This document shows, in pieces, positions 1 through 64,000 of a stretch of 64,000 nt of DNA. The stretch is from Seleniivibrio woodruffii (GTDB lineage Bacteria; Chrysiogenota; Deferribacteres; Deferribacterales; Geovibrionaceae), in the NCBI RefSeq assembly GCF_004339245.1, contig NZ_SMGG01000006.1, positions 62,001 through 126,000 of the forward strand, given 5' to 3'. The stretch's first letter is position 1. Every line of letters begins with the position of its first letter. Position numbers and translations under genes: made by a program. The notes below the pieces were generated by a model. The model was not told where the DNA came from, ran no database searches, and saw only the letters and a list, made by a program, of their open reading frames with translations.

Positions 1-1434
1 ATGGTCAGATTCCTCGGCAAGGAATTTATCATAACCCATGACGAAAGCTACCTTGTTAAGGTTGACGACGAATTCGCAAACACCATGAGACTTTCACGCT
101 CACTCTCCGCACAGCACCCCGGCGAACTTACTTCGTCCATGGTGAAATCCCTTGAGGAATACAAGGTCAACATCGATCAGTTTTTCAAAAATATAAAAGA
201 TCAGATAACAATAGAAAAGGTTCTCATAGAGAATGCACGCAAAGCCATGGAAGTGGTATCTGCTACAACCGAGGATCAGGAAGACAAAATGATGGAAGAG
301 ATGGCAAACGCAATAACAATGATAGTAATTTTTGCAGTCATCGGTCTCATTCTTGGTGGAAGCATCGGCTATGTGCTTACAAAAGCCATAACAGGTCCTC
401 TTTTCAAGGGTGTCAACTTTGCTTTACAGTTGTCCGAAGGTAATCTGGATGCGAAACTCGACGTTGAGCAGAAGGATGAGGTCGGTCAGCTTGCCGAGGC
501 GCTCAAGGACATGGTCGGTAAACTCAGAAGCATAATAACCGACGTCCGCACATCATCCGACAACGTTGCCGCAGGAGCCAGAGAGCTTTCCAGCGCAGCT
601 CAGGATATGTCGCAGGGCGCAACGGAACAGGCCGCCAGTGCAGAAGAGGCTTCAGCCTCTATGGAAGAGATGGCATCCAACATTAACCAGAACGCAGACA
701 ACGCTCTTCAGACAGAAAAAATAGCTCTGAAGGCCGCAGGCGACGCCAAAGAGGGCGGCGAGGCAGTTCAGCAGACCGTTAAAGCGATGAAAGAGATAGC
801 AGACAAGATATCAATCATCGAAGAGATAGCCCGTCAGACCAACCTCCTCGCTCTGAACGCTGCAATAGAGGCAGCCAGAGCAGGCGAACACGGCAAGGGT
901 TTTGCGGTGGTTGCGGCGGAAGTCCGCAAGCTTGCAGAGCGCAGTCAGGAGGCAGCAGGAGAGATCAGCGAGCTTTCATCATCCAGTGTTGCCATTGCCG
1001 AAAAGGCCGGACAACTCCTTGACCGCATTCTGCCCGACATTCAGAAGACGGCGGAGCTTGTTCAGGAGATAACCGCAGGCAGCAGCGAAATGCGCACCGG
1101 CGGCGAGCAGATAAACTCTGCCATCCAGCAGCTTGATCAGGTAATTCAGCGCAACGCAGGAGCATCCGAAGAGATGGCGGCCACGGCTGAGGAACTCTCC
1201 AGCCAGTCCGAAGCTCTCCAGCAGGCGGTCTCATTCTTCAAAATGAAGGGCGACAGCGGCAGAAGCAGCTATGCGGCTCCTGTTAAAAAAGCACCCAAGA
1301 CAGTGCTTGCAGCAAAACACATAGAAAAACCCACTGTGACGGCCAATAAGAGTGCAGGCAGGAACGAGGGGATAAACCTCGACCTGACAGAGGGCAAAAG
1401 AGACAGCCTCGACCACGACTTCGAAAGTTTTTAA
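1..1434 (+). CDS. methyl-accepting chemotaxis protein (5' end outside window)
   Basis: Chemoreceptor that passes ligand signals to CheA/CheW. The readable part begins at base 1 in mid-sensor domain, so the first membrane helix and the true start lie upstream. Visible in order: end of a periplasmic helical domain (1-100), a membrane helix (about 105-127), HAMP (about 128-180), and the long methylated coiled coil with the hairpin tip EIARQTNLLALNAAIEAARA (about 274-295). The last five residues, DFESF, resemble the NWETF-type CheR tether found at the C-terminus of high-abundance receptors. cheW follows 12 bases later and cheR, cheD and cheB follow in the same direction, so receptor and adaptation enzymes probably share an operon. 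The family is certain; the ligand is unknown. Confidence 0.95.
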   Translation: MVRFLGKEFIITHDESYLVKVDDEFANTMRLSRSLSAQHPGELTSSMVKSLEEYKVNIDQFFKNIKDQITIEKVLIENARKAMEVVSATTEDQEDKMMEEMANAITMIVIFAVIGLILGGSIGYVLTKAITGPLFKGVNFALQLSEGNLDAKLDVEQKDEVGQLAEALKDMVGKLRSIITDVRTSSDNVAAGARELSSAAQDMSQGATEQAASAEEASASMEEMASNINQNADNALQTEKIALKAAGDAKEGGEAVQQTVKAMKEIADKISIIEEIARQTNLLALNAAIEAARAGEHGKGFAVVAAEVRKLAERSQEAAGEISELSSSSVAIAEKAGQLLDRILPDIQKTAELVQEITAGSSEMRTGGEQINSAIQQLDQVIQRNAGASEEMAATAEELSSQSEALQQAVSFFKMKGDSGRSSYAAPVKKAPKTVLAAKHIEKPTVTANKSAGRNEGINLDLTEGKRDSLDHDFESF

Positions 1435-1446
1435 GGCGGTGACATC

Positions 1447-1956
1447 ATGGAAGAGAAATACACCGCAGCAGGCGGAGAAGTATGTCAGGTACTGACCTTT
1501 AAACTGGCAGACGAGGTTTACGGGGTGGACATAATGTCCGTAAGAGAAGTTCTCGACTTCTCCAGCGTGACAAAGGTTCCCCACACGCCCGACTTTATGG
1601 TGGGCGTTATAAACCTGCGGGGCAACGTTGTTCCCGTGGTGGATCTGAAAAGAAAGTTCAAAATGGGCGCAACCGAGAAGGGAGTGAACACCTGTATAAT
1701 CATCGTTGAGGTGATAATAGACGGCGATTCCACCATTCTGGGCGCACTGGCGGATTCGGTTCAGGAGGTTGTGGATTTTGAGGAAAGCGTCATAGAGGAC
1801 GCACCCAAGATAGGCACACAGCTCAACACCGCATTCATAGCGGGCATGGCGAAGCGTGAGACCGGATTTGTCATAATCCTGAACGTCAACGCAGTATTTT
1901 CAATGAACGAAATAACGGCACTCTCCGCCCCGGCGGAACAGGTGCCTGTTCAATAG
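1447..1956 (+). CDS. cheW: chemotaxis coupling protein CheW
   Basis: 169-residue single CheW domain, the SH3-like adaptor that links receptors to the CheA kinase in the cytoplasm. The protein reads as a typical CheW: LTFKLADEVYGVDIMSVREV near residue 18, then VINLRGNVVPVVDLKRKF near 55, and the closing AGMAKRETGFVIILNVNAVF. The start is supported by AAGGCGGTGA just upstream. It lies 12 bases after the receptor and 9 bases before cheR. No CheA or CheY is present in the window, so the kinase must be encoded elsewhere or upstream of base 1. Confidence 0.96.
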   Translation: MEEKYTAAGGEVCQVLTFKLADEVYGVDIMSVREVLDFSSVTKVPHTPDFMVGVINLRGNVVPVVDLKRKFKMGATEKGVNTCIIIVEVIIDGDSTILGALADSVQEVVDFEESVIEDAPKIGTQLNTAFIAGMAKRETGFVIILNVNAVFSMNEITALSAPAEQVPVQ

Positions 1957-1965
1957 GAAGCGGAA

Positions 1966-2826
1966 ATGGATGCGGAAAATCTGAATGACATATACCATCA
2001 GAAACTGACATCCGATGAATTCGGCCTTATTCAGAACTATATACAAGTGAAGTGCGGCATCCGCCTGCCCCTGACCAAAAAAAACATGGTCGAGGGCAGG
2101 CTCCGCCGCAGACTTAAGGCTCTCAACATCTCAACCTACGGGGAATACCTTGCCGTTGTTTTCGGCGGGGATTCCCCCGCGGCTGAACAGGAGCGCTTCT
2201 CCTTCATCGATGCAATAACAACCAACAAAACGGATTTTTTCCGTGAACCCAACCACTTCGATTATCTGAACAACAGACTTCTGCCAAACCTCCAGCAGCA
2301 GGGCTACGGAAAAGAGCAGACGCTGAACATCTGGAGTTCCGCCTGCTCAACGGGAGAAGAGCCGTACACTCTGGCGATGGTTCTGGCGGAATATTTCGGA
2401 CTGAGCGGAAATTTCAGAATATACGCCAGCGACATCAGCACGGCAGTTCTGGAAAAGGCGGTGAGAGCCGTTTATTCCGAGGACAAGGCCGACAGCATCC
2501 CCTATGAGCTTAAGAAAAAATATCTGCTGAAATCAAAGAATCAGGATGCGGCGCTTGTCCGTGTTAAACCGGAACTGAGGCAGAAAGTGACCTTCGGCAG
2601 ACTGAACCTTATGGACTCCGAATACAGCCTGCCTGTTAAAATGAACGTAGTTTTCTGCCGCAATGTAATAATTTACTTCGACCATCAGACACAATTTGAT
2701 ATAATTGGAAAGATATGCCGGAATATAGTCAGGGGAGGACACCTGTTTCTCGGACATTCGGAATCGGTTCACGGGATGGATCTGCCTCTCAGAACCGCTG
2801 CCCCGACAATATTCGAAAGGTTGTAA
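1966..2826 (+). CDS. cheR: chemotaxis protein methyltransferase CheR
   Basis: 286-residue SAM-dependent enzyme that methylates receptor glutamates. An N-terminal helical CheR_N domain (about 15-75) precedes the Rossmann methyltransferase domain (about 80-285). The SAM-binding signature WSSACSTGEEPYTLAM is at about 123-138 and the conserved FCRNVIIYFD is near 230. An AGGAAG ribosome site precedes the ATG. It sits between cheW and cheD with 3-9 base gaps, so the genes are probably co-transcribed. The upstream receptor ends in a possible CheR docking pentapeptide, which fits this enzyme as its partner. Confidence 0.96.
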   Translation: MDAENLNDIYHQKLTSDEFGLIQNYIQVKCGIRLPLTKKNMVEGRLRRRLKALNISTYGEYLAVVFGGDSPAAEQERFSFIDAITTNKTDFFREPNHFDYLNNRLLPNLQQQGYGKEQTLNIWSSACSTGEEPYTLAMVLAEYFGLSGNFRIYASDISTAVLEKAVRAVYSEDKADSIPYELKKKYLLKSKNQDAALVRVKPELRQKVTFGRLNLMDSEYSLPVKMNVVFCRNVIIYFDHQTQFDIIGKICRNIVRGGHLFLGHSESVHGMDLPLRTAAPTIFERL

Positions 2827-2829
2827 AAA

Positions 2830-3315
2830 ATGCTGAATCAGAGCGAGAGCCTGTATCTGAAGCCGGGAGAAATGTTTTATGCCGACTCCCCCATGGTTGT
2901 GCATACAGTGCTTGGTTCGTGCGTGAGCATAACCATGTTCGTTCGCAGACTCGGCATAGGAATGATGAGCCACTGCATGCTCCCCTCCTCCACCGAATCG
3001 GTTAAACGGGGCGAGGACATCATGCGGTATGTTGACTGCGCAACGCTGTACATGAACAAAGTGATTCTGGAAGCGGGGGCAGACAAGCGTGAGACCGAGG
3101 TGAAGCTTTTCGGCGGAAGCAATATGTTCACAGGGATGAACGAGGAAGCCGGAGTGGGCCACAGAAACGTTGAAGCAGCACTGGCAATAATAAAAAAGCT
3201 GGGCTACACCATCACCTCAAGCGACACAGGCGGACAATACACACGCAAGCTCTATTTCTCTCTGGACACAGGAACGGTTTATCTCAGAAAAATATCAAGA
3301 ATTCAGGGGATGTGA
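2830..3315 (+). CDS. cheD: chemoreceptor glutamine deamidase CheD
   Basis: 161-residue CheD. Family members deamidate specific receptor glutamines and, in organisms with CheC, bind it. The catalytic pair is visible: Cys31 in VLGSCVSI and His48 in SHCMLPSS; the KLFGGSNMF segment is also conserved. The start codon follows the cheR stop by three bases with only a weak ribosome site (AAAGG), suggesting translational coupling. The stop codon overlaps the cheB start (TGATG). No cheC is seen nearby. Confidence 0.94.
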
Positions 3316-4391
3316 TGATGAGCGGAAAACTGAAAGTTCTGGTGATTGATGATTCGGCGGTTGTCCGTCAGGTTCTGACGGAGATACTGCTTTCCGATTC
3401 CGCAATAGAATCCGTTGTCGCCTGTCAGGATCCGTTTGCGGCGGCTGAAAAGATGAAAACATTCATTCCGGATGTCATAACTCTGGACGTTGAAATGCCC
3501 CGTATGGACGGCATAACCTTCCTTAAAAAACTCATGAGCCAACACCCGATACCCGTTGTAATGTGCTCAAGCCTTACCGAGGAGAACTCGGCAACAGCCC
3601 TGAAATCCCTCGAATACGGCGCAGTGGATATAATTCAGAAGCCGAGAGCGGGTACGAAAGCCTTCCTTGAAGAATCCAAAATAATGATATGCGACACGGT
3701 GAAAGCCGCCGCAAAGGTGAAGGTCACCAAACTGTCCAACGCCTTCCGGGAGATTCAGCCTAAACTCACCGCAGATGCCGTTCTGGAGGCTCCGAAAGGC
3801 CATCAGGCCATGCTTAAGACAACTGAAAAAGTTATCCTTGTGGGGGCATCCACAGGGGGAACGGAGGCGCTCAGCGTGTTTCTTCAGGGACTTCCGGCCG
3901 ACAGTCCCGGAGTTGCCATTGTTCAGCACATGCCCGAAAATTTCACAGCCTCTTTCGCAAACAGACTCAACTCACTCTGCCGTGTTACGGTCAAGCAGGC
4001 CGACGACGGGGACACGGTTCTCCCCGGCAGGGTTCTGATAGCTCCCGGCAACAAGCACATGCTGATAAAGCGGAGCGGAGCAAGATACTATGTCGAAATA
4101 AAGGACGGCCCGTTGGTAAGCCGACACAGACCTTCTGTGGACGTGCTTTTCCGAAGCGGCGCAAGATACGTCGGCAAGAACGCTATCGGGGTCATCCTCA
4201 CCGGGATGGGCGACGACGGCGCAAAAGGAATGCGGGAGATGAAGGACGCAGGAGCATACAACATAGCACAGGACGAACGCACCAGCGTGGTGTTCGGAAT
4301 GCCGAAAATGGCTATAGAGGCGGGAGCTGTGGACAGTGTTCTCCCTCTGGAAGTTATTTCAGGAGCAGTGCTGAAGCACTGTCAGGCCTGA
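3315..4391 (+). CDS. cheB: chemotaxis response regulator protein-glutamate methylesterase CheB
   Basis: 358-residue two-domain enzyme that removes receptor methyl groups after phosphorylation. Receiver domain about 1-125 with phospho-acceptor Asp58 in [11 protein letters not shown]; methylesterase domain about 165-355 with the Ser179 (GASTGG), His205 (VQHMP) and Asp301 (GMGDDG) catalytic triad. Three in-frame starts are adjacent (GTG 3312, ATG 3315, ATG 3318). ATG 3315 is preferred because it overlaps the cheD stop and sits five bases after AGGGG; 3318 is equally possible. It completes the cheWRDB operon. Confidence 0.96.
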
Positions 4392-4398
4392 CAGCGCC

Positions 4399-6750
4399 AT
4401 GATCTCCGCACTGAACGACTCGCTGACGCTCATTCTGGCGGCAATGACTCTGTCGTTCACCTTCCTGTTCATATATTACACCGAAAAGATGCAGTATCTG
4501 GTGCTCTGGAGCATCGGATGGGGTCTTAGCGCCCTTGCGATAGTTTTTTATTCACTCTCCATAATGGTTCCGGGCATGGAGAGATACGAAATGGCCTCGC
4601 TGGTGATAAACTACGTCAGCAGTGTTTTCATTGGTATGGGCATATACCATTTCATATACGGCAGACTGCCCTCGACACTTCTTCTAACAGCTCTCATATT
4701 CCTTACATTCATCCCCGGCGGGATTTACAGGAGCAATCCTGAACTGGCGGCTATGGCTGTTGTTTATATTTTCGGCGGAACGGTTTTTCTCCTGTGCGGT
4801 CTGGCTCTCATAAAGAATGTCAAGGGCATAGGCAGCAAGGTCGCCGGAACGTCATTCACCGTCTGGGGTGTTATCCTTATTCTTAATCTTATGTTCCGCA
4901 ACAGCAGTGAGCTGGCGGCGGAGTTCATTCAGCTGAACGTTCTGCTGACTATGGTCTCTGCACTTGGCATCCTTCTGATGCACTTTGAAAAGATGCGGCT
5001 TGAACTGGCGGGAACAACCCTCCTGCTCAGGGAGCTTACCGAATCCAGCAAGGATATCGTGTTCTCCATAAGGCTTAAGCCCGAACCATACATAGACTAT
5101 ATAAGCCGCTCCGCAACAAAACTGCTGGGATATTCTCCGGAGGAGATACTTCAGGACAAAGGCTCGCTCTCCAGAATGATCAACGGCGAAAGGATGGCAA
5201 ACCTCAGACTGATCTCCGAGGACAGAGCTGTCAAACAGCTTCAGGACATAGCCGAACTGACCGCCAAAAACGGAAAGGTCATGAAGTTCGACATAAACCA
5301 GACTCTGATATACGGAATGGACGGCAAGCCCGAAAGCATGATAGGCATAGCAAGGGACATGACCGACAGGGAACTGGAGTTTAACAGGCTGGCACTGGAA
5401 AAATCATGGTATGAGCTGATCTTCAAAAGCTCAAACATAATGACCATGCTGGTGCAGATGCAGACCATGACCATCATAGAGAGCAATATTGCCCTGAACT
5501 CATTCTACTGTTTCCCTAAAGAGGGGATGCGGGGTCTTCACATCCGTGAACTCTTTCTCAGCGACGACGACTATCTGGATTTTCTGGCCAGCACAAACGA
5601 AGGCCTTCCCTTCCAGTGCCGCAACAAGCTCCCCGACGGAACACAGGTGCACGTCACCATGCACTCCTCCATGCTCAGTTACGACGGGAAGGACTACACC
5701 TTCATAACCGTTCTGGACAACACCAGCGAAAACTATCTGGCGCATGAGCTATCATCCATAAAGAACCTGCACCGCTCCATTCTCGAATCCCTCAACGAAG
5801 GGGTCATAGGAATAAACAGCGACGGCGTGATATTCTTCATAAACAACTCGGCAGCTCAGGTTCTGGGCTATGAAACCGACGAGCTTCTATACAGATGCCA
5901 CCACGAAACCATACACTACAGAGACGAATCAGGAGAGATACCCGAAAGCGGATGCACAATCCTCAACAGCCTCAAATCAGGCGGAAACATAAGGAATAAA
6001 AGGGAATTTCTGGTTCATAAGGATGGCGGGCTGATACCCGTTCTGCTGAATTTCAGCACAATGCGCTCCGAGGAGAACCGGAAACGGGGTGTTCTCATTT
6101 TCAGGGACATAACCGAGGAGCTTAATTCTGAAGAGATGATACTCACCTCTCTGGAAGAGAATAAAACACTGCTGAAAGAGCTTCACCACAGGGTTAAGAA
6201 CAATTTTCAGATGATATGCAGTCTGCTTGCTCTCCATGCGGAGGATCTGCCTGAATCTGCTGAAAAAGAATTTCTGAACGAAAGCATCCTGAAGATACTT
6301 TCAATGGCTCTGACCCACGAACTGCTCTTTGAGACCAACAGTTTCTCCAGACTGGGGTCAAAGTCTTATCTGGAAAGGATGATAAGCCACCTGCAAAGAG
6401 CCAGCAACGGTGCTGACGATATCATTGTCACCACAGACATTGAGGACATAGACCTGACACTGGACGAAGCTGTCCCCTGTGCGCTGATAATAAACGAACT
6501 TTTTACAAACTCACTGAAATATGCCTCTCCTGAACCCGAAAAGCTGAAGATTCACATCAGTTTCAGACAGGACGGCGAAGAAAAGGTGCTGGTACTCTCC
6601 GATAACGGTCAGGGACTGAAAGATATCGAATCTTTCGGAAGCAAAAGCTCCTACGGCCACCTGATAATCAAATCGCTCACCAGACAGCTGAAAGGAAACA
6701 TCAGCTTCGAAAACAGAAACGGACTGACCGTTACACTTCGCTACAAATAG
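4399..6750 (+). CDS. seven-TM multi-PAS sensor histidine kinase (HisKA_2 type)
   Basis: 783-residue membrane kinase. Residues 1-205 hold about seven hydrophobic helices (7TM-type sensor). Three PAS-like domains follow (about 207-330, 335-450, 455-585). The kinase core is of the HisKA_2/HWE-like class: LLKELHHRVKNNFQMICSLL with phospho-acceptor His at about 596, then an HATPase domain with ALIINELFTNSLKYA and LSDNGQGL. It begins seven bases after cheB with no strong ribosome site, so it probably belongs to the chemotaxis transcript. No response regulator follows it. Kinases of this class often act on stand-alone receiver or anti-anti-sigma partners; the partner here is unknown. Confidence 0.9.
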   Translation: MISALNDSLTLILAAMTLSFTFLFIYYTEKMQYLVLWSIGWGLSALAIVFYSLSIMVPGMERYEMASLVINYVSSVFIGMGIYHFIYGRLPSTLLLTALIFLTFIPGGIYRSNPELAAMAVVYIFGGTVFLLCGLALIKNVKGIGSKVAGTSFTVWGVILILNLMFRNSSELAAEFIQLNVLLTMVSALGILLMHFEKMRLELAGTTLLLRELTESSKDIVFSIRLKPEPYIDYISRSATKLLGYSPEEILQDKGSLSRMINGERMANLRLISEDRAVKQLQDIAELTAKNGKVMKFDINQTLIYGMDGKPESMIGIARDMTDRELEFNRLALEKSWYELIFKSSNIMTMLVQMQTMTIIESNIALNSFYCFPKEGMRGLHIRELFLSDDDYLDFLASTNEGLPFQCRNKLPDGTQVHVTMHSSMLSYDGKDYTFITVLDNTSENYLAHELSSIKNLHRSILESLNEGVIGINSDGVIFFINNSAAQVLGYETDELLYRCHHETIHYRDESGEIPESGCTILNSLKSGGNIRNKREFLVHKDGGLIPVLLNFSTMRSEENRKRGVLIFRDITEELNSEEMILTSLEENKTLLKELHHRVKNNFQMICSLLALHAEDLPESAEKEFLNESILKILSMALTHELLFETNSFSRLGSKSYLERMISHLQRASNGADDIIVTTDIEDIDLTLDEAVPCALIINELFTNSLKYASPEPEKLKIHISFRQDGEEKVLVLSDNGQGLKDIESFGSKSSYGHLIIKSLTRQLKGNISFENRNGLTVTLRYK

Positions 6751-6756
6751 AAATAC

Positions 6757-7788
6757 CTATGCAGTGGCGGCTCTGTGGTAGTCCTCAAGCATGGGAGTCA
6801 GCTTTGAACACTGCCTGTATTCACCCTGCTTTATATTCGTCCGGTATTCCCTGTCGGCTCTGACATAGATGTCGCCCGTTATATGCACCTTTTTACCGAT
6901 GGCGTGAACACAGCTTCCGTTTGAACAGAACATTCTGAGCGGTGTTCCTGAGCCTGCCGTCCCCCAGACAAGGGGTTTCTGCATGCATATGCTCTGAAGT
7001 CTTGCGGCAAACTCCATCAGCCCGCCCGAACATCCCTGTGAAAAAAGAATACCGAGCCATGAAACAGCCTTGCTGTCGGCATATCCGGAATCCGCAAGGT
7101 AGCGCATGTTTCTGTGCGCCTCCTGCGAAAAGGCGGTGAATCCGTTGTTCTCAAGGAGCCTGATGAATATATGAAAGGTCACGACATATCTTACATCCGA
7201 AGACACTCTGCTGTCCTCTCTGAACATCGCATCGGGCAGACAGTATCTTCCGCCGCAGTATCCAGCCGCTCTGCGAACACCCTCCGAAGGGCTGAACGCA
7301 GGAAAACAGCCGGAACCCGACCTCATGACCGGATAGAACATTACGGAAGACAGAAGGAATCTGTGCAGAGGTGACGAGGATGAGCTGACTCCGGCAAAAG
7401 ACCGGATGCTTGTGCTGAGTCTGGCCGCAGAAACTGCCATGCATGCTGTATCGTGGAGCAGTGAAGAATCTTTTTCAAACTCACGCATGAGTTTAAGTCC
7501 GTCCCTGACACCGCCTGAAACGGATACAATCCGCCCGAAAAAATCAGTCAGAACAGCACTCAGGGCAGGATCTTCTATCCGGTTTTTAACAGCAGATCCC
7601 ATCAGCGGGCTGCGCTCTGCCGCAGCCAGAATCATTGAAACCAGCTGTCCGGCAATGTATTGACCTGAATCTGCAACACTGCCTTCTGCATGATCTTCAG
7701 CTTTCTGTTTTCCGGGGGAAGTCTGTTCGCCGATGCTGGGCGTTGATAAGATGTAATCGACTATGTTTGAGTATATGACCGTGTTCAT
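6757..7788 (-). CDS. hypothetical protein, 343 aa
   Basis: I do not recognise this protein. The start at 7788 is chosen over a longer frame (7845) because GAGAGG lies just upstream of that ATG; the protein then begins MNTVIYSNIVDYIL. It is predicted soluble, with no signal peptide or membrane segment, and is rich in Ser, Gly and Ala. A central helical stretch (about 60-250) is faintly reminiscent of a degenerate HD-type helical domain, but no HD catalytic pair is visible, so this is speculation. The tail has three cysteines spread between residues 255 and 325. It converges on the kinase gene with a 6-base gap. A 13-base motif upstream also occurs before the caspase operon. Confidence 0.6.
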   Translation of the reverse strand: MNTVIYSNIVDYILSTPSIGEQTSPGKQKAEDHAEGSVADSGQYIAGQLVSMILAAAERSPLMGSAVKNRIEDPALSAVLTDFFGRIVSVSGGVRDGLKLMREFEKDSSLLHDTACMAVSAARLSTSIRSFAGVSSSSSPLHRFLLSSVMFYPVMRSGSGCFPAFSPSEGVRRAAGYCGGRYCLPDAMFREDSRVSSDVRYVVTFHIFIRLLENNGFTAFSQEAHRNMRYLADSGYADSKAVSWLGILFSQGCSGGLMEFAARLQSICMQKPLVWGTAGSGTPLRMFCSNGSCVHAIGKKVHITGDIYVRADREYRTNIKQGEYRQCSKLTPMLEDYHRAATA

Positions 7789-7848
7789 TGGACCTCTCGG
7801 AGATTGTGTATAAATCACGCTACATGAACAGCGGACAAAAAACAACGT

Positions 7849-7861
7849 TAATTATGTTAAT
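7849..7861 (-). promoter_or_regulatory. AT-rich 13-base motif upstream of the hypothetical gene
   Basis: The 13 bases ATTAACATAATTA (minus strand) lie about 60 bases before the start codon at 7788. The identical 13-mer occurs at 33272-33284, about 75 bases before the first gene of the caspase operon and in the same orientation. It could be a shared regulator site or a chance AT-rich match. Confidence 0.25.
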
Positions 7862-7881
7862 ATTTATCACAAAGTGAAATA

Positions 7882-8481
7882 TCATGTAACCACAACGCTC
7901 TCCACAGACACCGTAATGTCACCTATTCCGTTCAGTGCGTTTATGATATGTACGGTCTCAAAATCCGAAAGCATCCCGGGGGTTATTTTCATTTCGGTTA
8001 TAATGCCCGTGTCCAGCATCTGCTGACGCTTGGTTCCTTTCAGCAGACAGGCTTTCGGGGTCACATACACATTGCCCTTGTTAAGGACTATATTACTGAA
8101 CGTTGTATCCGTAACCTGACCGTTCACCACAAACAGCGGCTCCTCGTCCGGCGCAAATTTTCCGGCATACTTCTGAAACATCTCCCTGTTCTCAAACTTG
8201 TGAGGATAGCTCAGGCTGTCGTCCTCAATGAGCACCAGACGGTTTATCTTGCGCCTCACATATGGAAAAACCGCCGCCTCCGCCCTTATGTCGCTGTATG
8301 ACACCCTCAGTCTGTAAAGCCCGTCGGCAGGCAGCGAAACTCCCTCCAGAACCTCCTCAATACTCACCGGCCTCACCTTTGGAAAAAGTGCCTTAAAGGC
8401 CGCATCAACCCTGGCCTGATGATATCTCAGGTTAAAGATCCTCCCGCCGTCCAGTTTAATGGTTTCAAATAATAGGGACAT
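7882..8481 (-). CDS. pabC: aminodeoxychorismate lyase-like class IV aminotransferase PabC
   Basis: 199-residue fold-type IV PLP enzyme, predicted to convert aminodeoxychorismate to p-aminobenzoate and pyruvate for folate. The PLP lysine is probably in SYPHKFENR, and VTDTTFSNIVL with LLKGTKRQQML matches the family. The start at 8481 is chosen because GAGAAGG precedes it; a longer frame to 8520 lacks such a site. The gene begins inside the 3' end of pabB (17-base overlap), so the pair is translated together. Proteins of this size can also be D-amino-acid or branched-chain aminotransferases; the pabB neighbour argues for PabC. Confidence 0.88.
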   Translation of the reverse strand: MSLLFETIKLDGGRIFNLRYHQARVDAAFKALFPKVRPVSIEEVLEGVSLPADGLYRLRVSYSDIRAEAAVFPYVRRKINRLVLIEDDSLSYPHKFENREMFQKYAGKFAPDEEPLFVVNGQVTDTTFSNIVLNKGNVYVTPKACLLKGTKRQQMLDTGIITEMKITPGMLSDFETVHIINALNGIGDITVSVESVVVT

Positions 8482-9514
8482 AAACCTTCTCCAGAAGCTC
8501 GGCATATTCGTCCTGTGCACGACTGTAAACGGTTATGCCGCCGCCGCTGCGAAAGAACGTTCCGCCCTCTTTTTTTTCGATATATCTTATGATAACGCAG
8601 GTATCTATATTCTCTCCGTCATACACTCCGGCTATTCCGGTGTAAAACCCTCTGGGCGCACCCTCAGCCTGACGAATTATATCCAGTGTCATTCTTTTCG
8701 GCGCTCCGGAGACCGAACCCGCAGGCAGAAGCCCCAGAATGACCGAAGCCATATCCTTATCCTGTCTCAGCCTGCCCCGTATGTCCGTGCTGGTCTGCAC
8801 AATGGTCTTTTCGCCGTGGCGGATGTATGAAGGGTATCTGAACGAGGTCACCCGAACATCGTCCGCAACCGAGTTCAGGTCGTTTCTGAGCAGATCCACA
8901 ACAGTGATGTGCTCCGCCAGCTCCTTTTCGTCATCCATCAGCAGCCTTTCGCAGTCCGCCGTGGTCATCAGCCTCGTCCCCTTCATGGGGCTGGTGGTGA
9001 TGTATCCGCCGGATATCCTGGCAAAACTCTCCGGCGAAAAGAACACGAACTCATCGCCGTATTTCAGCTTATATTCCGCACTGCTCCCGGCGAATATCTC
9101 ATCAAAACTCAGATCAACGTCTATCTCCGTGGGAAAGGTGAGATTCAGCAGATAGCTGTCGCCGTCAGTCTGACGTTTCTGAACCATGTCAAACGATTTT
9201 CTATAACTATCAAAAGTTATAGGTCTTTTTGTGATTTCGGGAAGGCTGCGGCGGGTGTTTGTTCCTTGATAATTTGTGAGACCTCTGAAATCATAAAGGA
9301 TATCAGAGGAGGAACCCAGCTCTGAAAGGGGGTGCAGAACGAAACGGCTCAGTTCAAAATCCACAATGAACAGAAAGGGTTCCGAATTGCCGTATAGTCT
9401 GTTAAACTCCGATATGAACCTGTCAGCTTCCATGTCTCCCCGCTGAAATCTAATAAGGGCATAGTCTAACAGCTTGCAAAACCATGTCAAGTCCATTACG
9501 CCAATTTTTATCAT
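8465..9514 (-). CDS. pabB: aminodeoxychorismate synthase component I PabB
   Basis: 349-residue chorismate-binding enzyme that aminates chorismate to aminodeoxychorismate. It is of the short form lacking most of the N-terminal tryptophan-binding barrel. Family marks: SPMKGTR (active-site lysine), ELAEHITVVDLLRNDL, LLPAGSVSGAPKRMT and a final GGGITVYSRAQDEYAELLEK. No PabA glutaminase is in the window. The start is uncertain: ATG 9514 and ATG 9496 both lack a clear ribosome site. It heads a pabB-pabC pair and is divergent from the triple-binding-domain cyclase gene. Confidence 0.9.
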   Translation of the reverse strand: MIKIGVMDLTWFCKLLDYALIRFQRGDMEADRFISEFNRLYGNSEPFLFIVDFELSRFVLHPLSELGSSSDILYDFRGLTNYQGTNTRRSLPEITKRPITFDSYRKSFDMVQKRQTDGDSYLLNLTFPTEIDVDLSFDEIFAGSSAEYKLKYGDEFVFFSPESFARISGGYITTSPMKGTRLMTTADCERLLMDDEKELAEHITVVDLLRNDLNSVADDVRVTSFRYPSYIRHGEKTIVQTSTDIRGRLRQDKDMASVILGLLPAGSVSGAPKRMTLDIIRQAEGAPRGFYTGIAGVYDGENIDTCVIIRYIEKKEGGTFFRSGGGITVYSRAQDEYAELLEKVYVPII

Positions 9515-9611
9515 GTAAACATATAATTGAATAATTCCTGTAGATTTCCGCTGTTTTCAAGTGTAAAATCCGATATACATTGTCCCCCTAATGAGTTACG
9601 GAGCCACAATT

Positions 9612-12524
9612 ATGCCGGCCATAAAAAAACTATCACTATTATTAATTGCCATATCTGTTCTGTTTACCACCTTCTGCGGCTGGGCAAAGCCGCTTTTAAC
9701 AGCGGAGGAGAAACAGTACATCAGCAGAAAGAAGACTGTGATTGTGGGCGTTGTCAACGACAACGAGCCGTACTCATTCTTCCGTGACGGAGCCGAAAAG
9801 GGTTTTTCGGTGGATTTTCTGCGCCTGCTAGAAAAGGAATCCGGACTCAGATTCGAAATACGAATGGGCAACTGGACGGACATCTACAAAGCTTTCCTCT
9901 CCGGCAAAATAGACGTTATCGATGAAATATCATACACCGAAGAAAGAGCCAGAATAGTCAGCTTCACAGAACCTTATCATTTCCGCAAGACAGTGTTTTT
10001 CAAAAGGGGCGACGACAACAGGTTCTCCGGACTGTCGGTGGAGTCACTTAAAGGAAGAAAAATAGGCATCGCCAAAGACATATACTATCTCCCCATTCTA
10101 AGGGAGGCGGGAATTGAACTCACCGAGTACAACAACTACGCCGACCTGATGAAGTCTCTTGCCTTCGGCTGGACGGACGCAGTTGTCGCCAGCGAACTCA
10201 CGGGAAAGTTCATCGCACGGGAAAACAGCCTGCCGAACATAGTCTCCGTGGGCAACGCCGGACTGGACAAGCTGCATCAGGAGGATTTCAGACTGGGCAT
10301 CCTGAAGCAGTCCGACCCTCTGCTCTTCTCTGTCATAAACAAATCACTTAAAAGCATCCCCCGCTCCTCAGTCTCGGATCTTGAGCAGATGTGGGAGACC
10401 TTCAGCGGCAGAGATATAGCAAAACCGGAAAAGATAAAACTTACGCACGAGGAAGAGGCATACATAAAATCACATCCGGCAGTGTCAGTGGGCACAATGC
10501 CCGACTACTCGCCGTTCAGCTTTGTTTCAGGCGGCAGCGTATCGGGATATACCCGCTCCCTGCTCGACATAATAAGCAAACAGACGGGAATAACCTTCCT
10601 CTATTCCCCCAACAACTGGCCGGAGATTATCAAAAGCTTTAAAAAGGGCAGGCTCGACATTATGGCCGACATGTCGTACACAGAGGACAGAGCGAATTAC
10701 ACTCTGTTCACATCACCCTACTATCAGATACCCAACGTTGTCTTCGTCCGTGACGATTTCGGCGGATACAGCGGACTGAACTCCATCAGGGACAAGCGGG
10801 TCGGGGTCATGTCCGACATATTCTACATGGATAAACTGAAATCCATGCTCAAAAGCCCCCCGAAAGAATACGTCTCTCAGGACGATATGCTGAGAGATCT
10901 GGCCTTCGGAAGGCTCGACGCAGCTGTGACAGCACTGAACGCAGGCAACAACATAATAAAGAAATACGCTCTGGTGAACCTCCGCATCGCAGGCAGTTTC
11001 TCACCGGAGGGGGTCGGAATGGAGGATCTGCGCTTCGGAATCACGAAGCGTCATCCCCTGCTCCACTCCATAATGGAAAAAGCTCTGAAAGGCATCTCTC
11101 CTGAAGAGCATATTCAGCTTGAGAACCAGTGGATAACCGCAAAGGTGCCCGAAGCTTCCACTGGCAGAAACCTTTTCAATCCGGAGGAAATTGCGTATCT
11201 GAAAAAGAAAAAGGTCATCTACATGTGTGTAGACCCCGACTGGATACCTTTTGAGAAACTGAAAAACGGGAACACACACATAGGAATATCAGCGGACTTT
11301 TTCGAGCTGATACGCCCGAAACTTCCCGCCGAAATAACAATAGTCCCCACAACCACCTGGGAGGAATCCCTTCTGGCGGTCAACAGCAGAAAGTGCGACA
11401 TTGTCTCCCTCGCCATGAAAACAGACGACAGACGCAAATATCTGAACTTCACGTCGCCGTATCTTGTTGTTCCAAACGTTGTGGCAACGTCGGTGAACGA
11501 ACCCTTTATCAGCGGCATAGAGAGTGTTCTGGACAAAACCTTCGGCTCGGTTAAGGGATACGCCATAACCGAGGTTTTAAGAAGAAACTACCCCAGCCTG
11601 AAGATCATCGAGGTCACGAACGATGAAGAGGGAATCCGCATGCTCCAGCAGGGCAGGATATACGGCTACATCGGCACCATGGCATCCATAGGCTACCAGA
11701 TAAGCCAGCAGAAGATAACCGATATAAAAATATCCGCACGTTTGCCGCAGGACTGGGAACTGGGAGTCGGAACACGCAACGACGAACCCATTCTGGGAAG
11801 CATTTTCCAGAAACTTGTGCTTTCGGTGAGTCCGGCGGAGCGGAACGAGATACTGGGCAGATGGCTCAGCGTCCGCTACGATCAGAAGTTCAACTACGAC
11901 CTTTTCTCAAAAATTCTGGCCGTTGTGGCTCTGTTCCTCGTTGTCATGATGTATTGGGGCAATAAGCTGAGAAAGCTGAACACACAGCTGCAGGAGGCCA
12001 ACCAGAGGCTTCAGGAACTGAGCGAAAAGGACAGTCTGACCGGACTTTACAACCGGAGATATTTTTCTGCGAACGCAATGCAGGTTTTCGGAATGTGCCG
12101 CCGCAGCGGAATAAGATTCTCCATAGCCATTCTGGATATAGACCACTTCAAGCGCATAAACGATACCTACGGGCACGTCACGGGCGACCTCTGTCTCCAG
12201 CGTATCGCACATACAATAAAGCAGCATTTCCTGCGGGAGAATGACACCTCCGCAAGATACGGCGGAGAGGAGTTTGCAGTCTACACCACAGGCGGGGACG
12301 AAAACGCTCTGGCTTCATATCTGGAAAGACTCAGACACGATATCGAAACCATCTGTGTGGACAATGAGGGGGACTGCATACGAATGACCATAAGTTCGGG
12401 AGTATATTCGCTTATCCCCGACAACAGGGACACGCTGGACGACGCCGTTCGCAAAGCGGACGACGCCCTTTATAAAGCCAAGCAGAACGGAAGAAACCGT
12501 GTTGAAATATATACCGAGGATTAA
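9612..12524 (+). CDS. diguanylate cyclase with three tandem periplasmic SBP_bac_3 domains
   Basis: 970-residue inner-membrane sensor that should make c-di-GMP in response to solutes. A signal peptide (1-25) is followed by three family-3 solute-binding domains starting near residues 40, 287 and 531, one membrane helix near 767-783, a short coiled coil, and a GGDEF domain from about 804. GGEEF is intact (884-888) and is preceded by the inhibitory-site motif RxxD (REND) at PleD-like spacing, so the enzyme is probably active and product-inhibited. The ATG at 9612 is preferred over 9591 because GGAG precedes it at good distance. It converges on another cyclase gene with a 4-base overlap. The ligands are unknown, perhaps amino acids as usual for the family. 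Confidence 0.92.
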   Translation: MPAIKKLSLLLIAISVLFTTFCGWAKPLLTAEEKQYISRKKTVIVGVVNDNEPYSFFRDGAEKGFSVDFLRLLEKESGLRFEIRMGNWTDIYKAFLSGKIDVIDEISYTEERARIVSFTEPYHFRKTVFFKRGDDNRFSGLSVESLKGRKIGIAKDIYYLPILREAGIELTEYNNYADLMKSLAFGWTDAVVASELTGKFIARENSLPNIVSVGNAGLDKLHQEDFRLGILKQSDPLLFSVINKSLKSIPRSSVSDLEQMWETFSGRDIAKPEKIKLTHEEEAYIKSHPAVSVGTMPDYSPFSFVSGGSVSGYTRSLLDIISKQTGITFLYSPNNWPEIIKSFKKGRLDIMADMSYTEDRANYTLFTSPYYQIPNVVFVRDDFGGYSGLNSIRDKRVGVMSDIFYMDKLKSMLKSPPKEYVSQDDMLRDLAFGRLDAAVTALNAGNNIIKKYALVNLRIAGSFSPEGVGMEDLRFGITKRHPLLHSIMEKALKGISPEEHIQLENQWITAKVPEASTGRNLFNPEEIAYLKKKKVIYMCVDPDWIPFEKLKNGNTHIGISADFFELIRPKLPAEITIVPTTTWEESLLAVNSRKCDIVSLAMKTDDRRKYLNFTSPYLVVPNVVATSVNEPFISGIESVLDKTFGSVKGYAITEVLRRNYPSLKIIEVTNDEEGIRMLQQGRIYGYIGTMASIGYQISQQKITDIKISARLPQDWELGVGTRNDEPILGSIFQKLVLSVSPAERNEILGRWLSVRYDQKFNYDLFSKILAVVALFLVVMMYWGNKLRKLNTQLQEANQRLQELSEKDSLTGLYNRRYFSANAMQVFGMCRRSGIRFSIAILDIDHFKRINDTYGHVTGDLCLQRIAHTIKQHFLRENDTSARYGGEEFAVYTTGGDENALASYLERLRHDIETICVDNEGDCIRMTISSGVYSLIPDNRDTLDDAVRKADDALYKAKQNGRNRVEIYTED

Positions 12525-13873
12525 TCTGAGGTGACGGTCCTGTTGCGTCCCAGTCTTTTTGCGGCATACTGTCTGTCGTCCGCTTTTCTCAGCAGGTCGT
12601 CAAGATTGCTTATGCCTTCGCTGACGCAGGTAACGCCGATGCTCACCGTGCAGTTTATCTTTTCGCCTTCGTAGTCGAGCCATGCATCCTCAACACTCTT
12701 TCTGATGCGCTCGGCAACTTCGGCAGCCTTTTTAAGCCCGGTGTCGGGCAGAAGGATAACAAACTCCTCGCCGCCTATGCGGGCGAAGGTGTCGTTCTTT
12801 CTGAGATGATCGGTAACTGTGTTGGCGACCATCACCAGAACCATATCGCCTACGGAATGGCCGTATTTATCGTTTATTTTCTTAAAGAAATCTATATCGA
12901 ACATCGCCGCTGAAAGCTCATTTCCCGTCCTGCGGCTTTCGGCAATCAGAAGAGCACCCGTCTCCTCAAAATACCGCCTGTTGTAGATGCCTGTCAGCGG
13001 GTCTGTTGTGGCGAGAAGCTTAAGCACATGGTTTGCGTTTTTCAGCTTCATCTCCATCTCATAATTTGCGCTTATGTCGCTGAAAGCTATGACCACTCCG
13101 GTCACCTTGCAGTTGTTCTTTATGGGTGTGGCGATGGCACGCACGGGAAACTTATCGCCGTTCTTTTTAAACAGCCATGTGACCTCGTCGGATTTTGAGT
13201 TCATTGCAAGGGAACGATGGATTATGCAGTCCTGCCTTTCGTATACCCTGCCGTCTTCGTGGTGGTGGTGAAACAGCAGATGAGTCTCTTTGCCTATGAC
13301 CTCGTGCTCCTCATACCCCAGAATCCGCAGAGCCTCACCGTTTATAAATATGCAGTTGCCGTCCAGATCCACCCCGTAAAGCCCCTCGCCTATGCTGTTG
13401 AAGATAAGCTCACGCTCTTTCAGACGCTCCATCTCCAGAGCTTCATTCCGGAGTTTTTCCTCGGTTTCTACCAGCTGGGTTATGTTCAGAACGAACACGG
13501 TCAGCCCCTCCACCGAACCGTCGTCACCGAAGATAGGCAGATATCTGTCCTCCCAGAAGGAATTTCCGTATTTTTCACGTACGATGAAGCTGTCGCCGGC
13601 AAGGGCTCTGTCAAAGTTAGACTTTGCTCTGGCTCTGTCAGTTTCCGAAACTATATAGTCAAGCATACACTCGCCATGCTCAATGTCGGTATTCCAGAGA
13701 CATTTCATAACGGCCATGTGAGACATCGTGAACGAAATATAGCGGTATTCCTTGTCCAGAGCAAAAATAATAACGCCGTTGGGGTCATCGAAAATGGAAC
13801 GCACAAGGAGAGCATCGCCTTCGCATATCGGAACATAATCACATTGTTTGTTAAAAGCTCCATCCTTTCGCAT
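12521..13873 (-). CDS. PAS-PAS-GGDEF diguanylate cyclase
   Basis: 450-residue cytoplasmic enzyme. Two PAS domains (about 20-130 and 155-285) are joined by a coiled coil to a GGDEF domain starting near TDPLTGIYNRRYF. The active site is GGEEF (367-371) with an RxxD inhibitory site (RKND) just before it. The second PAS contains a HHHH cluster and a Cys in RQDCIIHRS. The start at 13873 is chosen because the sequence further upstream becomes AT-rich and GGGGTGTGAG precedes this ATG; a longer frame to 13972 would add a hydrophobic helix and cannot be fully excluded. It is convergent with the triple-binding-domain cyclase. Confidence 0.9.
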   Translation of the reverse strand: MRKDGAFNKQCDYVPICEGDALLVRSIFDDPNGVIIFALDKEYRYISFTMSHMAVMKCLWNTDIEHGECMLDYIVSETDRARAKSNFDRALAGDSFIVREKYGNSFWEDRYLPIFGDDGSVEGLTVFVLNITQLVETEEKLRNEALEMERLKERELIFNSIGEGLYGVDLDGNCIFINGEALRILGYEEHEVIGKETHLLFHHHHEDGRVYERQDCIIHRSLAMNSKSDEVTWLFKKNGDKFPVRAIATPIKNNCKVTGVVIAFSDISANYEMEMKLKNANHVLKLLATTDPLTGIYNRRYFEETGALLIAESRRTGNELSAAMFDIDFFKKINDKYGHSVGDMVLVMVANTVTDHLRKNDTFARIGGEEFVILLPDTGLKKAAEVAERIRKSVEDAWLDYEGEKINCTVSIGVTCVSEGISNLDDLLRKADDRQYAAKRLGRNRTVTSD

Positions 13874-14093
13874 CTCACACCCCGGTAAGGAAAAAATAAT
13901 ACCAATAATATCTAATATTATACTCATTATAAAAATAATCAAGATATCAATGATTAGAAATTGTAATAACAAGTATTTTTAACACGAATTTTACATAATT
14001 CAGAGGATCGGGTAATAATTCAGTATTAATTAGTATTTCCTTTCTTCGTCACTTGACTATATTTCCATTTGAAAGATATCAACGGAGGAGTTA

Positions 14094-15245
14094 ATGACCA
14101 CGTTCAGCAACTTTACCTATTACAACCCGACACGGATAGTTTTCGGCAGCGGCACAATAGCCTCCATCGAAAAACTGATCCACACAGACAAAAAGATACT
14201 GTTTATTTACGGCGGCGGGTCAATCAAGACAAACGGAGTCTACGCACAGGTGACCGAGGCTCTTAAAGGACACACATTCACCGAGTTTTCCGGCGTTGAG
14301 GCAAACCCCCACAAAGAGACTCTGGACAAAGCTGTTGCCGTTGTCAAAAACGAAGGGATAGACTTTATCCTCGCTGTTGGCGGCGGCTCTGTCATAGACG
14401 GCGCAAAATATGTTGCGGCGGCCGCACTTTATGACGGCGACGGATGGGATATCCTTGAGTGGAAGCACACGGTTAAAAAGGCTGTGCCCATCGGCGCAGT
14501 GCTCACCCTGCCCGCTACCGGTTCCGAATCCAACGGCGGTTCCGTCATAACCAGAGCGGAAACTCAGGAAAAACGCTTTTTCAAATCCGAAGCGGTCTAT
14601 CCCGTGTTCGCAGTTATGGACTACACAGTAATGACCACCCTAAGCGACAGACAGCTGGCAAACGGACTGGTGGACACCTTTGTCCACACCGCCGAGCAGT
14701 ACCTGACATATCCCACCGACGGAATGGTTCAGGACGGATACGCCGAAGCCCTGCTTCGCAACATAGCCGCACTGGCGAAGGACTGGGAGAACAGACGCAC
14801 GGAAAGCTGGCAGAAGAACCTGATGTGGACATCCAATCAGGCTCTGAACGAGCTTATAGGTGTGGGGGTTCCTCAGGACTGGGCAACACATATGATAGGC
14901 CACGAACTCACTGCAATCTACGGTCTTGACCACGGTCAGACGCTGGCAATAGTCCTGCCCGCACTCCTGCGGCAGCTGAGACTTCAGAAATCAAAAAAAC
15001 TGCTGAAAATGGGCAGAAACGTTTTCGGACTTGAGGGCGCAGACCTCACCGAGGACAAGACAATAGACAAAATAGAGGCTCTCTTCCGCAGTGTGGACGT
15101 TAAGCTGACACTGAGCGAATACGGCATCAAGGCGGATGTTGACGCTGTTGTCACCGCACTGAAAGGCCACGGAATGACGGCACTGGGCGAAACAGGCTCC
15201 ATAACGCCGGATGTCGCCGCCTGTATACTCCAGAGAGCGCTTTAA
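14094..15245 (+). CDS. yqhD: iron-type NADPH-dependent aldehyde/alcohol reductase, YqhD-like
   Basis: 383-residue group III metal alcohol dehydrogenase. E. coli YqhD reduces aldehydes, including toxic short-chain ones, with NADPH. The cofactor loop GGGSIKTNG is near residue 40, and the metal ligands Asp194, His198, His266 and His280 fall in GLVDTFVH and THMIGHELTAIYGLDH, almost at YqhD numbering. GGAGGAG precedes the ATG. It is monocistronic, flanked by AT-rich DNA upstream and a dispersed repeat downstream. It could also act as a butanol dehydrogenase. Confidence 0.92.
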   Translation: MTTFSNFTYYNPTRIVFGSGTIASIEKLIHTDKKILFIYGGGSIKTNGVYAQVTEALKGHTFTEFSGVEANPHKETLDKAVAVVKNEGIDFILAVGGGSVIDGAKYVAAAALYDGDGWDILEWKHTVKKAVPIGAVLTLPATGSESNGGSVITRAETQEKRFFKSEAVYPVFAVMDYTVMTTLSDRQLANGLVDTFVHTAEQYLTYPTDGMVQDGYAEALLRNIAALAKDWENRRTESWQKNLMWTSNQALNELIGVGVPQDWATHMIGHELTAIYGLDHGQTLAIVLPALLRQLRLQKSKKLLKMGRNVFGLEGADLTEDKTIDKIEALFRSVDVKLTLSEYGIKADVDAVVTALKGHGMTALGETGSITPDVAACILQRAL

Positions 15246-15258
15246 TCATAACAGATTT

Positions 15259-15393
15259 GTCCGGTATGAGATTGCCACACCCGCCAAGCGGGTTCGCAAT
15301 GATGAATGAACGTCTCTGCGAGGAGCGTAAGCGATGCGGCAGTCTCATCAGGGCAGATTGCTTCGGGCATCGCCCTCGCAAAGACGGCCGGAC
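15259..15393. repeat. dispersed inverted-repeat element, copy A
   Basis: Non-coding. Nested inverted repeats: outer GTCCGG/CCGGAC (15259-15264 and 15388-15393), then ATGAGATTGCC (15266-15276) against GGCAGTCTCAT (15338-15348) with one mismatch. Inside is a small hairpin ACCCGC-CAA-GCGGGT. The terminal ATGAGAYTGC arm recurs at 18472-18548 and at 56957-57035. Confidence 0.7.
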
Positions 15394-15456
15394 TTCATTG
15401 TTTGCACTTGCCTTTAATCGGTGACATATGTATTCTGTCCAACACACGGAGACAAC

Positions 15457-15684
15457 ATGAACAACAATGACGTACTTCGCCGCATCCGTTATGCGCTGAA
15501 CCTCAACGACAACAAGCTCCTTAAAATTCTGGACATGGGCGGCAACCCTATCAAACGTGAGGATATCCCCACGCTGATGTCCAAAGAGGACGACCAGAAC
15601 TACGCAGAAACACCCGACACTGTGCTGAATGCCTTTCTGGACGGACTTATCACCTACAAAAGGGGAGCTAAAGATGAAAAATAA
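15457..15684 (+). CDS. DUF1456 family protein, N-terminal repeat only
   Basis: 75 residues. E. coli YehS-type DUF1456 proteins are about 155 residues and contain two similar repeats. This frame matches the first repeat (NNDVLRRIRYALNLND, then DTVLNAFLDGLITYKRG), and the next frame carries the second. The start at ATG 15457 follows GGAGAC. The frame stops at TAA 15682-15684, just after a run of five A bases. Removing one A would join both frames into a single protein of normal family length. The function of the family is not known. It is either a true two-gene arrangement or a frameshifted gene. Confidence 0.8.
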   Translation: MNNNDVLRRIRYALNLNDNKLLKILDMGGNPIKREDIPTLMSKEDDQNYAETPDTVLNAFLDGLITYKRGAKDEK

Positions 15685-15889
15685 CGAAATTATCAAAAAA
15701 CTGCGTGTTGCTCTGGAACTGAAAGACACCGACATAGCCGATATCTTCACGCTGGGCGGCGCAAACGTCAGCAAGTCCGAGGTATCTTCATACTTCCGCA
15801 GACCCGACCACAGAAACTATCAGGAACTGGGCGACCAGCACATGAGGAAATTTATGAACGGCCTCACAAAAAAATATCGGGAAGAATAA
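15674..15889 (+). CDS. DUF1456 family protein, C-terminal repeat only
   Basis: 71 residues matching the second half of YehS-type DUF1456 proteins (KNNEIIKKLRVALELKDTD, then the YFRRPDHRNYQELGDQ signature). The ATG at 15674 has its own strong ribosome site (AGGGGAG, 8 bases upstream) and overlaps the preceding frame by 11 bases. It could therefore be made as a separate polypeptide by coupled translation. Alternatively the start is an accident and the gene is a single DUF1456 gene broken at the A run. Nothing in the neighbourhood points to a function. Confidence 0.78.
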   Translation: MKNNEIIKKLRVALELKDTDIADIFTLGGANVSKSEVSSYFRRPDHRNYQELGDQHMRKFMNGLTKKYREE

Positions 15890-16098
15890 GCAACGCCTTA
15901 ACCTGAAATCAAACTATGTTTCAGACATATTCAACCAAAGACTAACCGCTCTTCTCAATCACTTATAAACTGCGTTTTGAACCTTATTCAAAAATATCAT
16001 ATACCATATTGGAAAATATAAAACACCATCCACCGTTTAAGCAACTGCCGGTATATATAAACATCTTGCATTTAAAGAATAATTACACGAAATTAGCT

Positions 16099-16114
16099 GT
16101 CTTGAGAACAAGAC
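16099..16114. promoter_or_regulatory. palindrome before nfnA
   Basis: GTCTTG-AGAA-CAAGAC is a perfect 6-base inverted repeat directly upstream of the nfnA ribosome site. It may be an operator or a small hairpin in the leader. No binding protein is suggested by the sequence. Confidence 0.3.
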
Positions 16115-16126
16115 CAGAGGTAAAAA

Positions 16127-16984
16127 ATGAGCAAAGTATTGGAAAAGATTCAGCTCTCCAGAGACGTTTTCATGCTCAGACTCGAAGCACCGGAAATAGC
16201 AAGGGAGAGAAAAGCGGGACAGTTCGTCATTTTGCAGGCGGACAGCGACTACAGCGAGAGGATTCCCCTCACCATAGCCGATGCCGACGAAACGGCAGGC
16301 AGCATAACGGTCATTTTTCAGGTGGTCGGCAAGTCCACCCTGAAACTGGCGCAGAAGAATGCGGGAGATGTTGTGGAGAATGTTCTGGGGCCACTGGGAA
16401 TGCCCACCCATATCGAGAATTTCGGCACGGTGGTCTGTGTCGGCGGCGGCATCGGCGTTGCGCCACTGCACCCCATCGCTCAGGCAATGAAAAAGGCCGG
16501 AAACAGGGTCATCATTATCATCGGAGCCAGAAACAAGGAACTGCTTATCCTTGAAAAGGAGATGCGTGCCATTGCGGACGAGTTCATCGTCTGCACCGAC
16601 GACGGCTCCTACGGACGCAAAGACCTCGTCACAGCACCTCTGAAAGAGATATGCGAAAAGGGCGGAGTTGACCTTGCGGTTGCCATCGGCCCCGCAATTA
16701 TGATGAAATTCTGCGCCGAGACCACACGCCCCTTCGGTGTGACAACCTATGCCTCGCTGAACACCATCATGGTGGATGGAACGGGCATGTGCGGCGGATG
16801 CCGTGTGACCGTTGGCGGAAAGACAAAGTTTGTCTGCGTCGACGGCCCCGAGTTCGACGCCCATCAGGTGGATTTCGACAACATGATGCTCCGTCTGCGC
16901 TCTTATAAGCCGCAGGAACAGGAAGCAAACCACAAATGCCGCCTTCAGCAGGCGGTGGACGAACTTCAGGAGCAGAGCAAATGA
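16127..16984 (+). CDS. nfnA: NADH-dependent ferredoxin:NADP+ oxidoreductase small subunit (NfnA-like)
   Basis: 285-residue FAD/NAD-binding subunit of the dihydroorotate dehydrogenase electron-transfer type, also annotated as sulfide dehydrogenase subunit alpha. With NfnB it forms an electron-bifurcating complex linking NADH, NADPH and ferredoxin. FAD-binding barrel about 1-95, NAD domain with GGGIGVAPLHPIAQA near 106, and the C-terminal [2Fe-2S] loop GMCGGCRVTV...FVCVDGPEFD. CAGAGG precedes the start. The stop overlaps the nfnB start by four bases. The pairing with nfnB makes this call stronger than a lone PyrK-like assignment. Confidence 0.92.
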   Translation: MSKVLEKIQLSRDVFMLRLEAPEIARERKAGQFVILQADSDYSERIPLTIADADETAGSITVIFQVVGKSTLKLAQKNAGDVVENVLGPLGMPTHIENFGTVVCVGGGIGVAPLHPIAQAMKKAGNRVIIIIGARNKELLILEKEMRAIADEFIVCTDDGSYGRKDLVTAPLKEICEKGGVDLAVAIGPAIMMKFCAETTRPFGVTTYASLNTIMVDGTGMCGGCRVTVGGKTKFVCVDGPEFDAHQVDFDNMMLRLRSYKPQEQEANHKCRLQQAVDELQEQSK

Positions 16985-18465
16985 CATTCATACCCGCAGA
17001 ACAGCTGCGCAGAGAGGCGCAGGAACTCATTGAAAAAATAGATTTTTCCAATATAAAGCCCAAGGACAGGATAGCCATCCCCATGCAGGAGATGCCCGCA
17101 CAGGAGCCGGCTGTCCGTGCCAAGAACATTCAGGAAGTGGCGATAGGCTATTTTGAAGAGCAGGTGAAACTTGAGGCCGAAAGATGCCTCCAGTGCAAAA
17201 ACGCACCCTGCATAAAGGGCTGCCCCGTTGAGATCGACATCCCCGGTTTCATAAAGGCCGCAGCCGAAGGCGACTATCAGAGATCAGTGAACATCATCAA
17301 AAAATCCAGCATGCTCCCTGCAATCTGCGGAAGGGTCTGCCCGCAGGAGACCCAGTGCATGGCGGAATGTACGGTGGGCAAATCGCTGAAAGACTTTGAT
17401 AAATCAGTGGCCATCGGCCGCATCGAGCGTTTTGTTGCTGACTGGGAGAGGGAACAGGGCAAAATGTCGCTTCCCGAAATTGCTCCCGCAACAGGCAAAA
17501 AAGTTGCCATCGTAGGCTCAGGTCCCGCAGGACTGACAGCGGCGGCCGACGTTCGCAAGGCAGGCCACGAGGTCGTGCTTTTCGAAGCCTTCCACAAGCT
17601 GGGCGGCGTTATGATATACGGAATCCCAGAGTTCCGTCTGCCCAAAGTGATTCTTGACAAAGAGATAGACAACCTCCTCTCAATGGGTGTCACCATTAAG
17701 AAGAACTTTCTTGTGGGACGCACAAGAAAGCTGAACGACCTCATTGAGAAAGACGGATTTGACGCTGTGTTCGTAGGAACCGGCGCAGGTCTGCCCAACT
17801 TCATGAACATAGAGGGCGAAGGACTGGTGGGCGTTTCATCAGCAAACGAGTTCCTCACCCGTGCAAACCTTATGAAGGCATATACTCCCGACAAGGCCGA
17901 CACGCCCATCTTCACAGGCAAGAAGACTGCAATCGTGGGCGGCGGAAACGTTGCCATGGATGCGGCTCGCATGGCTCTCAGAGTTGGTGCGGAAGAGGTT
18001 TACGTCATCTACCGCAGAACCGAAAAGGAGATGCCCGCACGCCGTGAGGAGATAGCCCACGCCAAAGAGGAGGGAATCACCTTCCTGTTCCTCACAAACC
18101 CAAAAAGGATAATAGGCGATGCCGACGGTAAGGTTTCGGGTCTGGAATGTCTGAAATATGAACTTGGCGAACCGGACGATTCCGGCAGAAGAAAGCCTGT
18201 TGAGATAAAGGGCAGCGAGTTCATCCTTGAGATGGACAGCGTTATCATGGCTCTGGGCAACTCGTCCAACCCACTGATAAGCCAGACTACACCTGAGATA
18301 AACGTTAACAGATGGGGCAACATCCTCGTCAGCGGCGACCAGAAAACTTCTATGGAAAGGGTCTATGCAGGCGGAGACATTGTTCTTGGTGCGGCGACGG
18401 TCATCCTTGCCATGGGCGAAGGACGCAAAGCCGCAGAATCCATAAATAAACTGTTAGCTGAATAA
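16981..18465 (+). CDS. nfnB: NADPH-dependent glutamate synthase-like large subunit NfnB
   Basis: 494-residue iron-sulfur flavoprotein of the GltD family. The N-terminal domain binds two [4Fe-4S] clusters through CLQCKNAPCIKGCP (about 65-78) and CGRVCPQETQCMAEC (about 115-130). The FAD fold has VAIVGSGPAGLTAAADVRKA near 175 and the NADPH fold has TAIVGGGNVAMDAARMAL near 315. The start is ATG 16981 inside the nfnA stop (ATGA), so the subunits are co-translated. Without nfnA it might be read as GltD, but no gltB is adjacent. Confidence 0.92.
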   Translation: MTFIPAEQLRREAQELIEKIDFSNIKPKDRIAIPMQEMPAQEPAVRAKNIQEVAIGYFEEQVKLEAERCLQCKNAPCIKGCPVEIDIPGFIKAAAEGDYQRSVNIIKKSSMLPAICGRVCPQETQCMAECTVGKSLKDFDKSVAIGRIERFVADWEREQGKMSLPEIAPATGKKVAIVGSGPAGLTAAADVRKAGHEVVLFEAFHKLGGVMIYGIPEFRLPKVILDKEIDNLLSMGVTIKKNFLVGRTRKLNDLIEKDGFDAVFVGTGAGLPNFMNIEGEGLVGVSSANEFLTRANLMKAYTPDKADTPIFTGKKTAIVGGGNVAMDAARMALRVGAEEVYVIYRRTEKEMPARREEIAHAKEEGITFLFLTNPKRIIGDADGKVSGLECLKYELGEPDDSGRRKPVEIKGSEFILEMDSVIMALGNSSNPLISQTTPEINVNRWGNILVSGDQKTSMERVYAGGDIVLGAATVILAMGEGRKAAESINKLLAE

Positions 18466-18471
18466 AAATAG

Positions 18472-18548
18472 AATGAGACTGCTTCGTCCTAACGTCCTCG
18501 CAGAGACAGCATTTCGTCTTTGCGAACCGGAGGCGAAGCAATCTCATT
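18472..18548. repeat. dispersed inverted-repeat element, copy B
   Basis: A 15-base terminal inverted repeat (AATGAGACTGCTTCG at 18472-18486 and CGAAGCAATCTCATT at 18534-18548, one mismatch) encloses 47 bases. It fills the space between nfnB and the convergent metallophosphoesterase gene and shares its ends with copies at 15266-15348 and 56957-57035. It may double as a transcription barrier. Confidence 0.75.
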
Positions 18549-18551
18549 TAA

Positions 18552-19712
18552 CTATGCCCTGTGCAGTGTCAGCAGAGTTATCTCCGAAGGCACTCCCGTC
18601 CTCATGGGCGGCCCCCAGTATCCGGTTCCGGTGTTCACATAAACCCACATATCCTCATGGCGGTTAAGCCCTTTATAATATCTCTGGAAGAACGGAATAA
18701 GCAGGCTGAAAGGAAAATACTGCCCCGAATGGGTATGCCCCGAAAGCTGGAGGTGCGTCCCCGCATCGTATGCATCCTTATAGCTGTTGGGCTGATGCGC
18801 CAGCAGAATCTTTGTCATATCCTGCGGAACACCTTCAAAGGCTTTTGAAGGGCTTGAGGCGTGGAGCTTGCCATAGTGCCTTGTGGAGTAATCGCTCACC
18901 CCGCCGATGGCTATCTCGTCGCCGTTAACATTTATCTTTTCATGCCTGTTGATAAGCACGCTGAATCCCATCTTCTCAAACTCGTCCGTCCATCCGGCGA
19001 CATCCCAGTAATACTCATGGTTTCCTGTGACATAATACACCCCGTGGGCGGCTTTCAGCTCCGCAAGGGGTGCTGTGTCCTCACGAAGGTCTTTTACGTG
19101 CCCCTCGATGAAATCTCCGGTCAGAGCAACCATATCGGCATTAAGGGCGTTCACCCTGTCCACCACCGTCTGCGTGAACCTGCGGCCGATGGTAGGGCCC
19201 ACATGGAGATCAGACACCTGAGCTATGCGGAATCCTTCAAAACTCTCCGGCAGGTCTTTTATGGGAACCTTGACCTCTTTTACCTTAGGCTCCGCATGCG
19301 CCTGACCTATGCCCAGCACTGTGGAACCCACAGTGAGAACTCCAAGGGTCAGAAGCACCCTGCGCTCCATATCCACAGCCTCAGTGGGAGGGGCTATGAA
19401 CTTCCAGACCACCGAGACCACGTCTGTAACTATTCCGTATGCCGCAAGCAGGGTCACCATGCCGAAAACAGTGTATGAAACCCAGTTGGCGGATACATAG
19501 AGCCAAGTCATTCCGGGCAGGTCTTTCAGTTTCGGCAGAAACATCCTGTCGCCTATTGGGGCGAGCAGTTCCAGCATGAATATAAGGAGCACAAACAGCC
19601 ATGCAATGACCAAATGATCCTTTGCCCATTGCCAGCGGGTTATTATTCTGGAGAAGGCATATATGTTTATAAGGGCGAAAATGCTAAGGAATATGATAAA
19701 TCTAAGACTCAT
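18552..19712 (-). CDS. membrane-anchored calcineurin-like metallophosphoesterase
   Basis: 386 residues. Four hydrophobic helices (about 4-150) precede the enzyme domain; before the last one is a twin-Arg-like MERRVLLTLG, and AQAHAEP after it would place the catalytic domain outside the cytoplasm. Metal ligands: SDLHVGP (about 167), LTGDFIEG, GNHEYYWD and GHTHSGQYFP. Such YkuE/YaeI-like proteins cleave phosphoesters at the membrane; the substrate is unknown. The start is supported by GAGGGGAG. It stands alone between a repeat element and a divergent ferredoxin gene. Confidence 0.9.
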   Translation of the reverse strand: MSLRFIIFLSIFALINIYAFSRIITRWQWAKDHLVIAWLFVLLIFMLELLAPIGDRMFLPKLKDLPGMTWLYVSANWVSYTVFGMVTLLAAYGIVTDVVSVVWKFIAPPTEAVDMERRVLLTLGVLTVGSTVLGIGQAHAEPKVKEVKVPIKDLPESFEGFRIAQVSDLHVGPTIGRRFTQTVVDRVNALNADMVALTGDFIEGHVKDLREDTAPLAELKAAHGVYYVTGNHEYYWDVAGWTDEFEKMGFSVLINRHEKINVNGDEIAIGGVSDYSTRHYGKLHASSPSKAFEGVPQDMTKILLAHQPNSYKDAYDAGTHLQLSGHTHSGQYFPFSLLIPFFQRYYKGLNRHEDMWVYVNTGTGYWGPPMRTGVPSEITLLTLHRA

Positions 19713-19765
19713 GGTCTCCCCTCGTTAATCAGACGTTTATTTAGAATCTAGTCCTGCCGCTTCTT

Positions 19766-19794
19766 ATTGCAATAGTATGCTGCAATTGTATAGA
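19766..19794 (+). promoter_or_regulatory. possible promoter and palindrome for a leaderless ferredoxin mRNA
   Basis: TTGCAA (19767-19772) and TATAGA (19789-19794) are separated by 16 bases and end seven bases before the ferredoxin ATG, which has no ribosome site. ATTGCA (19766-19771) and TGCAAT (19781-19786) form an inverted repeat inside the same region. Promoter assignment is by eye. Confidence 0.3.
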
Positions 19795-19801
19795 ATGACT
19801 G

Positions 19802-20008
19802 ATGGCAAAGATAACAGTTCAGGTTTTAAAAGAGAAATGCAGAGGATGCGGCGCATGTGTGACGCAATGTCCGGAGCGGGCATTTTCGCTGGATACAGAC
19901 AGCGAAACCAACAGAAAACTCGTAAACATCGAAGCCGCAAGATGTACAGGGTGCGGGAAGTGTATCCCGTACTGCCGATACGGCGCACTTATTTTCAGGG
20001 GGGAATGA
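19802..20008 (+). CDS. 2[4Fe-4S] ferredoxin
   Basis: 68-residue cytoplasmic electron carrier with two cluster motifs: CRGCGACVTQCP (about 13-24) and CTGCGKCIPYCR (about 48-59). The second lacks the usual proline after the last Cys. It is slightly longer than clostridial ferredoxins because of an 18-residue loop between the motifs. There is no ribosome site before the ATG, so translation may be leaderless. Its stop overlaps the start of the methyltransferase gene, so the two are co-expressed. The redox partner is not evident. Confidence 0.9.
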   Translation: MAKITVQVLKEKCRGCGACVTQCPERAFSLDTDSETNRKLVNIEAARCTGCGKCIPYCRYGALIFRGE

Positions 20009-20769
20009 TGGAACATTTAGGCGGAAAGGAACAGCTGGAGTTCTGGAAAAAGAGAGCACAGAATTTTCCCAGATATGAGAACGTCGCCGGAAACTATGAG
20101 CTTGGCATTCTTGACAGAATGAAAGGCATGGGCGTTGATTTCAGAGGTAAGACGGTCATAGATGCAGGATGCGGCACAGGCATGTATACCCTGCATATCG
20201 CTCAGGAGGCAGCATCCGTTGAAGGTGTTGATATCTCCGAAGAGATGCTTCACTTCCTGCGTATTGATGCCGAAGCCAACGGGATAAACAATCTTTCCAT
20301 CGTATGCTCCAACTGGAACGACTACAAACCCTCAAAGCGGTTTGATATAGCCTTCTGCACCATGTCCCCTGCCCTGCGCACATCCGAAGCCAGAAAAAAA
20401 CTCCACGACTACGCCTCGGAAACAGTTGTCTACATGGGATTTGACGGACTTCGTGAATCGAACGTTCTGGAACATTTCTACCCCATCTTCAATATCACTC
20501 CCAAGAGCTTCTCCGATGCCCACAAGATGCGTGCATGGCTTGAGGAAAACGGGATAAGCTATAAATGCGAAATCGTTGAAGGGGAATGGGTTTCATCAAA
20601 AAATCCGGACGAGCTGACGGAAAGCACCCTGAACGCACTCAGGCTGGATGCGCCGGATGCGGACGAAGAGACTGTCCGCAGAAATCTGGAAAAGTTCCGC
20701 AATGCTGACGGAACATATACCGAAACAGTTCGCTACAGAAGCGCAATCATCGTCTGGCGTAAAAGTTAG
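20008..20769 (+). CDS. class I SAM-dependent methyltransferase
   Basis: 253 residues. SAM-binding motif I is VIDAGCGTGMYTLHIAQ (about 48-64), followed by VEGVDISEEMLHFL and FDIAFCTMSPALR, typical of a small-molecule methyltransferase. AGGGGGG precedes two adjacent ATGs; 20008 is preferred for spacing and because it overlaps the ferredoxin stop. The substrate cannot be read from the sequence. Pairing with a ferredoxin is unusual for a simple methyltransferase and may point to a metal, corrinoid or cofactor-related role, but that is speculation. It converges on a small hypothetical gene with a 4-base overlap. Confidence 0.86.
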   Translation: MEHLGGKEQLEFWKKRAQNFPRYENVAGNYELGILDRMKGMGVDFRGKTVIDAGCGTGMYTLHIAQEAASVEGVDISEEMLHFLRIDAEANGINNLSIVCSNWNDYKPSKRFDIAFCTMSPALRTSEARKKLHDYASETVVYMGFDGLRESNVLEHFYPIFNITPKSFSDAHKMRAWLEENGISYKCEIVEGEWVSSKNPDELTESTLNALRLDAPDADEETVRRNLEKFRNADGTYTETVRYRSAIIVWRKS

Positions 20770-21008
20770 ACCACTTTAAGTATTCTGGCCACGCACTGCT
20801 CAACCTGCTTTGTACTGGAAAAAAGATTCCCGCAGCCGACGTCGCCGAAGGGCTCATAGTTCTCCAGATGGTCGATAAGCTCACGGATCAGAGCATCATC
20901 AAACCCTTTGGTTTCGCAGATCAGGCTTATCTTTTCAAAAAGAGGATCGGGCAGATCCTGTTCATTGGAAGTATACACCGCAAGTTTCAGAAGTTTTTCA
21001 TAAAGCAT
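20766..21008 (-). CDS. small hypothetical protein, 80 aa
   Basis: I do not recognise this protein. It begins MLYEKLLKLAVYTSNEQDLP, is acidic and soluble, probably all-helical, with two cysteines near the C-terminus. A good ribosome site (AGGTGA, seven bases before the ATG) supports it as a real gene. It converges on the methyltransferase gene with a 4-base overlap. Confidence 0.65.
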   Translation of the reverse strand: MLYEKLLKLAVYTSNEQDLPDPLFEKISLICETKGFDDALIRELIDHLENYEPFGDVGCGNLFSSTKQVEQCVARILKVV

Positions 21009-21128
21009 GTCAAATCACCTCACGCACCTAAGTTTATATCACCTTCAGAGCTTTAAGTTCAACACATAAAAAAACAGCTTGAGATATAATATTAAAAGGT
21101 AATATTGTTAAGTCTTAAGGGGGTTATT

Positions 21129-22181
21129 ATGTCTGAACTTTTTAAACCTGTCACTCTTAACGGAGTCACCCTCAGAAACCGTGTTGTTGTTCCGCCCATG
21201 TGCCAGTACAGCGCAAGCGAAGGGTTGGCAAACGACTGGCATCTAACCCATTACGGTTCCATAGCCGCAGGGGGCGCAGGAGCGGTCATAATCGAGGCGA
21301 CGGCCGTCTCTCCCGAAGGGCGCATCAGCCCCTATGATCTGGGTCTCTGGAACGACACTCAGGCGGACAAACTGGCTCGCATCTTCTCTTTCATAGAGTC
21401 TCAGGGTGCGGTTCCCGCAATTCAGATAGCCCACGCAGGCAGAAAAGCCTGTACAGATAAACCCTGGCTCGGCGGCAAACCTCTGAATGACTGGACAAAC
21501 TTCCTCGCCCCAAGCCCTATCCCCTTTGACGAAAACTGCCAGATACCGAAATCCATGACCATCCAGCAGATACACGACATGACCGAAAAATTCGCAGAAT
21601 CAGCCATGAGGGCTGTGCGTGCGGGAGCGCAGATAGTCGAGCTTCATGCCGCCCACGGATACCTGTTGAGCGAATTCATATCGCCCCTGTCAAACAGGCG
21701 TGAGGACGAATACGGCGGAACACCCGAGAACAGGGCAAGGTTCCTTATTGAGACAGTTAAAGCCGTTCAGTCTGCCGTCGGCTCCGAAATACCTCTTTCG
21801 GTGCGTATAAGCGCAACGGACTGGCTTGAGGACGGGTTTAAACCCGAAGACGCAGTGGATCTTGCAAACATGCTGAAACCCCTCGGCGTTGCTCTCATCG
21901 ACGTTTCAACCTCCGGAGTTGTTCTGGCAAAGATACCCGCAGGCCCCGGATTTCAGGTTCCTTTCGCAGAGAAGATAAAGAAAGAGACAGGGATGACGGT
22001 CTCCGCAGTGGGACTTATCACCAAGGCACAGGATGCTGAAAACATCGTTGCCGAAGGCAGAGCCGACATAGTGATGATAGGCAGGGGACATCTGGCCAAC
22101 CATCAGTGGACGATACACGCAGCCCGCGAGCTGGGCGCAGAAGCACCTATTCCGCCCCAGTATCAGCGAGCCTATAGATGA
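21129..22181 (+). CDS. old yellow enzyme family NAD(P)H:flavin oxidoreductase, YqjM/NamA-like
   Basis: 350-residue FMN enzyme that reduces activated C=C bonds of enones and other electrophiles. It matches the thermophilic-like/YqjM subclass: PPMCQYSA with Cys25 and Tyr27, and LHAAHGYL with His173 and His176 for substrate binding. The start at 21129 follows AAGGGGG; an upstream ATG at 21105 lacks a site. The stop overlaps the start of an MFS transporter gene, so the pair may act together on an imported or exported electrophile. The substrate is unknown. Confidence 0.93.
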   Translation: MSELFKPVTLNGVTLRNRVVVPPMCQYSASEGLANDWHLTHYGSIAAGGAGAVIIEATAVSPEGRISPYDLGLWNDTQADKLARIFSFIESQGAVPAIQIAHAGRKACTDKPWLGGKPLNDWTNFLAPSPIPFDENCQIPKSMTIQQIHDMTEKFAESAMRAVRAGAQIVELHAAHGYLLSEFISPLSNRREDEYGGTPENRARFLIETVKAVQSAVGSEIPLSVRISATDWLEDGFKPEDAVDLANMLKPLGVALIDVSTSGVVLAKIPAGPGFQVPFAEKIKKETGMTVSAVGLITKAQDAENIVAEGRADIVMIGRGHLANHQWTIHAARELGAEAPIPPQYQRAYR

Positions 22182-23326
22182 AGAACGGAAAAGAGTTTCT
22201 GATTCTGATGTTCGCAACAGTGATGACCATTTCGTCACTGTATGCGCCGCAGCCCGTTCAGCCGATCATAGCCGAGGAGTTCGGACTCTCAATGTCCGCC
22301 GCATCTCTGCTGACCACAGCAACCATGGCTCCTCTTGCCATAGCTCCTGTGTTCTACGGTTACATACTTGAGTCCGTGTCCGCAGGAAGAGTTCTGATAT
22401 ACTCACTGGCGTTCCTGTGCGTCTGCCAGTTCCTTTTCTTCTTTTCGAATACTTTCGCACTGCTGGTTGCAGCCCGCTTTCTTCAGGGCTGTGCCATTCC
22501 CGCCGTGCTGACAGGCATCATGACCTACATCTCGGATACCTCCGAAAAGAGCGACGTTCAGAAAAATATTGCTTTATACATCGCCGCCACCATCTTCGGT
22601 GGGTTCGCAGGACGCTTTTTCTCCGGAATGATAGCCCACTACGCCGGATGGCGCACAATGTTCGTCATTCTGGGGGTCAGCCTTGCTGTTGCGGTGTACC
22701 TCATCCGCTCACTGCCGGACAACAAGGCCACACTTACAAAGATGGATCCGCAGGCCGCAAAGGAGATACTCTCCCAAAGGCTCTTCCTGATGGTATACAT
22801 CATGGTTTTTTTCATGTTCTTCATGTTCGCCGCAATCCTTAACTTCGTGCCGTTCCGCCTGCGCCAGCTTGATCCCAACGCAGGGGAGATGGTCATTGGC
22901 ATAATGTACACAGGATATGTTATGGGTGTTCTGGTTTCGGTGAATATAATGAAAATAATCCGCCTCCTCGGCTCGGAGTTGAGGACGGTTTTTGCCGGAC
23001 TGACAATGTTCGTTGTGTCGCTTCTGCTTTTCATCTCGTCCGACACAAAGCTGATGTTCCTCGGCATGTTCCTTTTCTGCGCCAGCATGTTCATGTCCCA
23101 CACAGCAGCTGCGGGATATGTCAACAAGATAGCCGAGAAACATAAAGGCGTCACAAACGGACTGTACGTTGCGTTTTACTATTCAGGCGGGGCTATAGGC
23201 TCCGTTCTCCCCGGTCTGGTATATCAGAATTTCGGCTGGAACACTTTTCTGCTGATGCTGGGCGTGGTGATGTCCTCTGCAATACTGACCGGACGTCTGG
23301 TTCTCAGAAGCTATATGATAAAGTAA
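22178..23326 (+). CDS. MFS transporter
   Basis: 382-residue inner-membrane protein with about 12 hydrophobic helices. It begins MKNGKEFLILMFATVMTISS. The motif between helices 2 and 3 (YGYILESVSAGRVLIYS) and the second-half repeat fit the major facilitator superfamily, probably the drug/metabolite exporter branch. Its ATG overlaps the oxidoreductase stop (ATGA), giving a two-gene operon. Direction and substrate cannot be told from the sequence. Confidence 0.9.
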   Translation: MKNGKEFLILMFATVMTISSLYAPQPVQPIIAEEFGLSMSAASLLTTATMAPLAIAPVFYGYILESVSAGRVLIYSLAFLCVCQFLFFFSNTFALLVAARFLQGCAIPAVLTGIMTYISDTSEKSDVQKNIALYIAATIFGGFAGRFFSGMIAHYAGWRTMFVILGVSLAVAVYLIRSLPDNKATLTKMDPQAAKEILSQRLFLMVYIMVFFMFFMFAAILNFVPFRLRQLDPNAGEMVIGIMYTGYVMGVLVSVNIMKIIRLLGSELRTVFAGLTMFVVSLLLFISSDTKLMFLGMFLFCASMFMSHTAAAGYVNKIAEKHKGVTNGLYVAFYYSGGAIGSVLPGLVYQNFGWNTFLLMLGVVMSSAILTGRLVLRSYMIK

Positions 23327-23339
23327 TACTTTACACTTG

Positions 23340-23365
23340 AATCTACACATTATATTGTGTAGATT
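23340..23365. promoter_or_regulatory. palindromic operator of vapBC
   Basis: AATCTACACA (23340-23349) and TGTGTAGATT (23356-23365) form a perfect 10-base inverted repeat around TTATAT. It ends 18 bases before the vapB start. TATATT inside it could be a -10 box, so binding would block the promoter. Autoregulation by the antitoxin-toxin complex is known for VapBC families; here it is inferred. Confidence 0.7.
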
Positions 23366-23383
23366 AGCTTAAAGGAGGATCAT

Positions 23384-23584
23384 ATGGCGACAAATCTGGC
23401 TATTGATGACAAACTTCTTACTGAAGCACAGAAAATAAGCGGTCTCAAAACGAAAAAGGACACCGTCAATACTGCCCTTAAAGAATTTATATTGAAAAGA
23501 AAGCAGGAAGAGATTCTTCCTCTCTTCGGAACCATAGATTATGACGAGGATTATGATTATAAAGCTCTGAGAAACCGCAAATGA
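23384..23584 (+). CDS. vapB: VapB-like type II antitoxin (DUF2191 type)
   Basis: 66 residues. The N-terminal half (MATNLAIDDKLLTEAQKISG, then KTKKDTVNTALKEFI) is a ribbon-helix-helix DNA-binding domain; the acidic tail (TIDYDEDYDYKALRNRK) would wrap the toxin. AAAGGAGG lies six bases before the ATG. Its stop overlaps the PIN toxin start (ATGA). The upstream palindrome fits repression by the complex. Confidence 0.9.
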   Translation: MATNLAIDDKLLTEAQKISGLKTKKDTVNTALKEFILKRKQEEILPLFGTIDYDEDYDYKALRNRK

Positions 23585-23982
23585 AAATCCTTGTGGACAC
23601 ATCAGTCTGGTCACTTGCCCTACGCAAAAAACCGGAATCCGGTTCTGATATCGAAACAGTCGCTAAACTCTCCGAACTCATCAGAGATTCCAGAGCCGTT
23701 ATCATCGGTGCTATCCGGCAGGAAATACTATCAGGAATCTCCTCAAAAGAGAGGTTTGAACTTCTTAAAACTAAAATCAGAGCTTTTGAAGACCTGCCTC
23801 TGACCACTGACATTTACGAACTGGCCGCAGAATTTTCAAACACATGCCGTTCAAACGGAATTCAGGGCTCCCACACTGATTTTCTGATATGTGCGGCAGC
23901 CGCAGGACACAATGTCCCCATATATACGCTCGATAATGATTTTGAACATTACAGAAAATATATTGATATAAAACTGTATTAG
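23581..23982 (+). CDS. vapC: VapC-like PIN-domain ribonuclease toxin
   Basis: 133-residue PIN domain. The acidic metal-binding residues are present: Asp6 (LVDTSVW), Glu48 (RQEILSGI), Asp100 (HTDFLICA) and Asp118 or Asp120 (YTLDNDF), so the nuclease is probably active. VapC toxins usually cut tRNA or rRNA; the target here is unknown. It is coupled to vapB by a 4-base overlap and followed by a strong terminator, making a compact module between two housekeeping regions. Confidence 0.92.
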   Translation: MKILVDTSVWSLALRKKPESGSDIETVAKLSELIRDSRAVIIGAIRQEILSGISSKERFELLKTKIRAFEDLPLTTDIYELAAEFSNTCRSNGIQGSHTDFLICAAAAGHNVPIYTLDNDFEHYRKYIDIKLY

Positions 23983-23989
23983 CAGGCAT

Positions 23990-24017
23990 AAAAAAGGCCG
24001 GACGATCGTCCGGCCTT
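23990..24017. terminator. bidirectional terminator between vapC and ccmD
   Basis: A perfect 24-base palindrome (23994-24017, centre GATC) with a GC-rich stem. On the minus strand it is followed by six T bases, so it terminates the ccm operon best. On the plus strand TTATTGTTT follows, giving a weaker terminator for vapBC. Confidence 0.85.
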
Positions 24018-24022
24018 ATTGT

Positions 24023-24151
24023 TTACTTGTTTTCCAGTGACTCAACCCTGTCTTCAAGGTTTTTAAGTCTTATTCCGAGGCTGAAAAAATAGCCTCCGAG
24101 AAGTACGAAAATCACTGTGTAACCTGCGAAAAGATATGTGAAATTACCCAT
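24023..24151 (-). CDS. ccmD: CcmD-like small heme exporter subunit
   Basis: 42 residues: MGNFTYLFAGYTVIFVLLGG, a few more hydrophobic residues, then a charged tail rich in Lys and Glu. One membrane helix with a charged cytoplasmic tail, the YLFAGYTVIF start and the position straight after ccmC identify CcmD. In other bacteria CcmD helps release holo-CcmE from CcmABC. GGAG precedes the ATG. It overlaps the end of ccmC by 8 bases and is the last gene of the ccm operon, directly before the terminator. Confidence 0.85.
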   Translation of the reverse strand: MGNFTYLFAGYTVIFVLLGGYFFSLGIRLKNLEDRVESLENK

Positions 24152-24809
24152 TGTTATCTCCTAAAGCATCAACTCTTCTGGTCAGGGACGCAATGCGCAC
24201 CCTCTTAAGCATCATAGCTGCATAAAGAACGGAAAATGCCAACAGTGCGAAAAGCATTGTTTTAAGCATGTCCGGATGCAGACCGCCGCCGCCCTTCTGA
24301 ACCACGTTGGGGTGGATTGTTCTCCACCAGCGGATAGAGAAGAAAACTATCGGCACGTCTATGAAACCGATGATACCTATGGCCGCCGCAAACTTCGCCC
24401 TTTTGTCGGGTTCTTCGATGAATTTGCGCAGCATGATGTAGCCCGCATAGATGAACCACAGGATCGTGGTTGTGGTCAGACGGGGATCCCATGTCCACCA
24501 CACGCCCCAGATGGGTCTTGCCCAGATAGGCCCTGTGATGAGCACTATCGTACAGAAGATGATGCCCATCTCCGCAGAGCTTTCCGCTATGTCGTCAAAC
24601 AGATAGTTCTGTTTCACCAGAAACAGGATGCTGAAAACGAACGTAACGAAGAACGCAAAAAATGCGATCCATGCGGAAGCCACGTGGAAATAGAATATTT
24701 TCTGCACGGGACCCATGACCTTCTCCAGCGGAGCAAACATGAATGCCATGTAAAGTGCCGCAATGATAAGCACAATGGCGGCAAGGTCCAGAATTTTCTG
24801 TAACTTCAT
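24144..24809 (-). CDS. ccmC: heme exporter/handling protein CcmC
   Basis: 221-residue membrane protein with six hydrophobic helices. It carries the tryptophan-rich WWD motif WGVWWTWDPRLTT (about 101-113) and flanking histidines, such as YFHVASAW (about 40-47). CcmC loads heme onto CcmE. It lies between ccmB and ccmD (one-base gap and 8-base overlap) in the order E-F-A-B-C-D. Confidence 0.95.
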   Translation of the reverse strand: MKLQKILDLAAIVLIIAALYMAFMFAPLEKVMGPVQKIFYFHVASAWIAFFAFFVTFVFSILFLVKQNYLFDDIAESSAEMGIIFCTIVLITGPIWARPIWGVWWTWDPRLTTTTILWFIYAGYIMLRKFIEEPDKRAKFAAAIGIIGFIDVPIVFFSIRWWRTIHPNVVQKGGGGLHPDMLKTMLFALLAFSVLYAAMMLKRVRIASLTRRVDALGDNNG

Positions 24810-24810
24810 A

Positions 24811-25488
24811 TCAGTCCTCTACTATGAAATCGAACACGGCGAATACCACCACCGTAAATATAGCATCAAAAGCAACGAGAAGCTTCAGCCATTTTCCGGC
24901 ATCCGCAGGATCGTGGCCGAGAATGTAGATATTCAGAGCCTGAACGGACGACAGGATTATGGGAACGATTATAGGCAGAAGCAGAAGCGGGAGCATTACT
25001 TCCCTTGTTCTGGTGTTTACGGAGATTATGGAAAACAGTGTGCCAAGGATGGCGAAGCCGTATGTGCCCAGCAGAAAGATAACTACCGGCATAGGGCCGT
25101 TTGCGAAAACGTTTACGTTGTAAAGCACCATGAACAGCGGGAGGGTGAAAATTTCCACCAGCAGGATAAAAAGAAAGTTGCTGACGGCCTTGCCGAAGAA
25201 TATTGCGCTTCTGTCCACAGGGGCAAGAAGCAGAGCGGAGAAGTTCCCGCCTGTGATCTCGCTCATCATGGACTTGTTAAGCCCCAGTATTCCGGCGAAA
25301 ACAAACGACATCCAGAGGATTCCGCCCACGACCTCGTTTTTAAACTGTGAGCCAGGCTCAAAGATGAAGCTGAAAACCACAACAGTGAGCACGGAGAACA
25401 GGAGCATGGAAACGACTATTTCTCTGGATTTAAGTTCGTGGAGGATATCTTTGCGGAGGATGGCCGAAATGGTATTCAGGTATCTCAT
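24811..25488 (-). CDS. ccmB: heme ABC exporter permease CcmB
   Basis: 225 residues with six membrane helices. The start MRYLNTISAILRKDILHELK and the segment SEITGGNFSALLLAPVDRSAI match CcmB. With CcmA it forms the ABC unit that drives release of heme-loaded CcmE. The start overlaps the ccmA stop by four bases. All six ccm genes are packed without promoters between A and D. Confidence 0.94.
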   Translation of the reverse strand: MRYLNTISAILRKDILHELKSREIVVSMLLFSVLTVVVFSFIFEPGSQFKNEVVGGILWMSFVFAGILGLNKSMMSEITGGNFSALLLAPVDRSAIFFGKAVSNFLFILLVEIFTLPLFMVLYNVNVFANGPMPVVIFLLGTYGFAILGTLFSIISVNTRTREVMLPLLLLPIIVPIILSSVQALNIYILGHDPADAGKWLKLLVAFDAIFTVVVFAVFDFIVED

Positions 25489-26195
25489 CTGCTCACCGCC
25501 TCGATATATCTTTCCTCGAACTCATTTATTCCTATATTTGCTTTTTCTTCGTTAAAAACCAGCTGGCCGCCTTTGATTATCGCCAGTCTGGATGCGGCAT
25601 CGTAGCCCTGTTTCATGTTGTGGGTGACCATCATGATGGTCTTGTGCTCATCGAAAAGCTCCACAAGGATACGTGTCAGGATGTCCGATGCGTGGGTATC
25701 AAGCCCTGTGTAGGGCTCGTCAAGGATAACGATTTCAGGGTCGTGCAGAAGCGCCCTTGTGATGGACAGCCTCTGGAGCATCCCTCTGGAATAGCCCCGC
25801 ACTCTGTCGTTGCGGCGTTTATAAAGCTCGACCTTGTCCAGAAGAACCTTTATTCGTTCATCGATGTTCTGCACTCCGTACATCTTTGCATAAAAGCGCA
25901 GGTTTTCCATCGCAGTAAGTTCGCTGTAAAGAAATGGCTGATGGGAGATGACTCCGAAACGGCTGCGGAAGCTGTCTTCCAGTTTGTTCAGCGGAGTTCC
26001 TTCATAGAGTATCTGGCCGCTTGTGGGGGCGGTCATAGTGCAGAGAAGTTTAAGAAAGGTGGATTTGCCCGCACCGTTAGGGCCGAAAACGCTGACAAAC
26101 TCACCCTTATTAAGGGAAACGGACACATCCCGCAGAGCGTGGATGTGTCCGTATTTTTTATTTACTTTTTTAAACTCTACCAGAGTTTCAGGCAT
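25485..26195 (-). CDS. ccmA: heme ABC exporter ATP-binding protein CcmA
   Basis: 236-residue ABC ATPase. Walker A GPNGAGKST (about 37-45), signature RGYSRGMLQRLSITRALL, Walker B EIVILDEPYTGLD, and the switch His in MMVTHNMKQG. The start at 26195 (MPETLVEFKKVNKKYGHIH) is preferred over a frame reaching 26219, because the longer form adds residues not seen in ABC domains. It begins inside the last codons of ccmF. Confidence 0.93.
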   Translation of the reverse strand: MPETLVEFKKVNKKYGHIHALRDVSVSLNKGEFVSVFGPNGAGKSTFLKLLCTMTAPTSGQILYEGTPLNKLEDSFRSRFGVISHQPFLYSELTAMENLRFYAKMYGVQNIDERIKVLLDKVELYKRRNDRVRGYSRGMLQRLSITRALLHDPEIVILDEPYTGLDTHASDILTRILVELFDEHKTIMMVTHNMKQGYDAASRLAIIKGGQLVFNEEKANIGINEFEERYIEAVSR

Positions 26196-28104
26196 TCTTC
26201 TTTTTCCCGCCTGTCGCACCGTACAGTCCGCCGATAACCATTACGATACAGCCTATCCACACCCATGCTATGAAGGGCTGGAACACGGCCTGTATTCCCA
26301 CAAAGTTTTCGGTCTTCGAGTAGCTGGCAAGAATCAGGTAAAGGTCGCCATGGAGCTTGGAGCTGATGGCAACTTCAGCGAAAGCCTGCTCGTTCTTCTC
26401 ATAGAAACGTCTTTCGGGAGCAAGCGTCATAAGCTCTTTGCCGTTTTTGAAAACTGTCACGGGAGCGTATACGCCCACATAGTTAGCTCTCTCTTCTGCG
26501 GCAAGCTCGCCCACTTTCAGAGTGTATCCGCTGAACTCAAAGCTTTCGCCGGGAGCAACGGTGACGTCTTTTTTATCGTTGTAGAAGGATGAAGCGATGA
26601 TACCGTAGGCCATCATAACCACGCCAAGGTGGATTATAAGACCGCCGTAGTATCTTCTGTTGTTAACAAGAACCTTAACGCCGCCCTTCTTAACGTTTGT
26701 TATAACCGAAACGAGGATCGCAACAAGCGAGAAGGTTGTGAAACCGGTCAGCAGAATGGGCAGGGGCTGAGTGTGGCCTGTGACAACAAGAGCAGCAACC
26801 GCCGCTATCATAGCGAGAACGGAGGGTGCGAATTTTTTAACAAGGTCTTTCGTTTCGGCCTTTCCGTGGCCGAGCAGGGGCGCAATGCCGCTTGCCAGCA
26901 GGATAAGCACGAAGAAGGGAGCTGAAACCTTGTTGAAGTAGGGGATTCCCACAGTGATCTTATCGGGAAGAATGAGGCCTGAAATGATGGGCATCATGGT
27001 TCCGATACCGATAACTATTGTGAGTCCGAGGAAGAACCAGTTCGCAAGGAAGAACATTCCGTCCCTCGAAAGGAAGCTGAACTGGTGCTCGTCCTTGTCT
27101 TTCAGCTCGTCTATCATCTTGAACAGGTAGTACAGGAAGACAGCCGAAGTTATCACTATGAACGCAAGGAAGAAGTATCCAAGCGATGATTTTGCAAAGG
27201 AGTGAACCGAATCAAGAACACCGCTTCTGGTGATGAAAGTTCCGAAGAGGCAGAGCTGGAAAGAAATGAGCGCAAGCATGTGCGTCCATATCTTAAGCTT
27301 GTTTCTTCTCTCAAACACCATACCGGAGTGAAGCAGAGCAGTTGATGTAAGCCAGGGAAGCAGAGATGCGTTCTCCACAGGGTCCCATGCCCAGTATCCG
27401 CCCCAGCCGAGTTCAACATATGCCCACTCGCCGCCGAGAACGATACCGATGGTAAGGAATACCCATGTGATGATGGTCCATTTGCGTGTATCAACAAACC
27501 AGTTTGATGATGAATCTCTGTTGAAAAGTGCCGCAAAAGCATGACCCACTGTGATGGTATAACCCACATAGCCCAGGAAAAGGGTGGGCGGGTGATACAG
27601 CATGCCGGGGTTCTGCAGAAGGGGGTTCATTCCCATTCCGTCTGCGGGGAAGAAATCCAGCTCTTTGAAAGGGTTTGTTACAAAAATTGTAAGTATCAGG
27701 AAAAAGGTTGATGTGAGTGCGGATACCGCAAGAACCGTAGACCTGTATTTTGTGTCGTAGTTTCTGGTGCGGAAGATCTCGATAACCGCAAAAACAGCCA
27801 CAAGCCATCCCCAGAAGAGGAGCGAGCCTGCCTGTCCTGCCCACCAGCCGCTTATTTTATAGATAAACGGAAGTTTGAGGTCGGTATACTGTGCGACGTA
27901 CTCCATTTTGAAGTAGCCTGTCGCAAGAGCGTAGATAAGCACGCAGGATGCAAGAGAAAAAGCAACCAGCTGACCTATCATGATCATGTCCGCTGTTTTG
28001 GCAGTGGACTTGTTTTGAGTCTGCATCGCATAGACATACATGCCGAAAGCGGCAAAGCCTGATACGAGACCCAGAATCTGGAATAAATTACCTAACTGTC
28101 CCAT
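26188..28104 (-). CDS. ccmF: cytochrome c heme lyase subunit CcmF
   Basis: 638-residue integral membrane protein with about 15 helices. The WWD motif GWGGYWAWDPVENASLLPWL (about 225-244) and several helix histidines (YHPPTLFLGYVG, LLHSGMVF) identify CcmF, which attaches heme to apocytochromes. A periplasmic domain near the C-terminus (about 510-600) precedes the last helix. AGGGAG precedes the ATG at 28104. In this system no CcmH is encoded nearby, so CcmF may work alone as ligase. Confidence 0.94.
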   Translation of the reverse strand: MGQLGNLFQILGLVSGFAAFGMYVYAMQTQNKSTAKTADMIMIGQLVAFSLASCVLIYALATGYFKMEYVAQYTDLKLPFIYKISGWWAGQAGSLLFWGWLVAVFAVIEIFRTRNYDTKYRSTVLAVSALTSTFFLILTIFVTNPFKELDFFPADGMGMNPLLQNPGMLYHPPTLFLGYVGYTITVGHAFAALFNRDSSSNWFVDTRKWTIITWVFLTIGIVLGGEWAYVELGWGGYWAWDPVENASLLPWLTSTALLHSGMVFERRNKLKIWTHMLALISFQLCLFGTFITRSGVLDSVHSFAKSSLGYFFLAFIVITSAVFLYYLFKMIDELKDKDEHQFSFLSRDGMFFLANWFFLGLTIVIGIGTMMPIISGLILPDKITVGIPYFNKVSAPFFVLILLASGIAPLLGHGKAETKDLVKKFAPSVLAMIAAVAALVVTGHTQPLPILLTGFTTFSLVAILVSVITNVKKGGVKVLVNNRRYYGGLIIHLGVVMMAYGIIASSFYNDKKDVTVAPGESFEFSGYTLKVGELAAEERANYVGVYAPVTVFKNGKELMTLAPERRFYEKNEQAFAEVAISSKLHGDLYLILASYSKTENFVGIQAVFQPFIAWVWIGCIVMVIGGLYGATGGKKKNA

Positions 28105-28176
28105 AATTCTCCCTTTAGTGTTGGAATAAAGCACGCCATAATATCGACTTAAAAACGACTTTGAGCCATTTTCAAG

Positions 28177-28196
28177 GCAACGGAAAGCACCGTTGC
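28177..28196. other. hairpin between ccmE and ccmF
   Basis: GCAACGG-6-CCGTTGC is a perfect 7-base stem in the 152-base gap between ccmE and ccmF. No T run follows on the minus strand. It could reduce read-through or stabilise mRNA ends; nothing else is visible in the gap. Confidence 0.4.
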
Positions 28197-28256
28197 GCTA
28201 AAGGTATTTCAAATTTCAATTAATTTCGAAATGACCTTCAACTAAACACAGACAGA

Positions 28257-28676
28257 CTAGCTTGCTTTTTGTTCAAGTTCCGCTTCATATTTTGACGGAC
28301 ATTTTGTCAAAACAGTTTCAGCGTTGAACAATTTCTTTTCTTTGTCGTATTTGCCTTCAACGATGACGTGTATGTCCTCTTTGAATGTATCGGGGATTAT
28401 TCCGTTATATTCAACCTGAATGGTGTCAGGTTCACCCTGTATATCCTGAATTGTGAAAAGAAGATACTGTTTTTTATAATCCTGAGTGATGGTACCTTTC
28501 ACAACGTTGCCTGTAACTCTCATTCCTTTCTGGTTGTACTTGTCGGGGTTCTTGGTTATCTCGTGCACTTCCAGATAATAGACGCTGTCCTGCGAGAAGC
28601 TCGACATAAGCAGCCAACCTATTACGCAGGCAAACACAACGCCTGCTAAAATAAATTTGTACGACTTTTTCATCAT
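28257..28676 (-). CDS. ccmE: periplasmic heme chaperone CcmE, Cys variant
   Basis: 139 residues: an N-terminal membrane anchor (about 7-26) and an OB-fold periplasmic domain. Classical CcmE binds heme covalently through His in a HxxxY motif. Here the corresponding position is Cys126, in TKCPSKYE, with Tyr130 retained (CxxxY). Such Cys-type CcmE proteins are known from sulfate reducers and archaea that lack CcmH. The body matches the family (VTGNVVKGTIT, QVEYNGIIPDTFKE, VIVEGKYD). It is the first gene of the ccm cluster, divergent from ccdA. Confidence 0.94.
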   Translation of the reverse strand: MMKKSYKFILAGVVFACVIGWLLMSSFSQDSVYYLEVHEITKNPDKYNQKGMRVTGNVVKGTITQDYKKQYLLFTIQDIQGEPDTIQVEYNGIIPDTFKEDIHVIVEGKYDKEKKLFNAETVLTKCPSKYEAELEQKAS

Positions 28677-28782
28677 GACCTCGTTTTTATATTTTATTAT
28701 GTCATAATTCCTATGCTCTATAAGACATCCTATGATGTGAAAAATTCATTGCTTAATCAAGTAAAAATTTGTAAAAAAGCAA

Positions 28783-29523
28783 ATGGACAATGTTTCTTTT
28801 TTCACGGCGTTCATCGCCGGTGTACTTTCTTTTTTATCACCATGCGTTTTGCCGCTTCTGCCCGGCTATCTTTCCTTTATGTCGGGTGAATCCATCGAAA
28901 CCCTTACATCCGGCGACAAAAAATCGGCAAAGTTTAAAGTATTTCTCGGAGCGGTCTTTTTCGGACTTGGGTTCATGCTGGTGTTCGTTCTTCTGGGTGC
29001 CGGCGCAACCAAGATAGGTATGTTTCTTAAAGAATATAAGCTCATAATCGGCAGGGTTGCCGGAGTGGTCATCATTGTCCTCGGTCTGCACATGCTCGGA
29101 GTTCTTCGCATAAATAAGCTGATGATGCATAAAAAATGGAACTACAGTTCAAAAAGCGGCACTCCCTTCTTTGTGAACGCCTTTCTTCTGGGTGTGGCGT
29201 TCGTTTTCGGCTGGACACCCTGCATAGGCCCCATTCTGGCGGGCATCCTGTCTCTGGCGGCGGCAAAAGAGACCGTTTCCAGCGGGATACTCATGCTTGC
29301 GGTTTTCGGCTTTGGTCTGTGGATCCCTTTTCTGCTCTCCGCACTGGCGGTCGGCTTTGTGTTCTCAACAGTGCGCAAGGCGAGCAGAGTTGTCATGATA
29401 GTTGAAAAGGTCTCGGGCGTTCTGCTGATAATCATCGGTCTGCTCATGGCCACCGACAGCATGAACACCCTCAGCGTTTATCTTTTAAAGGTCTTCCCCT
29501 TCCTGCTGGAACTCAATTACTGA
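28783..29523 (+). CDS. ccdA: thiol-disulfide electron transporter CcdA
   Basis: 246 residues, six to seven membrane helices. The two conserved redox cysteines are Cys21 (LSFLSPCVLPLLPGY) and Cys147 (FGWTPCIGPILAGIL). CcdA carries reducing power across the membrane to keep apocytochrome CxxCH thiols reduced. It is divergent from ccmE over a 106-base AT-rich space and converges on the DUF4384 gene with an 11-base overlap. A thioredoxin-like partner (CcmG/ResA) is not next to it. Confidence 0.94.
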   Translation: MDNVSFFTAFIAGVLSFLSPCVLPLLPGYLSFMSGESIETLTSGDKKSAKFKVFLGAVFFGLGFMLVFVLLGAGATKIGMFLKEYKLIIGRVAGVVIIVLGLHMLGVLRINKLMMHKKWNYSSKSGTPFFVNAFLLGVAFVFGWTPCIGPILAGILSLAAAKETVSSGILMLAVFGFGLWIPFLLSALAVGFVFSTVRKASRVVMIVEKVSGVLLIIIGLLMATDSMNTLSVYLLKVFPFLLELNY

Positions 29524-30325
29524 TCTTATATGTAACGGTACTGTCCGTCCATTCCGACGGGTCAAGCCTGTTAAGCCTGCGGACAAGATCGTTCATCATC
29601 CCCGTTGAAGATGCGTCATAGGTTATGAACATCCCTTCCTGAAAGCCAAGCGTAAGCAGATCGTCCTTCCTTTTGGATGCAATTATCTTCACCCGCTCCT
29701 CGGCGAACTTCCCCTTGAAGCCCGGCAGAAGCTGTGCAGTCAGAACTATTTTAGAATCCTTGTCGGGATAAACGTAGGTCTTTCCCTTTTCTGCAAAATT
29801 GTTCCGCTGAACGCTGTTGGGCAGAAGCAGTGTAACCGAACCGTCGGCGGCTATTGAGAACAGATAGACGTAGGCGTCCTCCGTCACTTTATAGCTCATG
29901 GAGATTATGTCGCCCGCTTTCAGCTCGCTTTTAGACAGAGCCAGATCGACGCTGAAACCGCCTGTTCTCTCCGGATGATACGGCTCCACCACCGCTTTTA
30001 TCTTAACCACGTATTCCCTGTCCGTTCCGGCGGCAAACCCTTTCGAGAGAATGTCGTATTTTATTATCCTGCCCTTGACCGCAGTGTATATCAGGTCTTC
30101 CGCCAGCTGGCTGTTAAGCACCAGACTTCTTGTCTTTATGAAAATCCCCGTTGCCGTCTCCAGAGCGTTCCTCTGTGCATCGTTCAGCGCACGGGTGTAC
30201 GTCTCCTTTATAGTATCGGCATCACCCATAACGGATGTACCCTCCGACTCCACCGTGATGGGGGGCTCTGCGGCAAAAGCGCCCGCAGAAATAAGAAGCA
30301 GAAGGGCTATCAGTATCGTCTTCAT
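29513..30325 (-). CDS. exported DUF4384 domain protein of the caspase operon
   Basis: 270 residues with a signal peptide (1-18, cleavage near AFAAE). The first part (about 30-115) resembles the small alpha/beta domain of FlgT_N/LPP20-type envelope proteins (YTRALNDAQRNALETATG, then a hydrophobic strand EYVVKIKAVVEPY). The middle (about 125-215) is a DUF4384 domain (AYVYLFSIAADGSVTLLLPN). Such domains are often found with caspase-like proteins. It is the third gene of the operon; its ATG overlaps the stop of the caspase gene (TGATG). The function is unknown. Confidence 0.75.
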   Translation of the reverse strand: MKTILIALLLLISAGAFAAEPPITVESEGTSVMGDADTIKETYTRALNDAQRNALETATGIFIKTRSLVLNSQLAEDLIYTAVKGRIIKYDILSKGFAAGTDREYVVKIKAVVEPYHPERTGGFSVDLALSKSELKAGDIISMSYKVTEDAYVYLFSIAADGSVTLLLPNSVQRNNFAEKGKTYVYPDKDSKIVLTAQLLPGFKGKFAEERVKIIASKRKDDLLTLGFQEGMFITYDASSTGMMNDLVRRLNRLDPSEWTDSTVTYKISN

Positions 30326-32376
30326 CAGTAAAGCTCACCGAAACTCTTGTCGTCTATCCTGCCTTTCAGAAAAGCGTCCATCAGCTTTGATTTCACAGGT
30401 TTTTTAAGCTCTTCAAGTCCTTTAGTAAGCTGTGTCGAGTTTATCAGACCCTTTTCGAACAGCCCTTTCAGCTTGTTCCGCCCTGTCTCCTCGTCTATCA
30501 GCCTGTACTGTTCCCAGTTGCGGCCGACGGTGAAATCGCCTGAGCCGACAACCTGCGGATCCTGCTCCTGACCTTTCAGCCTGAATGCTGTCTTGGCAAC
30601 GTTGCTCTTAATATAGTCCGCTATATCGTTTATGGTCACCCAGACACCTTTTCCCGCCTTGCCTCTCAGTCCCTCCTTAAAGAAGTGACTGAATATACCC
30701 GACCTGTACTCGCTGTCGTCCTCCCATGACTGCTGGTTTGCGGCGGACGAAGTTATTATCACCCTGCCGGAACCTGTTGTCCTGAAAAGATCGGGTGCGG
30801 CCATCATTCCCACTATGGGTTTTCCGCCCTTGGCTGTGATGGATTTTCCGCTTCCTGTGAAACAGGCATCCAGAGCCACCATGACCCCTTTTGCGTTGGA
30901 AGTGTCCACCATGTTTTCAAGATAGCTTATTTTAACCGCTGTATCCGCCAGCGAATCGGGATCGCTTATCACTGCGTCGTAGGGGACTATAACGGCATCT
31001 GTGACCTTGTCACCGGAGGTGATGGGTGCACCATGCCCTGAAAAATATACATATATATATCCGTCCCACGTCCTTATCTTGCGGATTGCGGCGACCATGC
31101 TGTTTCTGGTTGCATTCTCATTCAGCAGAAGGACTGTGTTCTCCTTGGGTATACCGCCGTATCTTCTGTCGGTGAGGAGGTTATAAACGTCCTGCGCATC
31201 ATTCGATGCGTATTTCAACCCCGGTATGTCCTTTCTGCCGCCGTAGTCTATTCCTATCACGACGGCATAGGCATCCTCCCTGAGCGGAGGCAGGTTCTCA
31301 TCAGTTTCGGAAGCTGTTTTCTCCGGTTCTCTCTGAGCAGCAGCCTGCTGAACCGGCGGAGCTTTGGGATCAGCCGCCGAAGCCAGCACAACATCAAAAT
31401 AGCTCGGTCTGTTGTCTCTTATGACATATAAGGTCAGCTTTGACTGAGGAGCCTGTGAGTTTATAAAGTTTACGAAAGCTTCCGGCGAGGATACAAGGGT
31501 TCCGCCCGCATCGGCTATGATATCGCCCACATGCAGTCCCGCTCTTTCCGCAGGGCTGGACGGTGCCACTCCCACAACCTCCACTCCGGCAAGCCCCATT
31601 CTGGTTCTGCCCAGCATGGCTGTATACCTTGCCACTGCCGTCTGCCTTTCTGTGCTTATGGCCTGAATGTTTACACCCAGATATCCGCCGCCGCCGACTT
31701 TAGCCGTAACCTGCTGAACGACAGCAGCCTGCTGCTGTGCGTATTGGGGTCTTGAGGGAGCCGTCTGTTTTTTCATGTTCGATGCATATGTCTGAAGCTC
31801 TCCCGAAAGGGATATATCTTCGTTTATTTTCCGGAAACACTCCGCCATAGCAGCGGAAAGCACTTCTGCTTTGAGGGTTTCAACGGGTATCACTGGCGAC
31901 ACTACCGCCCTGCTCTCCTTAACGCTTCTGGCGCTGGTCTCCCATACCGTCATTCTGTTCCTGTCGGTGATAACCGCCTTAACGCCGAGATTCAGCCGGA
32001 ATTTAAGTCCGAATCCCGCCGCAACCTGAACACCTTCATAGGAGTAATCCTGAATATCGGTGGATATCAGAACGTCCACACTTTCGGGAAAACTGCCCGC
32101 GGGAACCACAACGGCCGATGAGAAAGCATAGGGATAGTATTTTTTCGCCATGCTCCTTATCTGTTTTCCGGCAGGGATAGTCTCTGTGTAGCTTCCGCTG
32201 ACTTTGGTCTTAACCATGTTTTCATCCGGCAGAACTATTCCCGCCCGCAGGTTCACCGCCGCAACCCTGTCCGGAGATACGGCTGTGTTTTCGACCATGG
32301 GGATGTCAGAACGGGTTGCGCACCCGAATGTGAGCATCATCAATATTGCCATTGCAAAAAAACTGAATTTTTTCAT
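30325..32376 (-). CDS. lipoprotein with PDZ and caspase (peptidase C14) domains
   Basis: 683 residues. The lipobox FGCATRS (Cys19) predicts a lipid anchor. Residues 25-200 form an envelope domain similar in outline to the neighbouring lipoprotein. A PDZ domain (about 230-330, GVAPSSPAERAGLHVGD) precedes a Pro/Ala-rich linker and a caspase domain (about 365-600) with the catalytic dyad His448 (YFSGHGAP) and Cys505 (ALDACFTGSG). The last 50 residues hold two half-repeats (FxxGxI type) ending in FGELY, shared with the upstream gene's product. It is probably an active extracytoplasmic cysteine peptidase. It is the middle gene of a three-gene operon with TGATG junctions on both sides. Confidence 0.88.
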   Translation of the reverse strand: MKKFSFFAMAILMMLTFGCATRSDIPMVENTAVSPDRVAAVNLRAGIVLPDENMVKTKVSGSYTETIPAGKQIRSMAKKYYPYAFSSAVVVPAGSFPESVDVLISTDIQDYSYEGVQVAAGFGLKFRLNLGVKAVITDRNRMTVWETSARSVKESRAVVSPVIPVETLKAEVLSAAMAECFRKINEDISLSGELQTYASNMKKQTAPSRPQYAQQQAAVVQQVTAKVGGGGYLGVNIQAISTERQTAVARYTAMLGRTRMGLAGVEVVGVAPSSPAERAGLHVGDIIADAGGTLVSSPEAFVNFINSQAPQSKLTLYVIRDNRPSYFDVVLASAADPKAPPVQQAAAQREPEKTASETDENLPPLREDAYAVVIGIDYGGRKDIPGLKYASNDAQDVYNLLTDRRYGGIPKENTVLLLNENATRNSMVAAIRKIRTWDGYIYVYFSGHGAPITSGDKVTDAVIVPYDAVISDPDSLADTAVKISYLENMVDTSNAKGVMVALDACFTGSGKSITAKGGKPIVGMMAAPDLFRTTGSGRVIITSSAANQQSWEDDSEYRSGIFSHFFKEGLRGKAGKGVWVTINDIADYIKSNVAKTAFRLKGQEQDPQVVGSGDFTVGRNWEQYRLIDEETGRNKLKGLFEKGLINSTQLTKGLEELKKPVKSKLMDAFLKGRIDDKSFGELY

Positions 32377-33197
32377 CAGTAAAGCTCCCCGAATTTAGTA
32401 GGGTCAATGTTTCCATTAAGGAAGGAGTCCAGAAGTTTGGATCTTTCCCCTCCGAGTTCATCTATGGCTCTTCTCAGCTGAGCGGCATCTATAGCCCCGC
32501 TCTCAAAGGCGGCTCTCAGCCTGTCCTTGTCCGTTACACCTTCCGGCGCAAACTTCGGTGCGGGCTGAGGTGAGGCGGACTGTGCCCCGCTTAGATAGCT
32601 GTTAAGAGCGTATGAACCCGTCATCCCGTTGAACCCTTTAGCCAGAGCATCCGCTGCGGCCTTGTATATCTGCCTGTTCCATATCTCGCTCATTCCAGAC
32701 GAATCCATGCAGTTCCCCTCAATAACGGGAACAGAGGAAACGGTGTCCGACCTGTATATCTCCCTTCCGCTGTTGTCCATGAAATGGATGCGGAGGTTAA
32801 TTTTCGGAGCCACACCGCAGGTGCTGAAACCTCTTACGGTGGTGTTGAAATCATAATCCTGAAGCTCCGGAGAGATTATCAGACCTCTATCGGCAGATGG
32901 TGTCTGAACCTCTGCTGTCTCCGCAAAGAACAGAGGCATGGTGTCTTTTGCGGCCTTGTTTATCTGTTGTGTCATGGGGGTTATGATGAGCTGTTCTATA
33001 CCGGAGCCGTTGTTGAGAACTTTCTGCGAAGGTACTTTGGCATCAATAGGCAGAAGAGACGCCTTTATGCCGAGTTTCTGGGCGGGATAGACCGCCGGCA
33101 GCTCCGAGACAGGGATATCCTGATACGGAACTTCATATTTAACCGTACATGCGGCAGCGGTCAGAGAAATCAGGATCAGAAGGACAAACTTCACCAT
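32376..33197 (-). CDS. lipoprotein with C-terminal FGELY module
   Basis: 273 residues. The lipobox TAAACTVKY (Cys17) predicts a lipoprotein. Residues 35-200 hold an envelope domain with LIISPELQDYDFN, paralleling DVLISTDIQDYSYE in the caspase lipoprotein. A short linker leads to about 50 residues of tandem FxxGxID half-repeats, ending in FGELY like the caspase protein. I do not recognise the family beyond a SHOCT-like look of the tail. AAGGTGGAG precedes the ATG. It is the first gene of the operon; its final codons include the ribosome site of the caspase gene. Confidence 0.72.
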   Translation of the reverse strand: MVKFVLLILISLTAAACTVKYEVPYQDIPVSELPAVYPAQKLGIKASLLPIDAKVPSQKVLNNGSGIEQLIITPMTQQINKAAKDTMPLFFAETAEVQTPSADRGLIISPELQDYDFNTTVRGFSTCGVAPKINLRIHFMDNSGREIYRSDTVSSVPVIEGNCMDSSGMSEIWNRQIYKAAADALAKGFNGMTGSYALNSYLSGAQSASPQPAPKFAPEGVTDKDRLRAAFESGAIDAAQLRRAIDELGGERSKLLDSFLNGNIDPTKFGELY

Positions 33198-33271
33198 TGC
33201 TCCACCTTAAATTACTACACTTATCAAATAATACCGCTGTCAACGCCTGAAATAAAGCGTTAATCGCAAAG

Positions 33272-33284
33272 TAATTATGTTAAT
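33272..33284 (-). promoter_or_regulatory. 13-base motif upstream of the caspase operon
   Basis: The same 13 bases as at 7849-7861, same orientation relative to the gene, about 75 bases before the start at 33197. A shared regulator is possible, unproven. Confidence 0.25.
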
Positions 33285-33352
33285 TTGACCTGTCAGCGTA
33301 ATTATTTATGGCTACACGCTTTTTCAATCAATAGCTCAAAACGGCATAAACA

Positions 33353-33413
33353 GTCATTCTGAGTGTAACGAAGAATCTCTGCGCCTGAGACTCTTCACTT
33401 CGTTCAGAGTGAC
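33353..33413. repeat. imperfect inverted repeat, GTCATTCTGA family
   Basis: GTCATTCTGA (33353-33362) starts an arm that pairs imperfectly with an arm ending in TCAGAGTGAC (33404-33413). Both contain AACGAAG. Related arms occur at 57005-57072. Similar arms are common between genes in many bacteria. It lies in the 453-base gap between the caspase operon and pilC. Confidence 0.65.
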
Positions 33414-33458
33414 GAAGGCTGTATGAGTCCACTTTCATCTAATTGTCGAATTGGGAGG

Positions 33459-33651
33459 AGCTGATGAAGTATTGCGCCGTATATAACCGCCAAATTTCTG
33501 CTTAGAACCGATTCGTCCGACATCAGCCATCGGCGGTTAGATGCAAGCAGTACAAGGAAGGTTTGACGAGAGGGCTGCGAGCATACACGCCGGTATGTGA
33601 GCAGTTCCGAGGAGAAGCTGACGAAGTAATGCGCCGTATATAACCGCCGAT
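33459..33651. repeat. structured intergenic element with duplicated end, after pilC
   Basis: An 11-base perfect inverted repeat, ATCGGCGGTTA (33529-33539) and TAACCGCCGAT (33641-33651), encloses 101 bases. Inside is a nested hairpin: CTGC/GCAG (33575-33578, 33601-33604) and CATAC/GTATG (33582-33586, 33593-33597). The last 33 bases before the outer arm end (33616-33648) recur at 33459-33491 with 31 of 33 identities, as if a second, truncated copy lay upstream. The outer right arm ends in the pilC stop codon. It could be a small non-autonomous mobile element or a structured 3' end of the pilBC mRNA. Confidence 0.6.
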
Positions 33652-34859
33652 TATGTGGGCATGGAGGAGATGAGGGTAAAAATAGGCCCCATCAATCCTA
33701 TCATAATAACCAGCATAAACACCCCGACAACGCCTATCACTATCGGCTCTATCATCTTTGAGATGTTGTTGGCTATGGTGTCAACTTTGTAATAGTAGTA
33801 TTCGGAGACGTTGCCGAGCTGGTTGTCCAGATTACCCGTCTGCTCGCCGATACCCACCATTCTGGTGATTATTTTGGGATACATTTTCTGCTCGGCAAGT
33901 GCGGCGGAGAATGACCTTCCGCTGGCTATCATGTCCCTTGCGGAGCCTATGGAGCGTTTATAGACCAGATTCGGAAGGCTCTCTTCCATTATATTAAGGG
34001 CGGTATACAGCGGCAGACCTGCGGATATCATCAGCCTGATGTATTCCGCTATGAAGGCGTAGTTATAATTTTTTACGATGTGACCAAACACTGGGAGTCT
34101 GGTTATCAGCCTGTCGGTGGCAAACCTGTATTCCACAGCTGTTTTGCGCAGAAAAGTGTTCAGAATGATCATCCCCACCACTGCAACAGCTATGAAAACT
34201 ATATAGCTCTGAAGGAAGTCCGAAAGCCACATTATGAATCTGGTTGTCGGCGGCAGGTCTATGTTGAACGATTTGAAAGCCTCGATCATCTTCGGCATGA
34301 CCACTATGAGCCAGAAGACCATGACAAGAATCATCGCCACAAAGGCGAACGAGGGATAGATGAGCGCTGATTTTGTTTTGGTGCGCAGGTCGGATATTTT
34401 TTTCAGGTGTTCTGCGGCGTTCTTCAGGGTGTTGTCAAGCTGTCCCGTCTCCTCTCCGATCCGGATGAGGTTCACAACCATTCCCGTGAAAACGTGTTCG
34501 TATTTCGCCATTGCCTTTGAAAATGTAAGACCGGACTGAACCCTCTGGCTGAGGTCGTTCAGCATGTCTGCCATGGCGGGATTGTCGCTGTCGGCGGCCA
34601 GATCCATAAGGCCTGAGTTAACGGGCATGCCGGATTTGACTATCATGTGCAGGTTGTCTATGACTTCGACAACCTCCGAGGTTTTTATCTTAGGTTTGCG
34701 ACGCAGAAGTTTTGCATAGGGCGGAAGTTTCGACACACCTATTACGTTGGCTCCGAAACCGGCGACATACGACTGTATGTCCTCGTCCCGATCCACCTCC
34801 ACAATCTTGGTCAGAACCTTTCCGTTGGAATCGAGCAGCCTGATCTTATAAAGTTGCAT
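33651..34859 (-). CDS. pilC: type IV pilus/type II secretion inner membrane protein PilC
   Basis: 402-residue GspF/PilC-type platform protein. It has two T2SSF repeats (about 65-190 and 270-395) with three membrane helices (near 168, 220 and 375). Conserved GMPVNSGLMDLA and SAGLPLYTALNIMEES start the two repeats; RIGEETGQLDNTLKNAAEH and VGIGEQTGNLDNQLGNVSEY are the paired signatures. It works with PilB to add or remove pilin subunits. The start overlaps the pilB stop. The gene pair is about 10 kb away from the pilM-secretin operon. Confidence 0.9.
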   Translation of the reverse strand: MQLYKIRLLDSNGKVLTKIVEVDRDEDIQSYVAGFGANVIGVSKLPPYAKLLRRKPKIKTSEVVEVIDNLHMIVKSGMPVNSGLMDLAADSDNPAMADMLNDLSQRVQSGLTFSKAMAKYEHVFTGMVVNLIRIGEETGQLDNTLKNAAEHLKKISDLRTKTKSALIYPSFAFVAMILVMVFWLIVVMPKMIEAFKSFNIDLPPTTRFIMWLSDFLQSYIVFIAVAVVGMIILNTFLRKTAVEYRFATDRLITRLPVFGHIVKNYNYAFIAEYIRLMISAGLPLYTALNIMEESLPNLVYKRSIGSARDMIASGRSFSAALAEQKMYPKIITRMVGIGEQTGNLDNQLGNVSEYYYYKVDTIANNISKMIEPIVIGVVGVFMLVIMIGLMGPIFTLISSMPT

Positions 34860-36529
34860 TAAAGAGCTACCCTCAAAATCTCTTCGGGGGTGGTGATGCC
34901 TTTCAGCATCTTAAGAACCCCTGATTCAAGTATGGGGATCATACCGGATTCCACCGCTTTTGTATATATTTTTAAGGGAGATGCGCCTGCCACGATAAGG
35001 TCGCCGACCTCGTCGTCGATCTCCAGAAGCTCGCTTATGACGCCCCTGCCGGAATAGCCTGTGCCTTTGCACATTTCGCATCCCTCACCCCGCATGTAGT
35101 TCACATCAAACTCGGCGGAGATTCCGTTTCTGTTCAGCATGTCTTCGGGTATGCCCATTTTGAGCAGTTCCGACCCCTTCATGCTCGCCTCTTTGCGGCA
35201 GAAGATGCAGACCTTCCTCACAAGTCTCTGCGCCAGAATGCCCCCCACACCGGAGGCTATCATATAGTCCTTGATGTTCATCTCCAGGAGTCTGGGGATG
35301 GCAGTGACTGCGTCGTTCGTGTGGAGGGTGGAGAGCACGAGGTGACCTGTGATGGCCGCACGCATGGCCATTTCTGCGGTCTCTTCGTCCCTCATCTCGC
35401 CAAGGAGGATAACGTCGGGGTCCTGCCTGAGGAACGCCCTCATTGCACGGGCAAAGGTGTAGCCCGCCTTTTCGTTGACCTGAGTCTGTTTTATGAACGG
35501 GAATTTGTATTCTATGGGGTCTTCAGCCGTGAGCACTTTTCGCTGAAGTGAGTTTATTTTTCTTAAGGAGGCGTAGAGGGTCGTGGTTTTACCAGAACCC
35601 GTGGGGCCTGTGACCAGAAGGATGCCGTGGGGACGGGCAAGCTGTTTCTCAAGCCTTGCCTGTGTAGGCTTTTCAAAGCCCAGACTGTCGAGGTTGAACA
35701 GCGAAACGTTCTTGCTGAGCACCCTCATAACGATACCTTCGCCGTGGATGGTGGGGATCGTTGAAACCCTGATGTCAAAGTTCTCATCGAAGAAGGTGTG
35801 TGTCATGGAACCGTCCTGCGGCAGACGCTGTTCGGCGATGTCCATGTTAGAAAGGATCTTTATTCTGGATGAAATGGGGTTGTGAAGTTCACGCTGAAAA
35901 ACGAAAGTGTGGCGGAGGATGCCGTCAACCCTGAAAAAGACGTGGGTTGCGATGTCTTCAGGCGATATGTGTATGTCCGTTGCACGGGTGATTATCGCAC
36001 TGTTGAGGATGTGCTCCAGCAGCTGGGGGATCTCTCCCGATGAACCGGAGCTGACGAACCTGTGCAGAATCTTGCTTATCTCCTCCTCGATGGGTTTTTC
36101 CAGCAGGAAATAGTTTATCTCAATGTTCTTAAGGATGGAGTCACGGTCGCAGACATAAATGTCCACCTCTTTTCCGGCCTTTCGTTTAAGGATGTCTATT
36201 GTGTTGATGTTGAAGGGGTCGGCAACGGCAACAACGAGCTTTTCCGGCCTGTTCTCCAGAGGGATTATCTCAAGCTGTTTTGCGATACTGCGGTCGAAAA
36301 GTCGCAGGGCATCCTTTGAGGGCGGATGTTCATTTATATCTATGTATGGTCTGCCCGACTGCTTCGCAACAACAAGGGCTATCTCTCTGGGCGAAACGAA
36401 CGACAGCTCAATGAGTATCTCACCGAGCAGTCTGTCTCTGATTTTCTTAACCTCCAGAGCGACCTGAATCTGTTCCTCGGTGACATATCCGAGTTCTTTA
36501 AGAAGCTGACCAACAGTTTTTTTCGACAT
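34859..36529 (-). CDS. pilB: type IV pilus assembly ATPase PilB/GspE with MshEN domain
   Basis: 556-residue hexameric ATPase that powers pilus extension. An N-terminal MshEN-type domain (TVGQLLKELGYVTEEQIQVA, about 5-24, and a second similar segment) precedes the ATPase core: Walker A GPTGSGKTT (308-316), Walker B DVILLGEMRDEETAEMAMRA, and a zinc-binding CxxC pair (CIFC at 441-444, CEMC near 485). MshEN domains of this kind are known c-di-GMP receptors, fitting the two cyclases in the window, although the first Arg-Leu of the consensus is Thr-Val here. The start at 36529 follows a G-rich site; a frame to 36562 is less likely. Confidence 0.93.
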   Translation of the reverse strand: MSKKTVGQLLKELGYVTEEQIQVALEVKKIRDRLLGEILIELSFVSPREIALVVAKQSGRPYIDINEHPPSKDALRLFDRSIAKQLEIIPLENRPEKLVVAVADPFNINTIDILKRKAGKEVDIYVCDRDSILKNIEINYFLLEKPIEEEISKILHRFVSSGSSGEIPQLLEHILNSAIITRATDIHISPEDIATHVFFRVDGILRHTFVFQRELHNPISSRIKILSNMDIAEQRLPQDGSMTHTFFDENFDIRVSTIPTIHGEGIVMRVLSKNVSLFNLDSLGFEKPTQARLEKQLARPHGILLVTGPTGSGKTTTLYASLRKINSLQRKVLTAEDPIEYKFPFIKQTQVNEKAGYTFARAMRAFLRQDPDVILLGEMRDEETAEMAMRAAITGHLVLSTLHTNDAVTAIPRLLEMNIKDYMIASGVGGILAQRLVRKVCIFCRKEASMKGSELLKMGIPEDMLNRNGISAEFDVNYMRGEGCEMCKGTGYSGRGVISELLEIDDEVGDLIVAGASPLKIYTKAVESGMIPILESGVLKMLKGITTPEEILRVAL

Positions 36530-36683
36530 AAAACTACCCCCCGGGGAATAATACATCAACATTCTTAAAATCGTCTGAAAAAATTAATTCTTCACACAAA
36601 CAGCATAATGGAATAAGATTAGCAGTGGCGTCAACAGCCGGATTATGATATAGATTTTTCTTTTCATCAAGGAGAGATGACAT

Positions 36684-38399
36684 ATGAGATACAGCAGATT
36701 TTTCATACCTACCCTGCGTGAGGTTCCCGCTGAAGCCGAGGTCGTCAGCCATAAACTGATGCTCCGTGCGGGGATGATAAAAAAACTTGCATCGGGCATA
36801 TACAGCTATCTGCCGCTGGGTCTCATGGTGATCCGCAAGGTTGAGGACGTTGTTCGCCGCTGTATGAACGAGGCGGGAGCCATCGAGCTTCTTATGCCCT
36901 CTGTCCAGCCCGCCGAGCTCTGGAAGGAATCCGGCCGCTGGAACTACTACGGCAAGGAGCTTCTGCGCATTAAAGACCGCCACGACAGAGATTTCTGCTA
37001 TGGCCCCACCCACGAAGAGGTCATAACCGACATCGTCCGCAGCTATATCAGCTCATACAAAAACCTGCCTATAAATCTTTATCAGATACAGAATAAATTC
37101 CGTGACGAAGTTCGCCCCCGTTTCGGACTGATGAGAGGACGTGAGTTCTCGATGAAGGATGCCTACTCTTTCGACATGGACGACGCAGGCGCAAACCTGA
37201 GTTATGAGAAGATGTATAAGGCATACTGCGCAGTCTTTGAGGCATGCGGACTGAAATATAAGGTTGTCGAGGCCGACTCAGGCGCAATCGGCGGTTCATT
37301 CTCCCACGAGTTCATGGTTCTGGCCGAAACAGGCGAGGACTTTGTTATAAGCTGTGATTCATGTGACTATTCGGCCAACCTTGAAAAGGCCATCTGCGTG
37401 AACGATCATAAGAAATCCGGCGAAGAGCTTCTGCCCTCAGAGGACGTGGCCACCCCCAAGGCCAAAACCGTTGAAGAGGTTGCCGCTTTCCTCGGAATGC
37501 CCGCAGAGAAGATAGTGAAAACGATGATAGTCCGTGTGGATGAAAAACTGGTGGGCATCATGGTTCGGGGCGACCACGAGATGAACGAGGCGAAGGTTAA
37601 GAACTATTTCAATGCCTCTGTGGTCGAGCTGGCATCGCACGCCGAAATAGAAGAGGCAACAGGCGGCCCGCTGGGCTACTCAGGCCCTGTGGGAATAAAG
37701 GTTCCCGTTTACGGCGACTACGCCGTTGCGGCAATGGCAAACTACTGTGTCGGCGCAAACCTGCGTGAGACACACACAATAAACATCAACCACGGCAGAG
37801 ACTTTGAATTTGCCGACGTCGACGACTTCCGCAACGCAAACCCCGGCGACACTTGCTGCAAATGCGGCGGAAAATATGTAATAACCAAAGGCATCGAGGT
37901 CGGGCACATCTTCAAGCTGGGAACAAAATACTCAGCATCAATGAACGCCACCTATCTGGACAAAGAGGGCAAAAGACAGCCCTTCATCATGGGATGCTAC
38001 GGAATCGGCGTAACCCGTGTGGCTGCATCGGCAATCGAGCAGAACCACGACGAGAAAGGAATAGTGTGGCCTGTTCAGCTGGCTCCCTTCAAGGCTGTGG
38101 TCACTCCCCTCTCTGTAAAAGAGGAGGATGTGGTGAAAAATGCGGAAGCAATATACAATATTCTGAACAATATGGGACTTGAACCCCTCTTAGATGACAG
38201 GGACGAAAGAGCGGGCGTTAAATTCAACGACGCAGAGCTTATCGGTATCCCCGTCAGGATAACCGTGGGCAAAAAGACTCTGGAAAGAGGATGCGTCGAA
38301 GTCACCGTCAGAAAGACCGGAGTGACCGAGGAAGTTCCCGTTGCCGAGTGCGCTCACAGAGTAAAAGATTTGCTGGCGGAACTGTCAGGGCAAATTTAA
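36684..38399 (+). CDS. proS: prolyl-tRNA synthetase
   Basis: 571-residue class II aminoacyl-tRNA synthetase of the bacterial type. It has the motif 2 region FRDEVRPRFGLMRGREFSMKDAYSF, the editing (INS) domain between motifs 2 and 3 (about 225-405, with VKTMIVRVDEKLVGIMVRG), and an anticodon-binding domain at the C-terminus (about 470-571). AAGGAGAG precedes the ATG. It is divergent from pilB and is followed by an inverted repeat. Full-length and ordinary for the family. Confidence 0.97.
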   Translation: MRYSRFFIPTLREVPAEAEVVSHKLMLRAGMIKKLASGIYSYLPLGLMVIRKVEDVVRRCMNEAGAIELLMPSVQPAELWKESGRWNYYGKELLRIKDRHDRDFCYGPTHEEVITDIVRSYISSYKNLPINLYQIQNKFRDEVRPRFGLMRGREFSMKDAYSFDMDDAGANLSYEKMYKAYCAVFEACGLKYKVVEADSGAIGGSFSHEFMVLAETGEDFVISCDSCDYSANLEKAICVNDHKKSGEELLPSEDVATPKAKTVEEVAAFLGMPAEKIVKTMIVRVDEKLVGIMVRGDHEMNEAKVKNYFNASVVELASHAEIEEATGGPLGYSGPVGIKVPVYGDYAVAAMANYCVGANLRETHTININHGRDFEFADVDDFRNANPGDTCCKCGGKYVITKGIEVGHIFKLGTKYSASMNATYLDKEGKRQPFIMGCYGIGVTRVAASAIEQNHDEKGIVWPVQLAPFKAVVTPLSVKEEDVVKNAEAIYNILNNMGLEPLLDDRDERAGVKFNDAELIGIPVRITVGKKTLERGCVEVTVRKTGVTEEVPVAECAHRVKDLLAELSGQI

Positions 38400-38423
38400 T
38401 AAAAATATAACAACGATTTAGAG

Positions 38424-38470
38424 CGAAACTGCCGGAACGGGATAATATCTTGATAAAATCGGCAGTTTCG
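38424..38470. other. inverted repeat between proS and the M23 peptidase gene
   Basis: CGAAACTGCCG (38424-38434) and CGGCAGTTTCG (38460-38470) are a perfect 11-base inverted repeat with a 25-base spacer. No T run follows, so it is not a classical terminator. It ends eight bases before a TTGACA hexamer (38478-38483) and 38 bases before the next start codon. It may be an operator or mRNA structure for the peptidase gene. Confidence 0.45.
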
Positions 38471-38508
38471 TGTAAACTTGACAATCAAATTCAATTATGG
38501 GAGGCGGA

Positions 38509-39426
38509 ATGAAGAAAAAGTATACGGTCATGATTTTCGATGAGTCACGGCTCGGCGAAGTTAAGACACGTAAGCTCAGCGGCAGCCTTGTTGCCGGGGT
38601 TCTTGCGTTCAGCGCCGTTTTTGCCGCTGTCTCCGGTGTCGGATTCTACAAACTCAGCCAGATCAGTAAAGAAAAACAGGTTCTTCTCACATATAAAAAC
38701 GAAAACGAAAAACTTAAGAACCAGATAGCAGGCTACGAAAACCAGATGGTGGTCATCAACGACAAACTGGCTTCCGTAATCGAGCTTGAAGAGAAGGTAA
38801 GAGGCCTCGCATCATACGGCGGCAAGGTTCCTGAAAAGAAACAGCTGGCAATGGGCGGAAAAGAGATCGACCCCGTTGAAGATATCGAAAAAGCCAACGA
38901 ACAGAAAGACAAAGACTATTTTAAAGACCTTTCAAACACACTCTCCAGCCTCGGTTCTGACCTCGAAAAAAGAGCCCTCAGCCTGACAGAGCTGGCAGAT
39001 TTCCTTGAAAAACAGAAGCTCGTTATGAGCTCAACCCCCTCCATCTGGCCCGCAGGCGGATGGATATCAAGCCGTTTCGGATACAGAATATCCCCCTTCA
39101 CAGGCCGCAGGGTCTTCCATGAAGGTGTCGACATAGCCGCTAAATACGGCGCACCCGTCAGAGCTGCCGCAAAAGGTACGGTTATCTTTTCCGGACGCAA
39201 AAACGGATACGGCAAGATAGTTATCATCGACCACGGTTTCGGCTACATGACAAAATACGCACACAACAGCAACATGTACGTTCAGGCAGGACAGCAGGTT
39301 CAGAAGGGTGAGCGCATAGCGGCAGTCGGAAGCTCCGGCAGAAGCACAGGCCCCCACGTTCACTACGAAGTTCTGGTGAACGGTGTACCCGTCAACCCCA
39401 CCCGCTTCATAGTGGGATCAAGATAA
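38509..39426 (+). CDS. M23 family murein endopeptidase
   Basis: 305-residue envelope protein. One N-terminal membrane helix (about 26-48) is followed by a coiled coil (about 50-165) and a LytM/M23 domain (about 180-300). Zinc ligands are visible in HEGVDIAA (His and Asp) and HVHYEVLVNG (second His of HxH). The ends match catalytic, not degenerate, family members, so it should cut peptidoglycan cross-links or peptides. The start is ATG 38509 after GGGAGGCGG. A terminator follows. Such proteins are usually involved in cell elongation or division. Confidence 0.92.
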   Translation: MKKKYTVMIFDESRLGEVKTRKLSGSLVAGVLAFSAVFAAVSGVGFYKLSQISKEKQVLLTYKNENEKLKNQIAGYENQMVVINDKLASVIELEEKVRGLASYGGKVPEKKQLAMGGKEIDPVEDIEKANEQKDKDYFKDLSNTLSSLGSDLEKRALSLTELADFLEKQKLVMSSTPSIWPAGGWISSRFGYRISPFTGRRVFHEGVDIAAKYGAPVRAAAKGTVIFSGRKNGYGKIVIIDHGFGYMTKYAHNSNMYVQAGQQVQKGERIAAVGSSGRSTGPHVHYEVLVNGVPVNPTRFIVGSR

Positions 39427-39434
39427 CAACTCAA

Positions 39435-39461
39435 AACCCGCTCAGCCGAGCGGGTTTTTTT
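39435..39461 (+). terminator. rho-independent terminator after the M23 peptidase gene
   Basis: AACCCGCTC-AGCC-GAGCGGGTT is a 9-base perfect stem with a 4-base loop, running into seven T bases. It starts nine bases after the stop codon. Confidence 0.92.
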
Positions 39462-39588
39462 ACGTCCGTTTAAATCCCTCTCCGGAAACAAATGGTAAAT
39501 CAACACAACTTTATTCTCCATTTTCTCTTTATTTGATAAAATCCATAATGTACAATTAAACAAAACAATACTAATCACAGAGGGTGCT

Positions 39589-41631
39589 ATGTCCTATTTC
39601 TCTAAAGCGGGTATCGGAAAATTCTTAAGATTCACAGCGGTATCCGCCGCAGTGGCGGTTTCTGTGGCCGGATGCGTGACAGCGGACGATGATGTTCTGT
39701 TCCGTAACAGTCTGGTCATGTTTGAACAGGGACAGAAGGAACAGGCCTACGGCAACGTTAAAGGACTCTGCGAAAAATTCCCCGCTGAACAGAAATTCTG
39801 CTCGGAAGCAGAAAACTTCAGAAGAGCACTCTATGATGAGAAGATGGAGCTGGTTAAACAGAACCTCTCACAGGAACCGCCCGTTCCGATGGAACTGCTC
39901 ACATCTGCTGACGACAGCATAGCCGCCGCAGAAAAGTATGCCGTCACCTCCGAAGAGCTCACAAAATATAAAAGAATTTCAGCTGAATACAGAAAATTCA
40001 CCAATGACGCCATAAATGCCGGAAAGGAGGAGGCGCAGAAAGCCTTCGACTCCGGTGAATACATCGAGGCATACGACGCCATAGCCTCTGTCAAAGATCT
40101 GGACAAAACCGCACTCGCCCCCATATTCAGAAACTATTCCGACAGGATATTCGCCCAGCTTAAGACCAAAACAGAAAATCTGGCCGCAAAGGACGAATGG
40201 AGACAGGCCGAACCCGTCCTTAAAAAGATGGCGGAGATAAGACCCGAAGATCCGTTTGTAAAAGAATATTCCGAAAAGGCAAAGGCAGCTTCCGTTGCTT
40301 CATATTACGCTGAAAAGGCAGACAGATACATCACCGACGGAGACCTTGCCTCCGCCATCAGCTACTACACCAAAGCCGTGTCATACCCCGATGTCACAGA
40401 CGACATGAAAAAGAATCTGGCCTCAGCCAAGATAAAACTTATAGAAACAGATTTCCAGAAGGGCGTTGAGCTTGCCTCTCAGGACATGTTCAAGCAGTCC
40501 TATGACCTGTTCATGACCGCAAACCGGCTTATGAGCACACTCAACAACGACCAGAAGCATGCGGTCAAGGTTCCCGCAGCTGAGTTGAACAGATATTACG
40601 ACAACATGTTCTTCCACGGACAGAAGGCGAAGCAGGCAGGAGCATACGGCCTCTCCTACTTCTATTACAGAATGCTGAGCGATCTGGCTCCCTCCTATCA
40701 GGGACTTCTGACCGAAAGAAAGGACGTTGAGGAGAGAATACTCTCCAGAGCACTGAAAAGCATCGCAGTTATACCCTTCAAATCCCCTGTGAACGAGCCG
40801 GAACTGGGACTTCAGGCCTCCTCCAACATAATGCAGCTGCTTCAGAAACAGCTTGCTGACGATGTCAAAATAATCGAAAGGGGCGCACTTGAGGTGCTTC
40901 TGCGTGAGTATGAGCTTGCGGTTGCAGGCAACAGCGGCGCAGCATCTGCCGGAGCCGATCCTTTCAAGATAAAGAGTGCCGACTATCTGCTCATGGGCGA
41001 CGTTCTGGATTCCAGAACCGAATCCAACGTGCAGAAGAGCAAGCGCAAGGATCGTGTTCAGGTGGGCACGGAGAAGGTGCTGAACATCGAATGGACCGAC
41101 TGGGAAAAGATGAAGGCCAAGGCCGAAAAAGAGAGGACGGAAATCCCTGCGGAACCTAAAAAATTCATCGACAAGCCCGTATACGACTACGCCGAATATG
41201 ACGTTTCGTTCTATGAGAAATTCAGCTTCCTCAGCATCAGCTACAGGGTAGTGGAAACCTCTCAGGGACGAATAGTTTACAGCAACACGGTTCAGTCTCA
41301 GCAGGAAGCCAGAGACGAGGCCACCAGCGGCATTGACATGGGAAGCTACAAAGTGCCCATGAAAGTGGCGAAACTCCCCACCGACATAGAGCTTAGCAAC
41401 AAGGTTCGCAAAGAGAACATAGACAAGATAACTTCTCAGATAATCGAAATATTTAAAGATCAGGACGTAAAATATATCGCCGATGCGGAAAGGCTTGAAT
41501 CCGCAAACAACCTGAAAGAGGCTGTTGAGATGTATGCCAACGGCATCATCCTCATGAAAAAGAAGAAAAAAGATGCCTCTGCCCTTGAGGACAAGGCAGG
41601 GAAGTATCTCGATGTTCTCGCAGCAAATTAA
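39589..41631 (+). CDS. TPR-rich lipoprotein with CsgG-like domain
   Basis: 680 residues. The lipobox SVAGCVTAD (Cys29) predicts an outer-membrane lipoprotein. Residues about 35-400 are helical with TPR-like pairs (AYGNVKGLCEKFP, ASAISYYTKAVSYPD). From about 395 a CsgG-like fold begins (LKSIAVIPFKSPVNEPELGL, then DDVKIIERGALEVLLREYEL and SADYLLMGDVLDSR). The tail returns to helices (AERLESANNLKEAVEMYANG). CsgG-like domains form pores or act as envelope assembly factors. AGAGGG precedes the ATG. It overlaps the following beta-helix gene by 20 bases, so the two are coupled. The function of the pair is not known. Confidence 0.72.
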   Translation: MSYFSKAGIGKFLRFTAVSAAVAVSVAGCVTADDDVLFRNSLVMFEQGQKEQAYGNVKGLCEKFPAEQKFCSEAENFRRALYDEKMELVKQNLSQEPPVPMELLTSADDSIAAAEKYAVTSEELTKYKRISAEYRKFTNDAINAGKEEAQKAFDSGEYIEAYDAIASVKDLDKTALAPIFRNYSDRIFAQLKTKTENLAAKDEWRQAEPVLKKMAEIRPEDPFVKEYSEKAKAASVASYYAEKADRYITDGDLASAISYYTKAVSYPDVTDDMKKNLASAKIKLIETDFQKGVELASQDMFKQSYDLFMTANRLMSTLNNDQKHAVKVPAAELNRYYDNMFFHGQKAKQAGAYGLSYFYYRMLSDLAPSYQGLLTERKDVEERILSRALKSIAVIPFKSPVNEPELGLQASSNIMQLLQKQLADDVKIIERGALEVLLREYELAVAGNSGAASAGADPFKIKSADYLLMGDVLDSRTESNVQKSKRKDRVQVGTEKVLNIEWTDWEKMKAKAEKERTEIPAEPKKFIDKPVYDYAEYDVSFYEKFSFLSISYRVVETSQGRIVYSNTVQSQQEARDEATSGIDMGSYKVPMKVAKLPTDIELSNKVRKENIDKITSQIIEIFKDQDVKYIADAERLESANNLKEAVEMYANGIILMKKKKKDASALEDKAGKYLDVLAAN

Positions 41632-44440
41632 ACATTTAATATCAGCGGTTTTTGCGGCACTGTTCATTCTGGCGGTGCCCGCTTTTTCTTATGCAAAACT
41701 GCCGTCGGCAATTGCAGTCCTTCCGGTTTCGGGCGACGGACAGCCGGAAGACCTGAAAGAGCTGAGGGTCACTTTTTTCAACCATATAGGCTCCAAAAAC
41801 TACGCCGATACGGAGCTTTCAGCAATAGATTCCAAAATATTCCTTATGGAGGAGAAATCCGGAAAGCAATGGCAGGATTTCACCACAAAGGAACTGGGCG
41901 ACGCTCTGGGCGTTGACGGTCTGGTCTATGTGAACGTTCTGGGCGTTGACAAGATATACGCAGGAATATACGGCAGTCTGACGGTAAGCATGGCGGTTAA
42001 GCTGGTGGATGCCGAAACGGGAGCTATCATCTGGGAAAAAGAGGACAGAGTTGTAAAACAGTCCGGAAGCATCCCGCTCTCTCCCTGGTCGGCAATCTCA
42101 ACGGCTGTCTCATCCGCTCTGGTGCTGAGAGATTCTGTCAAGATCGGCCTTTTCGATGAGCTTTGCCGTGGCATAGCCAAGCAGATGCCCGAACCTGTGG
42201 ATCTTCTGAGACTCCGTCCCCCCACCATATTTTCCGTTGTCACAAACGCTCTGGATTCCCCCTTTAAAACAGGCTCGGAGATACTCGTATCCCTCAAAGG
42301 AGACGAAGGGCTTGATGCATATTTCGACATAGGAACCATGCGCAAGGGAATCGAGATGCAGGAAACGGCACCCGGACAGTATCTGGGCAAATATGTGGTT
42401 GTTTCCGGCGACAATTGGGAAAACCAGACGATAACCGTCAGCCTGAACAATAAACTCAAGCGCACCTCCGCAAAAACTCAGGTGCCTTATCAGATAATTG
42501 TAGACACGGTTCCTCCGGCACAGCCGACTGATTTCGCAAGCTCCATAGCGGGCAAAGGACTCAGGCTGACATGGACAATGCTTAACGAACCCGACATGAA
42601 GGATTACATAATTCAGAAAGCCACCATAGCCCAGCCCGAATATGCGGAACTGGCACACACCCCGCTGAACGAATACACCGACGAAAATATTGAATACGGA
42701 CAGAAGGTCTTCTACAGACTGCTTGCAAAGGACACCGCAGGAAACCTCAGCCGCTATTCCGAAATTTCCAGAATGGTCGTTAAACCCGGCCCCACAGAGG
42801 TTTCGGGAGAGCTGAAAGAGTCCACGACCTTTTATGCACTGGCAAGCCCGTACATTATCAAAGGGGCACTCAAGGTTCCAAAAGGCATCAGGCTGGATAT
42901 CGAAGAGGGAACGGTTCTTAAGTTCGAAGACGGAGCTTCCCTTCTGGTGGAAGGTTCTGTGAAAGCCATCGGTTCAGAGAAGCAGAATATAGTCTTCAGA
43001 GGTAAAAACTATACTGTGAGCCTAGCAGACACAGGCGATAACGGCGGAATATTCGAACACGTCTTTTTCCATGAGGGCACAGGCCTCACAGCGGCAAACT
43101 CCTCCGTCAGCTTCACAAACTGCCGCATAGAGGGGCTTGAAAAGGGAATAAGCCTCCTCCACGGAGCAACCGTTAAAATATTCAAATCCAGATTCACAGC
43201 CAACAAAACAGGACTGGCGGCGGGAGCGGGCAGTCTGGCCTGTTCCGAAAGCGAGTTTTCAGGGAACGAAACTGCAATTTCTGTGGCCGATGCAGATGCG
43301 GACATAAAGGATGTTATCTTCAGAGACAACAGCATGAACCTTGCCGCACGCAAACCCCTGAACATAAAATCTGTTCTGATGAACGACAGACCATCTTTCG
43401 AGGTGATACGCAGTTTCCAAGGCGATGTCACCATCGACAACATCCGCCCGTTCGGAAAGTCCCTGACGGCTCTGAAAAACGACTCCTCAAACGACCTTTC
43501 GTCTCAGGTGGCGGAGACACTCTCCGCAGGACGCTTCACGGAAACGGACAGGTTACTGGATACCATGAAAGAGCTTTTCCCCGAAAGATACGAGACGGTT
43601 AAACCGCTCCACGGCTACGTTATGCGCAAGGCCGGAAAAGATCAGGAAGGGGCGGCCATGATGGCTGCGGCAAAAGCTCCCTACTCCAAAGTGCTTGAAA
43701 GCCCCAATCAGTCGGGCATCCGTTTTGTCAGGGTTCGCATACCCGCTCTTGGAAGCGGCGAGGGAATAGGCAAGCTGGCAGTATCAAAGGCATCCAGACA
43801 GGCGGTCAAATCCTTTACTGATGAAGCCGCAGGCAGCCTTGACCGTGAAAAGAACTTCACTGTAAACGAAAAAATATACTCTGTATCAGATAAATATGTA
43901 GACAACTCCTTCCCTCTGCTGACATCCTTCTCCGGAAACTTCTTCGACGGACTGTATCTGGTGCAGATACGCCCTGAAACGGTGGTTAACGACCTCACGG
44001 AGCTGGGAATTATAGGCGGAAAGGGAAGAAACCTGAGAATAGCAGTGGTCAGCTGCAGTGCTGACAACAACATCCTGCCAACACTGGTGAACAACCTTGC
44101 GGGGATGAAATTCACCGTCACGGAGCTTTCGGCCAGAAGCTGTTCCGTGGGCGACTACAGGGATGAGGCGAAAAGATCGTCCGATCTGCTTTTAATAGTC
44201 AAAGAACAGTTCGGAATCTCAGAGAGCAGGGTCAGCAAAAACCTGAAAATGATAAGCGCCGACCTGACAGTAAACATGTATGACCTCAGAACCGGAGGTC
44301 AGATCTACGACACATCCAAAGGTTCGGTGGTCTACCACATGAACCAGAGCATGGGAAAGAAATCAGCAATATTAAGCTGTTACGAACAGGTTCGTGACAA
44401 TCTGATGAACAAGGTCATCGAGACCGACAGAAAGAAATGA
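41612..44440 (+). CDS. large exported protein with CsgG/GNA1162-like, FN3 and beta-helix domains
   Basis: 942 residues with a signal peptide (cleavage after FSYAK). Residues 30-200 resemble the GNA1162/DUF799 envelope fold (SAIAVLPVSGDGQPEDLKEL, ELGDALGVDGLVYVNVLGVD). An FN3 domain follows (about 300-390; VDTVPPAQPTDF and FYRLLAKDTAGNLSRYSE). About 410-600 is a right-handed beta-helix-like run of short repeats (SVSFTNCRIEGLEKGISLLH). The C-terminal third contains an LPP20/FlgT_N-like segment (SKASRQAVKSFTDEAAG) and another alpha/beta domain (LRIAVVSCSADNNILPTLVN). The start at 41612 is inside the previous gene. I do not recognise the full architecture. Confidence 0.7.
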   Translation: MFSQQIKHLISAVFAALFILAVPAFSYAKLPSAIAVLPVSGDGQPEDLKELRVTFFNHIGSKNYADTELSAIDSKIFLMEEKSGKQWQDFTTKELGDALGVDGLVYVNVLGVDKIYAGIYGSLTVSMAVKLVDAETGAIIWEKEDRVVKQSGSIPLSPWSAISTAVSSALVLRDSVKIGLFDELCRGIAKQMPEPVDLLRLRPPTIFSVVTNALDSPFKTGSEILVSLKGDEGLDAYFDIGTMRKGIEMQETAPGQYLGKYVVVSGDNWENQTITVSLNNKLKRTSAKTQVPYQIIVDTVPPAQPTDFASSIAGKGLRLTWTMLNEPDMKDYIIQKATIAQPEYAELAHTPLNEYTDENIEYGQKVFYRLLAKDTAGNLSRYSEISRMVVKPGPTEVSGELKESTTFYALASPYIIKGALKVPKGIRLDIEEGTVLKFEDGASLLVEGSVKAIGSEKQNIVFRGKNYTVSLADTGDNGGIFEHVFFHEGTGLTAANSSVSFTNCRIEGLEKGISLLHGATVKIFKSRFTANKTGLAAGAGSLACSESEFSGNETAISVADADADIKDVIFRDNSMNLAARKPLNIKSVLMNDRPSFEVIRSFQGDVTIDNIRPFGKSLTALKNDSSNDLSSQVAETLSAGRFTETDRLLDTMKELFPERYETVKPLHGYVMRKAGKDQEGAAMMAAAKAPYSKVLESPNQSGIRFVRVRIPALGSGEGIGKLAVSKASRQAVKSFTDEAAGSLDREKNFTVNEKIYSVSDKYVDNSFPLLTSFSGNFFDGLYLVQIRPETVVNDLTELGIIGGKGRNLRIAVVSCSADNNILPTLVNNLAGMKFTVTELSARSCSVGDYRDEAKRSSDLLLIVKEQFGISESRVSKNLKMISADLTVNMYDLRTGGQIYDTSKGSVVYHMNQSMGKKSAILSCYEQVRDNLMNKVIETDRKK

Positions 44441-45070
44441 TCATAAGGATCCGAGAATATAGGCAACGTTTGTGATTGCGGAGGTGTTTACAGCTCCGCC
44501 CGTAACACAGGCTGTGCCATCGGTTGTCCATGATGATGCCGTGGTCTCTAAAGTGTCACCGTTTATGCGCCTGACCCTTCCGCTGCCGGCGTTGTTCAGA
44601 GCGGCAGGGTTGGTGTTGTCCATCTGAATCTCCATCTGAAACGCCGCCGCACATTCAACGCCCAGCACAACTATCATGTTGGTGGTTCCTATGCCGGCAA
44701 AATACATATAGGCTCCGTCCTGAGTTGATGAGAGCAGAGCGTTTGAACTGGTGGCGGGGAGTATCCCCAGAGCCTGCAGTTCGTCAAATGCGTTGTCGAC
44801 ATCCGCTGCTCCGGTGTTTATGTCGTCGGGCTGAGTTGAATTAAGTGTTGTGAAATCTATAAGTCCGTCGTTGTTCGTATCCCCTGCCAGTCTTTTCATC
44901 CTCTCGTAATACCTGTTCTGAGCGTCCACAAGCACAGTGACATCAGAAACCACCCTCTTTCCTCTGGCCTGCTGAATTATTCCCGTAAACTTCAGAGCTC
45001 CGCCCATCAATACACCTATGATGACCATTACAATGGCAACTTCGATAAGTGTAAATCCCTTTTCGGACAT
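44441..45070 (-). CDS. type IV pseudopilin/prepilin
   Basis: 209 residues with a class III leader: MSEKG then FTLIEVAIVMVIIGVLMGGA, with Glu at +5 of the mature protein. It should be cleaved by a prepilin peptidase and built into a pilus or pseudopilus. The globular part is Asn/Thr/Asp-rich and has two cysteines (VECAAAF and GTACVTGG) that may form a disulfide. The start at 45070 follows GAGGTG; a frame to 45082 adds four residues. It is the third gene after a response regulator and a histidine kinase on the same strand, with an 8-base gap. It ends one base from the convergent beta-helix gene. Confidence 0.88.
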   Translation of the reverse strand: MSEKGFTLIEVAIVMVIIGVLMGGALKFTGIIQQARGKRVVSDVTVLVDAQNRYYERMKRLAGDTNNDGLIDFTTLNSTQPDDINTGAADVDNAFDELQALGILPATSSNALLSSTQDGAYMYFAGIGTTNMIVVLGVECAAAFQMEIQMDNTNPAALNNAGSGRVRRINGDTLETTASSWTTDGTACVTGGAVNTSAITNVAYILGSL

Positions 45071-45078
45071 CAGACACC

Positions 45079-46134
45079 TCATTTCTTAACACTCAGAATA
45101 AAAACCGGCCCATCGGGAGTGTTTTCCGCTTTAAGAAAACCGTTCATGCCCATGGCCAGATTGCGGCAGTGGAAAAGCCCGATACCCAGTCCGTTCACCT
45201 TGCCGGAATAAAACGGCTCAAATATCTTTTCGCAGTCGGGGATGGGGGAGCCCGTGTCCCTGAAAGTCAGCAGATATGCACCGTCCTCTTCGTCCATGCT
45301 CATGAAAAGATCGATACCCGGTTCCACGATGCTCTTATCGTAAAAGTTTTTTATAATATTTTCAATAATAACGGTGAGTTCTCTCTTGCCTGCGGTTATT
45401 TCGGTGTCAATTGAGTTTTCCGAGTGCAGGACTATGCCGTATATCGCGGAGATGTCCGAGGCCAGCACTATCGGCCTCATTTTTTCCGGTATGCTGTCCG
45501 GCTCGGGTCTGGTGCTGTTCAGAGCCGATAATATCTTATCCGCCCGCACCTTCAGCGAGGGCAGACTTTTCTGAAGATAGCGGATCAGCCTCTTATGCCC
45601 CGCCTCGTCCTGAACTTCGTTCAGGTTAAACTCCAGTGCATTTACAAACTGGATCAGGTTTTTTACGTCATGGTTCACAAAAGTCTGTATCTCTTCTGAT
45701 TTACGGAACGCTTCCCTTGCCGATGCGGTCTGAATGTTCACATCCGCTTTGAGCAGAAGGAAGATTATCTCCACCAGTATCCTTGAGATAAAATCCGGAT
45801 CGAGCCTGCCGAATCTGGGAACAATGCCTATATAAACCGTATAGTCGGCGGTGTGGACGAACTTTTCCATGGGTTTGCGCATTGAGCCGTTTCGTCGTAC
45901 ATATTCGGTGTTGTGATAAAAAAGATAGTAGCCGTAATCCTTTATGCCCAGTTTGGTCAGAAAGGGTTCCAGATGATGAAGAAGTTTAACGGGGTCAAAC
46001 CCGTCAACTTCATTCATCTTTATAAGCTGGCTTATGATATTAAAATGTCTGGACGTAATCCTGTTTGTGGATAAACGGACTATCAGAAGAACCGCAGCAA
46101 TGGCCAGAACCGACAGAAAAAACTGCTCAGGCAT
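45079..46134 (-). CDS. sensor histidine kinase of the pilin operon (PrsK-like core)
   Basis: 351 residues. One N-terminal membrane helix (about 4-21), a GAF-like middle (about 45-155), then a kinase core with phospho-acceptor His in EEIQTFVNHDVKNLIQFV (about 175) and an HATPase domain (ENIIKNFYDKS, FRDTGSPI, GLGIGLFHCRNLA). The VNHDVKNLIQ box is similar to that of PrsK kinases of exosortase systems. It overlaps the regulator gene by 8 bases and is 8 bases before the pilin, so the three are one operon. No exosortase gene is seen. Confidence 0.85.
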   Translation of the reverse strand: MPEQFFLSVLAIAAVLLIVRLSTNRITSRHFNIISQLIKMNEVDGFDPVKLLHHLEPFLTKLGIKDYGYYLFYHNTEYVRRNGSMRKPMEKFVHTADYTVYIGIVPRFGRLDPDFISRILVEIIFLLLKADVNIQTASAREAFRKSEEIQTFVNHDVKNLIQFVNALEFNLNEVQDEAGHKRLIRYLQKSLPSLKVRADKILSALNSTRPEPDSIPEKMRPIVLASDISAIYGIVLHSENSIDTEITAGKRELTVIIENIIKNFYDKSIVEPGIDLFMSMDEEDGAYLLTFRDTGSPIPDCEKIFEPFYSGKVNGLGIGLFHCRNLAMGMNGFLKAENTPDGPVFILSVKK

Positions 46135-46726
46135 CCGTTTTTCTGACCAGATTGAATTTCTTTATGAAGTAATAGAGGCTCTCACGCTTAACGCCCAGAA
46201 TTTTTGCGGACTGGTAAACGTTGAACCCTGTTTCATTCAGAACCTTGAGAATTATGTTCTTCTCGGCGGATTCTCTCAGCTTCTGCAATCCGTCGCCTAT
46301 CTTGACCTGAAGCTCGATACGCTCAACACCCTGCTTCTGAAGCTCCCTTTCGGTGGTGATGAAAAGCTCGGCTCTCTCAATTGAAAACAGGAGCTGTTCC
46401 ATCTTGACGGGTTTCAGCAGAAAGTCGAAAACTCCCCTCTCAAGGGCTTTCATTGCGGTTTCCTGAGTACCCTGCCCGGTCAGAACGATTATCTTGCACT
46501 GTGACGTGGCCAGAAGGTGATCGATAACCTTCAGCCCCTCCACAGGGCTCTGCTCGCTGGGGGGCATGCCCAGATCCACAACGGCGGCATCAAAGGTTTT
46601 TCCGCTCGTGGCGGCAATGGCATCCGGAGCGTTAGAAGCTTCGGACACTTCATATTTTCTTTCTAAGGCGAAGCAAAGCTGACTGCGTATTGCCTCGTCA
46701 TCTTCAACAACTAGAATTCGCAACAT
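46127..46726 (-). CDS. response regulator with Fis-type HTH, lacking AAA+ domain
   Basis: 199 residues. Receiver domain about 1-120 (ILVVEDDEAIRSQL, phospho-acceptor Asp in VVDLGMPPSEQ, switch residues VLTGQG, Lys in LLKPVK). A linker helix leads to a Fis-type helix-turn-helix (about 160-195; NVYQSAKILGVKRESLYYFI). The receiver, with DLGMPP, resembles PrsR of exosortase systems, but the sigma-54-activating AAA+ domain is absent. The overall form is like RegA/PrrA. It probably regulates the downstream pilin and/or the divergent pilus operon; 49 bases separate the two starts. Confidence 0.88.
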   Translation of the reverse strand: MLRILVVEDDEAIRSQLCFALERKYEVSEASNAPDAIAATSGKTFDAAVVDLGMPPSEQSPVEGLKVIDHLLATSQCKIIVLTGQGTQETAMKALERGVFDFLLKPVKMEQLLFSIERAELFITTERELQKQGVERIELQVKIGDGLQKLRESAEKNIILKVLNETGFNVYQSAKILGVKRESLYYFIKKFNLVRKTDA

Positions 46727-46775
46727 ATAGTATTAAATCTCTTGAAATAGCCCGCATGCCATAGTATCGTTGGGT

Positions 46776-48173
46776 ATGAAATTATTCAGTGCCGAACTTC
46801 TCAAGTCCAACGAGACAACTTCTGCTAAGGCCGTAATAATACAGAGAAAAGGAAAAACCTTTTCCCTGCTTAAATATTATACCACGGATGTTGAAAATAT
46901 TCAGCCTCTTTCTAAAGGCCTGCCCGTCAACATCGGCATAAGTTATTTCGATACCATCGAGGAGAACATCACCCTGCCCCCTGTAAAGGACGCCGCAACC
47001 TTCCGTCTGATCTCAATGAACAAGCTGAAAGAGAGCATCGACCCTGCACAGGACTATCTGATGGCCTACAAATCAAACAGTGCCCAGCTTCCGGATTCAT
47101 CCGGCGGACTGAACTATAAGGTGCTGATGGTTCCATCTTCCCTGCTCTATAAAGATTCCGGACTCACCGAGGACACCATGGAGCGGCTGAACATGTTCAC
47201 CGTGTCCGACTTTGCCCTCTGCTCGCTGGTGCAGAGATATTTTCCGGACAAGGTGGTGTTCCACGCCTACGCAGACAAAACCAAAATATGCGTGACGATC
47301 TGCCAGAACGACTTCATAATCTACACCAGAAGCAACCCCACTGAAAATTCGGCAAACCTTTTAAACGCCTACTACGAATACCTTAACCTTACATATATGT
47401 ACGCCACGAAAAACCTGCGTCTGAAAATTGATCAGGTCATTTTCTCCGGCAGACTCGCCGACATGAGCGACCTTGTCACCATGTTCTACGAATTTTCGGG
47501 CATCGCCCAGTCAACCCTTGTTCCCACAGGGGTCATCGAAAACTGCCCCAACGACGTGTTTCAGGAATACCTTATCCCAATCTCCCTGTGCTATCTTGAC
47601 GATGCATACGACATGACCCCGACCCCCATAGCAGAGAAACAGGCGCAGATTCAGCTTACATCCATCGTATGCATAATCTCGTTCTTCATTGTGATGCTTC
47701 TGGGAGTGCTCAATGCGTCATCTATAATACATTTTTACAACAACAAAGAGCAGATGACCGCACAGGCCATGAACCTGCAAAACAGGATACGCTCTTATAT
47801 GTCCGAGGTTAACGCCGGAAAAGAGAGGCATTTCGACCTGCACTACTACCGCACCCTGCAGGAGCGTGACAAAAGCGCACTGAAAGACTTCGGGCTGTTC
47901 GCCGAACTTCTGAAGATGACCGATTTTGATCTGGTCTCCTTCAACACTAAAGATGCCGCAAACGACATAGTGGAGTTTAACGGCAAACTTCCCTTCAAAA
48001 GGCTGGATCAGATGGAAGACTTCAAAGAGAGGCTCAGCGCCGAATCGGAGAAGATAACATCTCAGGGCGGCTACACCCTTGAAAACACCACCGAATACCG
48101 CACAGGCGAAATGATTGCCAACATACACCTTATCTTCAAGCGGCCGAAACAGGGCGAAGCGGTGACCCAATGA
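46776..48173 (+). CDS. PilM/PilN-like fused pilus assembly protein
   Basis: 465 residues. Residues about 1-285 look like a divergent actin-like PilM/GspL cytoplasmic domain (ADKTKICVTICQNDFIIYTR, LKIDQVIFSGRLADMSDLV). One membrane helix (about 291-320) follows, then a coiled coil and a small periplasmic domain typical of PilN. MSHA-type and type II secretion systems also join these parts in one protein. The ATG at 46776 is chosen over a TTG at 46770; neither has a clear ribosome site. It is the first gene of a five-gene operon. Confidence 0.78.
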   Translation: MKLFSAELLKSNETTSAKAVIIQRKGKTFSLLKYYTTDVENIQPLSKGLPVNIGISYFDTIEENITLPPVKDAATFRLISMNKLKESIDPAQDYLMAYKSNSAQLPDSSGGLNYKVLMVPSSLLYKDSGLTEDTMERLNMFTVSDFALCSLVQRYFPDKVVFHAYADKTKICVTICQNDFIIYTRSNPTENSANLLNAYYEYLNLTYMYATKNLRLKIDQVIFSGRLADMSDLVTMFYEFSGIAQSTLVPTGVIENCPNDVFQEYLIPISLCYLDDAYDMTPTPIAEKQAQIQLTSIVCIISFFIVMLLGVLNASSIIHFYNNKEQMTAQAMNLQNRIRSYMSEVNAGKERHFDLHYYRTLQERDKSALKDFGLFAELLKMTDFDLVSFNTKDAANDIVEFNGKLPFKRLDQMEDFKERLSAESEKITSQGGYTLENTTEYRTGEMIANIHLIFKRPKQGEAVTQ

Positions 48174-48640
48174 CAGGCTTTATGAACATCTTCAAAAGCT
48201 ACAGACTGCTTATGGTTTTCAGCAGCCTTATCCTGACCCTTGCGGTGTCGCTGGCTGTACTTAGCGCCATAAACTCGGTCATTGAGAGCAATATACAAAA
48301 GATACGCTCAGAGGCGGCAGGGTATAAAACAGGAGAGATACGCACCAGACTGAACGATCTGGAAAAGGCTCTCAGCGAAACTAACCCTCCCTATCTGAAC
48401 CGCAGAGAGGCAAAGATCCTCCTGCTTGAAACACTGGAAAATTTCCGCACTCTCTACGGCGGAAGTATAACGGAAGAGCTTACCGATTCCGGCAGTGCCT
48501 ACACTGCGGAAATGGAATTTGAAATAGAGCCCACCGACCCTTCACAGATAATCCAGATAGCCGATTATCTTGAAAACAGCGTTGCGCCTGTGATCGTGGT
48601 CAAGAAGATGACCTTCACATCCGGCGGCAAAAAAAGGTAA
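48170..48640 (+). CDS. PilO-like pilus assembly protein
   Basis: 156 residues. One N-terminal helix (about 12-35), a coiled coil (about 40-70), and a ferredoxin-like periplasmic domain, the shape of PilO/GspM. The sequence is divergent, so the call rests on size, topology and position between the PilM/N-like and PilP-like genes. Its start overlaps the previous stop (ATGA). Confidence 0.7.
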   Translation: MTGFMNIFKSYRLLMVFSSLILTLAVSLAVLSAINSVIESNIQKIRSEAAGYKTGEIRTRLNDLEKALSETNPPYLNRREAKILLLETLENFRTLYGGSITEELTDSGSAYTAEMEFEIEPTDPSQIIQIADYLENSVAPVIVVKKMTFTSGGKKR

Positions 48641-48679
48641 TGTTCGCAATACGAACTACTCAGCCCTACTTCGGCGGCA

Positions 48680-49228
48680 ATGATGAACAATAAGAAGCTT
48701 AAACTGCTCACAGCCCGCCACTATGTTAAGGTCGCACTGCCTTTTGCAGTGCTTTTGTGTGTATTTTTTCTTCAGTCTATGATAGATTCTTTTGTGACCT
48801 CAAGAGCTGTTATGCAAAGCTCTCACCTGCTTAAAATGTTCAATGTGAGCATAGCGGAAGAGGATTCCGGATTCATTAAGGACCTGATGTTAGGCCCGCC
48901 TCCGGCAAAGCCTGAAACGTTTGAACTGTCGGGGTATTATCAGAATCCGTTTATTAAAAACTTTTATAATGTTTTTCAGCCCGATGCCGTTCCGTCAGTT
49001 ACTGCTGCCGAAGAGGGGGCATCCCCCGCTCCGGAGATAGTCGCTCCGCCAAGAGCCATAGTTTCGGCCGTCATGAACGGAAAATTTAAAAAATGTGCCG
49101 TAGTAAACGGCAGACTCGTTAACCTCGGAGATATTGTCTCGGAGAATATTAGGCTGACAGCAGTTGAAGATTCCAGAATACTGCTGGAAGGAACATGGGG
49201 AAAAAGATGGTATTACGTTCAGTACTAA
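48680..49228 (+). CDS. PilP/GspC-like pilus assembly protein
   Basis: 182 residues. One N-terminal membrane helix (about 18-40), a Pro/Ala-rich linker, and a C-terminal HR/PilP-like beta domain (SAVMNGKFKKCAVVNGRLVN, LGDIVSENIRLTAVEDSRIL). That domain normally contacts the secretin. The ribosome site is weak and ATG 48680 or 48683 could be used. It overlaps the secretin gene by 34 bases. Confidence 0.72.
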   Translation: MMNNKKLKLLTARHYVKVALPFAVLLCVFFLQSMIDSFVTSRAVMQSSHLLKMFNVSIAEEDSGFIKDLMLGPPPAKPETFELSGYYQNPFIKNFYNVFQPDAVPSVTAAEEGASPAPEIVAPPRAIVSAVMNGKFKKCAVVNGRLVNLGDIVSENIRLTAVEDSRILLEGTWGKRWYYVQY

Positions 49229-50829
49229 CTGTTTTGCTTGCTCTGTCTCTGGCTTCGTGCGCAACTGTGGACGAAAAAAGACAGGCGGCCTCTGTTACGC
49301 CAGATTTTTCTAAGGCACAGCCCGTGCTCCCGCTGGCTCCGCCCCCTCCCCCTGTCATTTTCAAGCCCGCAATAGAGAACGATCCGCTGGAAAACGTCTA
49401 TGTGTCCATGGATGCCGTGGAGCAGAACCTCTCCTCCGTTCTGTATATGGTAGCCGCAGAAACGGGTCTAAACCTCATAATCGGTCCGGAAATAAACGTA
49501 AACAAGCCATTCACCCTCACCGTTAAGAACATGCCCGCAAAAGAGGCACTGGAAATAATCTGTGAAAACGCAGGAGTGGGCTATAAAATATCCGGCAGCA
49601 CCATCAGGGTGAACGCCTTCACCACCAAAAACTACAGGATTCCCTACACAACCGTTGTGGGTGACAACACCGCCGTAATAGGCGGAAATATATTCGGCTC
49701 AACCGGAAGCGACTCAGGTCTGGCCGGCGATTTTAAACTCAGCTACAGCAAAAAGGGCAGCAGAGCCGATCTTCACCAGACGATCCTCGGCACTGTCAAT
49801 GCCATGATTTTCCCAGACACCGATGAAACAGGCCAGAAAACCAAGGGCGCAGACCAGCCGGCACAGCCAGCACAGGACGGTGCATCTGCTCCTGCGGCAT
49901 CCGGAACCGGATCAAAAGCCGCCGCTTCCGCAGGCTCATCATCCGGTCAGTCATCATCAGGCGACACCAGAATATCATACTACAGAGGCATGAAAGGCTA
50001 CTCGTTCAACACCCTTACGGGCATGCTGACAGTGACCGCTCCGCCTTATATCATAGCGATGATAGACGACTACATCGCCCATGCGGTTAAAGACGCTTCA
50101 AAACAGGTGCTCATCGAAGCCAGAATAATGGAAGTGACCCTCTCAGATGCCAGCTCATACGGAATAAACTGGACCAGCGAGAACGCACGCTTCGGCGTGT
50201 CGCTGATAGGCGATCTTGTGGCATCGGGAACTCCCGTAGGCTATGTAAAGTCTTACGACAATTTCTTTAAATTCATCGCCACTCAGGGAAAAATAGAGAC
50301 TCTGGGCAATCCCAGAATAAGGGTTCTAAACGGCCAGAGCGCAATGATAACCTCCGGTCAGCTCCGCCCATTCTGGGAGAAAAAGGTCGACCGTGACACT
50401 GAAAACAACGAACAGACAATAACATACGAACGCTCAACAGTTCTCCACGGAATAACTCTCGGCGTTACTGCAAATATTATGGAGGACAACAGCGTAACCC
50501 TCCATGTGGTGCCCATACTCACAAGAATTGAGGACGATACCGCCGGAACCTACGTTCAGGAATGCGATTCAAGCGGCACATGCACCACAGTGGCAAGCTA
50601 TCCGAAAGTCAACCTGAAAGAGGCGGGAACTGTTCTGACCGTGCCCAACGGCTCCACCATAGTAATGGGCGGCCTTATCGACAATGAAGAGAAGATAGCG
50701 GAAAAACGCATTCCCATTCTGGCGGATATCCCCGGAATAGGCGCACTTTTCAAAGCCAAGGACAAGCAGGTGGAAAAGCGTGAACTGGTAATAATGATAA
50801 CAACTTCACTGATAGACGGTAACTTATGA
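49195..50829 (+). CDS. outer-membrane secretin (PilQ/MshL-like)
   Basis: 544 residues. The lipobox SLASCATV (Cys21) predicts a lipoprotein. Residues about 65-140 form an STN/N0 domain (VAAETGLNLIIGPEINVNKP), followed by N-domains, a Ser/Ala/Gly-rich linker (about 215-260), and the secretin barrel (about 290-540; QVLIEARIMEVTLSDASSYG, LKEAGTVLTVPNGSTIVMGG). The lipid anchor and the shape match MshL more than PilQ. AAGGA precedes the ATG. It is in operon with the pilM/N, O and P-like genes before it and a TPR protein after it. Confidence 0.92.
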   Translation: MGKKMVLRSVLTVLLALSLASCATVDEKRQAASVTPDFSKAQPVLPLAPPPPPVIFKPAIENDPLENVYVSMDAVEQNLSSVLYMVAAETGLNLIIGPEINVNKPFTLTVKNMPAKEALEIICENAGVGYKISGSTIRVNAFTTKNYRIPYTTVVGDNTAVIGGNIFGSTGSDSGLAGDFKLSYSKKGSRADLHQTILGTVNAMIFPDTDETGQKTKGADQPAQPAQDGASAPAASGTGSKAAASAGSSSGQSSSGDTRISYYRGMKGYSFNTLTGMLTVTAPPYIIAMIDDYIAHAVKDASKQVLIEARIMEVTLSDASSYGINWTSENARFGVSLIGDLVASGTPVGYVKSYDNFFKFIATQGKIETLGNPRIRVLNGQSAMITSGQLRPFWEKKVDRDTENNEQTITYERSTVLHGITLGVTANIMEDNSVTLHVVPILTRIEDDTAGTYVQECDSSGTCTTVASYPKVNLKEAGTVLTVPNGSTIVMGGLIDNEEKIAEKRIPILADIPGIGALFKAKDKQVEKRELVIMITTSLIDGNL

Positions 50830-52001
50830 GCCTTGTACTGGACAGCCTGAAAAAGGTAAACAGCTCAAACAGAAAAGGAGGTGCGGTTCCGCCGAGTATG
50901 CTGAACCTGAAACCTTCCGGCAGAAGAGGGAAAGGCCCCAGAAAGTCACTTCTGGTGCTTCTGGCTGTTGCTGTCATCGGTTTTATGATCGTAATGTTTA
51001 TGCCCGCAGGCAACGACTATAAGGTCAATGCGGCGGCAGACGCCGTTCCCATGGCGGCGGAACCTGTGGTTCAGTCTCCGGATGCTTCCGCACCTGCACC
51101 CCGTAAGGCTCCCGAGCCTCAGACGGCTCAGCCTGTTCAGCCTGCTCCCGTTCAGCAGCCCCCCATGGCTGAAAAGGCTCCCGAATATGACCCCACAGCG
51201 GCAAATCAGCAAAGACTGGCTGCAATGCGCAGTCTGCCAGAGATACATAAACCGGCAGGTCTGGAACCCCAGCAGTCTGCTCCGATGCCCCCTCAGACAC
51301 CTGCGGCGGCTCCGGCACAGCCGGAAACACCTGCCCAGCCCGAAGTTCAGGCTGCACCAAGACCGACAGTACAGAGCAACCCATCATTCGTGCTGTCCGG
51401 AAAAGCAAAAAGGGAATACGACCGCAAATCAGAATATAACACCACTGTCGCTCAGGCGGCAGAGGCACTCAGAAACGGCAATAACAGACGTGCGGAGGAG
51501 TTCTACTCCAGAGCACTTGCTGAAAACGCCACAAAGCCCGTTCTGACAGGGTTTCTCACTGCGAAGATACGTCAGGGCAAGCTGAACGAGGTTCAGCCTG
51601 TGATAGACGACCACCCGTATCTGGCGGATGCTTCTGTGGTCAGTGCGGCGGCAATGGAAATGTCCTCTCTGGGGCTTGACCAGCAGGCACTCTCACTTCT
51701 GAACTCAAACACACGCAAGAGCGGAAGCGGACAGATATATTACACAGCAGGACTGATTCAGGAGAACGCAGGGGATTTTGATAAGGCGGAAACGGCATAT
51801 CAGAAAGCGGTTCACGCCGCACCCGGCGATGCGTATATGCTTTATGCCTATGCACGTATACTTGATATTCAGAAGAAATACGGCGAAGCTGTTAACGCTT
51901 ACGAAAAACTGGCGTCCATACCCTCTGCGGATGATGCAATGAAAAACAACGCAAAGGCCAGAGCGGCTCTGCTCAAAAATTATATGAGCAGCCTCAACTA
52001 G
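50826..52001 (+). CDS. membrane-anchored TPR protein, MshN-like
   Basis: 391 residues. One membrane helix (about 41-60), a long Pro/Ala/Gln-rich linker (about 70-185), and TPR repeats to the end (AAEALRNGNNRRAEEFYSRA, AGLIQENAGDFDKAETAYQK). This order matches MshN of MSHA pilus operons, where the gene also follows the secretin. Its start overlaps the secretin stop by four bases. It converges on the bacteriohemerythrin gene with a 4-base overlap. Confidence 0.75.
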   Translation: MSLVLDSLKKVNSSNRKGGAVPPSMLNLKPSGRRGKGPRKSLLVLLAVAVIGFMIVMFMPAGNDYKVNAAADAVPMAAEPVVQSPDASAPAPRKAPEPQTAQPVQPAPVQQPPMAEKAPEYDPTAANQQRLAAMRSLPEIHKPAGLEPQQSAPMPPQTPAAAPAQPETPAQPEVQAAPRPTVQSNPSFVLSGKAKREYDRKSEYNTTVAQAAEALRNGNNRRAEEFYSRALAENATKPVLTGFLTAKIRQGKLNEVQPVIDDHPYLADASVVSAAAMEMSSLGLDQQALSLLNSNTRKSGSGQIYYTAGLIQENAGDFDKAETAYQKAVHAAPGDAYMLYAYARILDIQKKYGEAVNAYEKLASIPSADDAMKNNAKARAALLKNYMSSLN

Positions 52002-52411
52002 GCGTTGAAACCGCTCTCTTTCATAAACTCCGCAAGTTTCTTGTCATATCCCATGATGTGAGCCACAAGCCACTCGTTCAGAAGAACTCTGAGACGCTCC
52101 ACTATCTCTTCGCTGTGACCGTCTGATATCAGTGATTTATAGCAGTTCATCAGCTCGTCCACGAGCTTTCTGTGCTCCGTAAGGTGTTCGCTGAAGTCGG
52201 GATATCCGTAACGCTTCATCAGCTCCTCTTCGGTTCCGAAGTGAAATCTGACGTATTTCAGAAGATAGTTCAGGGTCTTTATGGTTATCTCATGCCCGTA
52301 GACCTTTTCAAGACTGTCAAAATATGCGTTGATATGGTTGAACAGATCCCTGTGCTGGGAATCAATGGTTTCATTGCCGCTTTCGAGGGCCTCATTCCAG
52401 TCAGCCTTCAT
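51998..52411 (-). CDS. bacteriohemerythrin
   Basis: 137-residue four-helix O2-binding protein. All di-iron ligands are visible: His20, His57, Glu61, His76, His80, His118 and Asp123. Bacteriohemerythrins deliver or sense oxygen in microaerophiles and anaerobes. The start at 52411 follows GGAGG; a frame to 52432 is less likely. A TATAAT box on the minus strand lies about 30 bases upstream. Confidence 0.94.
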   Translation of the reverse strand: MKADWNEALESGNETIDSQHRDLFNHINAYFDSLEKVYGHEITIKTLNYLLKYVRFHFGTEEELMKRYGYPDFSEHLTEHRKLVDELMNCYKSLISDGHSEEIVERLRVLLNEWLVAHIMGYDKKLAEFMKESGFNA

Positions 52412-52440
52412 ACATCCTCCAAAGTTAAACAATAAAACAT

Positions 52441-52446
52441 ATTATA
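52441..52446 (-). promoter_or_regulatory. -10 box of the bacteriohemerythrin gene
   Basis: TATAAT on the minus strand, 30 bases before the start codon at 52411, in an AT-rich 59-base gap. No good -35 element is visible at 16-18 bases, so an activator may be needed. Assigned by eye. Confidence 0.4.
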
Positions 52447-52470
52447 CAGTATTGTTACTAAAACACTAAA

Positions 52471-52791
52471 TTATTTTTTGGATTTATTATGGCAGTTTTC
52501 ACATTTCAGCATTGGGGCGTGGTTGCCGTCTTTCGGCCATTGTTTGTGACAGTCGAAACAGTTGTCGCCGCAGCCTTCGTTCGATCTGCTGCCGAACTCG
52601 AACAGTTTCTTGTTTGACGGGGTATGGCATTTGACGCAGGTGGTGAGTGCTATGTGGTCTTTATTTCCCACCAGCTTACGATGGCAGGTCATGCAGTCTC
52701 CCGCACAGCCCGCAAAGGCGTTCAGGGCAAACAGCCCCACAAATATTCCTGCACAGAGTCCAAGATAAGTTCCCCTTTTTCCGTTAAGCAT
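52471..52791 (-). CDS. exported tetraheme cytochrome c
   Basis: 106 residues. Signal peptide about 1-27 (YLGLCAGIFVGLFALNAFAG) and four CxxCH motifs (CMTCH, CVKCH, CFDCH, CENCH), with further histidines as sixth ligands. It is of the small class III/cytochrome c7-c3-like type. GGGAGAA precedes the ATG at 52791. The gene starts inside hemW with a 70-base overlap in another frame. It needs the Ccm system for maturation and probably carries electrons in the periplasm. Confidence 0.9.
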   Translation of the reverse strand: MLNGKRGTYLGLCAGIFVGLFALNAFAGCAGDCMTCHRKLVGNKDHIALTTCVKCHTPSNKKLFEFGSRSNEGCGDNCFDCHKQWPKDGNHAPMLKCENCHNKSKK

Positions 52792-53813
52792 AGATTCTCC
52801 CGCCGCCATGTGAGCATTCCTTCCGAAACCAGCGTGTCCACCCGCTCTTCAAAAACGCAGGCCGCATCACCGTATCTGTATTTTAATAATGAAAAATCCG
52901 TTCCGTCAAGCATTCTAAGGCCGAAAACAAGCTCCTGCGCCGCCGCATGAACACCTTCGGTTCTGTCGGTCTCTGCGAAGGCCTCAGGATTTGCGATATA
53001 TTCGTGCAGGTCTCTGGTCTTTCCGCTGAGCACCCTGCCGCCCTCGAAGTTTTTAAGCGACCAAGCCGAGGCACCAAGCCCGTCGTAGTCCTTAAGCCGC
53101 CAGTAGGCCATGTTGTGCCTGCTCTCGTGCCCTGCCTTTGCAAAATTGGATATCTCATATTTGTGATATCCCGCCGCCTGCAAAGCCTTCTTAACGTCTA
53201 AGAAAGCCGAATCGCCGCAAGGTTCGGTGTTTTTCAGATATTCCGTGTCGAAACTGTATGAATAGGCCGAAACATGTTCCGGCGCAAGGGAAATCATCTC
53301 TTCCAGAGTTTTCATCTGCACGGAGTTGTCAACTGATGGTATGTCGAAAATCATGTCCAGATTCAGCGCCGTATCGGGACACATGCTTCTGATAAGCTCC
53401 GCCGCACCGAATATCTCCGCCCTGCCGTGCACCCTGCCCAGCAGTTTCAGAACCTTTTCATCGGTGCTCTGACATCCCATCGAAATCCTTGAGAACCCGA
53501 ACTCACGCACAACGGACAGAAAATCCGGTGTTACGCTTTCGGGATTTGCCTCTATGGTTGATTCCTCAAAACTGAATGGGATCTTTGCCGAGAGCTTCTC
53601 CAGAAAGGCGGAGAGCAGAACGGGGGAAACCGACGACGGCGTTCCCCCTCCGATATATAACGTATCATATTCAGCAGACTGCCTCGCCGAAAGGTCTTTC
53701 AGCAGGGCATCAAAGTATTTTTCAGTCAGCCCGTAGGCATCCGGTTCCGAGTAGAATCCGCAGTAGCCGCATTTGCTCTTGCAGAAGGGCAGGTGGATAT
53801 ACAGCCCGCTCAC
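52722..53813 (-). CDS. hemW: radical SAM heme chaperone HemW
   Basis: 363 residues. The radical SAM motif HLPFCKSKCGYCGFYS (CxxxCxxC) is at the N-terminus, followed by YIGGGTPSSV and, at the C-terminus, a winged-helix HemN_C domain (VFGLRMLDGTDFSLLKYRYG, LCLTEKGELILD). HemW-type proteins bind heme and insert it into respiratory enzymes; they lack the HemN CxC cysteine, as here (CGF). The start is GTG 53813, overlapping the kdsA stop. The tetraheme cytochrome gene begins within its last 70 bases. Confidence 0.88.
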   Translation of the reverse strand: MSGLYIHLPFCKSKCGYCGFYSEPDAYGLTEKYFDALLKDLSARQSAEYDTLYIGGGTPSSVSPVLLSAFLEKLSAKIPFSFEESTIEANPESVTPDFLSVVREFGFSRISMGCQSTDEKVLKLLGRVHGRAEIFGAAELIRSMCPDTALNLDMIFDIPSVDNSVQMKTLEEMISLAPEHVSAYSYSFDTEYLKNTEPCGDSAFLDVKKALQAAGYHKYEISNFAKAGHESRHNMAYWRLKDYDGLGASAWSLKNFEGGRVLSGKTRDLHEYIANPEAFAETDRTEGVHAAAQELVFGLRMLDGTDFSLLKYRYGDAACVFEERVDTLVSEGMLTWRRENLCLTEKGELILDSVQEYLWGCLP

Positions 53814-54613
53814 TTACCGATGGCCGCCCTGATGTCGATTATGGTTTTAAGTATCTCTTTCAGCTTATCCGGAGTCACCATATTGGGGCCGTCTGAAAGC
53901 GCCTCTTCGGGGTTTTCATGTGTCTCGAAAAAGAAACCGTCAACGCCCACAGCCGCCGCAGCCTGCGCCAGATAAGGCACATAGCCCCTGTCGCCGCCAC
54001 TCTTTCCGCCCAGTCCGCCGGGTTTCTGAACCGCATGGGTAACGTCCATGACAACGGGAAATCCGAACTGCGTCATGTCCACAAGGTTTCTGTAGTCAAC
54101 CACAAGGTTGCCGTAGCCCAGCATTGTGCCACGCTCGGTGAGTATCACCTGATCGTTGCCGCTGTCGGTGACTTTTTTGCAGGGGTGTCCCATGTCGTTT
54201 CCGGGGAGGAACTGAGCCTTTTTAATGTTCACTATCTTTCCGGTCTTCGCCGCCGCAACCAGAAGATCGGTCTGGCGGCAGAGGAACGCAGGTATCTGGA
54301 GGATATCGGCAACTTCCGCAACGGGCGCCGCCTGATATGCCTCGTGGATGTCTGTCAGGATGGGAAGTCCTGTCTCGGCCTTCACCTTCGCAAGCATCTT
54401 AAGTCCTTCTTCAAGTCCGGGGCCTCTGTAGCTTGTGACAGAGGTTCTGTTAGCCTTGTCAAAGGATGCCTTAAAAATATATTTTATACCCAGCTCGTCA
54501 GTTATCTTCTGAACTTTGCCCGCAATTCGCAGCAGCATGTCCTGATCTTCGATAACGCAGGGGCCGGATATAAGGAACAGTCCGTTTTTTATTTCACTGT
54601 AAAGGTTTGTCAT
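53810..54613 (-). CDS. kdsA: 3-deoxy-8-phosphooctulonate synthase KdsA
   Basis: 267 residues. It condenses arabinose 5-phosphate and phosphoenolpyruvate to Kdo-8-phosphate for lipopolysaccharide. Conserved marks: LISGPCVIED, FKASFDKANRTS, GLPILTDIHE, IPAFLCRQTDLL, IKKAQFLPGNDMGHP and FETHENPEEALSDGPNM. This supports an outer membrane with LPS. AAGGAAGAAG precedes the ATG. The stop overlaps the hemW start. Confidence 0.96.
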   Translation of the reverse strand: MTNLYSEIKNGLFLISGPCVIEDQDMLLRIAGKVQKITDELGIKYIFKASFDKANRTSVTSYRGPGLEEGLKMLAKVKAETGLPILTDIHEAYQAAPVAEVADILQIPAFLCRQTDLLVAAAKTGKIVNIKKAQFLPGNDMGHPCKKVTDSGNDQVILTERGTMLGYGNLVVDYRNLVDMTQFGFPVVMDVTHAVQKPGGLGGKSGGDRGYVPYLAQAAAAVGVDGFFFETHENPEEALSDGPNMVTPDKLKEILKTIIDIRAAIGK

Positions 54614-54689
54614 CTTCTTCCTTTTTCTCTTTTTCTTCTTTTATTTTCTTGTATCGATCCTCGATACTGCAGCTTTCGCTATATGCGCC

Positions 54690-54770
54690 TCAACCTGCGC
54701 CGGGTTTAAGCCTGAAAACAAAAACCGCCAGAGCGATGAACACTGCCAGCCCTATAAAATCTTCCATCAT
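54690..54770 (-). CDS. possible tiny membrane protein, 26 aa
   Basis: A 26-codon frame beginning with two Met codons, then EDFIGLAVFIALAVFVF and a short basic tail, RLKPGAG. It would be a single membrane helix. AGGAG lies four bases before the first ATG, and that ATG overlaps the stop of the upstream exported-protein gene, as in coupled genes. It is too short for comparison to be conclusive, and I do not recognise a family. Confidence 0.4.
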   Translation of the reverse strand: MMEDFIGLAVFIALAVFVFRLKPGAG

Positions 54771-56836
54771 TTCTCCTGTTCGGCAAATCCCTCATAGGGT
54801 GTGCCGTCAACAATATATCTGTAGATAATCCGCTCGTTCTTTTCCGGTTTATAGGTTCCGTTGACGCAGATATCGAACTTCTCAGCCGGATTTTCCAGAA
54901 GCAGGTCAATGCTTCCGTCCGGTCTGTTCAGCATCTTTCCGTCTCTTAAGATACCCGCAAGGGGATAAATGTCAACGGGGTTGGTGTTGAACACCTTTTT
55001 GATCGCTCCGCTTATCTCTATTTCAAAAGAGCTGAGTCTGCCGCCGGGAAACGCAAAGGTTCCTTCAAAACAGACGTCGTCTATGCCGTCTTTCTGGGGC
55101 TTGTTTCTATCGCCCAGATTGTCGCCGCCCGCTTTAAGGGTTTTGGCGAATATAAAGGGTTTAACTGCGGATTTTTTGCCGCTGTCGGAATATTCGGTTA
55201 TCAGGAAATAGGGTTTAAGCGTGTCATACTGCTCGCCTGCACCGGAGAACACATGGAACCCGTTGGATTTAGCCTCCTGAACAGTGCCCAGAGCAAAGGC
55301 CTTTCCGGCCTTGAGCATGTCATAGACCTCGAACTCGGCCTTATACGGTTCTTCGGATGTCACCGCCTGCCCTGCATAGCTTCCTCTGCCCAGCCTCAGT
55401 TTTTTATCCAGCCCCATGTCCGCATCAAAGAGGAACACAGAGAGACTGCCCGACTGATTTTTGGGAATGTGGGTGAGCACCAGCTTGACCTCTGCCGTCG
55501 TCACATCGTCCAGCCCCAGTCTGTTCATGTCTGGACTTACATATATAACAGCGTTGTTGTTGGGGTTCGAAGAGACCACCAGCGAAGGGGTGTCCGCCTG
55601 AGTGTAAACACCGCTGTTGGGAGATATCATGGTTCTGATGTCCGCAACATCCTTTGTTATCATAACCTTGCGGGTCACAGGCGTATACTTTCCGAGTTCG
55701 GCTGAGAAGGTTCCGCCGCCGCCCGTTCCGCTCCATTTGCCCTGTATTTTTCCGTTCTTCACCTGTCCGGTGAAAACCTGCTGACATTTGAAATCTATTC
55801 CGGTGTTGGAACAGTCAAGGGTCAGGTTAAGCAGACCGTTCTTCATTATCTTTCCGGTGAGGGGGTATCCGGCAGTGCCCTTGGATGTCTTTATGTATGC
55901 CGTGCCGAAATAGCTTTCGGTGACGCTGTCCAGCTTCCAGAGCTGAGTGCGCCTGTCGCCGTCGGATGATGAAAGCACCGCCTCCACCAGACCGCTGCCG
56001 AACGATGCCGCTTTCGATGCTTCGTCCTGCTCCATATAGAAATTGGCAGACAGCTCAACGTCCTTTATTCCGTCCAGAAGCAGAGTCTTGCTGAAACTGC
56101 CGTCTGCAGAAGTTATCATGCTGTCGCCGGTTTCAAGGATCATCACCCTCGCACCCTGAAGCGCTCCGGCTTTCCTGTCGAAAACCTTTCCGCTGACCTT
56201 TATGCTGGCGGGATAGTCCGTGGTGAAATCCAGTTTTTTTGTCTGGGTCTCAAGCCCTTCGGCGGATGCCTGAAGGTGGATTGATTTTGTCATGTATATC
56301 TTGGGGTTGTTCACTATGAACCTGTTTATAGCCTCGTTGACAGGATTCGCAACGTCCATGATGGCAAAGCCGTCGTCCGCCTGCATCCAGACCACAAAGG
56401 TTCTGTTGATGAATACCAGATAGAAGTCCGCATCGTTTATGTAGCCTGAGCGGGGATAGATGAAAAACAGTCCCCTCTCGCCGAACCGCACCATCTGGGA
56501 ACGGTTCTTGGGTGCGTCGTTGGTAAGCTGTTTAAAGAGTTTTTCCGCATCGACAAAGTTGTTGAACGAATATACCGCAACGTTGGTTCTGTATTGCTTT
56601 TTGCGGATAATGTCCATCAGCTTGTCGGATTTGCCTGAGTAATACGAATAGGTTGCGCTGTAGGCAGTATGGTTTTTGCCCGGAGTGGAGCGCACACCCG
56701 TGGCCAGCCAGAGTTCAGACCCGCCCGGCAGTTCGTCCGCCTTGGGGAAAAATCCCCTGATGTCCCCATCGCTTATTCCGGCGGCGAAGCAGACGGCGGA
56801 TGTCATTAACAGCATGACAAATAAAATATATCTCAC
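54767..56836 (-). CDS. exported protein with a carboxypeptidase-regulatory-like domain
   Basis: 689 residues with a signal peptide (1-18, cleavage at CFAAG). The N-terminal part (about 20-195) is an alpha/beta domain I do not recognise (YSFNNFVDAEKLFKQLTND). About 205-265 looks like a carboxypeptidase-regulatory/Big-like beta domain (IKVSGKVFDRKAGALQGARV). The remainder is beta-rich with three cysteines, including VCFEGTFAFPGGRLSSFEIE. No catalytic motif is visible. It is probably periplasmic or on the cell surface. It lies upstream of kdsA on the same strand. The upstream space holds repeats. Confidence 0.65.
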   Translation of the reverse strand: MRYILFVMLLMTSAVCFAAGISDGDIRGFFPKADELPGGSELWLATGVRSTPGKNHTAYSATYSYYSGKSDKLMDIIRKKQYRTNVAVYSFNNFVDAEKLFKQLTNDAPKNRSQMVRFGERGLFFIYPRSGYINDADFYLVFINRTFVVWMQADDGFAIMDVANPVNEAINRFIVNNPKIYMTKSIHLQASAEGLETQTKKLDFTTDYPASIKVSGKVFDRKAGALQGARVMILETGDSMITSADGSFSKTLLLDGIKDVELSANFYMEQDEASKAASFGSGLVEAVLSSSDGDRRTQLWKLDSVTESYFGTAYIKTSKGTAGYPLTGKIMKNGLLNLTLDCSNTGIDFKCQQVFTGQVKNGKIQGKWSGTGGGGTFSAELGKYTPVTRKVMITKDVADIRTMISPNSGVYTQADTPSLVVSSNPNNNAVIYVSPDMNRLGLDDVTTAEVKLVLTHIPKNQSGSLSVFLFDADMGLDKKLRLGRGSYAGQAVTSEEPYKAEFEVYDMLKAGKAFALGTVQEAKSNGFHVFSGAGEQYDTLKPYFLITEYSDSGKKSAVKPFIFAKTLKAGGDNLGDRNKPQKDGIDDVCFEGTFAFPGGRLSSFEIEISGAIKKVFNTNPVDIYPLAGILRDGKMLNRPDGSIDLLLENPAEKFDICVNGTYKPEKNERIIYRYIVDGTPYEGFAEQEK

Positions 56837-56863
56837 CTTTTTCTCCCCAAAAAAATATAAGAG

Positions 56864-57072
56864 AATCCACCCCGCCCCTCCTTTAGAAAAGGAGGGAGTT
56901 AAAGCTCCCTTTGGCTAGTGGGACTGAGGGGGATTTACATTCATTTTTTACAAAAGTTATGAGACTGCTGCGGACAAAGCCCTCGCAGTGACGTCTATTC
57001 ACAGTCACCCTGAGCAACGGCGAAGGGTCTCATAAAAAAGAGATTCTTCGGCAAAAGCCTCAGAATGACGTC
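56864..57072. repeat. composite intergenic repeat block between the aldehyde dehydrogenase and exported-protein genes
   Basis: Two elements. First, 56864-56935: outer AATCC/GGATT arms around a hairpin CCCTCCTTT-AGA-AAAGGAGGG (56876-56896). Second, 56957-57072: TTATGAGAC (56957-56965) pairs with GTCTCATAA (57027-57035), and the GTCACCCTGAG... arm (57005-57030) pairs imperfectly with GAGATTCTTCGG...CAGAATGAC (57041-57069). The ATGAGACTGC end is the one seen at 15266 and 18472; the GTCAYYCTGA end is the one at 33353. No gene is visible here. Confidence 0.7.
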
Positions 57073-57084
57073 AACAAGCTCCCG

Positions 57085-58503
57085 TCAGTTTAAATTGAAC
57101 ATGACGGTCTTTATCTCCGTCATCTCCTCAACGGCAAACTTGGGGCCTTCCCTGCCTGTGCCGGAAAGCTTCAGACCGCCGTAGGGCATCTGATCGACCC
57201 TGAAAGTGGGCATATCGTTTATCATAACGCCGCCCACCTCGAACCTGTCGATGGCTTTGAAGGCGTTGTGGATGTTATTCGTGAAAATTCCCGCCTGAAG
57301 TCCGAACTGGGAATCGTTAACCCGCTCAATGACCTCGTCCAGCGTTTTGTATTTCATCAGACAGACCACAGGCGCAAACAGTTCCTCACGCACAACGGTC
57401 ATTTTTTCGTTGGTCTCCTCAAGAACGGTGGCCTCAAGCAGTGTGCCTTTGCGTCCGCCGCCCACTGTCAGCTTTGCGCCCTGAGCAACGGCATCCTTAA
57501 CCCACTGTTCGGCTCTGGCGGCCTCTTTTTCGTCTATCATAGGTCCTACGAGGGTCTTTTCGTCCTTCGGGTCGCCGCATCTGCTGGATTTCACAGCATC
57601 TATGAACAGCGTGCGGAACTCATCGTATCTGCTCTCGTGGACATATATTCTCTGGATGGAGATGCACACCTGACCGCTGTTTGCAAAAGCTCCCGTGACG
57701 CATTTCGGCACGGCATAGCGAACGTCCGCATCCTCGTGGATCACCGCCGCAGAGTTTGAACCCAGTTCCAGAGTGACCTTCTTGATGCCAGCCTTGGCTT
57801 TGATATCAAGCCCCACTGCGGGTGAACCGGTGAAGGTTATCATGGCTATCTTGTCCGATTCCACCATAACGTTGCCCACAACTGAACCCGAACCCACCAC
57901 CAGGTTGATTCCGTTTGCGGGAAGTCCCGCCTCCAGAAGCAGTTCCACCAGTTTATGAGCTGTCAGGGGTGTTGACGATGCGGGTTTGAGAACAATGGGA
58001 CAGCCCGCCGCAATTGCTGGGCCGACCTTGTGCGCAACCAGGTTCAGAGGAAAGTTGAAGGGTGTAATTGCGCCGATAACACCGATGGGGTAGCGTTTAT
58101 AGTAGCCGAAACGGTTCGTTCCGGATTCGGATGCATCATAGGGAACAAGCTCGCCGCTGAGTCTGCGTGCTTCGTCTGCGGCAAATTTGAAGTTCTCGAC
58201 AGTTCGGCTGGCCTCTCCTCTGGAGAAAACAAGCCCCTTGCCCGCCTCGGCGGTGATAAGTGCGGCTATCTCCTCTTTGTCCCGTTCGATAAGCGCCGCA
58301 ACGTTGTCAAGTATCTTGCCCCGTCTGGCGGCTGAAAGGTGCTTCATTGTGTCTCTGGCTTCAAATGCAGAATCTATGGCCTCACGGGTGAGGTCGGCTG
58401 ATGCCGTGCAGATGGTTTCCACATGGGTGCCGTCATAGGGACTCTGAACGTCCATATATTTTCCGGTGTCCACCCAATGTCCGCCGATGAAGAGCTTTTT
58501 CAT
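57085..58503 (-). CDS. NAD(P)-dependent aldehyde dehydrogenase
   Basis: 472 residues of the ALDH superfamily, of the lactaldehyde/succinate-semialdehyde or non-phosphorylating GAPDH type. Visible: TPFNFPLNLVAHKVGPAIAA (about 150-170), FTGSPAVG in the cofactor site, catalytic Glu in LELGSNSAAV and catalytic Cys in ANSGQVCISIQR (about 280). All catalytic residues are present. The substrate cannot be fixed from the sequence. It is monocistronic, with repeats downstream and the efflux operon upstream. Confidence 0.92.
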   Translation of the reverse strand: MKKLFIGGHWVDTGKYMDVQSPYDGTHVETICTASADLTREAIDSAFEARDTMKHLSAARRGKILDNVAALIERDKEEIAALITAEAGKGLVFSRGEASRTVENFKFAADEARRLSGELVPYDASESGTNRFGYYKRYPIGVIGAITPFNFPLNLVAHKVGPAIAAGCPIVLKPASSTPLTAHKLVELLLEAGLPANGINLVVGSGSVVGNVMVESDKIAMITFTGSPAVGLDIKAKAGIKKVTLELGSNSAAVIHEDADVRYAVPKCVTGAFANSGQVCISIQRIYVHESRYDEFRTLFIDAVKSSRCGDPKDEKTLVGPMIDEKEAARAEQWVKDAVAQGAKLTVGGGRKGTLLEATVLEETNEKMTVVREELFAPVVCLMKYKTLDEVIERVNDSQFGLQAGIFTNNIHNAFKAIDRFEVGGVMINDMPTFRVDQMPYGGLKLSGTGREGPKFAVEEMTEIKTVMFNLN

Positions 58504-58579
58504 ATGAGCCTCCGTGAACCAATGTTATTTTATAATATTAAATAATATACAATCTTTAGACCACGGAGGCAAACATAAT

Positions 58580-59794
58580 CTATTCGTGTCTGAGAGCCTC
58601 GATGGGGTCGAGCCGTGCCGCTTTCAATGCTGGGAAATATCCGAAGATGATGCCCACCGCAACGGAAAAAAGGAACGAAAGCAGAACCACTCCGCCGTCA
58701 AAAACGTAAGGGACGTTTATCACACTGGAAATGCCGAAAGAGGCCGCAATGGCTATTATTATTCCGATTATGCCGCCCAGAGACGACAGAACCACCGCCT
58801 CCACCAGAAACTGGAGCAGAACCTCCCGCTCCATGGCTCCTATTGCAAGCCTGATGCCTATCTCTCTGGTTCGTTCGGTGACGGACACCAGCATTATGTT
58901 CATGATGCCTATGCCGCCCACAAGAAGACTCACCGCCGCAACAGCACCCAGAAGAGCCGTCAGCACCTTTGTTGTGCTGGTGAGCATCTTGGTTATCTCC
59001 TTCATGTCCATTACGTTGAAGTTGTTGTCCTCGTTGAACGCAAGATGTCTGCGCTCCCGCATGAGGGACTCTATCTCGGTGATGGCGTCGTCTGTGGATA
59101 CACCGTCTTTCACCGATATCTGAATCATATTAACATCTTTGCTTCCTGTCAGCCTGCGTTGAACGGTTTTGAGCGGCATTATGACGATATCGTCCTGATC
59201 GCTGCCCATGCTGGACTGACCTTTTGCCTCCATAACGCCGATTATGGAGCAGGTGAAGTTCTTAACCCTCATGGACTGCCCAACCGGATCCTGTCCGCCG
59301 AAAAGGTTTTTGCTCACAGTTGCACCGACCACACAAACCGAACGGCCGCCGGAAAGCTCCGCATCCTCGAACATACGGCCGTTTGAGATGCTTCTGTTTC
59401 TGATGGTGAAAAATTCGTTGTCGGTTCCGGTTATGTTCGTCTGCCAGTTTGAGTTTCCGTTAACCACCGTTTCAGATGTTGAAGCTGTGGGGGTCACAGC
59501 CGCAACAGAATCTATCTCTTTGTGGATGGCCTTCGCATCGGCAATGCTGAAAGCAGGGGCCACAGTTCTGTCGGGTCCGCCCATCCTCTTTCCGGTGGTG
59601 AGTATCAGCATGTTGTTTCCCATGCTGGCTATCTGGTTCGTAACCTGCGCCGTGGTTCCGTTGCCCACAGTGACAAGGGTGATAACCGCCGCAACGCCTA
59701 TAACTATACCGAGCACCGTAAGGAACGAACGCAGTACGTTTCTGCGTATCTCCCTGAGTGCAAGAAGAATTGTATTAAAAAGCATTATCCGCAT
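58580..59794 (-). CDS. MacB-type ABC transporter permease
   Basis: 404 residues. The order is one membrane helix (about 22-45), a large periplasmic MacB_PCD domain (about 48-250), then three helices with the FtsX signature (AVSLLVGGIGIMNIMLVSVT, ERTREIGIRLAIGA). It ends PALKAARLDPIEALRHE, as in MacB/LolE-like permeases. It is the last gene of a four-gene operon with the ATPase, adaptor and outer-membrane channel, so it forms a MacAB-TolC-like efflux pump. It is a separate permease rather than a MacB fusion. Confidence 0.92.
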   Translation of the reverse strand: MRIMLFNTILLALREIRRNVLRSFLTVLGIVIGVAAVITLVTVGNGTTAQVTNQIASMGNNMLILTTGKRMGGPDRTVAPAFSIADAKAIHKEIDSVAAVTPTASTSETVVNGNSNWQTNITGTDNEFFTIRNRSISNGRMFEDAELSGGRSVCVVGATVSKNLFGGQDPVGQSMRVKNFTCSIIGVMEAKGQSSMGSDQDDIVIMPLKTVQRRLTGSKDVNMIQISVKDGVSTDDAITEIESLMRERRHLAFNEDNNFNVMDMKEITKMLTSTTKVLTALLGAVAAVSLLVGGIGIMNIMLVSVTERTREIGIRLAIGAMEREVLLQFLVEAVVLSSLGGIIGIIIAIAASFGISSVINVPYVFDGGVVLLSFLFSVAVGIIFGYFPALKAARLDPIEALRHE

Positions 59795-59795
59795 G

Positions 59796-60479
59796 TCACA
59801 CCACCAGTCCGTCTTTAAAATGGATGCACCGTTTGGCGTATGCCGCCATTTCCGGCTCGTGGGTCACCATTACGATTGTTATGCCCTGTTCGCTGTTCAG
59901 CCTTGTCAGAAGCTCCATGATCTCCACACTGCGGGCGGAGTCAAGGTTTCCGGTGGGTTCGTCTGCAAACAGAACCGAAGGGCTGGTGACTATCGCCCTT
60001 GCTATCGCCACCCTCTGCTGCTGACCGCCTGAAAGCTCGTTGGGGTTGTGCTTCTCCCAGCCGTTCAGCCCCACCATACCCAAAGCTCTCGCCGCCTCCT
60101 TCTTCCTTTCGGAGGCCGAAACCCCTCTGTAAAGGAGCGGAAGTTCCACGTTCTCTATTGCGCTGGTGCGGCTAAGCAGGTTGAATCCCTGAAAAACGAA
60201 GCCTATGTAATTACGGCGCAGTCTCGCCAGCTGATCTCTGTCCAGTCCGCCCACCTCCACACCGCCGAAACGGTACGATCCGCCTGAGGGTGTGTCCAGA
60301 CATCCCAGAATGTTCATACAGGTGGATTTGCCGGAGCCGCTCGGCCCCATGACCGCAACAAAATCACCCGATTCGATGGTTATGTCGATGCCACGTAGAG
60401 CGTGCATCTCCGACTGCCCCATCCCGTATATCTTTGTCACGCCCTTAAGCTCTATGAGCGGCGTGTTTCCCGTTTCCAT
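59796..60479 (-). CDS. MacB/LolD-type ABC transporter ATPase
   Basis: 227 residues. Walker A GPSGSGKST, Q-loop VFQGFNLLSR, signature LSGGQQQRVAIARAI, Walker B SVLFADEPTGNLD and switch MVTHEPEM. This is the typical sequence class of MacB/LolD ATPases. ATG 60479 is preferred over GTG 60482, because it overlaps the adaptor stop (TGATG) and sits better relative to AAAGGG. It powers the neighbouring permease. Confidence 0.94.
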   Translation of the reverse strand: METGNTPLIELKGVTKIYGMGQSEMHALRGIDITIESGDFVAVMGPSGSGKSTCMNILGCLDTPSGGSYRFGGVEVGGLDRDQLARLRRNYIGFVFQGFNLLSRTSAIENVELPLLYRGVSASERKKEAARALGMVGLNGWEKHNPNELSGGQQQRVAIARAIVTSPSVLFADEPTGNLDSARSVEIMELLTRLNSEQGITIVMVTHEPEMAAYAKRCIHFKDGLVV

Positions 60480-61744
60480 CACTTACCCTTTGCGTTTACT
60501 GTGCCGATGACCAGTTCGTCACCCGCTTTTATATCCCCCTGAATAAGCTCTCTGCCGTTTCCGTTGCTCTCTCCTGTGGCAACCTCAACAGGCTGGGGCA
60601 TTCCGTTCACCAGTTTGTAGACTGTCTGCGCTCCCTCTTTTTTCTGTCGGGGAGCGGTTTTTGCCGCTCTGAGGGGACGGGGCATCAGCTTGCTGACGAA
60701 AGAACCGCCGGAAGCATCCATTGCGGGGGGCGCATATCTGAACGCTTCGTTGGGGATTATCACTGCGTTCTTCTGCTCTTTGACTATTATGTCGGATGTG
60801 GCGGTCATTCCGGGGCGAAGGAGCATATTGCTGTTGTCCACCCTGATGACGGTTGCATAGGTGACCACGTTGTCAACGGTCTCAGAGCCGTATCTGGCCT
60901 GAGTTATGTCACCTTTGAAGACCTTGTCGGGATATGCGTCCACAGTGAACTCCGCACGCATCCCCTCTTTCACCTGACCTATGTCCGCCTCATCAACGTT
61001 CACTATAAGCTCCATCTCTTTCAGATCCTCCGCAAGGGTGAAGAGCACCGGAGCCTGATATGAAGCCGCAACGGTCTGACCGGGTTCAACGCTTCTGGTG
61101 AGCACAACCCCGTTCACAGGCGACAGAATCTTGGCCTTTGAAAGGTCTGTCTTTGCGGATTTCAGGTTCGCTTCGGCCTGTGCGGACTGAGCCTGCGCCG
61201 AAGCTGTGTTTGCCACCGCACGGTCATAGTCGGCCTGTGCCGCATCCATATCCGATTTTGAAGGGGACTTCCCCTGAGTTATGTCATACAGATTTTTAAG
61301 TCTGTTCAGTTTTGCCAGTGTCTCCCTTTCGGTGGCCTGCGACTGAAGAACGGTTGCCTGAGCAGCCTTAACGGCCGCCGCATACTGGGTCAGCTGACTC
61401 TCCAGCTTCTCCGTGTCCAGTTCCGCAAGGATCTGACCTTTGGTCACTTTGCTGTTGTAGTCCGCATAAACGGCCTTAACCGTTCCCGAAAGCTCACTGC
61501 CCACCTCAACCTGATTTGTGGGCTGAAGGGTTCCCGTTGCGGATATCTTTACGGTGAAATCACCCTGCTCCGCCTTAACCGTTTTATACTGCGGAATGTC
61601 GTTCTTTCCGCTCACACAGGTCTTTATGCCCAGTGCGATGACTATCACTGCGATAACGCCCAGCCAGATGAATTTTTTCCGGCCGCCGCCGCTTCTTTTT
61701 CCGCCTATTTTTCCCGCAATCTCAGCGGTGTTTACTTTGCTCAT
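60479..61744 (-). CDS. MacA-like periplasmic adaptor (membrane fusion) protein
   Basis: 421 residues. One N-terminal membrane helix (about 24-43), then a lipoyl/barrel-sandwich domain (QVEVGSELSGTVKAVYADYN), a long alpha hairpin (about 110-200, rich in Ala and Gln), and beta-barrel and membrane-proximal domains (VNVDEADIGQVKEGMRAEFT). It links the inner-membrane permease to the outer-membrane channel. The insert near 330-365 (PRPLRAAKTAPRQKKEG) is a basic, low-complexity loop. It overlaps the channel gene's stop by four bases. Confidence 0.92.
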   Translation of the reverse strand: MSKVNTAEIAGKIGGKRSGGGRKKFIWLGVIAVIVIALGIKTCVSGKNDIPQYKTVKAEQGDFTVKISATGTLQPTNQVEVGSELSGTVKAVYADYNSKVTKGQILAELDTEKLESQLTQYAAAVKAAQATVLQSQATERETLAKLNRLKNLYDITQGKSPSKSDMDAAQADYDRAVANTASAQAQSAQAEANLKSAKTDLSKAKILSPVNGVVLTRSVEPGQTVAASYQAPVLFTLAEDLKEMELIVNVDEADIGQVKEGMRAEFTVDAYPDKVFKGDITQARYGSETVDNVVTYATVIRVDNSNMLLRPGMTATSDIIVKEQKNAVIIPNEAFRYAPPAMDASGGSFVSKLMPRPLRAAKTAPRQKKEGAQTVYKLVNGMPQPVEVATGESNGNGRELIQGDIKAGDELVIGTVNAKGK

Positions 61745-63168
61745 TCGCTCTTCTCCCCTGTTTCGATTGATTCCCAGCCGCCGCCGAGTGCTTTATATAA
61801 ACTGACAAGGTTTGTACCCGCCGAACCTTTGCTTGTCTGGAGCTGATTGTTGTAGCTGATGTATGACTGTTCTGCGGATTTCACATCCGTATATTCCGCC
61901 AGTCCCGCCTGATATTTCTGCCTTGCAAGCAGATAGGCCGCCTCGGCGGATTCTGCCGCCTTTGCAAGCTGCAGAGCCTTGGAATACTGCTCCGAATAGC
62001 CTTTAAGGGCGTTTTCAGTCTCTTCCAGAGCGTTCAGCACAGCCGACTCATATGCCGCCAGATACTGCTTTCTGGTTTCGTCCTGAACCTTTATGTTGTT
62101 CTTTATTGCGCCGAAATCGAACAGTTTCCATGTCAGACTCGGGCCAATTGATGCGCTGGCACTCTCCTGCTTGAAGAGACTGCCGAAATCGGACGAGGAA
62201 AGCCCCAATGTACCCGAAAGGGTCAGTTTGGGATATCTGTCCGCCTCCGCAACTCCCACTCTGGCCGTCTGAGCCGCCAGTTCCCTTTCCGCCTGACGGA
62301 TGTCCGGTCTGCGGCGGAGCATGTCCGCAGGGATCCCCGCTGCGGCTGAAACCGGCACAACAGGAACCACACCGCTCTGGCCGAGCATACTGTCCAGACT
62401 GCCCGGCGTCTGACCCGTCAGCACAGCAAGTCTGTTCATATACTGGGCTATGGAAAGCCGCTGATCGTGAAGGTTCGTTTTCGCATATTCAAGGGTATAC
62501 TGAGCCGTGCGCACATCGGTTTCGTCCCCGGTACCCGCCCGATATTTCTTTTTCGCAATCTCATAAAGTTCAGTCTTTATGGCGATATCCTTTTCATAGT
62601 AGCTCAGGTTGCTCTGTGCGGCACGCAGAGAGATATAATTTTTCGCCGTTTCCGCAGTCAGAGAGACCAGAACGTCGTGCAGAGCCTCCTTTGAAGCCTC
62701 CGCATCGGCCGAGGCAGCCTCGATGCCCTTTCTCACTCCGCCGAACAGGTCAATCTCCCACGAGGCATCAAACCCTGCTGAATAGCTGTCCTGAGTCTGA
62801 TCAACGGAAGTGTCGCCATAGTAGGTTCCCTTTGCTGATGCCGATGCCGAAAGGCTCGGTTTGCCCTCGGCCTCGGTCATTCCCAGTTTTGCACGGGATG
62901 CCGCAAGGGATGCGTAGGCCTTCTTAAGGTCGAGGTTGCCGTCAACGGTCATACCCACAAGTCTGTTCAGTGTGTCGTCGTTAAAGACCTTCCACCACTC
63001 TTTGATTATCTGCGGGTTGTCCGCCTCCGCTTTAACAGGGTTGTTCAGCGCAGTGTGCCAGCCGGCAGGAAGCTTGGCTTCCGGCCTGACATAATCACGC
63101 CCCACGGATGCACACCCGAAAACAGAAAGAACAACAGACAGATACAAAAAAATCTTTGTCAGTTTCAT
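61741..63168 (-). CDS. NodT/TolC family outer-membrane efflux lipoprotein
   Basis: 475 residues. The lipobox SVFGCASVG (Cys19 counted from MKLTKI) predicts a lipoprotein, as in OprM/NodT channels. Two OEP repeats (about 60-250 and 270-460) carry the alpha-helical barrel segments (LDLKKAYASLAASRAKLGMT, RRRPDIRQAERELAAQTARV). The start at ATG 63168 is preferred over a TTG at 63183. It is the first gene of the efflux operon; the drug or toxin exported is unknown. Confidence 0.92.
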   Translation of the reverse strand: MKLTKIFLYLSVVLSVFGCASVGRDYVRPEAKLPAGWHTALNNPVKAEADNPQIIKEWWKVFNDDTLNRLVGMTVDGNLDLKKAYASLAASRAKLGMTEAEGKPSLSASASAKGTYYGDTSVDQTQDSYSAGFDASWEIDLFGGVRKGIEAASADAEASKEALHDVLVSLTAETAKNYISLRAAQSNLSYYEKDIAIKTELYEIAKKKYRAGTGDETDVRTAQYTLEYAKTNLHDQRLSIAQYMNRLAVLTGQTPGSLDSMLGQSGVVPVVPVSAAAGIPADMLRRRPDIRQAERELAAQTARVGVAEADRYPKLTLSGTLGLSSSDFGSLFKQESASASIGPSLTWKLFDFGAIKNNIKVQDETRKQYLAAYESAVLNALEETENALKGYSEQYSKALQLAKAAESAEAAYLLARQKYQAGLAEYTDVKSAEQSYISYNNQLQTSKGSAGTNLVSLYKALGGGWESIETGEKSE

Positions 63169-63384
63169 TGATTTAAGTCCCAATAATTTATCATTTGTTA
63201 GGTCTATGACAGTATATAGTACATTTTGTTTCGTTTGAACTGTGTTTTTCCTGTGGAATCAGCGAATAGGCAAATTGTAATAAAGCATCCGCCCGTAATT
63301 TTTGTAAAAAATTCTCAAAAACAGTTTCTATTAACTTTATTTTGTGGTACTTTACCTGCTTATAAACACCGTTTGTTTCCAGTG

Positions 63385-63431
63385 CTCAAAATCGCTGAAA
63401 CCCTCCACAGGCAGGGTGTTCAGATTTTGAG
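63385..63431. other. long bulged hairpin upstream of etfB
   Basis: In the 350-base gap between the efflux operon and etfB. CTCAAAAT/ATTTTGAG, CTGAA/TTCAG and ACCCT/AGGGT stack into an 18-pair stem with two small bulges and an 8-base loop (63405-63412). A T-rich stretch follows. It could be an attenuator or the end of a small transcript. Nothing else recognisable is in the gap except a second small hairpin. Confidence 0.5.
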
Positions 63432-63477
63432 AAGTCGTTTTATTTTAACTCAACAGAACAGACCCTGACAGGCAGAG

Positions 63478-63497
63478 GCTTTCACGCTTGTGAAGGC
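63478..63497. promoter_or_regulatory. palindrome directly upstream of etfB
   Basis: GCTTTCAC-GCTT-GTGAAGGC gives an 8-base stem (one G-T pair). It contains the symmetrical TTCAC-N4-GTGAA. It ends 22 bases before the etfB start. It may be an operator or a leader hairpin. Confidence 0.35.
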
Positions 63498-63518
63498 AAA
63501 GTTATATATGAGGTAGTT

Positions 63519-64000
63519 ATGCAAGTCATAGCATGTATCAAACAAGTACCTGACACTACGCAGGTTCAGATCGACCCGAAGACGAACACTCTGGTGAGGG
63601 ACGGTATACCCTTTATCGTCAACCCCTACGACACCCATGCACTGGAGGAATGTCTGAGACTCAAGGACAGATACGGATTTAAAGTCACCGCTGTTTCCAT
63701 GGGACCGCCCAATGCGGAAGCGGCTCTGCGCAAAGCTCTGTCTTTGGGTGCGGACAGAGCGGTTCTTCTTTCGGACAGGGTTTTCGGAGGTGCGGACACG
63801 CTGGCAACCAGCAACGTTCTCACTGCCGCAATCCGCAAACTGGCCGAAGAGGAGGATGTTGCCATTGTTTTCTGCGGAAAGCAGACCATCGACGGCGACA
63901 CGGCGCAGGTGGGTCCCGGAATCGCAACCCGTATGGAGCTGGAACAGCTCACACTTGTTGACAGGATTCTGGAGCTTGACACAGATTCGAAAAAACTGGT
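63519..64000 (+). CDS. etfB: electron transfer flavoprotein beta subunit EtfB (3' end outside window)
   Basis: 160 complete codons are visible before the window ends. The start MQVIACIKQVPDTTQVQID, then VNPYDTHALEECLRLKD, SLGADRAVLLSD and FCGKQTIDGDTAQVGPGIAT are typical of EtfB, which with EtfA carries electrons between acyl-CoA or other dehydrogenases and the quinone pool or a bifurcating partner. A typical member has about 250-265 residues, so about 100 are missing. GAGGTAG precedes the ATG. etfA is expected just outside the window. Confidence 0.94.
   Translation, partial: MQVIACIKQVPDTTQVQIDPKTNTLVRDGIPFIVNPYDTHALEECLRLKDRYGFKVTAVSMGPPNAEAALRKALSLGADRAVLLSDRVFGGADTLATSNVLTAAIRKLAEEEDVAIVFCGKQTIDGDTAQVGPGIATRMELEQLTLVDRILELDTDSKKL

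Follow-up and report, generated by a model that had tools for sequence, protein, structure and literature searches.

Two adjacent genes of Seleniivibrio woodruffii encode lipoproteins that end in the same module of about 50 residues, only one of the two having a protease domain, and this raises the question of what the shared module does and how both proteins came to possess it. The window analyzed here is a 64,000-nt stretch of contig NZ_SMGG01000006.1, and the locus occupies its positions 29513–33197 on the minus strand, to which all features of the three proteins listed below belong. It comprises a lipoprotein gene (32376–33197, 273 aa), which we read as a caspase-less paralogue of the adjoining caspase, the gene of a lipid-anchored PDZ-caspase lipoprotein (30325–32376, 683 aa), and the gene of an exported DUF4384 protein (29513–30325, 270 aa), a recurrent partner of exported caspases. 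The preliminary description had proposed such a three-gene unit, and we confirm it: both junctions are TGATG start/stop overlaps, and hence the genes almost surely form a single transcript with coupled translation. A scan for promoter and terminator conservation at the operon yielded nothing better than shuffles.

The caspase starts with an N-terminal domain (residues 19–206, 31759–32322), a distant paralogue of the N-terminal domain of the lipoprotein; in the caspase, AlphaFold2 models this domain poorly, with its fold at low confidence. It is followed by a DegP/HtrA-type PDZ domain (residues ~228–335, 31372–31695; Pfam PDZ_2, 3.4e-11 at 232–329, with DegP-like proteases as the best solved matches), a Peptidase C14 domain (residues 367–620, 30517–31278; Pfam Peptidase_C14, 4.2e-13 at 370–610, 50 bits vs. 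the curated cut-off of 21.4), and the tail (residues 633–683, 30328–30480). The nearest solved folds to the caspase model are MALT1 and metacaspases with Z about 21 (VIA Z of 21.7 for MALT1 and 21.4 for metacaspase 4), this search of the full model probing mainly residues 363–620 and not the fold of the N-terminal domain. The catalytic dyad, described earlier as intact, is indeed so, as His448 (codon at 31033–31035, motif FSGHGAP) and Cys505 (codon at 30862–30864, motif ALDACFTG) are invariant in the alignment of 23 relatives. Also invariant in these relatives are Asp393 and Asp503, the latter two residues before the catalytic cysteine, both aligned with acidic residues of the yeast metacaspase; this match suggests that they are the S1-pocket acids, and the enzyme is predicted to cleave after Arg or Lys. 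The C14 fold, the His–Cys dyad, and the S1 acids for a basic P1 residue are shared with bacterial orthocaspases and metacaspases, which are likewise multidomain, with some of them exported and with inactive variants known (surveys PMC3501461, PMC6426788). Compared to these orthocaspases, the Seleniivibrio caspase is lipid-anchored and PDZ-fused and has a C-terminal double half-repeat of which the survey passages and searches considered make no mention, while its inactive partner has the whole caspase domain deleted and is encoded in the adjoining gene.

The module of approximately 50 residues common to the ends of both lipoproteins (in the lipoprotein, residues 224–273, 32379–32528) was already claimed from the sequence alone, together with its division into two related half-repeats ending in FGELY, and both claims hold. 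The local score of the two tails is 115, compared to a mean of 21.5, standard deviation of 4.3, and maximum of 47 in 10,000 shuffles, and 22 invariant columns are common to both tails across six Seleniivibrio sequences. The profile score of half A against half B is 18.5, a value reached by none of 200 column shuffles. When the tail is used as a query within its own genome, the convincing matches are the lipoprotein and caspase genes only. AlphaFold2 models the caspase tail confidently (pLDDT about 81–93) as a pair of short helical hairpins, and the lipoprotein tail has the same four helices.

Each half of the tail seems to resemble SHOCT (PF09851, PMC3581485), likewise a short C-terminal helical module, with the F/Y-x-x-G-x-I/L core; the hhalign scores are 18.7 and 20.7, and each is reached by one of 200 column shuffles. 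Still, the Pfam search gave no SHOCT match in either tail at the curated cut-off of 27 bits, and both tails are absent among the SHOCT matches of the genome at E ≤ 1. In contrast to SHOCT, the tail consists of two fused half-repeats and is confined here to exported caspases and the Seleniivibrio lipoprotein. The assignment to ordinary SHOCT domains was set aside, the tail being under the Pfam cut-off, and the tail seems to be SHOCT-like, not a SHOCT member. The idea that the FGELY ending is a PDZ ligand was dropped, as the same ending is present on WD40 and TPR carriers without PDZ. A search of the open-licence literature found no paper naming a caspase with the FGELY tail, nor the three-gene operon, and a C-terminal module on a rare exported orthocaspase subfamily is apparently undescribed so far.

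The tail had been supposed to be specific to the lipoprotein–caspase pair, and this did not survive the comparison with other genomes. The caspase-plus-tail region was scanned against about 85,000 species; about 18 loci match the whole query at an identity of at least 56%, followed by a sharp break, as the next ones have at most 36% identity and nearly all of these cover the caspase domain only. The caspase with the tail is found in metagenome-assembled genomes of Nitrospirota, Nitrospinota, and “Deltaproteobacteria” and in Seleniivibrio, with a divergent branch in KSB3, and is rare, being present in about eight of 396 Nitrospirota genomes and in two of 395 from the phylum to which L143, a locus considered below, belongs. 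In all 37 proteins counted the tail is at the C-terminus; 34 of them have the caspase fold, and three are Seleniivibrio lipoproteins (that of the window and two orthologues). The N-termini preceding the caspase and tail vary and include S41/CtpB with PDZ, PDZ, WD40, TPR, ankyrin/TPR, and lipoprotein domains, and the dyad is intact in 17 of the 17 tail caspases checked by pattern. Thus, the tail belongs to exported caspases of a rare and scattered family, whose C-termini it invariably forms and whose N-terminal domains vary. Since its carriers are mostly caspases in other phyla, and many genomes hold one tail protein only, a private docking tag of the pair is rejected, and the basic role of the tail cannot need the lipoprotein.

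In KSB3 (to which G286 seems to belong, L124:7058–14198), two adjacent tail-bearing caspases lack both catalytic residues and are followed by a DUF4384 protein and then by an active caspase with NHL repeats, and this is a second case of the tail together with an inactive partner. Other loci of the family have further features. At L136:4600–6957, an exported S41 (CtpB-like) tail-specific protease, PDZ, caspase, and tail are joined in one chain, which hence contains two different proteases. Tandem arrays of up to three caspase-plus-tail genes with differing N-terminal domains, resembling a set of exchangeable sensors, are observed at L139:1833–6993 and in L140 and L141 (contig SCQE01000051). In Nitrospirota, an exported transglutaminase-like gene repeatedly follows the caspase-plus-tail gene (L138:6967–8580 and its homologues in L137, L146, and L150). 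Moreover, two near-identical exported serpin genes (L072:12–1244 and 7833–9065, Pfam 1e-125) lie in one cluster with a DUF4384 gene and the genes of several exported caspases in a bacterium from the same order as the window (G012); these serpins and the adjoining caspases could be inhibitor–protease pairs.

The DUF4384 domain of the third protein (residues 135–219, 29669–29923) is a Pfam match (PF14326, 4.2e-20, 72.1 bits vs. the curated cut-off of 27). Its gene immediately follows that of the tail caspase in Seleniivibrio, L143, L144, L147, L148, L149, and L249, and in G293 it begins 17 bases after the tail caspase. At E below 1e-130, DUF4384 orthologues occur in 11 of the 12 genomes outside KSB3 that have the tail and in neither of the two Seleniivibrio congeners without the operon. 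The DUF4384 gene is equally common beside tail-less caspases, being adjacent at 18 of 54 loci. In cyanobacterial orthocaspases, DUF4384 is known as a fused domain (PMC8283722, PMC6426788), and one survey of 473 proteins recorded it 23 times (PMC8283722). Caspase and DUF4384 are linked in these fusions as in the Seleniivibrio operon, where, by contrast, the two are encoded by separate genes with coupled translation and form an extracytoplasmic pair. From the fusions and the neighborhoods of tail-less caspases, caspase–DUF4384 is the older, general pair, to which the tail and the lipoprotein are additions. The expected recurrence of the lipoprotein–caspase–DUF4384 order is only partly observed: the order does recur, but in three Seleniivibrio genomes only, and the recurrent pair is caspase–DUF4384.

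For the lipoprotein, Pfam and NCBIfam searches gave no match. In its AlphaFold2 model (pLDDT 76.8 overall), the N-terminal domain (residues 17–205, 32583–33149) has a predicted fold that seems similar to those of DUF330/PqiC, LptE, PelC, and CsgG: the Foldseek match of the predicted domain is 2iqi (E 5.9e-6), and the VIA Z values lie at 9–11 over 120–160 residues, with 11.2 for 2iqi, 10.3 for 7rxu, and 9.9 for CsgG. Several of PqiC, LptE, PelC, and CsgG assemble into rings or complexes at the outer membrane; the Seleniivibrio lipoprotein differs from all of them in being without a Pfam match and joined to a caspase-type tail. The parallel noted earlier between its N-terminal domain and that of the caspase proved to be real. 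The two domains align with an hhalign E of 3.4e-5 (0.4 in direct BLAST), and both are similar to the corresponding domain of the L143 caspase, the lipoprotein with 22% identity over 211 residues (E 5e-18) and the Seleniivibrio caspase with E 6e-11. These domains were compared as fragments; the whole-protein MAFFT alignment of the lipoprotein and the caspase misplaces them.

In the tree the Seleniivibrio caspase is sister to L143 (support 99/97), where one gene, reading through only across a frameshift in the metagenome assembly, encodes a complete lipoprotein-type N-terminal domain, the caspase, and the tail, and is followed by DUF4384. As both N-terminal domains match that of L143, both proteins are most simply derived from an L143-like gene, and the lipoprotein is best read from these similarities as a caspase-less paralogue of the adjoining caspase. 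The most economical history is a duplication of an L143-like gene, after which one copy lost the caspase domain and the other gained PDZ, the direction of the loss following from parsimony. The lipoprotein is present in three of five sampled Seleniivibrio genomes, the orthologues in the two others being 58% identical, and none was found outside the genus in 60 relatives searched. In the remaining two genomes of the genus, the site is empty: pilC and ccdA lie side by side, and neither site contains remnants of the operon. This agrees with the suggestion that the three genes are gained or lost as one, and the operon is a clean presence/absence cassette within the genus. A recent foreign import was rejected on composition, as neither GC nor GC3 deviates. 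Upstream of the operon, the non-coding region at 33197–33650 of the window contains two repeats, a direct one of 47 nt (85%) and an inverted one of 14 nt, along with a TCATTCTGAGTGTAACGAAGAATCT-type sequence, and similar TCATTGCGAGGAGCG-type stretches are found where G001 and G002 have the empty site; these may be mobile repeats tied to the gain or loss of the cassette.

A comparison of the two nearest relatives gives 96% identity and a dN/dS of 0.022 for the lipoprotein tail, compared to 72% and 0.117 for the N-terminal domain. Being kept this strictly in a protein that has no caspase domain, the tail must serve some function in its own right and work without a caspase in the same chain. The reading that we prefer, giving it a probability of about 0.45, is that the locus encodes an envelope orthocaspase complex, in which the caspase and its caspase-less partner would associate via the tails. 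Judging by the export signals and lipobox, both lipoproteins would be held in the envelope, probably at the outer membrane, facing the periplasm; there is no Asp after the lipobox cysteine, which by the E. coli rule favors the outer membrane. The tail, a double helical hairpin, would mediate self- and hetero-association. Caspases become active by being brought together, and the lipoprotein may act as a non-catalytic partner, either a scaffold or a competitor, setting when the caspase domains meet and activate. The PDZ domain could supply the signal, e.g., misfolded or unassembled envelope proteins, and the active caspase would cleave after Arg or Lys. The DUF4384 protein, the recurrent caspase partner, is translated together with both lipoproteins.

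The earlier proposal of a dimerization or docking module is thus retained as the best guess, not as an exclusive tag of the pair and on a new basis, since the paralogue without the protease domain kept the tail almost unchanged. The modeled lipoprotein fold, if it forms oligomers as several proteins of similar fold do, counts for the association. On the other hand, many genomes have a single tail protein, hence pairing is not general, and this counts against it. Moreover, in the single published test a SHOCT domain failed to oligomerise (PMC3581485), which argues against simple tail–tail pairing and makes a heterotypic contact as likely. The broader statement, that in bacteria a dedicated paralogue without the protease domain regulates an envelope caspase via a shared C-terminal association module, we regard as doubtful at present.

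Several explanations of the same data do without mutual binding of the tails. The tail could be intramolecular, capping or steadying its own caspase domain, with the lipoprotein tail acting there in trans as an inhibitor or a chaperone. Its position directly after the p10-like end in every caspase, whatever the N-terminus, and its confident modeling together with the caspase domain agree with this; given that the same DUF4384 partner also accompanies caspases without a tail, so that the caspase domain folds without it, we consider such a role rather unlikely. A tag that localizes or recruits its carriers to a third component, be it the cell wall, a membrane protein, or the DUF4384 protein, would gather them as well, and could account for the strict C-terminal position, a terminal FGELY that is strongly conserved among carriers with different N-termini, and the presence of a DUF4384 orthologue in almost all genomes with the tail. 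However, the tail has no transmembrane helix or known sorting motif, and the DUF4384 protein also partners tail-less caspases and hence is no obvious tail receptor, which makes this explanation unlikely.

The tail-mediated complex has also to be compared with readings of the operon as a whole. An anti-phage or regulated-death module is very unlikely, as all parts have export signals, no defence genes surround the operon, and the PADLOC caspase model, which does match the caspase domain, aligns as a generic one only (residues 369–517 vs. 3–130 of 453), short of a full-length match; the patchy distribution in the genus and the combination of modular variable N-termini with a fixed effector are what such a module would display. 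Finally, having lost the caspase domain and being present in only three genomes of the genus, the lipoprotein might be seen as a decaying remnant of a caspase gene without function. This is highly improbable, the frames being intact and overlapping in three species and under strong purifying selection, strongest on the tail; the low dN/dS already largely refutes it.

An inactive partner of a caspase has a precedent in c-FLIP, the partner of caspase-8, which keeps a pseudo-caspase domain, and 3h11, among the fold matches of the caspase model, is presumably the c-FLIP/caspase-8 complex. In Seleniivibrio a non-catalytic paralogue likewise stands beside a caspase, but it has no caspase domain, and regulation is here only proposed. 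The exported caspase and its sister lipoprotein suggest a bacterial enzyme with its own non-catalytic partner. Little is known of what caspases do in bacteria, and exported ones have hardly been studied; the Seleniivibrio cassette offers a compact testable case with one enzyme, one natural caspase-less partner, and one 50-residue module amenable to deletion or exchange, and strains that have the cassette are closely related to others that lack it. Its tail family shows a fixed protease-plus-tail cassette behind many sensor-like domains in the bacterial envelope. If the proposed reading is true, the locus would represent an independently reached bacterial counterpart to the control of caspases through an inactive partner, and its tail family a modular periplasmic system plugging many sensors into one protease output.
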